From positions 1-34,121 of the forward strand of contig CAIMAQ010000020.1 in assembly GCA_903839035.1 (NCBI GenBank): a DNA stretch of 34,121 nucleotides. The letters run 5' to 3'. This document shows, in pieces, positions 1 to 34,121 of the stretch (within the stretch, counting starts at the first letter, position 1; the number at the start of each line of letters is the position of its first letter). The stretch comes from an uncultured Opitutia bacterium. Its GTDB lineage: Bacteria; Verrucomicrobiota; Verrucomicrobiia; Opitutales; Opitutaceae. The notes below the pieces were generated by a model. That model made no database searches and was not told the DNA's origin. It was given only the letters and a program-made list of their open reading frames with translations. The translations under genes were made by a program, and so were the position numbers.

Positions 1-1110
1 GGCCTTGGGTGCGCGCAGCACCGCGACCGCGCTGACGACGGCATAGATCAGCGCGAGGCCAAGCAGGCAGCGTCCGGCGGAGATCCATGGCAGCACCTTG
101 ACCGCAACGACCCCCAGCCCCGCCGTCAGCCCGCCGAGCAGGAGCCAACGCCGGACAGTGCCGGTCGCGCGGTCCACCCGCCACGCGCCGGCCCCGATCA
201 CCGCGATCAGTAAGAGTGCGAGCAGTGTCGCCGCGGCATGCTGCAGCGCGTGCGGTCCGGGCTGGTCAAAACCGAGGAAGCCCGTCTGCACCGGGTCGCC
301 GATGAAGCGTGTCGAGGTGGCCGCGTTCAGCCAGGCGCGACAGGCGAATGGCCCCGCCTGGGCCCACCGCACCTGCGTCGAAAAATAGACGGCAAATCCC
401 GCCGTCGGCAGCACCGCGCCCACCAGCCAGGCTCCGATCGCCGGCCGGCCCAGCGGACGCCGGGACCAGCGTTGCCCAATGAACGCGACGCCCGTGACCA
501 GCCCCGCCGCCAGCACGATCTCCGGCTTCAGCACCGCACTGAGCCCGAACAACAGGCCGGCGACAAAACTCCGCCGCGGCGTCGCCGCTTCCAACCAGCC
601 GGACAGCACCGCCACCAGCAGCAGGCACACCAGCAGCCCGTGCGTGGCCTCGTGCGCGTACGGGGTGGCGTAGTTGTAATTGCCGATGCCCACGAGTTGG
701 GAAAAACCGAAGACGGTGATGAAGACCGCCGCCGACACCCACGCCGCGCCTGGCCCCCACGCCCGGCGGAACAAGCGGTAAATCACCGCGAGGATCGCGG
801 TGAAGACGACCAGGTTGGCGGTCACGAGCACCATCAGGCCCGGGCCGAACAGCTTGAACAGCCCCGCGTTGAAATACTGCGACAGTGGTCCGTAGAAATC
901 ATCCACATCGCGGTAAAGCACCGCCCCGTTCGCCAGCCGCCACGGCAGGTAGAGTTCGCGCCCAAAGTCGATCAGCGGGTCCGGCCATTTGCGCCACGAC
1001 ACCGCCAGAAAGTAAACCACCAGGCCCGCGAGCACCGCCAGCCCCAGCCATTCCGACGCCGACACCGGCGAAGGCCGGGCCGCGGACGGGGGTGCGCTCG
1101 CTTTCTTCAT
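1..1110 (-). CDS. GT-C-like multi-pass membrane protein, C-terminus cut by window edge
   Basis: The reverse strand stays open from an ATG at 1110 to the window edge (370 residues, no stop), so the gene is truncated at its 3' end. After a short polar, proline-rich start come many hydrophobic helices. Near residues 50-85 lies the pattern DFGRELYLPWRLANG, then LYRDV, then YGPL. This acidic N-terminal loop after the first helix followed by GPL is typical of ArnT/PMT-like (GT39, GT-C fold) polyprenyl-sugar-dependent glycosyltransferases and their uncharacterised relatives. The inferred role is transfer of a sugar to lipid or protein at the inner membrane; donor and acceptor cannot be read. It is divergent from the secreted-protein gene on its right. 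No purine-rich ribosome binding site precedes the ATG. The family call rests on pattern only. Confidence 0.72.
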   Translation of the reverse strand, partial: MKKASAPPSAARPSPVSASEWLGLAVLAGLVVYFLAVSWRKWPDPLIDFGRELYLPWRLANGAVLYRDVDDFYGPLSQYFNAGLFKLFGPGLMVLVTANLVVFTAILAVIYRLFRRAWGPGAAWVSAAVFITVFGFSQLVGIGNYNYATPYAHEATHGLLVCLLLVAVLSGWLEAATPRRSFVAGLLFGLSAVLKPEIVLAAGLVTGVAFIGQRWSRRPLGRPAIGAWLVGAVLPTAGFAVYFSTQVRWAQAGPFACRAWLNAATSTRFIGDPVQTGFLGFDQPGPHALQHAAATLLALLLIAVIGAGAWRVDRATGTVRRWLLLGGLTAGLGVVAVKVLPWISAGRCLLGLALIYAVVSAVAVLRAPKA

Positions 1111-1258
1111 GCCTCTTTCTGGAATCCGCCGCGGGGCAGTCAAGGCGCGGCTGACCCGGCCACCGGCACCGGGGAGCCTCCGCCATGATTTCCCGTTGAC
1201 GGGCCGGAGGCGGGAAACCCAACCTCCGCCTGAAGCGTCGCAGGAAACACCCCCACAC

Positions 1259-2014
1259 TTGATAAAACGCCTCCATCCCCTGCTGCTCACCGGCGCCCTG
1301 TTGTTCACCCTCACCGTCCGGGCGCAGGAATCCAGCACGACCCTGGACATCAACGTCCGCTCGGGCGTGAACTGGGATGAGCAGCAGAAGCGCGACCACG
1401 ATCCGGCCTATGGGCCGGACGCGAAACGGGGCCGCAATTTTTACCTGGTGCGGGTCTCGGAGGAAAAGACCGGCGAGCGTCTGGTGCGCCCGATCGATGC
1501 GCGCGCCCTGGCCCAACAGGTGGCCGCGCAGCTCGAGGCCCACGGGTTTCACGCCATCCGGCCGGGCCAGAAGCCCGAGATCGTGATCACGGTGAAATAC
1601 GGCCGCGGCCTGCTGTCCAATCCCTACACCAACTCCGAGGACGACAAGGAGCACACCGGCTTGTCGGACACCGGCGGGATGCAGATCTGGCCCACCCACG
1701 AGCATTTCGTCGGGCTGAATGAAAAGCTCATCCGGATGAGCTACGAAAAGCTCTTCGTCCAGGTCCGCGCCTGGGAATACCCCCCGCCGGCCAACCCGAA
1801 GAAAAAGGAGAAGCTGTTGTGGATGACGACGATGTTCGTCGACGATCCCGACCACCGCGACCTGAACCAGATCGCCGGCAAGATGCTCGAGCAGGGCGCC
1901 CCGTATTTTGACCGCCACATCGGCCGGGAGCAGGAGGTCATCATCAACACCGCCGCCCCCGCAGGCCACGTGAACGTCGGCCCGGTGGAGGTCGTGAAGG
2001 ACCCGAAGAAGTAG
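1259..2014 (+). CDS. secreted hypothetical protein, paralog of the gene at 3496
   Basis: The protein has 251 residues from a TTG start. The frame is open from an ATG at 1109, but aligning the protein with its paralog at 3496 places the true start at the TTG, where LIKRLHPLL begins a signal peptide ending at VRAQ. The mature part shares with the paralog TTLDINVRSGVN, LEAHGF, an ITVKYGRG strand, NPY, VQVRAWEY, LWMTTMFVDDPDHRDLNQI, and a C-terminal GHVNVGPVEVVKDPKK. I do not recognise the family. The layout of signal peptide, charged segment, beta strand and long C-terminal part weakly recalls DUF4136-type periplasmic proteins, but the lipobox cysteine is absent. It is probably periplasmic. The upstream sequence has a TTGACG box at 1196. 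Confidence 0.8.
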   Translation: MIKRLHPLLLTGALLFTLTVRAQESSTTLDINVRSGVNWDEQQKRDHDPAYGPDAKRGRNFYLVRVSEEKTGERLVRPIDARALAQQVAAQLEAHGFHAIRPGQKPEIVITVKYGRGLLSNPYTNSEDDKEHTGLSDTGGMQIWPTHEHFVGLNEKLIRMSYEKLFVQVRAWEYPPPANPKKKEKLLWMTTMFVDDPDHRDLNQIAGKMLEQGAPYFDRHIGREQEVIINTAAPAGHVNVGPVEVVKDPKK

Positions 2015-2053
2015 GCCGCCGGTCACGGTGGAAATTTCGTCACGGGTGGGCGG

Positions 2054-2081
2054 TTGACGCGCGGGCCCTGACCGGCATAAC
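2054..2081 (+). promoter_or_regulatory. putative RpoD promoter of the MFS gene
   Basis: TTGACG at 2054-2059 and CATAAC at 2076-2081 are separated by 16 bases and lie about 30 bases before the transporter ATG. The match to TTGACA/TATAAT is 5 of 6 and 4 of 6. This is a pattern match only. Confidence 0.4.
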
Positions 2082-2111
2082 CGGGCCCACTTCCGCCACC
2101 CCGCGCCCCAC

Positions 2112-3416
2112 ATGACCCCACCCCTCTCCGCCCAGATTCCGCCGGCCAATTCCCCGCGCCGCGTGCTGCTGGCCAGCCTGGCGGGGACCACGATCGAGTT
2201 TTTCGACTTCTACATCTTCGCGACGGCGGCGGTGCTGGTCTTCCCGAAGCAGTTTTTTCCCGCCTCCGATCCCGCGGCGGCCACGTTGCAGTCGCTCGCG
2301 ACCTTTGCCCTCGCGTTTTTCGCCCGGCCAATCGGATCGGTGGTGTTCGGGCATTTCGGCGACCGCATCGGGCGCAAGGCCACGCTGGTCGCCGCGCTGC
2401 TCACGATGGGCGTCTCCACCGTGGCGATCGGTCTGCTCCCGACCTACGCCTCGATCGGCATGCTCGCGCCGCTGTTGCTCGCCGCTTGCCGCTTCGGCCA
2501 AGGCCTCGGGCTCGGCGGCGAATGGGGCGGCGCGGTGCTGCTCGCGACGGAAAACGCCCCGCCGGGAAAACGCGCGTGGTACGGGATGTTTCCGCAGCTC
2601 GGCGCCCCGCTGGGGTTCCTCGCGTCGGGCGGCATCTTCCTGCTGCTGTCGTCCACGCTGACGGATGCGCAGTTCCTGAGCTTCGGCTGGCGAATTCCGT
2701 TTGTCGCCAGCAGCGTGCTGGTGCTCGTCGGGTTGTATGTGCGACTGAAGATCACGGAGACGCCGGTGTTCCAGCAGACGGTGCAGCAGCACACCCGCGT
2801 GGCGGTGCCCTTCGTGGATGTGTGCCGGCATCACGCCCGGGCCGTCGTGCTCGGGACCGTGATGGCCCTCGCAACCTTCGTGCTGTTTTACCTGCTCACC
2901 GTGTTTTGCCTGAGCTGGGGCACCAGCAAACTGGGCTACACGCGCGGGCAGTTCCTCGTTTACCAGATGATCGGCGTCCTGTTTTTCGCGCTGCTGATCC
3001 CGGTTTCCGCCGTCCTGGCCGACCGCCACGGCCGGCGGCGCACCCTGATGCTGGTCTCGGCCGGCATCATCCTGTTCGGGCTGGGCTTCGGCCCGCTGTT
3101 CAGTGCCGGACCAAATGGCGTGGTGCTGACGCTCATCATTGGCTTCGCCCTGATGGGTGCGACCTACGGGCCGTTAGGCACGGTCCTGTCAGAACTCTTT
3201 CCCCCGGCGGTGCGCTACACGGGGTCATCCCTGAGCTTCAATCTCGCCGGCATCTTCGGCGCCTCGCTGGCACCCTACCTCGCCACCTGGCTGGCCCTGC
3301 ACCACGGTCTGCCAGCAGTGGGCTGGTATCTCGGCGGCGCAGCCCTGCTGACCCTGCTCGCCCTCGCCCTGAGCCGGGAAACCCGCGACGACGACTATAC
3401 GGGGAAAGCGGGCTGA
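2112..3416 (+). CDS. MFS transporter, metabolite:H+ symporter (MHS) type
   Basis: This 434-residue protein has about 12 hydrophobic helices. Residues 20-45 carry the MHS-family hallmark GTTIEFFDFYIFATAA in helix 1, followed by the MFS loop 2-3 signature FGHFGDRIGRKATL. A second cytoplasmic loop holds ADRHGRRR, the repeat of that signature in the second half. The family includes ShiA (shikimate), ProP (proline/betaine) and KgtP (2-oxoglutarate) and drives uptake of small carboxylates or zwitterions with protons. The substrate cannot be predicted here. The gene stands alone between two paralogous secreted-protein genes on the same strand, which suggests insertion into, or growth of, a duplicated locus. 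Its length is normal and its end complete. The ATG is preceded by the C-rich leader gcgccccac rather than a Shine-Dalgarno sequence. Confidence 0.9.
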   Translation: MTPPLSAQIPPANSPRRVLLASLAGTTIEFFDFYIFATAAVLVFPKQFFPASDPAAATLQSLATFALAFFARPIGSVVFGHFGDRIGRKATLVAALLTMGVSTVAIGLLPTYASIGMLAPLLLAACRFGQGLGLGGEWGGAVLLATENAPPGKRAWYGMFPQLGAPLGFLASGGIFLLLSSTLTDAQFLSFGWRIPFVASSVLVLVGLYVRLKITETPVFQQTVQQHTRVAVPFVDVCRHHARAVVLGTVMALATFVLFYLLTVFCLSWGTSKLGYTRGQFLVYQMIGVLFFALLIPVSAVLADRHGRRRTLMLVSAGIILFGLGFGPLFSAGPNGVVLTLIIGFALMGATYGPLGTVLSELFPPAVRYTGSSLSFNLAGIFGASLAPYLATWLALHHGLPAVGWYLGGAALLTLLALALSRETRDDDYTGKAG

Positions 3417-3495
3417 CCCTCCGGTGCTTCAAGTTGACGCGTTTCCCGCCAAAATTCCATTTTCCGCGCAGAATGGCCCTTGGGAGAACCGCCCC

Positions 3496-4257
3496 GTGAT
3501 CAAACCCCCGCTGTTAGCCTGGCTCGCGGCCGCCCTGCTTTTTTTCCCGCTCGCGCGGGCCCAGGAAAACACGACTGCACTGGATATCAGCGTGCGGTCG
3601 GGCATCGACATGGGTGAGCACCACAAGCGGAAGCATGACCTCGCCTATGCCCGGGATATTTCCAAGCACCTGACCATCTACCTGCTCGCCTCGGTCTCGC
3701 CGCATCCGTCGGTCGCCGCACTGATCAAGGAGGTCAATGCCATCGCCATCGCCCGGGAGTTGAACCGCCAACTCGAGGCCCACGGCTTCAAGCCCGTGCA
3801 GCCGGACCAGATACCCCAGATTATCATCACCGTCGAGTATGGCCGGGGCTACCTGCCCAATCCCTATTCCGACGACGATATTGGCAAGGCGCACAACAAC
3901 CTGACGAACAGTGACAAGTTTCACCCCTGGCCCGTGAATGAGATCTTCTTCTCCATCGGAGAGGAGATGAAGCGCCAGCGGGCGGACGAAGAAAAACTCA
4001 TCATCCAGGTCCGCGCCTGGCGCTACTCGCCGGATCCGAACACCAAGCCGGTGATGCTGTGGATGACGACCATGAACGTCGACGACCCCGACCACCGTGA
4101 CCTGAACGAAATTTACCAGCAGCTGCTCGCCGCCGGGGCGCCGCACTTCGACCAGCCGATTGACCACGACCACGAGGTGATCATCCGGGACGAGGTGCCC
4201 GAGGGCCATGTGAAGGTCGGCCCCCTCGAGGTCGTAAAGGACCCGAAGTCCAAGTAG
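3496..4257 (+). CDS. secreted hypothetical protein, paralog of the gene at 1259
   Basis: This 253-residue protein starts at a GTG chosen because it begins directly with a signal peptide (VIKPPLLAWLAAALLFFPL, cleavage after ARAQ) and matches the paralog. The mature protein aligns along its whole length with the product at 1259: TALDISVRSGID, LEAHGFKPVQ, IITVEYGRGYLPNPY, VQVRAWRY, LWMTTMNVDDPDHRDLNEI, and GHVKVGPLEVVKDPKSK. Differences cluster near residues 60-85, where this copy has extra residues, and around the middle acidic loop. It is likely periplasmic. The function is unknown. A TTGACG box lies at 3434, and a purine-rich GGGAGA sits about 8 bases before the GTG, one of the few possible ribosome-binding sites in the window. 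Confidence 0.82.
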   Translation: MIKPPLLAWLAAALLFFPLARAQENTTALDISVRSGIDMGEHHKRKHDLAYARDISKHLTIYLLASVSPHPSVAALIKEVNAIAIARELNRQLEAHGFKPVQPDQIPQIIITVEYGRGYLPNPYSDDDIGKAHNNLTNSDKFHPWPVNEIFFSIGEEMKRQRADEEKLIIQVRAWRYSPDPNTKPVMLWMTTMNVDDPDHRDLNEIYQQLLAAGAPHFDQPIDHDHEVIIRDEVPEGHVKVGPLEVVKDPKSK

Positions 4258-4261
4258 GACC

Positions 4262-4282
4262 GCCCTCCCGTCGTCCCGTCGT
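4262..4282. repeat. tandem CCGTCGT words
   Basis: The spacer between two convergent genes contains CCCGTCGT twice in tandem. The same word recurs at 25951-25967, in the gap before mreB. See the findings on word-built spacers. Confidence 0.5.
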
Positions 4283-4288
4283 CAGGCT

Positions 4289-4537
4289 TCAGTTGGTGCC
4301 GGCCGGCGGCTTCTTCGTCGCGTAGAACGGCAGCAGCGTCTTGAGGTGGCCCTGCACGATGGCGCCGATCGTCTCGGCGGGCAGCAGTCCCTTGTGCAGC
4401 TCGAAGACCGCCACGAGGAGCGCGAGTTCGATGTCCGTCTTTTTCGGACTCACCGCCTTCATCGCCGCGAGCAGCTCGAGCGCCTTTTTCTCGGCGTTTT
4501 TGTAGTCTTGGAAGTTCTGGTCAGAGGGCGTGGCCAT
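4289..4537 (-). CDS. small hypothetical helical protein (82 aa)
   Basis: The 82-residue product is hydrophilic at both ends with an alanine/leucine-rich helical middle (KKALELLAAMKAVSP, then IELALLVAVFELHKG). There is no signal peptide, no cysteine and no recognisable motif. Codon use fits the surrounding genes, and the opposite strand offers only a poor frame, so I take it as real. It is convergent with the secreted-protein gene ending at 4257. The stretch between them holds the tandem word CCGTCGTCCCGTCGTC, and upstream of its ATG lies a run of AGCTTTCAGC-like words. The function is unknown. Confidence 0.6.
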   Translation of the reverse strand: MATPSDQNFQDYKNAEKKALELLAAMKAVSPKKTDIELALLVAVFELHKGLLPAETIGAIVQGHLKTLLPFYATKKPPAGTN

Positions 4538-4635
4538 GGGGGTAAGCTTTCAGCGGTCAGCTATCAGCCGTCAACGGCGGACCCATTGCGAAGCGGCTGA
4601 ACGAGCAGACCGCAGATTGCTGAGGCATGCGCAGC

Positions 4636-4866
4636 TCACCCACGCGCCGGCATCTCCAGCGGAATGATCGCATGGCGGCGGAGCTCGACGCCGCGCAGGA
4701 AAGTCACGATGGCGCGTTCGCCGATGCGGTCACCCGGGAGCAGCTTGTGCAGCGCGTCCACCGCCGGATGCGCCGCAGCCACGGCGCCGGAAACCGCATG
4801 GGAGGACGCATCGATCAGGGATTCATCGGAGGACGCGGCGGGAGAGGTGGAGAGCAGGGCGCCCAT
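4636..4866 (-). pseudogene. probable C-terminal remnant of an HtrA/DegP-like PDZ domain
   Basis: The reverse frame encodes 76 residues from an ATG at 4866. Its second half (VDALHKLLPGDRIGERAIV, then TFLRGVELRRHAIIPLE) resembles the end of the PDZ domain in S1C trypsin-like peptidases, where the usual pattern is a 'VDDLH..L....IG....LTVLR...L...V.P.E' stretch. The first half is low-complexity (alanine/serine-rich) and carries no carboxylate-binding loop or protease domain. The frame stays open a little further upstream (ALPEFLRSFRGI) before running under the divergent DUF2891 gene. I infer a decayed protease fragment that lost its catalytic part. It may instead be a small orphan protein or chance. 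The opposite-strand frame at 4627-4899 is less protein-like. Confidence 0.38.
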
Positions 4867-4949
4867 GATGCCGCGGAACGAGCGAAGGAACTCCGGTAAT
4901 GCAAATCCGCCGCACTCGACGCCGCCGGGATTTTTCGTTCTCGTCGGCC

Positions 4950-5981
4950 ATGCCTTCCCTGCTGGATCTCACCCGCGCCTCCGCCTTTGCCCGGCTCGCG
5001 TTGCACGGGATTGACCGCGAATACCCCAACAAGCCGGCGGAAGTGCTGCGCGGCCCGGCGGACATTATGAGTCCGGCGGCCATGCACCCGGCGTTTTATG
5101 GCTGCTTCGACTGGCACTCGGCGGTGCACGGGCATTGGCTCCTGGTCCGGCTGCTGCGGGTCTGCCCCGGGCTGCCGGAGGCCGCGGAGATTCGCGCCCG
5201 GCTGGGCGCCCACCTCACCGCGCCGAATCTCGCGACGGAGGCGGCGTACTTCGAGCCAAGGGAAAACCGGGGCTTTGAACGGATGTATGGCTGGGCGTGG
5301 GCGCTGCGGCTCGCGACCGAACTGAAAACCTGGGCAGATGCAGACGCCATCATCTGGGCGAAAAACCTCGTGCCACTGGAGAAAAAACTGGCGGCCCTGG
5401 TCCGGGATTTCCTGCCGCGGCTCACCTATCCCGTGCGCACCGGGCTGCATCCCGACACGGCTTTCGCGCTGGGGCAGATCCTGGACTATGCCCGGGCGGT
5501 GGGCGACGCGGGGCTGGAACACTTGGTCGTCACGCGGGCGCGGCATTACTATCTCGCCGATCGCAACTACCCGCTGAATTACGAGCCCTCGGGCGAGGAT
5601 TTTTTCTCCGCCGGCCTGAACGTGGCGGATGTCATGCGGCGCGTGCTGCCGCCGGCGGAGTTTTCCGCGTGGCTGGAGGGGTTCATCCCCGGGCTGCGGA
5701 GTGGCGAGCTGGGCGCATGGGGCCGGCCCGCGGAAGTCAGCGATCCCACCGACGGCCGCATCATCCACCTGGCCGGCCTGAACCTGAACCGGGCGTGGAA
5801 CCTGCGCGGCGTCCTTGCCGCGCTGGCGGCCACCGACCCGCGACGGTCCGTCCTCGAATCATCGCTGCACACGCACGCCGCGGCGGGTTTGCAGTACGTG
5901 TTCAGCGGGCACTACGAGGGCGAACATTGGCTGGCGACCTTTGCCGTCTACCACGTTTCCCACGCCGGGCTGCAGCCCTAG
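4950..5981 (+). CDS. DUF2891 family protein
   Basis: The 343-residue protein matches the DUF2891 pattern throughout. The N-terminal LTRASAFARLALHGIDREYP leads to MHPAFYGCFDWHSAVHGHW, with conserved His and Asp residues, near residues 47-65. Later come FERMYGWAWALRLATEL, the HPDTAFALGQILDYA stretch, and FLSPC-region equivalents around the GEDFFSAGLNVADVMRRVL segment. The ATG at 4950 is preferred over the upstream ATG at 4899, because the family begins at this point and the extra residues are arginine-rich noise. No signal peptide or metal motif other than the histidine cluster is evident. The fold is expected to be an all-helical alpha/alpha toroid and the biochemical role is unknown. The cytochrome gene follows within about 60 bases on the same strand, so the two may be co-transcribed. 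Confidence 0.85.
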   Translation: MPSLLDLTRASAFARLALHGIDREYPNKPAEVLRGPADIMSPAAMHPAFYGCFDWHSAVHGHWLLVRLLRVCPGLPEAAEIRARLGAHLTAPNLATEAAYFEPRENRGFERMYGWAWALRLATELKTWADADAIIWAKNLVPLEKKLAALVRDFLPRLTYPVRTGLHPDTAFALGQILDYARAVGDAGLEHLVVTRARHYYLADRNYPLNYEPSGEDFFSAGLNVADVMRRVLPPAEFSAWLEGFIPGLRSGELGAWGRPAEVSDPTDGRIIHLAGLNLNRAWNLRGVLAALAATDPRRSVLESSLHTHAAAGLQYVFSGHYEGEHWLATFAVYHVSHAGLQP

Positions 5982-6039
5982 CAAGGCGGGCCGTGGAAAA
6001 TGCTTTGCACCAGCTGACATCGCCGGTTGGCTGCAAGGC

Positions 6040-7968
6040 GTGGCAACCCCACAGCCCAACGACCAACCGACCGCTCAACCCACGAGGGCATACTTGTGGG
6101 TGAAGCCCTTGGGCTACCTCGCCCTGGCCTGGGGAGTGACCCTGACGGCCATTTCCCTGCTCACCGGCAGCTGGCAGAGCACCCCGCCAAAGAACCGGCC
6201 GATCAAACAGCTGACGCCGGAATATACCTCGTCCGATTCCTGTCAGTCCTGCCATCCCGGCAATTACGCCAGCTGGCACGTGTCCTTCCACCGCACTATG
6301 ACCCAGGTGGCGTCCATCGAGAACGTCGCCACGAACATGGATGGGCTCAACCTCAGTTTCAACGGGACGGATTATCGCGTCGAACGGAAGGGCCCGGCTT
6401 ATTTTGTCCGGAGCAAGCCGACGGAAGCGCCGGAGGAGGCTTTCGGCCCGCGGGTGCAGATCGTCCTGCTCACGGGCTCGCACAACCTGCAGATTTTCTG
6501 GACGGAGACGGGCGAGAACCGGACGCTCGGCCAACTCCCCTTCGCCTATGTCGTGGCCGAGAAAAAATGGGCGCCGATGGAGCACACCTTCCTCGTCCCG
6601 CCCGGGCCCGGCCAAGTTTACCAAAACGGCGACTGGAATGTGGCCTGTTACAACTGCCACGTGACGCAGGGCCGCCAGCGGTTCGTGGCCAAGGACAAAT
6701 ACGACTCGCAGGTGAGCGATTTCGGCATCTCCTGCGAGGCCTGTCACAGCGGGGGGCGCGAGCACATCGAGAAGAACCGCAACCCCCTCCGCCGCTTCGC
6801 CCTGCACTGGTCGGAGGGCGAGGACAAGACCATCGCCAACCCGGGGCGCATGGACGGACCGACCTCCTCCCTCGTCTGCGGACAGTGTCACAGCATCTGG
6901 GCGTTTAAAAACCCGGCGGTAGAGATCCCCTGGAGCCGGGGCGGCGCCCAATATCGCCCGGGTGACAAGGAACTCGATTCACGCTGGGTGGTGCAGCCGA
7001 CCACGACCGACCACCCGGAGGAACGCGAGGCGCTGCTGAAATCGGAACCACATTTTATGAACGCGCGCTTCTGGGGTGACGGCATGGTGCGCGTGACCGG
7101 CCGCGAGCTGAACGGCGTGCTCGCCTCGCCCTGCTACCAAGGCAAAAAATTCTCCTGTCTGTCGTGTCACGAGATGCATCCGGCCCAGACCGACGCCGCC
7201 TCCCTGCACGACTGGGCGCGCTCGCAGCAGATGAAGCCCGAGGTGACGACCAACCAGTCGTGCCTCCAGTGCCATCCCGGGTTGAAAACTCCGACCGCTC
7301 TCACGGCCCACACCCACCACCCGGTGGAGTCAACCGGCAGCACCTGCTACAACTGCCACATGCCGCACACGACCTACGGTCTCCTGCGCGCCATCCGCAG
7401 CCACCAGATTTCGAACCCGAGCGTGCGCGAAAGCATTGAGCTCGGCCGGCCCAACGCCTGCAACCTCTGCCATCTCGACCAGTCCCTGGCGTGGACGGCG
7501 GACCGGCTCTCCGCCTGGTACGGACAAAAATCCCCGGCGCTCTCTGCCGACGATCACGCGCTCTCGGCGGGCGTGCAATGGCTGCTCAAGGGCGATGCCG
7601 AGCAGCGCCTGCTCGTGGCATGGAGCATGGGCTGGGCGCCCGCACAAAAGGCCTCGGGTCGCGACTGGCTCTATCCGTTCCTCGCGTTCGAGCTCAATGA
7701 CCCGTACGCCGCGGTGCGCTTCGCCTCCTGGAAATCGCTCCAGTCACTGCCGGGTTTTTCGGGCTATGACTTTGACTACACCGTCGCGGACGGGAAGCAG
7801 AAGGAGGCGGTGGCGCTGACCTACCGGAAATGGTGGTTCGAGCAACGCAACCAACAGGGCGGCTACCGGCCCGAGACGCTGCTCGAGGTGGACGGCTCGT
7901 TCCGCCAGGACCTGCTCGACCGGATGCTGCAGGAGCGCAACCACCGGAAAGTTTATCTCGCCGAATAA
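6040..7968 (+). CDS. octaheme c-type cytochrome with helical C-terminal domain
   Basis: From a GTG at 6040 the product has 642 residues. One N-terminal helix (about residues 21-43) serves as a signal anchor. Eight CXXCH heme sites follow at residues 68 (CQSCH), 203 (CYNCH), 232 (CEACH), 280 (CGQCH), 373 (CLSCH), 408 (CLQCH), 436 (CYNCH) and 474 (CNLCH). Between the first two lies HRTMTQVA, a stretch I associate with large Verrucomicrobia/Planctomycetes multiheme proteins. Residues 490-640 have no heme site and look like a helical-repeat (HEAT-type) domain. The inferred role is periplasmic electron transfer, or reduction or oxidation of a small N or S compound, as in octaheme reductases. Heme spacing alone does not assign it to the HAO or tetrathionate-reductase groups. 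No start is certain: the TTG at 6094 has GAGGG six bases upstream and would remove 18 residues. The next gene probably shares the transcript. Confidence 0.88.
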   Translation: MATPQPNDQPTAQPTRAYLWVKPLGYLALAWGVTLTAISLLTGSWQSTPPKNRPIKQLTPEYTSSDSCQSCHPGNYASWHVSFHRTMTQVASIENVATNMDGLNLSFNGTDYRVERKGPAYFVRSKPTEAPEEAFGPRVQIVLLTGSHNLQIFWTETGENRTLGQLPFAYVVAEKKWAPMEHTFLVPPGPGQVYQNGDWNVACYNCHVTQGRQRFVAKDKYDSQVSDFGISCEACHSGGREHIEKNRNPLRRFALHWSEGEDKTIANPGRMDGPTSSLVCGQCHSIWAFKNPAVEIPWSRGGAQYRPGDKELDSRWVVQPTTTDHPEEREALLKSEPHFMNARFWGDGMVRVTGRELNGVLASPCYQGKKFSCLSCHEMHPAQTDAASLHDWARSQQMKPEVTTNQSCLQCHPGLKTPTALTAHTHHPVESTGSTCYNCHMPHTTYGLLRAIRSHQISNPSVRESIELGRPNACNLCHLDQSLAWTADRLSAWYGQKSPALSADDHALSAGVQWLLKGDAEQRLLVAWSMGWAPAQKASGRDWLYPFLAFELNDPYAAVRFASWKSLQSLPGFSGYDFDYTVADGKQKEAVALTYRKWWFEQRNQQGGYRPETLLEVDGSFRQDLLDRMLQERNHRKVYLAE

Positions 7969-8001
7969 GCCCCTGAAACCCCGGGCCCAACCCCTTTTCC
8001 C

Positions 8002-8415
8002 ATGAACTCATCCGACCGACATCTCCGCTTTGGCTGGTGGTCCCTGTTTGCCTTTCTGACGCTCGGCGTGGTGCTCGAGGCGCTGCACGGCTTCAAACTC
8101 AGCTGGTACCTCGATGTCGACGTCGAGATGCGCCGACTGATGTTCACCCTCGCCCATGCGCACGGCACGTTGTTCGCCTTGGTCAACATCGCCGCCGGGG
8201 TGACCCTGCGCACCGTGAAGGGTTTCGAACTCACCCGCCCGGCGTCGCTCGCCCTGCTCTGGGGCTCGGTGCTCCTCCCGATCGGATTTTTCCTCGGTGG
8301 CGTCGTGATCCACGACGGTGACCCGGGTCTCGGTGTCATCCTCGTGCCGATCGGCGCCCTGTTGGTCGTTTACGGCGTGTTCTCCGCGGCCCGCACCTTG
8401 GGAAAAATCAAGTAA
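8002..8415 (+). CDS. small four-helix membrane protein
   Basis: The 137-residue protein has four hydrophobic segments at about 11-28, 48-70, 80-101 and 108-126. The second carries LAHAHGTLFALVNI, with two histidines in the membrane or at its edge, which could ligate heme or a metal. It starts 33 bases after the octaheme cytochrome on the same strand, so I infer a shared operon and perhaps a role as membrane partner of that cytochrome (quinol side), but no family was recognised. Its stop lies inside the end of the convergent membrane-protein gene, an 8-base tail-to-tail overlap. Confidence 0.72.
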   Translation: MNSSDRHLRFGWWSLFAFLTLGVVLEALHGFKLSWYLDVDVEMRRLMFTLAHAHGTLFALVNIAAGVTLRTVKGFELTRPASLALLWGSVLLPIGFFLGGVVIHDGDPGLGVILVPIGALLVVYGVFSAARTLGKIK

Positions 8416-10192
8416 GCGTCGCCGCCGTGCGCTTGGCGAACCGGCGCGCTGCGGCCCAGCCGAGCGTGCCCAGCAGGACCAGGGCAAACACCGCCTGCGA
8501 GAGCCGGTTCAGCAGCGTCCAAGTCCGGTCCGGCTGCCAGACCGCACGGAGTTCGTGCCGGCCGGCCGGCAGATAAACAGCCAGGAAATGCTCCGATCGC
8601 GCCAAGCGGTCCCCGCTTAGCAACTGCTGGTCACTTTCCAGTTTCAGCCAGGGAAAAACCACCGCATTCGTCCGGACCCAGCCAGCGTGGGGCTGATCGA
8701 CTTGGATCGCGCCCACTTCGCCGAAATTCATCCCGCTCCCACCGACGGGAAATGCAACCACGGCGGCCCCGCGCCGTTCGGCGTCGGTCAGTTCCCGCAC
8801 CGAGACCGGCACGGTGTAATCCGGGACCACTTCTCGCTGCCGCCGGGCGACGGACGCCGGTCGGTCACCCTCTGCTGCAATGACCACTGACGCATGCTGC
8901 AATTTGATCCCCAGCCCGAGGATCGCCACCGTGAGGCAAACACCCACGATCAGGGTGGTCTCATGCGAGTGTCGCCGGTAACCACTCTGCCGGGTCACCC
9001 ACGCACCCGAGGCAAAAACGGCCACCAGCAACGCCGCGCTGCAGTGGCTCACGAGCCGGTAGACATACTGGACATAGGGCGCCAGGCCCTGGAAAAACCC
9101 GGCAAACCAGGGGGACACGGAGAGCACACCCAAAAACAGGAACCAGCCGCAGGCCAAAACCAGGATCGTCTTGCCTGGGCGGGACACCGCCCCGGGGACC
9201 GAACCCTCCGCCCGGTTGCGGCGGCAAAGTTCGAGGTTCCAGAGCAGAAGCGCCAGCAACACGAGATTGATCGGTGCTTCCAGGTACGCGGTGCCCAACT
9301 CATTGATGCCGTCCTCCACGGCGGAGGCGTCGTACGGAAAAGGCGCCAACCGGCCCCAGAGGGAATCACATTTTTCCGGGATGAAAATGAAGGCACTGCC
9401 ACTCCGGACCAGTGAAAGTTTACGGGCGAACAGTCCGTTGGCGTAAACCCAGGGGGCAACGATGATGGCACCGGCGAAGAATCCGCCCGCGGCAAACAGT
9501 ACCCCGCGGCCCATGCACTGGCGGTAAGCCGCCCGCCCGCCGGCAAGCCCGCCACCGATGGCCAGCATGGCGACGAAGGCCGCGGCCAGGACGGCTGTCG
9601 GTGCGTGCGTGCCGGCGGTGAGGAGCAGGAAAAATCCGGCGAGCCAACCTTGGAACCAGCGGGACGGACGGTCACCCGCCACGACGGCACCGGTCCCCCA
9701 CGCGAGGGCGGTCACAAAAAAACCCGTGGCAAAATACTCCGCCAGGGCCCCGCGGCTGTAGAGGTTGGTGAGGGAATACGTGCCCCAAACCACCGAGACG
9801 GCCACGACATAGGCCAGGCGCGTCTCGCCGAAAATTTTCCGCCCGGTGGCAACCAGCGCGAAAAACTGCGCCGCCAGCATCGCGAGAACGGCCACGCGCA
9901 CCGCCAGCGCCGCGCCGGTGACGGCGGCCAGAATCCCGAGCCAGGGATATAACAACCACGCATAAAATACCGGCTGGGCCAGCCCCACGGCCGGCCCTGT
10001 GTTCATCACCGTCGGCAGGCTGTCGTGGGCGCGGAAATAGTCCCCGTAATAGCCGATCATCCAGAGGTGATTCGACCAGTCCTGCGGAAGGTTAACGGAC
10101 AGATCCACCAGGAGCAGCAGCGGGGCCACGACGGCGCCCGCATAGCCAACCCCGGTCAAAATTCGCCGCGCAGACTGGCCGATGGCACTCAT
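8408..10192 (-). CDS. large GT-C-like membrane protein with periplasmic C-terminal domain
   Basis: The 594-residue protein has about 11 hydrophobic helices in its first two thirds and a final helix just before the basic C-terminus. Between them lies a soluble, beta-rich segment of roughly 130 residues ending in VYLPAGRHELRAVW. This layout resembles YfhO-like and '6-pyruvoyl-tetrahydropterin synthase-related' membrane proteins, a GT-C-fold group whose members are thought to modify envelope polysaccharides. Acidic residues follow the first helix (VDLSVNLPQDWSNH), as in GT-C enzymes. It lies 12 bases after xerD on the same strand, in the order infA-xerD-this gene, so a short operon is possible. 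The assignment is by topology, not by a diagnostic motif. Confidence 0.75.
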   Translation of the reverse strand: MSAIGQSARRILTGVGYAGAVVAPLLLLVDLSVNLPQDWSNHLWMIGYYGDYFRAHDSLPTVMNTGPAVGLAQPVFYAWLLYPWLGILAAVTGAALAVRVAVLAMLAAQFFALVATGRKIFGETRLAYVVAVSVVWGTYSLTNLYSRGALAEYFATGFFVTALAWGTGAVVAGDRPSRWFQGWLAGFFLLLTAGTHAPTAVLAAAFVAMLAIGGGLAGGRAAYRQCMGRGVLFAAGGFFAGAIIVAPWVYANGLFARKLSLVRSGSAFIFIPEKCDSLWGRLAPFPYDASAVEDGINELGTAYLEAPINLVLLALLLWNLELCRRNRAEGSVPGAVSRPGKTILVLACGWFLFLGVLSVSPWFAGFFQGLAPYVQYVYRLVSHCSAALLVAVFASGAWVTRQSGYRRHSHETTLIVGVCLTVAILGLGIKLQHASVVIAAEGDRPASVARRQREVVPDYTVPVSVRELTDAERRGAAVVAFPVGGSGMNFGEVGAIQVDQPHAGWVRTNAVVFPWLKLESDQQLLSGDRLARSEHFLAVYLPAGRHELRAVWQPDRTWTLLNRLSQAVFALVLLGTLGWAAARRFAKRTAATLT

Positions 10193-10204
10193 GCGGGAGG
10201 CGGG

Positions 10205-11131
10205 TCAGGCGCGGTTGCGCGGGTGAAACTTCGCGTGCTGGTCCAGCAGGCGCTTGGTCTCGACCGCGGTGTAGATCTGCGTCGTCGAAATGCTCGCGTG
10301 GCCAAGCATTTCCTGGATGGCGCGGAGGTCCGCTCCGCCGGTCAGGAGGTGCGTGGCAAACGAGTGGCGCAGGCCGTGGGGCTTCACGTTCTTCGTGATT
10401 CCGGCGCGCGCCGCATAGGTTTTCACCAGCTTCCAGAGCGTCACGCGCGAAAGCGCCGACCCGCGGTTGTTGAGGAACAGCTGGCTGCCGGTGCGCGCCT
10501 TGACGAGCTGCGGCCGGCCGGAAACGAGCCACGTCGTGACGGCATCCGCCGCCCGGCCTCCGACCGGCACGACGCGCTCCTTCGAGCCCTTGCCAAACAC
10601 GCGGATAAAACCCTGCTCCAGGTCGATCTGCTGCAGCGTGAGCCCCGCGAGCTCCGACACGCGGAGGCCGCTCGAGTAAAACAATTCCAGCAGGGCCCGG
10701 TCCCGCAGCGCCCGCGCATCGCCCCCCGTCGGCGCGGCCAGCAGGCGCGAGATTTCCTCCGGCGTGAGCGTGCCGGGGATGCGCCGCGAAAGTTTCGGCG
10801 CCGCAAGCAGCTGGGTGAAATCGTCGTCGCGGAGTTTCTCGCGGGCGAGGAAGCGGGCGAGTCCGCGCAGCGCGGTGAGCTTGCGCGCCTGGCTGGCCGG
10901 TGAACCCACGCGGCCGTTCAGCGAATGCACCCATTCGCCCGCCTGGACACGCGTGACGCTGCGCCAGTCTTTCACCGCGCGCTTGGCCAGGAACGCGGCG
11001 CACTGGTCGAGATCGCTGCGATAGGCCGTGAGCGTGTTCTTTGACAGGCCGCGCTCGAGGCCGAGAAAACCGAGGAACGCCTCGATGTCGTTCGCAAACG
11101 CGGGGGCAGCCTGGCTGTGATCAACCCGCAT
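10205..11131 (-). CDS. xerD: tyrosine recombinase XerD
   Basis: This 308-residue protein has the full length of a chromosomal Xer recombinase. Residues 10-100 form the SAM-like N-terminal DNA-binding domain (FLGLERGLSKNTLTAYRSDL). The catalytic domain holds all six catalytic residues: R157 (SSGLRVSEL), K181 (GKGSKER), H252 and R255 (HGLRHSFATHLL), H278 (LGHASISTTQIYT) and Y287. XerD with XerC resolves chromosome dimers at dif under control of FtsK. The TTQIYT and HPR endings match XerD better than XerC, although the two are hard to separate without alignment. The ATG at 11131 has no ribosome binding site. infA lies 39 bases upstream on the same strand. No dif-like site was found in the window. 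Confidence 0.93.
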   Translation of the reverse strand: MRVDHSQAAPAFANDIEAFLGFLGLERGLSKNTLTAYRSDLDQCAAFLAKRAVKDWRSVTRVQAGEWVHSLNGRVGSPASQARKLTALRGLARFLAREKLRDDDFTQLLAAPKLSRRIPGTLTPEEISRLLAAPTGGDARALRDRALLELFYSSGLRVSELAGLTLQQIDLEQGFIRVFGKGSKERVVPVGGRAADAVTTWLVSGRPQLVKARTGSQLFLNNRGSALSRVTLWKLVKTYAARAGITKNVKPHGLRHSFATHLLTGGADLRAIQEMLGHASISTTQIYTAVETKRLLDQHAKFHPRNRA

Positions 11132-11170
11132 GGCGTGGGAAATGACGCGGCGGCAGTCAGCCGGCGGCGC

Positions 11171-11431
11171 TCAGAAGCGGCGGCGCGGCGGCGGACGGTA
11201 GGTGGAGTTCTGCTCCTTGACGCGAAACGTGATGCGCGCCTTCTCGAGGTCGTACGGGCTCATCTCCATCTTCACGGTGTCACCCGCGGCGATCTTGATG
11301 AAGTTCTTCCGCAGCTTGCCCGAGATGTGCGCGAGCACGACGTGCCCGTTGGACAGCTGCACCTTGAACATCGTGCCCGGCAGTACCGTGACGACCTTGC
11401 CCTCCACTTCGATGGAATTGCTATCAGCCAT
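11171..11431 (-). CDS. infA: translation initiation factor IF-1
   Basis: The 86-residue protein matches the S1/OB-fold IF-1 family: [60 protein letters not shown], and RITFR. It binds the ribosomal A site of the 30S subunit and aids initiator tRNA selection with IF-2 and IF-3. The body is the usual 71-72 residues. The extra C-terminal tail ([15 protein letters not shown]) is basic and proline-rich, as in several Verrucomicrobia and Bacteroidota. It is the first gene of an apparent infA-xerD-membrane protein series and is divergent from tadA. Confidence 0.95.
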
Positions 11432-11453
11432 GGTGGGAGGTGTGGGTCAGGGG

Positions 11454-11480
11454 TTGCGTCATAGGTAGGTCAGCGATAAT
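11454..11480 (+). promoter_or_regulatory. AT-rich promoter-like region between infA and tadA
   Basis: In the divergent gap, TTGCGT at 11454-11459 and GATAAT at 11475-11480 lie 15 bases apart, pointing at tadA. The complementary strand reads TATTAT here, so infA may also use this AT-rich patch. The spacing is short for the usual sigma-70 class, so this is a weak prediction. Confidence 0.3.
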
Positions 11481-11556
11481 AAAAGCGCATTGTAAGGGGG
11501 AAATACCCCTCGTAAGCAAGGTTTTACCTCGGAAGCTACGTTTCCCACCCGACCTC

Positions 11557-12081
11557 ATGGCCGATTCATCCCCTTCCCCCGCCTGCCCGTTCGAGAAGCG
11601 CTTTCCTTCGCAACTGGTGCGCGACGACGCCTTCTACATGAGCCTGGCGTACAATCAGGCCATCGACGCCTGGCGGCAGGACGAGGTGCCCATTGGCGCC
11701 ATCATCGAGCTCAACGGCGAGATCCTGGCCGCGGCCCACAACACCGTCGAGGGCGCGCACGACCCCACCGCGCACGCCGAGATGCTCGCGCTGACCCAGG
11801 CCGCCGCGAAGCTGGGCAACTGGCGGCTCGAAGGCGCGACACTCTATGTCACGAAGGAGCCCTGCCCCATGTGCTCCGGCGCCACGCTCATGTCGCGGCT
11901 CAAGCGCGTCTGCTACGCCGTGCCCGACCCGAAGATGGGTTGCCTCGGCGGCGCCACGAATCTCAACGATCTACCGCGCGTGAACCACCACGTCGAGCTG
12001 ACCGCCGGCGGCGTGCTCGAGCCGGAGTGCCGGGAATTGCTGCAGGCGTTCTTCAAACTGAAGCGCACCGCGGAGTCATAA
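11557..12081 (+). CDS. tadA: tRNA-specific adenosine-34 deaminase TadA
   Basis: The 174-residue protein is a zinc-dependent deaminase. The catalytic HAE lies at residues 73-75 (TAHAEMLAL) and the zinc motif PCPMC at 102-106, separated by the normal distance. It converts A34 to inosine in tRNA-Arg(ACG), allowing CGN decoding. The frame is open further 5', but the ATG at 11557 starts just before the deaminase N-terminal helix (FYMSLAYNQAIDAW), with about 26 extra residues that include PACPFEKRFPSQ. The family normally begins near the helix, so part of the extra N-terminus may be lineage-specific. The RLKRVCYAVPDPKMG loop, typical of TadA, is present. infA is divergent upstream. No tRNA gene lies nearby. 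Confidence 0.93.
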   Translation: MADSSPSPACPFEKRFPSQLVRDDAFYMSLAYNQAIDAWRQDEVPIGAIIELNGEILAAAHNTVEGAHDPTAHAEMLALTQAAAKLGNWRLEGATLYVTKEPCPMCSGATLMSRLKRVCYAVPDPKMGCLGGATNLNDLPRVNHHVELTAGGVLEPECRELLQAFFKLKRTAES

Positions 12082-12159
12082 ATCGCTCCCGCAGTTGACG
12101 GCGAACCGGAGCCGCGGCACGGTGTCCGAGTCTCCTTCCAACCCGAAAATCATATCAAC

Positions 12160-12792
12160 ATGGCCTACGAACTTCCGAAACTCCCTTACGCTCTCGACGC
12201 CCTCGTCCCGCACCTTGATGCGAAGACGATGGAAATCCACCACGGCAAGCACCACCAGGCGTACATCACGAACGCCAACAATCTCCTCAAGGATCACGCC
12301 GATCTCGCCGCCCTCGACGTCAACGTCCTCATCGCCGACCTGAGCAAGGTCCCCGAGGCCATCCGCGGCGGCGTGCGCAACAACGCCGGTGGCCATTCCA
12401 ACCACTCGTTTTTCTGGACCGTCATGGGCCCGGGCAAGGGCGGCGCGCCGAAGGGCACCCTCGCCGCCGCCATCGAGTCGCAACTCGGCGGCTTCGCCAA
12501 GTTCAAGGAAGACTTCGCCAAGGCCGGCGCCACGCGCTTCGGCTCCGGCTGGGCCTGGCTCTACGTCGGCGCCGACAAGAAGCTCGCGATCGGCTCCACC
12601 GCCAACCAGGACAGCCCGCTCATGGGCAAGGCCGTCGCCGGCATCGAGGGCAAGCCCGTCCTCGGCCTCGATGTCTGGGAACACGCCTACTATCTCAACT
12701 ACCAGAACCGCCGCCCCGACTACATCGCGGCCTTCTGGAACGTCGCCGACTGGGATGCGGCCGAGGCCAACTTCGTCGCCGCGACGAAGTAA
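12160..12792 (+). CDS. sodA: manganese-type superoxide dismutase
   Basis: The 210-residue protein is a complete Mn/Fe superoxide dismutase. Metal ligands are H27 (MEIHHGKHH), H82 ([10 protein letters not shown]), D171 and H175 ([21 protein letters not shown]). The pair G77-G78 with glutamine Q150 in [11 protein letters not shown] is the pattern of the Mn-preferring group (E. coli SodA), rather than the Fe group with Gln in the HSFFW-adjacent helix. It is cytosolic, with no signal peptide. It dismutates superoxide to oxygen and hydrogen peroxide, which suggests exposure to oxygen. A TTGACG box lies at 12095, and a strong hairpin terminator follows the stop. Confidence 0.95.
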
Positions 12793-12821
12793 GTCAGACA
12801 CGCGGATTCAATTCGCCCAAC

Positions 12822-12854
12822 AAAAAGCCGCGCCCGAACAGGCGCGGCTTTTTT
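12822..12854 (+). terminator. Rho-independent terminator after sodA
   Basis: The stem AAGCCGCGCC / GGCGCGGCTT (10 perfect pairs, six-base loop) is followed by a T run and preceded by an A run, so it can stop transcription in both directions. It lies between sodA and the convergent TolB-like gene. Confidence 0.92.
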
Positions 12855-12869
12855 GCGAATTGGGGTGGG

Positions 12870-12948
12870 CGTCGGAGTCCCTCCCGACGCTATCGCCGAT
12901 GGGGCATCGGCGACCACCTTTGCAGAGGGCGGGGCAAAGACCCGCCCT
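12870..12948. repeat. three successive hairpins in the sodA/tolB gap
   Basis: Three inverted repeats follow one another: GTCGGAG with CTCCCGAC at 12871-12888, with one bulge; TCGCCGAT/ATCGGCGA at 12893-12913, eight perfect pairs; and AGGGCGGG/CCCGCCCT at 12926-12948, eight perfect pairs around GCAAAGA. The third belongs to a dispersed family with copies at 15686-15711 and 15767-15791. Confidence 0.75.
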
Positions 12949-12951
12949 ACG

Positions 12952-14136
12952 TCAAAGTCCCGGCGTCCAGACGTTGCCCTGCATCGCCGGGCCGAAGCTG
13001 CCGGGACTGATCGGCGTGCTCTTGCCCGTCTCGGTGTCGAGGATGCAGAGCCGGCTCGTGCTGCGGTCGCGCGCGGTGTAAACCACGTGGCGGCCGTCGG
13101 CGAGCCAGCTGGCCTCGATGCCGTCAAACGGCGCCTTGGAAACGATCTCCGCCTTGCCCTTGGACATGTCGTAGACCGCAATCTGGTACGAACCGCTGCG
13201 CACGGTGCAGACGATTTTGTTGGGGTTGGTCCGGCTCCAATCCGGCTCCGCGGCGTAGCTGAAGCCCGTCATCAGCCGCGACGGCGAACCGCCGCCGGAG
13301 GACATGGTGTAGAGCTGCGGACCGGGCTCCATGGCGAACACGAGGCGGGAACCGTCCGGCGACCAGCACGGCGAGGCCTTGCCGGAGTCCGAGTGCGTCT
13401 TGCGCGAAACCTGCCGGCCCTGCGCGTTGCTGATATAGATTTCCGGCGTGCCCTCGCCACTGAGCACCATCGCCACCTGGCCGCCGCTCGGGCTGTAGCG
13501 GGCGCCGCCGTTGGTGCCCTTGAAGCTCACAAACGTCGTGCGCTGGTAGGTGTTGAGGTCGATCTGGAAAATATCCGGGAAGCCCGACTTGAAGAAACTC
13601 GTGTAGAGCAGCTTCGAGCCGTCGGGCGACCAGCGCGGGAACAGCGCCAGCGCGTTGTCATGCGTGACCTGCGTCACCCGGCGGAAAAACAGGTCGCTGG
13701 TGTAGATCTCGCGCCGGCCGCCGCCGCCGCCGATGAACGCGATCCGGGCGGTGAAAAAGCCCTTGAGGCCCACGCCGTTGGTCTTGACCACGGCGATGTC
13801 CGCGGCGCGCAGCAGCGCATCACTCGCGTCGCGGCCGGTCGCCACGTCCGACGAATAGGGCGTGCCCGCCATGCCCTTCGTGATGTCCACGCGAACCTGC
13901 GTCCCGGTCACCTGGGAGAACTTGATGTCGTAGGAGTAGCCGCTGGCGGTGAGCCGGTAGCGGCCGTGCACGTGGAAGGCGCGCAGCGCGAGGTCGTTGA
14001 GCTCGGGGGTGTTGGCCGAGACGCGGACCGGCACCGTCGTGTACTCGGCGGTGACGACAACTTCGCCGAGGTCGCGGGCCAGCACGGGGGCGGCGACGAG
14101 GGCGAGCAGGAGGAAAAGGCGCAGAATTTTTTGCAT
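12952..14136 (-). CDS. tolB: TolB-like periplasmic beta-propeller protein
   Basis: The 394-residue protein starts with a signal peptide (KILRLFLLLALVAAPVLA), an N-terminal alpha/beta domain of about 130 residues, and then a propeller of repeats of the PD40/WD40-like type: RWSPDGSKLLY, RYSPSGGQVAMV, CWSPDGSRLVF and DWSRTNPNKIV, with the blade ends FFKSG, EIYISNAQG and YTMSSGGG. TolB binds Pal and is needed for outer membrane constriction. No tolQRA or pal gene is adjacent, so TolB identity is inferred from architecture. Longer frames reaching 15375 on this strand overlap the convergent Mrp gene and are rejected; the signal peptide sets the start at 14136. Several short glycine runs lie near residue 160. 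Confidence 0.85.
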   Translation of the reverse strand: MQKILRLFLLLALVAAPVLARDLGEVVVTAEYTTVPVRVSANTPELNDLALRAFHVHGRYRLTASGYSYDIKFSQVTGTQVRVDITKGMAGTPYSSDVATGRDASDALLRAADIAVVKTNGVGLKGFFTARIAFIGGGGGRREIYTSDLFFRRVTQVTHDNALALFPRWSPDGSKLLYTSFFKSGFPDIFQIDLNTYQRTTFVSFKGTNGGARYSPSGGQVAMVLSGEGTPEIYISNAQGRQVSRKTHSDSGKASPCWSPDGSRLVFAMEPGPQLYTMSSGGGSPSRLMTGFSYAAEPDWSRTNPNKIVCTVRSGSYQIAVYDMSKGKAEIVSKAPFDGIEASWLADGRHVVYTARDRSTSRLCILDTETGKSTPISPGSFGPAMQGNVWTPGL

Positions 14137-14244
14137 GGGGAGGAAAAGAGGGCTGGGACCGGAAGACGAAGACCGGGCATTTCTATTTACACCCAGACCG
14201 CGCATAACAACTTTATTTCCCTTCCGCCCACCATTTTCTCCCCC

Positions 14245-15327
14245 GTGACCTCCGACGAACTCAAAGAGCATCTCAAGCAAGTGAAGTATCCCGGCTTCAG
14301 CCGCGACATCGTGTCCTTCGGGCTGGTGCGCAGCGCCGCGCTGGTGGACGGCACCGCCCGGGTCTCCCTCGCCCTGACCACGAGCGACCCGAAGATCCCG
14401 CTGCACCTGAAGAAGGAGGTCGACCAGTGCCTGCGTGCCCTCCCCGGCGTCAAGGACACCGTGATCGACATCGCCGTGTCGCCGGTCAAGGCCCCCGCCC
14501 CCAGTGCACCCGGCGCCGCTGGCGCCCCGGCCGGCGCACCCAAGGGCATCAAGCACTCGATCGCCATCGCGTCCGGCAAGGGCGGCGTCGGCAAAAGCAC
14601 CTTCGCCGTCAACCTCGCCTGCGCCCTCGCCCAGATTTCGACCGCCGCCGGCCGCGCGGGGCGGATCGGCCTGATGGACTGCGACATCTACGGCCCCAGC
14701 GTGCCGCTGATGATGGGCCTGCAGGGCCGGCCGGAAGTGGACGGCGAGTCGCTCGTGCCCATGGAGCGGCACGGCGTGAAGGTGATGAGCATGGGCTTCC
14801 TCGTGGACGACAACACCCCCGTCGTCTGGCGCGGCCCGATGATCATGAAGACCATCCAGCAGTTCGTCCAAAACGTGAAATGGGGCGAACTCGACGTGCT
14901 CATCGTGGACCTGCCGCCCGGCACCGGTGACGCCCAACTTTCCCTCGTGCAGACCCTCCCGCTGGACGGCGCGGTGATCGTCACGACGCCTCAGCCCGCC
15001 GCGACCAACGTCGCGCGCAAGGGCGGCCTGATGTTCCAGAAGGTCAATGTGCCGCTGCTCGGCGTGGCGGAAAACATGAGCTGGTTCACGGATGCGGCCG
15101 GCCAGAAGCAGACCCTCTTTGGTTCCGGTGGCGGCATCCTGACGGCCGAAAAGCTCGGCACGGTCCTCCTCGGCCAGGTGCCGCTCATCCCCGCGATCCG
15201 CGAGGGCGGCGACTCGGGCACCCCCATCGTGGTCAGCGAGCCCAAGAGCCCGGCGGCGGAGGTTTTCCGCGGCATCGCCGAGACCCTGCTGGCCCGGCTC
15301 AGGGCCCCGGCCGTCCGGCCATTGTAA
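14245..15327 (+). CDS. mrp: Mrp/NBP35 family iron-sulfur carrier ATPase lacking the CxxC motif
   Basis: The 360-residue protein begins at a GTG in CCCCGTGACCTCCG; no ATG precedes the N-terminal DUF59/MIP18 domain (residues 1-75, DELKEHLKQVKYPGFSRDIV). A linker rich in Ala and Pro leads to the deviant Walker A P-loop SGKGGVGKS at 110-118, followed by LMDCDIYGPSVPLMMGL, LIVDLPPGTGDAQLSLVQ and TPQPAATNVARKG, all strong Mrp signatures. Mrp/ApbC proteins carry Fe-S clusters, usually on a CxxC in ENMSxxxCxxCG. Here that place reads ENMSWFTDAAGQKQTLFG, so both cysteines are missing. It is divergent from tolB and followed by a small protein on the same strand. Confidence 0.92.
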   Translation: MTSDELKEHLKQVKYPGFSRDIVSFGLVRSAALVDGTARVSLALTTSDPKIPLHLKKEVDQCLRALPGVKDTVIDIAVSPVKAPAPSAPGAAGAPAGAPKGIKHSIAIASGKGGVGKSTFAVNLACALAQISTAAGRAGRIGLMDCDIYGPSVPLMMGLQGRPEVDGESLVPMERHGVKVMSMGFLVDDNTPVVWRGPMIMKTIQQFVQNVKWGELDVLIVDLPPGTGDAQLSLVQTLPLDGAVIVTTPQPAATNVARKGGLMFQKVNVPLLGVAENMSWFTDAAGQKQTLFGSGGGILTAEKLGTVLLGQVPLIPAIREGGDSGTPIVVSEPKSPAAEVFRGIAETLLARLRAPAVRPL

Positions 15328-15398
15328 ATTTTGGAAGATGGCGGGCATTGACACGCAACGGTGCCTCGCTCTCATGTTCCATCGCGCTGTAACGCTGC

Positions 15399-15650
15399 AT
15401 GACTTCCACCGCCCTAGAGCCCGCGACCACTCGCGAATTCGTCAAACAGTCGAGCCTCTACCAGGAATTCCTGGCCGAGCGGGAGGAAATCCTGAAACAC
15501 AAGTGGCTGGAATCCGAGCGCCTCGGTTACGACATCGGTTTTGAACGCGCGCTGCTGGACTGGATCCGAAAGCACCGTGAGAGCTGGCGCGCCGCCCGCC
15601 GCCAGCAAGTCGCCGCCGGCACACCGGCCACCGAGAAGAAAGCCAGCTGA
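15399..15650 (+). CDS. small hypothetical protein (83 aa), possible DUF4032-like
   Basis: The 83-residue product is charged and helical, with LAEREEILKHKWLESERLG followed by YDIGFERALLDWIRKHRESW. Short 'KHKW-SE-G-DIG-ERA--DW' stretches of this kind occur in several small bacterial proteins, some annotated as DUF4032, but I cannot be sure of the family. No signal peptide or membrane segment is seen. It lies 71 bases after mrp on the same strand, ends next to a hairpin terminator, and is complete. The function is unknown. Confidence 0.7.
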   Translation: MTSTALEPATTREFVKQSSLYQEFLAEREEILKHKWLESERLGYDIGFERALLDWIRKHRESWRAARRQQVAAGTPATEKKAS

Positions 15651-15675
15651 GGCCGCCCCGTTCGGGCGGTTTTTT
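15651..15675 (+). terminator. Rho-independent terminator
   Basis: CCGCCC at 15653-15658 pairs with GGGCGG at 15664-15669 around CGTTC, followed by six T residues. It ends the mrp/small-protein transcription unit. Confidence 0.85.
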
Positions 15676-15685
15676 AGTTTCTGGG

Positions 15686-15791
15686 TAGGGCGGGGACTTT
15701 GACCCGCACTAGATCGCACCGTCGACCGGCAAGTTGGATATAGCGCGATCTTCCCGAGTCTAATTCAGGGCGGGTTAAAGACCCCGCCCTA
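15686..15791. repeat. two further copies of the AGGGCGGG hairpin family
   Basis: One copy runs from 15686 to 15711 (AGGGCGGGGACTTTGACCCG with CACTA) and one from 15767 to 15791 (AGGGCGGG TTAAAGA CCCCGCCCT). Both carry the AAAG/CTTT loop and the CCGCCCTAC end found at 12926. The intervening 55 bases hold no gene. Confidence 0.65.
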
Positions 15792-15802
15792 CTCCGCCCA
15801 TG

Positions 15803-15829
15803 AAAAAGCCGGGCTCGTGAGCCCGGCTT
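15803..15829 (-). terminator. Rho-independent terminator of rpmG
   Basis: On the reverse strand AAGCCGGGCTC and GAGCCCGGCTT form 11 perfect pairs around a minimal loop, followed by TTTTT. It sits about 30 bases after the rpmG stop. Confidence 0.92.
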
Positions 15830-15858
15830 GCAAAGGACGCGGCAATCGCGGCGGAGAC

Positions 15859-16023
15859 TTACTTGATCTCCTTGTGCAGCGTGTGGCGCTTGAGGAAGGG
15901 GTTGTACTTCTTCTTCTCGATGCGCTCGGTGACCGTTTTCTTGTTGCGCAGCGTGAGGTAGCGGGAGACGGGCTTGCCCTCTTTCTTGGCCTCGGTGCAT
16001 TCCAGGGTGACGACTTCGTTCAT
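15859..16023 (-). CDS. rpmG: 50S ribosomal protein L33
   Basis: The reverse strand encodes 54 residues from an ATG at 16023: [17 protein letters not shown], then [35 protein letters not shown]. This is a full-length L33 with the diagnostic [13 protein letters not shown] end. It is of the C-minus type: only C9 is present, so the four zinc-binding cysteines are absent. L33 sits in the 50S subunit near the E site. rpmG often lies next to tRNA genes or secE, but none is here. An A/T-rich leader (ccatttaaatatc) precedes the ATG. Confidence 0.95.
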
Positions 16024-16104
16024 GATATTTAAATGGTTGAAGGGTCAGGACACAGGGCGGAACAGGCCGGTGCAACCCCAAAGTTGCGCCGGCGGCGGAA
16101 CTTG

Positions 16105-16186
16105 GTTGAAAGGTGAAAGTTGGCAGCTGAAAGCCACTTCCACGGTTTCGCAGGCCTGAAGTCGGCTTTCAACTTTCAGCTTTCAA
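16105..16186. repeat. inverted pair of CTTTCAAC words
   Basis: The 193-base gap before rpmG carries GTTGAAAGGTGAAAGTTG through TGAAAGCC at 16105-16135, and its near-complement GGCTTTCAACTTTCAGC through TTTCAAC at 16164-16186. The arms are built from one reiterated word and could fold into a long stem. No gene is seen in the gap. Confidence 0.7.
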
Positions 16187-16216
16187 CGCTCAACTGCGCC
16201 GGTCAGCGCGCAGCGC

Positions 16217-17560
16217 TCACCGGCGCTTGTCCGTCAGCGGCAGCATGACCCCGCGGCGGAAGAGCGATACCTGGCCCGTGCTCGAGGAGACAATGATAGC
16301 TATACAGTTGGCTGCCACGCTGATAGCTGCGGCGGCCGCATGCCGGCTGCCGAGCCCGCTGGGCAGCGCGTGGTCGCTGTCGATCGCCTGGATCAGGCTG
16401 CCGGCCGACTCGACCACCCCGTCACCCCGGATCACAAACGCGCCGTCGATCGAGGAAAATTCCTTCACAGTCTCATCCATGAACGGGTTCAGGATGTTCC
16501 GGTCCTCCTCCTTGTAACCAAAGAACGGGTTCAGCACGAGCGGCTTGGTGAACGTCTCCACCTTTTCCACGTCGCCCACCACAAACAGGCAGCCGACGGG
16601 CCGGCCTTCGCGCCCTTCGACGGCCAGTTCCGTAGCCACCGCAATGACCCGCTCGAGCACCTCGGGCTTCACATCTTCGGGCAGCAGGTCGGCCGTCTGG
16701 CCGGTCAGCAGCGTCTGGAATTCACGCTCCACATCCACCACCACAAGCGTGTCGAACTGGTTGCTCCCGGTCATGCCGCCGACGCAACAGATGCGGTCGG
16801 TGAAGGAAATGATCCCGCGGGTGAGCGCCACCAGCATCGCGCTGCGCAACTGGGCCAGCCGCTGGCTGGAGAACGAGCGCACCTGGATCGTCTCCCCAAA
16901 CCCCTTCTGGTCCTCGCTGGGCTCGATCGGGTTCCGCGTGACGAGGATGGTCTTCATCTTCGTCGGCACGGCCCCGGCCTCGATGCCGCCGATGAACGTG
17001 TCGCCAAAAATCATGATGGTCCCGCAACCCGCGCCGCTGGCCACGCGCTCGGCCTCGCGGAACATCAGCCGGTTGATCCGGTTCTGCTGGGTCTGCACCG
17101 GCCGGATGCCCCCGAAGCCACCGACCAGCCGCTCGTGCAGCGCGTCCAGGTCGGGCGCATGGACAAGGTTGTCGATCAACTCGGGCTCCTTCACCTGCCG
17201 CGCAATCGACGCCAGCACCTGCAGGTAATCACGCGCCTTCTCGCCCGCGATCAGCATGAAGATCAGGTGCACGCGCTCGTCGTCCACCGCGCCGTCGTGC
17301 CGGATGCCGATGCGGCTGCGGCCGATCGCCAGAACGTAGCGGCGCCCCATCTTGACGCGGACGTGGGGCAGCGCGACGCCCAGGCCGAGGTAGGTCGTCA
17401 TCGTGCTCTCGCGGGCCAGCAGGCCCTTGAGCAGCGCCTCGCGCTTCAGGTCGGGGAAACGCTCGACGCAGACGGCCAGCAGCTCCTGCAACGCGCCCTC
17501 GAGGTCAATGCTGCGCAGGTCGATGATCCGGCCCCGGGCGATGATTTTATCGAGACGCAT
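16217..17560 (-). CDS. PTS EIIA - PK_C-like - diadenylate cyclase fusion
   Basis: The 447-residue protein has three parts. Residues 1-145 resemble the PTS EIIA type 2 (mannitol/fructose) domain, with the phosphorylatable histidine at H66 in LGVALPHVRV. Residues 160-285 (ERVASGAGCGTIMIFGDTFI, then KMKTILVTRNP) look like the pyruvate-kinase C-terminal-like alpha/beta domain found before the cyclase in CdaZ-type enzymes. Residues 300-440 form a DAC (DisA_N) domain: EGREGRPVGCLFVVGD, DGA at 372-374, and GSRHAAAAAIS at 404-413. DAC domains make c-di-AMP from two ATP. The usual GTRHR is GSRHA here, so one arginine is replaced by alanine. No membrane segment or DNA-binding domain is present, so it is cytosolic. 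It lies 111 bases after nuoA, same strand. I infer cyclase activity tuned by PTS phosphorylation. Confidence 0.88.
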   Translation of the reverse strand: MRLDKIIARGRIIDLRSIDLEGALQELLAVCVERFPDLKREALLKGLLARESTMTTYLGLGVALPHVRVKMGRRYVLAIGRSRIGIRHDGAVDDERVHLIFMLIAGEKARDYLQVLASIARQVKEPELIDNLVHAPDLDALHERLVGGFGGIRPVQTQQNRINRLMFREAERVASGAGCGTIMIFGDTFIGGIEAGAVPTKMKTILVTRNPIEPSEDQKGFGETIQVRSFSSQRLAQLRSAMLVALTRGIISFTDRICCVGGMTGSNQFDTLVVVDVEREFQTLLTGQTADLLPEDVKPEVLERVIAVATELAVEGREGRPVGCLFVVGDVEKVETFTKPLVLNPFFGYKEEDRNILNPFMDETVKEFSSIDGAFVIRGDGVVESAGSLIQAIDSDHALPSGLGSRHAAAAAISVAANCIAIIVSSSTGQVSLFRRGVMLPLTDKRR

Positions 17561-17576
17561 GGCAGAAAAACTTGGG

Positions 17577-17668
17577 AAAGATGAAACTTCAGAAAGAAGA
17601 AACGTTCCAAAAGGTCAGCACGGCAGAGGGGTTTCTACTTTCGGCCGTTTCCCGGGTTTCTTCTTTTC
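17577..17668. repeat. inverted GAAAGAAGAAAC words
   Basis: The 111-base gap between nuoA and the cyclase gene holds GAAAGATGAAACTTC and GAAAGAAGAAAC on one side, and the complements of GAAAGTAGAAAC and GAAAAGAAGAAAC on the other, at 17631-17668. The arms can pair. The arrangement resembles that at 16105-16186 but with a different word. Confidence 0.6.
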
Positions 17669-17671
17669 CGC

Positions 17672-18046
17672 TTACTTCTCCCATTCGAGGGCGCCCTTCT
17701 TGATTTCGTAGATCAAGCCGAGCACGAGGACGCCGATGAAGAACATGATGGGCCCGAGGATGGCGATGTGGTTCGCCAGGAACTCGCGGTAGATGAACGT
17801 CCAAGGCACGAGGATCACGATCTCCAGGTCGAAGAGCATGAAGAGCAGCGCGGTGAGGAAAAACTTCACCGAAAAGCGCGTGTGGATGAGGCCCTCGGCC
17901 GGCACGCCGCACTCGTAAGCCGAGTCCTTGATCTTGGAGCCCTTGGCGCGCTGGCCGAACACGTGGCTGGCCACGATGACCGCCGCGGTGATGCCCGCCG
18001 CAAGGACGGCCTGGATCAGGAACGGGAGGTAGGCGGCGGAAATCAT
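17672..18046 (-). CDS. nuoA: NADH-quinone oxidoreductase subunit A
   Basis: The 124-residue protein has three membrane helices and the NuoA/ND3 signatures: SAYECGVP, RFSVKFFLTALLFMLFDLEIV, and a last helix FFIGVLVLGLIYEIKKGALEW. In complex I this subunit forms the quinone-channel loop (YECG, where Cys is the exposed ND3 cysteine) next to NuoH and NuoD. No nuoB or any other nuo gene lies next to it: the downstream gene encodes the cyclase fusion and the upstream one the DUF362-like protein. Its length is normal and its sequence intact, so I take it to be functional with the other subunits elsewhere. Confidence 0.95.
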   Translation of the reverse strand: MISAAYLPFLIQAVLAAGITAAVIVASHVFGQRAKGSKIKDSAYECGVPAEGLIHTRFSVKFFLTALLFMLFDLEIVILVPWTFIYREFLANHIAILGPIMFFIGVLVLGLIYEIKKGALEWEK

Positions 18047-18111
18047 GTCAGACTGAAATTGGGCTCACCCTCGCCGCGCTGACAAGCGGTTTTATTGGGC
18101 ATGACCCAGTT

Positions 18112-18201
18112 TGTCACTGCGAGAAGTCCCGCCCCCGCGGGACGACGTGGCGATCCATCCGGATGGATCGCCACGCCCGCCAAGCCGGGCTCGCGATGAC
18201 A
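18112..18201. repeat. 90-base REP-like palindrome
   Basis: The outer arms TGTCACTGCGAG at 18112 and CTCGCGATGACA ending at 18201 are imperfect complements. The centre CGTGGCGATCCATCC/GGATGGATCGCCACG at 18146-18175 is a perfect 30-base palindrome. The gap 18047-18225 holds no gene. This resembles the widely dispersed GTCATTGCGAG class of repetitive elements. Confidence 0.8.
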
Positions 18202-18225
18202 ATGCCATGGCCGCCTCGCCCCAAA

Positions 18226-19266
18226 CTATTGCGTGACCGGGATAAATTTCGCGGATGCGATGTGGGTCGAGCCCACGCCCAGCGTCTCCGCGAACTCCAG
18301 GGTGCGGATCTCCTCGGAGATCGGCTCGAAGCCGGACTGTTTGCGCAGACCGTTGATGCGGGCGCGCATCAGGGAGTCGAGCAGCACGGGATCCGTGCTC
18401 AGCCACAGCAGCGGCTCGGAGGCCGAGTAGAGCGAGTTGAAGTACGGCCCGCCGATGAACTGGTAGTGCTCGAGACTCGCGAGCGTGAACATCCAGGTCT
18501 GGCGCAGCTCGGGGATGGCGCTCATCTCGGCGACCGCCGCGGGGGCGTTGGCGGGCGAACGGAAGAAACGGCCGGTGTTCGAGGCATTCCACAGCGTGGC
18601 ATTCACCAGCGCGCCGTTCACGCCCAGCATGGGGTGGTCGGTGTACACCGGCAGGTTGATCCAGAAATCGGCGTCGAGGAACAGCGGCGTGGCGAGGAAG
18701 CTCTTGCGGTCCTCGTCCTTCGTCGAGCTGTTGGGGTAGTCCTTCGTCTGCTGCTCCGCGAAGATCGGGTCGAATCGCTGCGGGAGCGGGCTGTCGTAGA
18801 ACCAGACCGGGTCGTAAAACTTGCCGGACTCCAGCACGTAGATCGGATGACCCTTGAACGGCGACTCGCCCGTCACCAGCGAAGGCAGGTAGCCGGTCAT
18901 GCGCAGGCGCAGCTGGTTCAGCCCGACGAGAAAAATATTGTGCTGCTCGAAACCGCGGCGCTCGAGCGCCCGGATCACCGCATGGACCAGTTCCACGGGC
19001 GTGGCCATGCCCGGACCGGAGTCGGTGTAGATCTTCAGGCCGACCTTTTTCTTCACGCCGGGCACGAGTTTCTTGCCGCTCGCCCTCTCAAAGGTGGTGA
19101 TGAGCGCCTCCACCTCCCGGCCGTAGGACGTTTCGTCAAAGGCCGGGAGCTGCGCCTGCCAGACGGGATCGAGCGAGGGCGTGCGCGGCACGGCCGTTTC
19201 GGTCGCGCGGAGGGCCAGCGGCGCGAGGAGGAGGGCCAGCAGAAGCGTGGGACGGATGAAGCGCAT
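18226..19266 (-). CDS. exported DUF362-like protein
   Basis: The 346-residue protein starts with a signal peptide (RFIRPTLLLALLLAPLALR, cleavage near residue 21). The mature part has the pattern KKVGLKIYTDSGPGMATP, VELVHAVIRALERRGF, and DADFWINLPVYTDHPMLGV, with NGALVNATLWNASNT after it. DUF362 proteins share the alternation VGLKVN - SPELVRAVIEALKERGA - INLPVLKTH - TGALKN, so I place it there with moderate confidence. DUF362 is found on ferredoxin-type and archaeal proteins and has no settled activity. No Fe-S cysteine cluster is present. It is divergent from dnaG and is separated from nuoA by the REP-like element. Confidence 0.7.
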   Translation of the reverse strand: MRFIRPTLLLALLLAPLALRATETAVPRTPSLDPVWQAQLPAFDETSYGREVEALITTFERASGKKLVPGVKKKVGLKIYTDSGPGMATPVELVHAVIRALERRGFEQHNIFLVGLNQLRLRMTGYLPSLVTGESPFKGHPIYVLESGKFYDPVWFYDSPLPQRFDPIFAEQQTKDYPNSSTKDEDRKSFLATPLFLDADFWINLPVYTDHPMLGVNGALVNATLWNASNTGRFFRSPANAPAAVAEMSAIPELRQTWMFTLASLEHYQFIGGPYFNSLYSASEPLLWLSTDPVLLDSLMRARINGLRKQSGFEPISEEIRTLEFAETLGVGSTHIASAKFIPVTQ

Positions 19267-19322
19267 GGGATGGATATGAGTCGCCCAAAACCGGGCAATG
19301 TTTCCTCAAAGAGCCGCGAAAC

Positions 19323-19350
19323 TTGACAGCCCCCCGTCCGGGTTGAAAGT
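19323..19350 (+). promoter_or_regulatory. putative promoter of dnaG-rpoD
   Basis: A perfect TTGACA lies at 19323-19328. The best -10 candidate, GAAAGT at 19345-19350 (spacer 16), matches only three of six positions. It lies about 40-60 bases before the dnaG ATG. Confidence 0.4.
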
Positions 19351-19388
19351 GCATTCTTCCGCGCCACCCGCGCCGACGCCCCCCGCCC

Positions 19389-21251
19389 ATGCCCGTCATC
19401 AAGCCCACCTGCGTCCGCGACCTGAAGTTGCGCGTGAACCTCGCGGACGTCGTTTCCCGGGTCGTCACCCTGAAAAAGGCCGGCGCCGGCCGGCTGAAGG
19501 GCCTGTGCCCGTTCCACAACGAGAAGACGCCGTCGTTCAACGTGGATGCCGACAAGGGCTTCTTCAAGTGCTTCGGCTGCGGCAAGGCCGGCGACCTCAT
19601 CTCCTTCGTGCGCGAGACCGAGCAGCTCGGCTTCACCGAGGCCGTCGAGGCCCTCGGCCAGCGCTTCAACATCGTCATCGAGTACGAAGCCGGCTCCGGC
19701 GGGCCCAGCCGCGAGGAGCGCTCGCTGCGCCAGGAAATCTTCGAGATCCACGAGCTCGCCGCCGACCATTACCATCAGGCGTTCAAGGCCGCCACGCCCG
19801 CCGGCGAGTTCATGCGGACGTACTGGGTGGAAAAACGCCGGTTCGCGCTCGAGCTCGCCGACGAGTTCAAGATCGGCGTCGCCGCGACGGTGGACGACGG
19901 GCTCGCGGCCGCGCTGCTCAAGCGCAAGTTTTCCGAGGACGCCATCCGGCAGTGCGGGCTGTTTTTCGTCCGCGACGGCGCGATGCTCGGGCTCGGTTCG
20001 CTCAAGCCGCGTTTCCGCGGCCGGCTGATGATTCCCATCCGCGACCACCAGGGCCGCGTGGTGGCGTTCACCGCCCGCCAGACCGACCTCACGCCTGAGG
20101 ACGATCCGGCGCGCGAGGCGAAATACGTCAACTCGCCCGAGACGCCGATTTTCACGAAGGGCAACCTGCTCTTCAACCTCGACCGCGCCCGCACGAACGT
20201 CGGCGAGGGCCGGCCGTTCGTCATGGTCGAGGGCCAGCTCGACGCGCTGCGCTGCTGGAGCGTCGGTCTCAAGTCCGCCATCGCCCCGCAGGGCACGTCC
20301 ATCACCGAGCCGCAGCTCGTGTTGCTGCGGCGCTACCAGTCGCAGGTGGAGTGCTTCCTCGACGGCGACAGCGCCGGTCAGAAGGCCGCGATGCGTTTCC
20401 TGCCAATGGCGCTGCGCGCCGGGCTCGAGGTGAAGTTTCTCGTTCTGGCCAAAGGCGACGACCCCGACTCGCTCTTCCGCGAGCGCGGCCTCGCCGCGTA
20501 CGAGGAGGTCCGCAAGAGCGCGAGTTCCGCCATGGCCTTCGCCTGCCACACCGCCCTGCCCGATCCCGCCACCGCGTCGTCCGAACTCAAATCCCGCGCC
20601 GCCCAGACCATCCTCGAACTGGTCGCCTCGGCCGAGAGCGAGGTCTCGCGGTCCGAGTTCCTCGCCGAGGCCGCGGCGCACCTCCGCCTCTCCCCCGCCG
20701 CCCTCCAGCGCGATTTTCAGACCTTCATTTCCCGTCAAAGCCGGCAGGCCGCCGCTCGCCCCGCCAACCAGAACGCCCCCGCTCCCGCCCAACCCGCGAC
20801 CAACACCAACCAAAGCACGGAGCATCACCTGCTCATCCTCTGCCTGCATTTCGAATCGCTCGGCAAACACCTCAGCTCCGCCCTGCCCCATGACTGGATC
20901 GACACCGGCCATACCGCCGGGGTCCTGCTCAACCGTTTCTTGGGCGAGTTTGAAAACGACACCTGGCCCGGCCGGGACCATTTGGATGGATTGCTGGAAA
21001 CTCCTGAGGAAAAGACGCTTGCTGCTTCACTGCTCTTTGATACCCCGGCGATTGACGATCCGGTCAAGGTCGCCAACGAAGGCCTCCGCCAGCTCCGCAC
21101 CCGCGCCCTCGAACCCCGCCTGCGGCAAATAGAACTTGCTTTAGCCAACCACGGTGCGGACAGTAATTCTGACCCAATTTCACTCTTAAAAGAACGTTCA
21201 GACCTGCAGCGTCAGCTCCGCCAGCCGCTCAGTTTGCCTGTTACGGTTTAG
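19389..21251 (+). CDS. dnaG: DNA primase
   Basis: The 620-residue protein is a full-length DnaG. The N-terminal CHC2 zinc domain has C40, H43, C61 and C64 ([11 protein letters not shown], then [11 protein letters not shown]). The catalytic core includes the TOPRIM domain with E281 ([11 protein letters not shown]) and DGD at 325-327 ([13 protein letters not shown]). It makes RNA primers for lagging-strand synthesis. The C-terminal part (about 450-620) has a proline/glutamine-rich linker ([19 protein letters not shown]) and an all-helical DnaB-binding domain. It starts after a TTGACA box and no Shine-Dalgarno sequence, and is followed by rpoD after 25 bases, the classical macromolecular synthesis operon, here without rpsU. 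Confidence 0.97.
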
Positions 21252-21276
21252 CCCTTATAGTAGAGACATCCACATC

Positions 21277-23127
<1,851 letters not shown>

Positions 23128-23175
23128 ACCGGACTTCCCGCTTTACAGCCCGGACCCCCGGCATAGCTTGATCCC

Positions 23176-23412
23176 ATGGCTACTCTCCCCGCTCTTTTCG
23201 CCGTCTTCGGCATCGGTGGCACGGAACTGCTGATCATCCTGGCAATCGTGCTCCTCCTCTTCGGCGGCACCAAGCTCCCCTCGCTCGCGAAGGGCCTCGG
23301 CCAGTCCATCAAGGAATTCAAGAAGGCCAGCCGCGACGACCCGGAGGAAGACAAGGCCGCCGCCGCCAAGAAGCCGGCCGAGCCCACCAAGACCACCAAC
23401 GGCTCGAACTGA
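23176..23412 (+). CDS. tatA: Tat translocase subunit TatA
   Basis: The 78-residue protein has one N-terminal membrane helix ([22 protein letters not shown]) followed by the amphipathic helix [20 protein letters not shown] and a polar tail rich in Lys, Ala and Thr. This is the TatA/TatE layout, with the GTKLP hinge and the conserved F in the amphipathic helix. TatA forms the pore through which folded proteins cross the inner membrane, together with TatC, which is not in this window. It follows rpoD by 48 bases and ends in a hairpin terminator, so it may be on the same transcript or on its own promoter. Confidence 0.93.
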
Positions 23413-23435
23413 GCCCCCTTCAGTCTCACTCCCTT

Positions 23436-23464
23436 AAGCGCGCCCCACCCGGCGCGCTTTTTTA
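23436..23464 (+). terminator. Rho-independent terminator after tatA
   Basis: AAGCGCGCC and GGCGCGCTT form nine perfect pairs around CCACCC, followed by TTTTT. The T run overlaps the last codons of the convergent antiporter gene, which ends at 23462. Confidence 0.92.
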
Positions 23465-25765
23465 TTCCGCGGCCGGACCCGCTTCGACGAGCCAGCTCCG
23501 GAAGGCCGAGATTTGGGCCGGAGTGCCGAGCGCCAGAACCTCGTCGCCCGCTTGCAGGCGTTCTTCGGCGCTCGGGTTCAGCACGCGCAGGCCGCGGTGG
23601 TTGACCCCGGCGATCTGTACGCCGTAGGTGCGCGCGAGGGAAAGCTCGGCGAGGGACCGGCCGGTCGCCGGGCTGCGCAGCGGAATCTTGATCGATTCCA
23701 TCAGGACTTCCTCGTACAGCGAGTCGGTGTTGCCCGAGACCGCACCGAGAAACGTCTTGCCCGCCTTCACCTGCTCCGTCGTGCCCATTAGCAGCACACG
23801 GTCCCGCGGATACAGCACCGCGTCCGGCGGTGGCAGCGGGATCATGAAGCCCTGCCGCTCGATGCCGACGACCGAGCAGCCAAACCGGGCCCGCAGGTCG
23901 AGTTCGGCGATCTTCCGGCCCTGCGCATCCGCCAGATCGGGCAGCACGCAGTCGATCATGTGCAAATTCCAATCCCCGTGCGCCTGCAGCCAGGGCGCGG
24001 ACGTCGCCGTCATCTTGCCCTCGGCCGTGGCGATCACCGTCTGCAGCTCGATCTCGAGCTGGCTGTGCCAGAGCACCAGCTTGCGCCACAACAGCATCAG
24101 CGCGACCACCGCGATGAACCCGCTCGCAAACAGCAGCCAGCGCGCGTTGCCCTCGGCCGGGAGCAGCGAGAACACCCAGACGAACATCGCCGTGCCGCAA
24201 AGGGACTTGATCACCGTCTCCACCCAGCGGGCCAGCCGGGCCGCCTGGGGCTGGCCGGACGTGGACACCTGGGCGTAGAGCAGCGAAAGCGCCGAGCAAT
24301 TCCGCCAGATCGCCACCAGCGGGGCGAGCAGCACCAGGCTGAGCGCCACCCAGAAAATCACCTGCAGACCGTTGGGAAACAGCCAGTCGCGGCCCAGCCA
24401 GCCCTCGGCCGCGGCCAGCATCTGCCCTGAAAAGATCAGCAGCCCGCTTACCAGCAGCACCTCGATGCCGATCTGGAAAAAACGTTTCCGGCTGAGCTGC
24501 CAGAGCTTGTTGCGCTTGGCCTGCGCCTGCAGCTGGTCCAGCCGCTCGCGATACTGCCGTTGCGCCGCCGCCAGCCAGCGCGGCTGCCGCGCCAGCAGAG
24601 CCTCCGCGATCGGCGCGGACCGGCGCATCACCACCGGCGCAACCAGCGTGGTCAGCAGCGACACCCCGACCGCCAGCGGGTAAAACTTCGTCGGGACAAC
24701 CGCCGCGCCCACGCCGAGCTGCGCGATGATGAACGAAAATTCGCCGATCGGCGTGACTGCCATGCCCGTCCGCAGCGCATCCTTCGGCGGCACGCCCATC
24801 AGCGTCAGCGCCGTCGTGGTTGCAATGCTGCGCGCCAGCAGCGTGAAGACCGCCACGCCCACAATCAGCCCGGCTTCGCCCGCCATCTCGTGCAGGTTGA
24901 TCTGCATGCCGATCGCCACGAAAAACACCGCGCTGAAGATGTCGCGCATCCCCTCGAAGGTCCGCTCCACCTGGTGACGGTGCGGGGTCTCCGCCACGAT
25001 CGTGCCGAGCAAAAATGCCCCCAGCGCCAGCGAGTAGCCGGCGTACACCGCCACCATCGCCAGCCCGAACAGCAGCGCCGCGATGCCCAGTGTCTGCAGC
25101 TCCTCGTCCGCCGAGATGCTCATCCGCCGCAGCAGCCACGGCACCAGCAGCAGCCCGCCCACTCCCGCCAGCGCAACAAACGCCCCGAGCAGGCCCAGTG
25201 TGTGGCCCAGCGACGACGCCGGCGCACCGCCCACGCTGCCGATCTGCACCAGCGAGTTCAGTAGCGTCAGCATCACGATCGCCACCACGTCCTCGAGCAC
25301 CGAGATGCCCATCGCCAGCTGGCCGGACCGCTCGTGGTTCTCCCCGGTCTCCTGCAGGATTTTACTGATGATCGCGGACGACGACACCATGAGCATGCCC
25401 GCCAAAAAGAGGCTTTCGGTGCTGCTCCAGCCCAGCGCCGCGCCCAGCAGCCGCGTCAGGTAATACATCACCAGCGCCCCGCCGCAGGTCGCCACCATCA
25501 GCGACAACCCGAGCCGGCGCAGCTTCCGCACGCTCAGCCGCAGGCCGATGGAAAACATCAGGAACACGAGGCCGACCTGCGCCAGCGTCTCGATCCGGCC
25601 GACGTCGTGTACCAGCGTGAACGGCGGCGTATACGGGCCGACGACCATGCCGGCGGCGAGAAACCCCACGATCACCGACAGCCCCAGCCGCTGGCAGATC
25701 CAGCCGACCACGCCCGCGACCACGAGGATCACCGCCAGGTCCTGGATGAATAGAATGCCGTGCAT
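23462..25765 (-). CDS. Kef-type cation:proton antiporter with four-helix linker and two RCK_C domains
   Basis: The 767-residue protein opens with a CPA2 Na+/H+-exchanger domain of about 12-13 helices (to about 400), with the ion-path patterns GFLAAGMVVGPYTPP, FLMFSIGLRLS and LAMGISVLEDVVAIVMLTLL. Then comes a coiled-coil-like stretch, four extra hydrophobic helices (about 440-585), and two RCK_C/TrkA-C domains: about 600-675 and 689-760 (KIPLRSPATGRSLAELSLA, AGDEVLALGT). There is no Rossmann RCK_N motif (GxGxxG) before them, unlike KefB/KefC. It likely exports K+ or Na+ in exchange for H+, under ligand control through RCK_C. RCK_C domains bind c-di-AMP in several Gram-positive transporters, which connects this gene to the DAC fusion at 16217. 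It is divergent from mreB. Confidence 0.9.
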   Translation of the reverse strand: MHGILFIQDLAVILVVAGVVGWICQRLGLSVIVGFLAAGMVVGPYTPPFTLVHDVGRIETLAQVGLVFLMFSIGLRLSVRKLRRLGLSLMVATCGGALVMYYLTRLLGAALGWSSTESLFLAGMLMVSSSAIISKILQETGENHERSGQLAMGISVLEDVVAIVMLTLLNSLVQIGSVGGAPASSLGHTLGLLGAFVALAGVGGLLLVPWLLRRMSISADEELQTLGIAALLFGLAMVAVYAGYSLALGAFLLGTIVAETPHRHQVERTFEGMRDIFSAVFFVAIGMQINLHEMAGEAGLIVGVAVFTLLARSIATTTALTLMGVPPKDALRTGMAVTPIGEFSFIIAQLGVGAAVVPTKFYPLAVGVSLLTTLVAPVVMRRSAPIAEALLARQPRWLAAAQRQYRERLDQLQAQAKRNKLWQLSRKRFFQIGIEVLLVSGLLIFSGQMLAAAEGWLGRDWLFPNGLQVIFWVALSLVLLAPLVAIWRNCSALSLLYAQVSTSGQPQAARLARWVETVIKSLCGTAMFVWVFSLLPAEGNARWLLFASGFIAVVALMLLWRKLVLWHSQLEIELQTVIATAEGKMTATSAPWLQAHGDWNLHMIDCVLPDLADAQGRKIAELDLRARFGCSVVGIERQGFMIPLPPPDAVLYPRDRVLLMGTTEQVKAGKTFLGAVSGNTDSLYEEVLMESIKIPLRSPATGRSLAELSLARTYGVQIAGVNHRGLRVLNPSAEERLQAGDEVLALGTPAQISAFRSWLVEAGPAAE

Positions 25766-25843
25766 GGTCGGTGGCGGGAGCCGCCCTCAGGACGCGGCGA
25801 ACCACGCACCGCGTCAAGCCCGTGGAGCGGACCGGCGACCCGC

Positions 25844-25967
25844 TGGACGACAGGACCACGGACTACCGCGCGACCCGCTTGGGATTCCCCGCGTGATCGT
25901 CCACGGTGCCGCGCCGGATCGTCCATACCGCTGAGGGTTGTCCGGTGGTCCCGTCGTCTCGTCGTCC
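25844..25967. repeat. inverted GGACGAC/GGACCAC words before mreB
   Basis: GGACGACAGGACCACGGAC at 25844-25862 pairs with the complement of GTTGTCCGGTGGTCCCGTCG plus TCTCGTCGTCC at 25938-25967. The word CCGTCGTC also occurs at 4265. The 298-base gap between the antiporter start and mreB holds no gene. Confidence 0.6.
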
Positions 25968-25997
25968 GCGGCGGCGTCCGGCCGCCGTTTTCCCTCG

Positions 25998-26026
25998 TTG
26001 ACACCCCGCACGCCCGCCGATTCGTT
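25998..26026 (+). promoter_or_regulatory. putative promoter of mreB
   Basis: TTGACA at 25998-26003 is a perfect -35; 17 bases later the hexamer TTCGTT is a poor -10. It lies 60 bases before the mreB ATG. Confidence 0.35.
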
Positions 26027-26063
26027 TCCGTCGGCGGATACGCGCCCCACCCTCAACGCAATC

Positions 26064-27077
26064 ATGGCCAACTTCCTCGGTTACTTCTCCAACGATATCG
26101 GCATCGACCTCGGCACCGCCAATACGCTCGTTTACGTGAAGGACAAGGGCATCGTCCTGCGCGAGCCCTCCGTGGTCGCCCTCGACACCGTCACCCGCAA
26201 GGTCCGCGCCGTCGGCGACGAGGCCAAGAAGATGCTGGGGCGCACCCCCGGCAACATCACCGCCATCCGCCCCATGAAGGACGGCGTGATCGCCGACTTC
26301 GACGTCACCGAGGCGATGCTCCGCTATTTCATCCGCAAGGTCAGCAGCGGCTCCTTCCGCGCCCCGCCCCGCGTCGTCATCGCCATTCCTTCCGGCATCA
26401 CCGAGGTCGAGAAGCGCGCCGTGAAAGACTCCGCCCTCCACGCCGGCGCCCGCGATGTCATCACCATTCCCGAGCCCATGGCTGCCGCGATCGGCGTCGG
26501 CCTGCCCATTGACGAACCCGCGGCCAACATGATTGTGGACATCGGCGGCGGCACCACCGAGATCGCGATCATCTCGCTGAATGGCATCGTGTTCTCGAAG
26601 TCCATCCGCGTCGCCGGCGACGAGCTCGACGCCGCCATCATCAATTACATGAAGCGCGCCTACAATCTCCTCATCGGTGAGCGCACCGCGGAAGAGATCA
26701 AGCTGCGCGTCGGCTCCGCCTATCCCCTCGACGAGGAGCTCACGATGGAGGTCAAGGGCCGCGATTCCGTCGCCGGTTTGCCCAAGACCATCCACGTTAC
26801 CTCGCAGGAAATCCGCGAGGCGCTCTCCGACACCATCGCCGCCATCGTGGACGCCGTCCGCGTCACCCTCGAGCGCTGCCCGCCCGAGCTTTCCGCCGAC
26901 CTCGTGGACCGCGGTTTCGTGATGGCCGGCGGCGGCGCGCTCATCCGCGGGATTGACCGTCTGCTCAGTGAGAAGACCGGCCTGCCCGTGCTCGTGGCCG
27001 ACGACCCCCTCTCCGCCGTCGCGAACGGCACCGGTGCCGTCCTCAACGACCTCGCCTGGCTGATGCACAACGTCTGA
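26064..27077 (+). CDS. mreB: rod-shape protein MreB
   Basis: The 337-residue protein is a complete bacterial actin. It has phosphate-1 [13 protein letters not shown] at about 13-25, connect-1 [15 protein letters not shown], phosphate-2 [17 protein letters not shown], the AMAAAIG-like helix [12 protein letters not shown], and the adenosine loop [15 protein letters not shown] near the C-terminus. It polymerises under the inner membrane and guides the elongasome. The ATG follows [11 protein letters not shown]; the upstream frame is longer (25938) but composed of non-conserved residues. It heads a cluster mreB-mreC-mreD-mrdA in the standard order; a TTGACA box lies upstream at 25998. Confidence 0.97.
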
Positions 27078-27127
27078 GCGGGCGGCCCTGAGCGCTCCCG
27101 CGAGATTGGCCTTGGCCCGCGGCTTTC

Positions 27128-27170
27128 CATAAGTCCTATAGGTCATATAAGCCCTATAGGCCCTATACTT
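27128..27170. repeat. tandem CCTATAGG words between mreB and mreC
   Basis: CATAAGTCCTATAGGT at 27128, then CATATAAGCCCTATAGGCC, then CCTATA, a palindromic word repeated about every 17 bases. The gap 27078-27180 has no gene. Confidence 0.65.
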
Positions 27171-27180
27171 CCCGCCCGCC

Positions 27181-28011
27181 GTGCCTCCCAAACGCCTCGA
27201 TCAAGCCCGCCCGTTCCTGACGCTCATCGTCGTCATCCTTGGCTGGCTCCTTGTGCCGGTCGTGGTGAAGACCTTTGCGCGCGCCAGCTTCTTTGAGCTG
27301 CAGGCCCCCATCAGCGTCGCGGCCTCCTACGCCCGCGACCTGCAGGACTACTGGACGCTCCGCCTGCATTCCAACGACGAGCTCATCGAGGCCGGCCGCG
27401 ACCTCGCCCGGCTCAACGCCACCTACGAGGAATCCGTGCAGCAAAACACCAACCTCGAGGCCGAGATCTCCCGGCTCGAGGACCTGCTGAAACTACCGCC
27501 CTACGCCAACTACCGCTCCGAATACGCCCGCGTCGTCCGCCGCGATTTTTCCGGCTGGTGGCAGCGGCTCGTCATCCGCAAGGGCAAGAACTACGGCATC
27601 ACCGTCGGCGCCCCGGTCATCTTCAGCGGCGGCGTCGTCGGCCGCGTCAGCGAAGTCCACGCTTACACCGCCGAAATCGAGCTCATCAGCAGCCCCGGGG
27701 TCCGGCTCGCCGGCGTCATCGAGGGCGAGACCCAGCCGATCAGCTTCCAGGGCGGCATTAACACCACCTTCGATCCGCCCCGGGGCGTGATCGAGTTCGT
27801 GCCGCTCAATGTCTTCGCCAGTGCCGTGATGCCCAAGAAACTTGTCACCTCCGGCCTCGGCGGCGTCTTCCCGCCCGGCCTCAGCCTCGGCACCGTCACC
27901 AAGGTCGAACCGAGCGCCGACGGTCTGTTCAAGTCCGGCGAGGTCCAGCTCGACCCGCGCCTCAGCTCGCTCACCGAGGTCACCGTGCTCGTGCCGCTCA
28001 ACCCGGAATGA
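27181..28011 (+). CDS. mreC: rod-shape-determining protein MreC
   Basis: The 276-residue protein starts at a GTG (in gccGTGCCTCCCAAACG). It has one N-terminal helix (FLTLIVVILGWLLVPVVV), a coiled coil at about 78-105 (LARLNATYEESVQQNTNLEA), and a two-barrel periplasmic part (VIRKGKNYGITVGAPVIFSG, GVVGRVSEVHAYTAEIELIS). MreC dimers bridge MreB/MreD to PBP2 in the periplasm and activate it. Its length is normal. It sits between mreB and mreD in the expected order, with an inverted-repeat gap on each side. Confidence 0.94.
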   Translation: MPPKRLDQARPFLTLIVVILGWLLVPVVVKTFARASFFELQAPISVAASYARDLQDYWTLRLHSNDELIEAGRDLARLNATYEESVQQNTNLEAEISRLEDLLKLPPYANYRSEYARVVRRDFSGWWQRLVIRKGKNYGITVGAPVIFSGGVVGRVSEVHAYTAEIELISSPGVRLAGVIEGETQPISFQGGINTTFDPPRGVIEFVPLNVFASAVMPKKLVTSGLGGVFPPGLSLGTVTKVEPSADGLFKSGEVQLDPRLSSLTEVTVLVPLNPE

Positions 28012-28014
28012 GTC

Positions 28015-28103
28015 GTAAGGTTTAAGGGGTAAGTTTTAAGCCCCGCCTGATCGAACCGCGGCACACCACCTTACAATTTACCCGCTTAAACCTTACACCT
28101 TAC
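28015..28103. repeat. long inverted GTAAGGTTTAAG repeat between mreC and mreD
   Basis: The left arm GTAAGGTTTAAGGGGTAAG plus TTTTAAG, at 28015-28040, is a near-exact complement of the right arm at 28071-28103 ending ACCTTACACCTTACC. The arms can pair over about 26 bases with few mismatches. No T run follows the stem on the sense strand. Confidence 0.75.
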
Positions 28104-28107
28104 CAGC

Positions 28108-28617
28108 ATGCGCCGCACCCTCTTCACCTTCCTCACCCTGCTCGTGCTCTGGGTGGTCGTCGTGCAGGTGAACCACGCCCTGGCCGGCGCGCATGTGTAC
28201 CTGTTTGTCGGCGGACTTTTCGTCGCCTATGCCGCACTGCAGTTGCCGCTCCGCGGCGGCCTGGCCGCCGTGCTGCTCGCCGGGTTGCTCTGCGATGCCA
28301 GCGTCCCCGTGCCGTTCGGCCTGCACACGCTGCTCTTCGCCGCCGCCTACGCCGTCATCAGCAACCTCCGCGACCATGTCCCCCGCGATGAAACCGTCGC
28401 CCGCGTCATCGTCGCCCTGCTCGCCAATCTCGCCATGTTCCTGGTGTTTTCCTTCGCGCTGATCGGGCGCGGACCCGTCCCCGCAGCCGTGTGGCCCCGG
28501 CTGATCTTCGACCTGATCTGCTCGCAGGTCTTCCTCGCCCTGGTCGCCCCATGGTTCTTCGCGCTGCAGGCGCGCACGCTCGTGCTGGCCCGCGTCGAGC
28601 GCGACACGCTGGCCTGA
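28108..28617 (+). CDS. mreD: rod-shape-determining protein MreD
   Basis: The 169-residue protein has five hydrophobic segments starting with FTFLTLLVLWVVVVQVNHAL, then LFVGGLFVAYAALQLPL, AVLLAGLLCDASVPVPFG (with the Cys-Asp in the turn seen in MreD), AAYAVISNLRDHVP, and ALLANLAMFLVFSFALI. It is a polytopic scaffold of the elongasome in contact with MreC and PBP2. MreD is poorly conserved in sequence, so the call depends also on its place between mreC and mrdA. It follows the inverted repeat after mreC; mrdA begins 11 bases after its stop. Confidence 0.88.
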   Translation: MRRTLFTFLTLLVLWVVVVQVNHALAGAHVYLFVGGLFVAYAALQLPLRGGLAAVLLAGLLCDASVPVPFGLHTLLFAAAYAVISNLRDHVPRDETVARVIVALLANLAMFLVFSFALIGRGPVPAAVWPRLIFDLICSQVFLALVAPWFFALQARTLVLARVERDTLA

Positions 28618-28627
28618 GGCTCCGCCC

Positions 28628-30607
28628 ATGGCCACGCACGACACAAACCTGGCCGACCGCTCGGGTAGCCTCCTGCAGTCGCACAAGAACTACCAGCCGC
28701 GCGTCGTCTTCTTCTATTTTGTCGTCGCGCTCCTGTTGCTGACCCTCGGCGGTGGCCTCGCCTTCCAGCAGCTGTTCAACCGCGACCGACACCGCGACAC
28801 CGAGCGCATGCAGAACCAGCGGCGTATCCTCGTCCCTGGCCCACGCGGCAACATCTACGACCGCGAGGGCCGCCTCCTCGTGGGCAACCGCGCCCGCTTT
28901 GCTGTCGTGCTCTACCTCGACGAGCTGCGCAGCGAGTTCCGCCGCGAGTTCATCCGCATCCGCAAGAACTACCGCGACACCGGTGACAAGGACCTCCCGT
29001 CCGCCGCCCAGATGGAACAGATCGCCCGCGCCACCGTCGTGCAGCGCTACCTCGACCAGGTGAACGACATCCTGCACCGCGCCGCCTCCGTGGACCGTCC
29101 CGACCTGATGAAGCATTTCGCGCGGCAGCTGCTCCTGCCATACACGCTCTTCGACGATCTGGAGGCCAATGACTACGCCCGCCTCGTCGAGCACCTGCCT
29201 GTGCGCTCGCCCCTACAGGTCATGGCCTCCAGCACCCGTTTCTACCCCTATGGCTCCGCCGCCGCCCACACCCTCGGCTACGTCGGCGTCGAGTCCGACA
29301 TCGATGTCGAGGATTTCCCCGGCGAGGACCTCAAGACCTTCAAGATGAAGGGCACCGTGGGTCGCGAGGGACTCGAGAAGGTCTTCGACACCCAGCTGCA
29401 GGGCGAGGCCGGCGGAACGATCTTCCGCGTCGATCCCACCGGCTACAAAATCAACCCGCCCCTCGACAAGCGCCTGCCCGTCCAGGGCAAAAACCTCGTC
29501 ACCTCCCTCGACATCGACCTGCAGCGCGTCGCCGAGGACGCGATCGGCGACCGGGTCGGCACCGCCGTCGCCCTCGACATCCGCACCGGCGAGGTGCTCG
29601 TGCTGGCGAACAAGCCCGACTACAACCTCAGCGACACCTCGCCGCACATCAGCCACGACACGTGGCAGAGCATCCTCGACCGCAACGCCCTGCTCAACCA
29701 GGCCATCGGCGGCGCCTATCCCCCGGGCTCCACCTTCAAGATCCTCACCGCCATCGCCAGCCTGCGCAGCGGCAAGCTCACGCCCGACCAGGCCATCGTG
29801 GACTGCGACGGCGTCGCGAAGATCGGCAACAAGCTGTTCTACTGCGACAACGGCCGGGGCCATCACCACGACGTCAGGCTCGCGGAGGCCATCGGCAACA
29901 GCTGCGACATTTATTTCTACGAGGCCGGCCGGCTGATCACGCCCAACGTCCTTGCCGCCGAAGGCCGGCGCTTCCACCTCGACCAGCGCACCGGCATCGA
30001 GCTGCCCAACGAGACCACCCGCATGCTGATGCCCACCATGGAGTGGAAGGAAGGCCAGACGGGTGAACGATGGTTCCCCGGTGACACCGCCAACATGGCC
30101 ATCGGCCAGGGCTTCGTGCTCGTCACCCCGCTCGACATGGCCTGCTTCTTCGCCTCGGTCGCCCGCAACGAGGTCTACACCAAGCCGACCTTGCTCCACC
30201 ACGCCGACGCCCCGGTGCAACACTCCGAGGCGATCGGACTCACCCCCGAGCAGCGCGCGGCCCTTCTCACCGGCATGGAGGGCACGACCATTTATGGCAC
30301 GGCCAAGGACATCAACTCGCTGCCACTCTATCACGTGCCCGTCCGCATGGCAGCCAAGACGGGCACCGCCCAGAAGCGCGTGGTCAAGGACGGCCAGATC
30401 GGCACGATCAATTTTGCCTGGTATACCTGTTTCGCACCGGTCGACAAACCCGAGATTGCCGTGGTCGTGATGCTCGAGGGCGACACCATCGGCGAGACCT
30501 TCGGCGGTGGCCGCAACGCCGCCCCGATCGCGAATCTCATCCTGAAGAAATACTTCGACAAGCGCGACCACCCGTCCGCGTTCGTCCAGCCGGTCAGGAC
30601 GCCTTGA
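28628..30607 (+). CDS. mrdA: penicillin-binding protein 2 (elongation transpeptidase)
   Basis: The 659-residue class B PBP has one N-terminal helix (VVFFYFVVALLLLTLGGGLA), a PBP dimer domain (about 70-290), and a transpeptidase domain. The active-site motifs are SxxK at 368-371 (PGSTFK), S425-C-D427 (NSCDIYF) in place of SxN, and K577-T-G (AAKTGTAQK). It cross-links peptidoglycan during side-wall growth together with the SEDS glycosyltransferase RodA. rodA, which normally follows, is not in the window: the 3' end overlaps, tail to tail by 14 bases, a convergent transglutaminase gene. The ATG lies 11 bases after mreD. Confidence 0.95.
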   Translation: MATHDTNLADRSGSLLQSHKNYQPRVVFFYFVVALLLLTLGGGLAFQQLFNRDRHRDTERMQNQRRILVPGPRGNIYDREGRLLVGNRARFAVVLYLDELRSEFRREFIRIRKNYRDTGDKDLPSAAQMEQIARATVVQRYLDQVNDILHRAASVDRPDLMKHFARQLLLPYTLFDDLEANDYARLVEHLPVRSPLQVMASSTRFYPYGSAAAHTLGYVGVESDIDVEDFPGEDLKTFKMKGTVGREGLEKVFDTQLQGEAGGTIFRVDPTGYKINPPLDKRLPVQGKNLVTSLDIDLQRVAEDAIGDRVGTAVALDIRTGEVLVLANKPDYNLSDTSPHISHDTWQSILDRNALLNQAIGGAYPPGSTFKILTAIASLRSGKLTPDQAIVDCDGVAKIGNKLFYCDNGRGHHHDVRLAEAIGNSCDIYFYEAGRLITPNVLAAEGRRFHLDQRTGIELPNETTRMLMPTMEWKEGQTGERWFPGDTANMAIGQGFVLVTPLDMACFFASVARNEVYTKPTLLHHADAPVQHSEAIGLTPEQRAALLTGMEGTTIYGTAKDINSLPLYHVPVRMAAKTGTAQKRVVKDGQIGTINFAWYTCFAPVDKPEIAVVVMLEGDTIGETFGGGRNAAPIANLILKKYFDKRDHPSAFVQPVRTP

Positions 30608-32816
30608 CGCGTCCGCCCCGGCGCGCCGCGCGCAACGCCTGACGCGCCCGCCGGAACACCGGCGCGGGTTTCGGCCATGTCGCCCGCGCCCCGAAGCGCA
30701 GCCGCTCCAATTCCTCGCGCACCGAACGCGTCTCAGGTGCCGAGCGGTCAAAGTCTCCCAGTTCCCGCAGCCAACGGCCGGCCTGGGCCCGGACCGGGTC
30801 TAGGCGCCCACCCGACGCTTCACTCCGCCACCGCTGCCACCAGCCACGACCAAACTCCCGCCAGGCCCAACCGGCCAGAACCGCCGCCGCCAGCAGACCC
30901 AGCAGGTTGACCACGCGGCGCATCGTCCACGGCGCCGCCAGCCACGCCTTCAACCGCTCCACGGCCTCGCTGAGCGTGGCGCGCAGCTGCTTGCCGGAGT
31001 TCTCCGTCGCCACCTTTACCGCCTTCAGCGTCTCGACCTGCGAGCGCTGGTCAAAGTTCACAATCCGCCGGTACCAGAACACCCGCAGGCTGTCCCAGCG
31101 CGCCGACCAACTCCGGTCCAGCCGCCGCGCCAGCGTCGCCTCACCCTTCGCCTGCTCCGCCGGTCCGGTCACTGCGCCAGGCGTGGGATCGGTGCGCAGC
31201 CACACTCCCGCTGCCACGTCAAAGACCTCGCACCACGCGTGGGCGTCCGAGTTGCGGATGGTGAAATTGTTCGAGTAGGCGTTCCAGCTGCCGCCGCGGA
31301 AGCCGGTCACCACCCGAGACGGCAGCCCCGCCGCACGGGCCAGCAGCACGACCGAGCCCGCGAACAGTTCGCAGTGTCCCGGCTCACGCGAAACCAGCCA
31401 GCGCACCAGCGGATCACCCGCCCCGTCCGGCACCTGCGGGTTGAGCGAATAGGCGTGCCGCTGGGCCAGCCACTCCCCCGCGCGCCGGGCGAACTCCGCC
31501 ACCGGCAGGTCCGCGCCACCGGTGATCTCGCGCACCACACCCTGCAGTTTCACCCGGTCGGGCTCGCCCACTCCCAGCTTCAGCATGCGCAGGATCGGCG
31601 TGTTGCGGTCGGGCTTTTTGTTGTCCCTCAGCCGCAGCGCAAAACTGGCGTCCGCCAGGGTGTCCGACGCGTTCATCCCCTCCACGCGATACGCCGTCAT
31701 CGCCGCGGGTTCGTCGCGCAGCGCGATCACACCCAGCTTCGCCGCGTGCCGGAAGTTTTGCGTCTCCCGGAATCGCAGCTGCTCAAACGTGCCCAGCAGG
31801 GGCAGGTACCGGCTGATGCCCGACTCAAAATAGAACGTCCAGTACACCGGCTCGCCCCCATGCGCCCGGGAGGTGCCGCGCACGGTCGAGGCCAAGGACT
31901 CGCCGCGGGGAAACGCCGTGAGGCGCAGCGCCGCCGAGAGCTTGAAGGTCCCGTTGGCGTAGTCATCCAGCACCAGCATCCGCCAGTACGGCGCCGCCGG
32001 GATCTGCGACCGGTCCGTCACATCCACGCTCAGAGCCAGGCCGTTGTCCTGCTGGATCTCCGTCACGTCGCCAAACTTGATGCTGTCATTGAACCCCGTC
32101 CGCGCCTTCTTCGCCGCGAAGCGCTCCAGGAACAGGCTGTTCTCCAGTTGGAAACGCGGGATCGCCAGGAACAGCAGCGCCGACACGCCCACGACGCCGA
32201 CAAAGAGCACCGCGCCGAGCGTCACCACGCGCCAGTCCGCCACCTCGCGCACGCGCGCGGCCAGCCGCCGCCAGCGCAGGTGCGCCGCCCAAGCCGGCCG
32301 GCCGGGCTCGCCGGATTTTGGCGCCATGGTCTCCGCCGACTCGACCAGGTTGATCACGAGCAGAAACGCCAGCGCACACGCCGTGAACACCAGGATCTGC
32401 ACCGCAAACACCAGCGACACCGTCAACACGCCCGCCACCACGATCAGGAACAGCCCGAGCACGATCACCTGCAGGTCGTCGCGCTTCTGCCGGTAGCTGA
32501 TACCGCGGTACAGCAGCAGCAAAATATCCAGCCGCACGATCGCCGGCAGCACCTGCCCGGTCAGCCACAGGTCACCGACGAAAAACACCACCACCGCGGG
32601 AAATACCAGCCGGTGCGTCCACGCTGGCACGAGCGCCGGCAGCCCCGGCCGGACCAACGCCGCCGCGACGGCCAGTGTCGTCAGGCCCATCAGCGTCCAC
32701 GCCTCGAAGTCGAGGTAGAACACCGTCCACACCGCCAGCAGCACGAGGGCGCCACCGAGCAGCCATTTGAGCTGGTAAAGCTCCTCGAGGCTAAGCCGTG
32801 GCCGTTTTTTCTCCAT
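30594..32816 (-). CDS. TgpA-like membrane transglutaminase (DUF3488)
   Basis: The 740-residue protein has about six N-terminal helices (DUF3488), a periplasmic loop, a transglutaminase-like core and a last membrane helix near 625, then a cytosolic tail. The catalytic triad is C482 (GHCELFAGSVVLLARAAG), H526 (SDAHAWCEVF) and D543 (RTDPTPG). This is the TgpA architecture (Pseudomonas aeruginosa protein essential for viability). The reaction in this family is unclear: cross-linking or hydrolysis of envelope proteins. It overlaps the DUF58 gene upstream by 26 bases, so the two are translationally coupled. The trailing end overlaps mrdA by 14 bases on the opposite strand. Confidence 0.9.
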   Translation of the reverse strand: MEKKRPRLSLEELYQLKWLLGGALVLLAVWTVFYLDFEAWTLMGLTTLAVAAALVRPGLPALVPAWTHRLVFPAVVVFFVGDLWLTGQVLPAIVRLDILLLLYRGISYRQKRDDLQVIVLGLFLIVVAGVLTVSLVFAVQILVFTACALAFLLVINLVESAETMAPKSGEPGRPAWAAHLRWRRLAARVREVADWRVVTLGAVLFVGVVGVSALLFLAIPRFQLENSLFLERFAAKKARTGFNDSIKFGDVTEIQQDNGLALSVDVTDRSQIPAAPYWRMLVLDDYANGTFKLSAALRLTAFPRGESLASTVRGTSRAHGGEPVYWTFYFESGISRYLPLLGTFEQLRFRETQNFRHAAKLGVIALRDEPAAMTAYRVEGMNASDTLADASFALRLRDNKKPDRNTPILRMLKLGVGEPDRVKLQGVVREITGGADLPVAEFARRAGEWLAQRHAYSLNPQVPDGAGDPLVRWLVSREPGHCELFAGSVVLLARAAGLPSRVVTGFRGGSWNAYSNNFTIRNSDAHAWCEVFDVAAGVWLRTDPTPGAVTGPAEQAKGEATLARRLDRSWSARWDSLRVFWYRRIVNFDQRSQVETLKAVKVATENSGKQLRATLSEAVERLKAWLAAPWTMRRVVNLLGLLAAAVLAGWAWREFGRGWWQRWRSEASGGRLDPVRAQAGRWLRELGDFDRSAPETRSVREELERLRFGARATWPKPAPVFRRARQALRAARRGGRVKAS

Positions 32817-34083
32817 CGACGTAGGCGGCCACCCCGCGCGCCCCGTCGGGCGCGAAGGTCAGCACGTTGCGTTTTGCCTTGCTGGGCTCGGCCACTGCGA
32901 CCGCCCCACCCGGTCCCGCTTCCTTGCGCGGCTCCACCAGCGCGAGCCGGTCCAGCAGCGTTTCCAAATCATTCCCGCGCCGGATCGGCACCGGCGGCTC
33001 GTCATCAATCGCCGCGGCGATCAGCTGCCCGGCGCGGAACAAATCCTCGGCCAGCGTGGCGCAAAAACTCACCAGCAGTTCGAACTGCTCCGGGTGCGTC
33101 CACACCGCCGCATCCGTCCGCAGCCAGAGCGAAAACCCCTCCGTGCTCTCCGCCGCAAACTGCCGCACCAGCAGCTGCCGCGACCGCGCGCTCGCCTTCC
33201 AATGGATCAGCCGGTGCGAGTCGCCTTCGGCATACCGCCGGAGCGCCAACAAATCCCCGCCGCTCCCGGTGCGGGAGGTCCGCTCGCCGCCGGCCGTCCG
33301 CCGTGCCCCGGCTTCCTTCAGCCGGCGGTACTCGACGGGAGCGGGCCAGACCATGAGTTCCTCGCGCAGCTCCGTGGTCAGGAGTTTTTTCAGGAAGCCA
33401 AAGGGAAATTGCGAACCGATGCCCGCCAGCTCCACGCGCAGCCGGCCGCGCCGCAGCGGCTTGAACAGCCAGTCGAGCCGCGTCTCGCCGCGCGGATCGA
33501 GCCGCTCCCGCAGGAACAGCCGGCCGCGCGTTTCCCCTTGCTCCGCCTTGGCCCACTCCACCCGGAGATCAATCCCCTTGCCCGTGATCGTGGATTCCGG
33601 CGCCGGCGGCGGGCCGTCCTCCACGTGGCGGGCGAGCAGGTCGAACCACAGCCCGTACGTCGGCAGGAAGGTCTTGCGGTTGCGCAACCCCAGCCCAACC
33701 ACGGCTGCCTGCCCCGCCCGCAGCGGCGGCGCCAGCTCCAGCCGCCACGCCACGCCGCGGAAATTGAGCCAGGACAGCACGCCGCTCAGGATGAGGCAGG
33801 AGAGCAGCAGCGAGAGCGTGATAAACAGGATGTTGTTGGCGGAATTGTAGGCCGCCATGCCGATGCCGAGGGACAGCGCAATCAGCAGCGTGCCCGAGAG
33901 GGTCGGCAGGATGCGCTGCCCGCGCTGCGGAGAAACCAGCGCCCACAGCACTCGGTTCCACGTGAACCGGCGCCGGGCCCAGCGCGCGCCCGGACCCTGC
34001 CAGCCGGCGGTGGTCGAACTGACGGTGGTCGCAGGCGGTGGTTTTTGCGCAGTCTTCAAATGATTATGATAAACCGGTTTCAT
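32791..34083 (-). CDS. DUF58 domain protein
   Basis: The 430-residue protein has two helices at about 62-80 and 86-108 (LIALSLGIGMAAYNSANNIL, LLLSCLILSGVLSWLNF), then a beta-rich segment and the DUF58 domain at about 255-360 with LRRYAEGDSHRLIHWKASAR followed by LLVRQF. DUF58 has a von Willebrand A-like fold and is always found with MoxR AAA+ ATPases and a transglutaminase such as TgpA. The next gene, 26 bases overlapping, is that transglutaminase; MoxR would be expected just beyond the right edge of the window. The polar N-terminal part (about 55 residues) is longer than in usual relatives, and later starts such as the methionine at the first helix cannot be excluded. Confidence 0.88.
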   Translation of the reverse strand: MKPVYHNHLKTAQKPPPATTVSSTTAGWQGPGARWARRRFTWNRVLWALVSPQRGQRILPTLSGTLLIALSLGIGMAAYNSANNILFITLSLLLSCLILSGVLSWLNFRGVAWRLELAPPLRAGQAAVVGLGLRNRKTFLPTYGLWFDLLARHVEDGPPPAPESTITGKGIDLRVEWAKAEQGETRGRLFLRERLDPRGETRLDWLFKPLRRGRLRVELAGIGSQFPFGFLKKLLTTELREELMVWPAPVEYRRLKEAGARRTAGGERTSRTGSGGDLLALRRYAEGDSHRLIHWKASARSRQLLVRQFAAESTEGFSLWLRTDAAVWTHPEQFELLVSFCATLAEDLFRAGQLIAAAIDDEPPVPIRRGNDLETLLDRLALVEPRKEAGPGGAVAVAEPSKAKRNVLTFAPDGARGVAAYVDGEKTATA

Positions 34084-34121
34084 TCTGAGGCCCGGGTCGG
34101 GTTCACTTAATTAGTTTAAAA

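Follow-up and report, generated by a model that had tools for sequence, protein, structure and literature searches.

Little is known of the signals that govern c-di-AMP synthases. In the 34,121-nt stretch of DNA analysed here (the window; contig CAIMAQ010000020.1, from an uncultured Opitutia bacterium), the enzyme carries its presumed input with it: a phosphotransferase system (PTS) EIIA domain and a diadenylate cyclase (DAC) domain lie in one protein. Could PTS phosphorylation set c-di-AMP synthesis through this fusion? The chemistry of EIIA phosphorylation is well understood, so the signal that sets c-di-AMP would here be open to tests with purified protein. Our literature search, which did not reach the class-defining reviews, found no test of PTS control of a DAC.

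An intact three-domain cyclase gene

The gene runs from an ATG at 17560 to a stop at 16217 on the minus strand, with zero internal stops. An earlier note on this DNA had given exactly this interval, leaving the strand unstated, and had read the product as an EIIA domain, a middle region resembling the pyruvate kinase C-terminal domain (PK_C) and a DAC domain. The parts are placed as follows.

16217..17560, minus strand: DacD-like EIIA–DacZ_P–DAC diadenylate cyclase gene, 447 aa (frame and Pfam)
17129..17500, minus strand: PTS EIIA type 2 domain, residues 21-144 (Pfam and VIA-align)
17363..17365, minus strand: codon of His66, the predicted phospho-acceptor, in GVALPHVR (sequence and alignment)
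16712..17083, minus strand: DacZ_P domain, residues 160-283, with the pyruvate kinase C-terminal fold (Pfam, and folded alone)
16247..16624, minus strand: DAC catalytic domain, residues 313-438 (Pfam)
16439..16447, minus strand: DGA motif, residues 372-374 (sequence and alignment)
16337..16351, minus strand: GSRHA, residues 404-408, a GxRHx motif with Ala for the second Arg (sequence and alignment)

Pfam profiles matched PTS_EIIA_2 in the N-terminal region (E 3.5e-18) and DacZ_P in the middle (E 1.4e-27, 96.2 bits), both above their curated cut-offs, and DAC (PF02457) towards the C terminus (E 1.3e-20, 73.6 bits against a cut-off of 27). At E 0.01 or better, 33 chosen members of the family gave PTS_EIIA_2 in 33/33, DAC in 33/33 and DacZ_P in 32/33, and a profile of 33 chosen relatives searched against the PDB returned PtsN and diadenylate cyclases. 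The full-length structure model reached a pTM of 0.41, and its domain placement was therefore left unused; residues from about 290 onwards in this model match DisA (Z 14.9) and CdaA (Z 13.9) over about 130 aligned positions. Taken together, the Pfam matches to all three domains and the folds uphold the three-domain reading.

Relatives that match the cyclase along its full or almost full length, at 37-95% identity, were found throughout the order by similarity search. We considered an assembly or annotation artefact and rejected it, because the same build was found in 77 of the 80 named loci taken at full length (best 80 of 529 relatives) and recurs through the order. The scan of named genomes covers those best 80 of 529 and gives no basis for saying where the fusion is missing.

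A PtsN-like EIIA domain and its putative relay

In the predicted model, the best fold match of the EIIA region is the IIANtr structure 1a6j (residues 1-151, Z 21.1, 147 aligned, rmsd 1.9 by VIA-align); the IIA-mannitol structure 1a3a is a poorer match to the first 150 residues (Z 16.2, 140 aligned, rmsd 2.6). The domain thus resembles PtsN (EIIANtr) in its fold and in the phospho-His site GVALPH.R, at which phosphorylation is predicted. His66, which the earlier note had already singled out within an EIIA domain, is present in 78/78 aligned sequences (the window protein plus 77 named loci from the best 80 of 529 relatives). Unlike PtsN, this EIIA is fused to a cyclase, scores 43.6 bits against the TIGR01419 equivalog cut-off of 138.7 (NCBIfam) and carries Tyr112 where PtsN has the second active-site His. 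That second His is a defining feature of PtsN and of classical IIA proteins; Tyr is also found at this position in three other EIIA proteins of the window's genome.

The same genome encodes EI (L145, a 608-aa frame), HPr (L146, with a GIHARPA site and a GKSIMG serine site) and HprK (L279). A similarity search with the cyclase added three more EIIA_2 proteins, all of which keep the His. In contrast to the PtsP-type EI of the PtsN relay (PTSNtr), which has a GAF domain, this EI consists of the three core EI domains alone and gave no GAF match. PF02378, the one permease family searched, gave no match in the window's genome and was present in 8/103 genomes of the order. Given EI, HPr and HprK but no PF02378 match, the relay looks regulatory. 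Among the same 103 genomes, EI (PF05524) was found in 80, HPr in 86 and HprK in 86. As a separate observation, two EIIA_2 genes (L149:4713-5174 and L148:3-401) lie immediately ahead of genes for a CLC channel and a CorA transporter, an arrangement that suggests EIIA-linked control of ion transport.

A pyruvate kinase-like middle domain and a DacZ-type active site

The middle domain, modelled alone, gave a pTM of 0.70. The 50 VIA-align rows listed for it are pyruvate kinases only, matched over their C-terminal domain (best match Z 14.1, 120 aligned, rmsd 3.0), and 48 of the 50 Foldseek rows listed bear pyruvate kinase titles; the remaining two are 3khd chains with the title PFF1300w. Pfam PK_C itself scored weakly (E 0.34) because that model is too distant, so the PK_C-like description stands as a statement about fold and falls as a Pfam match. 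The fructose-1,6-bisphosphate (FBP) phosphate loop of pyruvate kinases is of the TKSGRSA type; by eye, the matching loop in the cyclase reads GDTFIGG, which makes FBP binding in the known way unlikely. The domain may nonetheless add a second, metabolite input.

In the DAC domain, DGA and GSRHA lie at the residues given in the earlier note, which had proposed that the latter might alter nucleotide binding or activity. Across 95 family rows, D372, G373, R406, H407 and S425 are invariant, and the residue after RH is always something other than Arg (Arg in 0/95). By comparison, RHR is present in 30/30 loci of the 30 best-scoring DACs of our phylum sample, all outside the order, and the accessible part of one source gives the DAC motif as GxRHRxA (PMC7288161). 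RHH is the sequence at this position in a Haladaptatus DacZ whose score exceeds the DacZ equivalog cut-off. According to the text available from another source, DacZ of Haloferax volcanii is an active Mn-dependent cyclase in vitro (PMC6741144); the RHH reading itself comes from the Haladaptatus protein. Because Arg is found in 0/95 rows, RHH occurs in an archaeal DacZ and the H. volcanii enzyme is active, RH without the second Arg is best read as a trait of the clade, not a defect, and the GSRHA sequence loses its standing as an activity-altering oddity. We accordingly set aside the idea that RHA marks a dead enzyme, against which the 95/95 rows and the Haladaptatus RHH both speak, and regard the protein, with its conserved motifs, as a putative c-di-AMP-producing cyclase.

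Among described classes, DacZ/CdaZ shares the order of a PK_C-like domain followed by DAC. DacZ is the best NCBIfam match of the window protein, the two align at 34% identity over 184 aa in the case of Haladaptatus, and RH without a second Arg is common to the window protein and the one archaeal DacZ read. The window protein differs from DacZ in its extra N-terminal EIIA domain and, at 115.9 bits against an equivalog cut-off of 430, is related to it too remotely to count as an equivalog. CdaA, DisA, CdaS and CdaM have a homologous catalytic domain but carry other sensor domains according to the literature; the window protein scores 32.1 bits against the CdaA equivalog cut-off of 188.8 and falls far below the NCBIfam cut-offs for DisA, CdaS and CdaM, and the phylum's best-scoring DACs, unlike it, have RHR. 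A further class, DacD, has members from Lacunisphaera, Coraliomargarita, Puniceicoccaceae and Opitutae in the portion of PMC6741144 available, where Corrigan & Gruendling 2013 and Commichau 2018 are named as the source of the DAC classes. Loci from Lacunisphaera and from a Puniceicoccaceae MAG carry the present fusion (best 80 of 529 relatives). Since the DacD members listed there come from the same group, we provisionally file the window protein under this class, in print by 2019, on the basis of taxon, and take its domain make-up to be probably that of the class. The proposal that the protein is not built like the classical classes therefore survives for the EIIA domain in front, whereas the middle and DAC domains are DacZ/CdaZ-like and the class DacD had already been named.

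Distribution of the fusion in Opitutales

We sampled 288 genomes of the phylum, 43 from the order (the window's included) and 245 others; the order label, Opitutales, was taken from the titles of named relatives. A DAC was found in 280/288 genomes overall and in 41/43 of the order, 39 of those 41 having a single one. Scores against PF02457 ranged from E 8.5e-17 to 6.3e-24 in 40 of the 41 DAC-bearing order genomes; G223, also of the order, has two DACs, the best at E 1.4e-31. The 239 DAC-bearing genomes outside the order scored E 4.8e-32 or better, except G004, G179 and G246. DacZ_P was found in 41/43 order genomes versus 5/245 elsewhere in the phylum. Judged by these domain searches, the fusion is the usual form in Opitutales, and the architecture that the earlier note wished to see compared across the phylum is not an oddity of one genome. 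Three of the five DacZ_P genomes outside the order, all of family f24, have EIIA–DacZ_P–DAC fusions with the His (Pfam on one), accompanied by a second, better-scoring DAC.

In the window's genome, which is 97% complete, the fusion was the one DAC found; the second synthase that the earlier note had raised as a possible source of all activity did not appear. Titles among the best 80 of 529 relatives read Opitutae, Opitutia, Opitutaceae, Opitutales or plain Verrucomicrobia/Verrucomicrobiota, with genera including Cephaloticoccus, Lacunisphaera, Oleiharenicola and Pelagicoccus; one title is 'bacterium' only and one is Akkermansia muciniphila. The last (L234) has the fusion at 73% identity and is probably an Opitutaceae-like MAG under a wrong title.

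His66 tends to be lost where EI is not found

We compared His66 with EI in 90 genomes that had a usable row. Seven of the 97 aligned rows had been dropped: four from DACs that lack EIIA (L141-L144), two fragmentary ones from G325, which has EI and keeps His, and the detached EIIA half of G297, which gave that genome its His state. EI absence was scored by PF05524 alone, some absences may be assembly gaps, and G362, G363 and G364, being outside the 80 EI matches, were counted as EI-negative; on this scoring, His66 is present in 62/70 EI-positive versus 8/20 EI-negative genomes (Fisher p 2.5e-5, uncorrected for kinship). On well-supported branches an independent-contrast test had 4 usable pairs and gave no significant result; admitting every branch brought the number of pairs to 7. 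No genome among the 90 rows that measures 1.2 Mb or less is EI-positive, and every EI-negative loss of His falls in that size range, which makes genome reduction a full confounder; among genomes up to 2.0 Mb, His66 is kept in 7/9 EI-positive versus 4/16 EI-negative ones. The more frequent absence of His66 from EI-negative genomes is suggestive only, a lead and not proof.

The loss was then set against 18 EIIA columns that are at least 95% conserved in the 62 EI-positive rows with His66, for each of the small groups. In family f82 (EI-negative), H66 is the sole column gone in all four rows; D19 is gone in two and the other 16 are kept. Tyr66 was present in 4/5 of the f82 sample, and a wider search of the family gave Tyr in 11/11 g184 loci and His in both g173 loci. 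In f80 (EI-negative), 4/4 matches begin after the EIIA domain, with Pfam EIIA absent from the three scanned; in f83 (EI-negative), residue 66 is Cys in 2/2, with Pfam EIIA absent from the one scanned. Two more EI-negative genomes lack His66: in one, of f67, the residue is Tyr, and in the other, of f81, the frame is too short. His66 is also missing where EI is present: f64, which has both EI and HPr (the HPr site is intact in the 3 of 5 read), carries Tyr66 in 5/5 and has lost L113 in 5/5, R50 in 3/5 and D19 in 1/5, and three f3 genomes have Ser, Ser and Cys. In f3, f83 and the f67 genome with Tyr, many of the 18 columns are lost. On this pattern, the loss of His66 appears specific in f82 and not as clearly so in f64, and elsewhere belongs to a general decay.

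The g184 members of f82 show further changes. A search of four genomes gave no EI; in three of them the HPr has another residue in place of the Arg that follows the phospho-His (the site reads HAT or HTA) but keeps the GKSI serine site. In 8/11 loci (L266-L271, L273 and L275) the gene next downstream of the cyclase is HprK-like, with a degenerate P-loop in 8/8, alongside Tyr66. This looks like a relay stripped of its chemistry yet kept, in which the HPr and HprK-like proteins are possibly non-catalytic partners.

Neighbouring genes and candidate outputs

Three other genes of the window enter the discussion of what the cyclase might serve.

17672..18046, minus strand: nuoA (Oxidored_q4), 111 nt upstream of the cyclase (frame and Pfam)
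15859..16023, minus strand: rpmG-like gene downstream of the cyclase (named by eye)
23462..25765, minus strand: Na_H_Exchanger protein with two TrkA_C stretches, a candidate c-di-AMP target (Pfam)

The cyclase adjoins nuoA in 74/74 testable named loci (best 80 of 529 relatives) and in 33/50 testable loci of the wider order; the rpmG-like neighbour is found in 56/72 and 18/47, respectively. We discarded the neighbourhood as a clue to pathway, as both genes are frequent neighbours and functionally uninformative. In the five f64 loci (L100-L104), nuoA adjoins the cyclase in 0/5. No sigma-70-like promoter was found between 15300 and 19400, and the window gave no Rfam match at gathering scores.

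TrkA_C domains bind c-di-AMP in other systems, and the antiporter with two such stretches lies about 6 kb from the cyclase. It was seen in 8/159 loci, a count that says little because most loci are too short to reach it. Elsewhere in the window's genome, an RF00379 c-di-AMP riboswitch lies 111 nt before the gene for a 674-aa AA_permease_2 protein that may be KimA-like. RF00379 was found in 4/103 order genomes; in G338 it is followed closely by a TrkH gene in the same orientation, and in G085 (L264) it precedes an open frame with a Band_7 domain and no known K+ transporter. A PgpH-type domain is present in 90/103 order genomes, the window's included. Given the riboswitch before a permease gene, the PgpH-type protein and the TrkA_C antiporter, potassium and osmotic control is the likely output.

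Proposed PTS control and its rivals

We favour, at somewhat better than even probability, the explanation that the cell's c-di-AMP synthase is a DacZ-type cyclase tuned by PTS phosphorylation through its fused PtsN-like EIIA. PEP would supply the phosphate, EI and HPr would hand it on to His66, the phosphorylation state of this residue would alter the meeting of two DAC domains, and energy or carbon state would thereby set the c-di-AMP level. PTS control best explains the conservation of His66, an EI–HPr route without a PF02378 permease and the loss of His66 where EI is not found. Counting against it are the f64 and three f3 EI-positive genomes without His and the eight EI-negative genomes with His66; the occurrence of the riboswitch in just 4/103 genomes and Tyr112 in place of the second His were also weighed against it. 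Both the control and its direction we infer from sequence. The cyclase persists in EI-negative lineages in which His66 is replaced or EIIA is unrecognisable, so the unphosphorylated form is probably the active one; that phosphorylation would lower c-di-AMP output is, in our estimate, only marginally the more probable direction. For comparison, PtsN of Escherichia coli binds three K+ proteins, TrkA, YcgO and KdpD, when it is unphosphorylated, and in Pseudomonas putida it is phosphorylated PtsN that acts on KdpD, as given in the part of PMC13104625 available. If the favoured explanation is true, two regulators of potassium transport in distant bacteria would be found within one molecule.

EIIA could instead be a docking or structural module for which contact with HPr or another partner matters whatever the phosphorylation of His66. 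Family f64 is what such a module might look like, with EI, HPr and a recognisable EIIA (Pfam on one) yet Tyr66 in 5/5, and g184 joins Tyr66 in 11/11 loci to a degenerate HprK-like gene directly downstream in 8/11; but pure docking needs none of the His66 conservation seen in 62/70 EI-positive genomes and 78/78 close sequences, and we hold it to be unlikely, if worth keeping in play. The PK_C-like domain might also be the main sensor, of a glycolytic or other metabolite, with EIIA left to fine-tune or localise the enzyme. The middle domain's fold speaks for this, as do DacZ_P matches in three f80 proteins without a recognised EIIA (one below cut-off) and in DACs of the order that lack EIIA, whereas the GDTFIGG loop makes known FBP binding unlikely; we rate this reading as rather improbable.

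Information might flow the other way, EIIA being an output that brings regulator and cyclase to ion transporters. PtsN does bind TrkA, KdpD and YcgO in the accessible text of PMC13104625, and a TrkA_C antiporter lies about 6 kb away, but no transporter gene adjoins the cyclase, which is flanked by nuoA and rpmG, and the 8/159 antiporter count, from loci mostly too short to reach it, says little. This reversal seems to us quite improbable. Least credible is an inactive DAC, disabled by loss of the second Arg of RHR, with c-di-AMP made by another enzyme: RHA here does contrast with RHR in the 30/30 best-scoring DACs outside the order, but the 97% complete genome has no other DAC, the residue after RH is not Arg in 95/95 family rows, and archaeal DacZ proteins include one with RHH (Haladaptatus) and, separately, one active in vitro (H. 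volcanii, in the available text of PMC6741144). We give it hardly any credence.

Beyond the favoured PTS control of the single enzyme, it is slightly short of an even bet that the usually sole synthase of Opitutales was wired to the PTS relay, merging PtsN and c-di-AMP, and was rewired after relay loss, either by dropping EIIA (f80) or by adopting Tyr66 with a non-catalytic HPr/HprK-like pair (g184). The Tyr66 and EIIA-less natural variants would serve as ready-made controls.

Departures from the fusion within the order

Three near-complete f3 genomes with EI and HPr (G102, G336 and G357) gave no fusion cyclase by similarity and no PgpH-type domain, and in G102 the DAC family search was also empty. 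Four loci (L141-L144, in G323, G363, G334 and G172) encode DACs without EIIA in which DGG replaces DGA; DacZ_P was confirmed by Pfam in two of them, and G323 has no fusion cyclase alongside. In G114 (L238), DacZ_P–DAC lies within an open frame of more than 800 residues, the long N-terminal part of which is only possibly coding.
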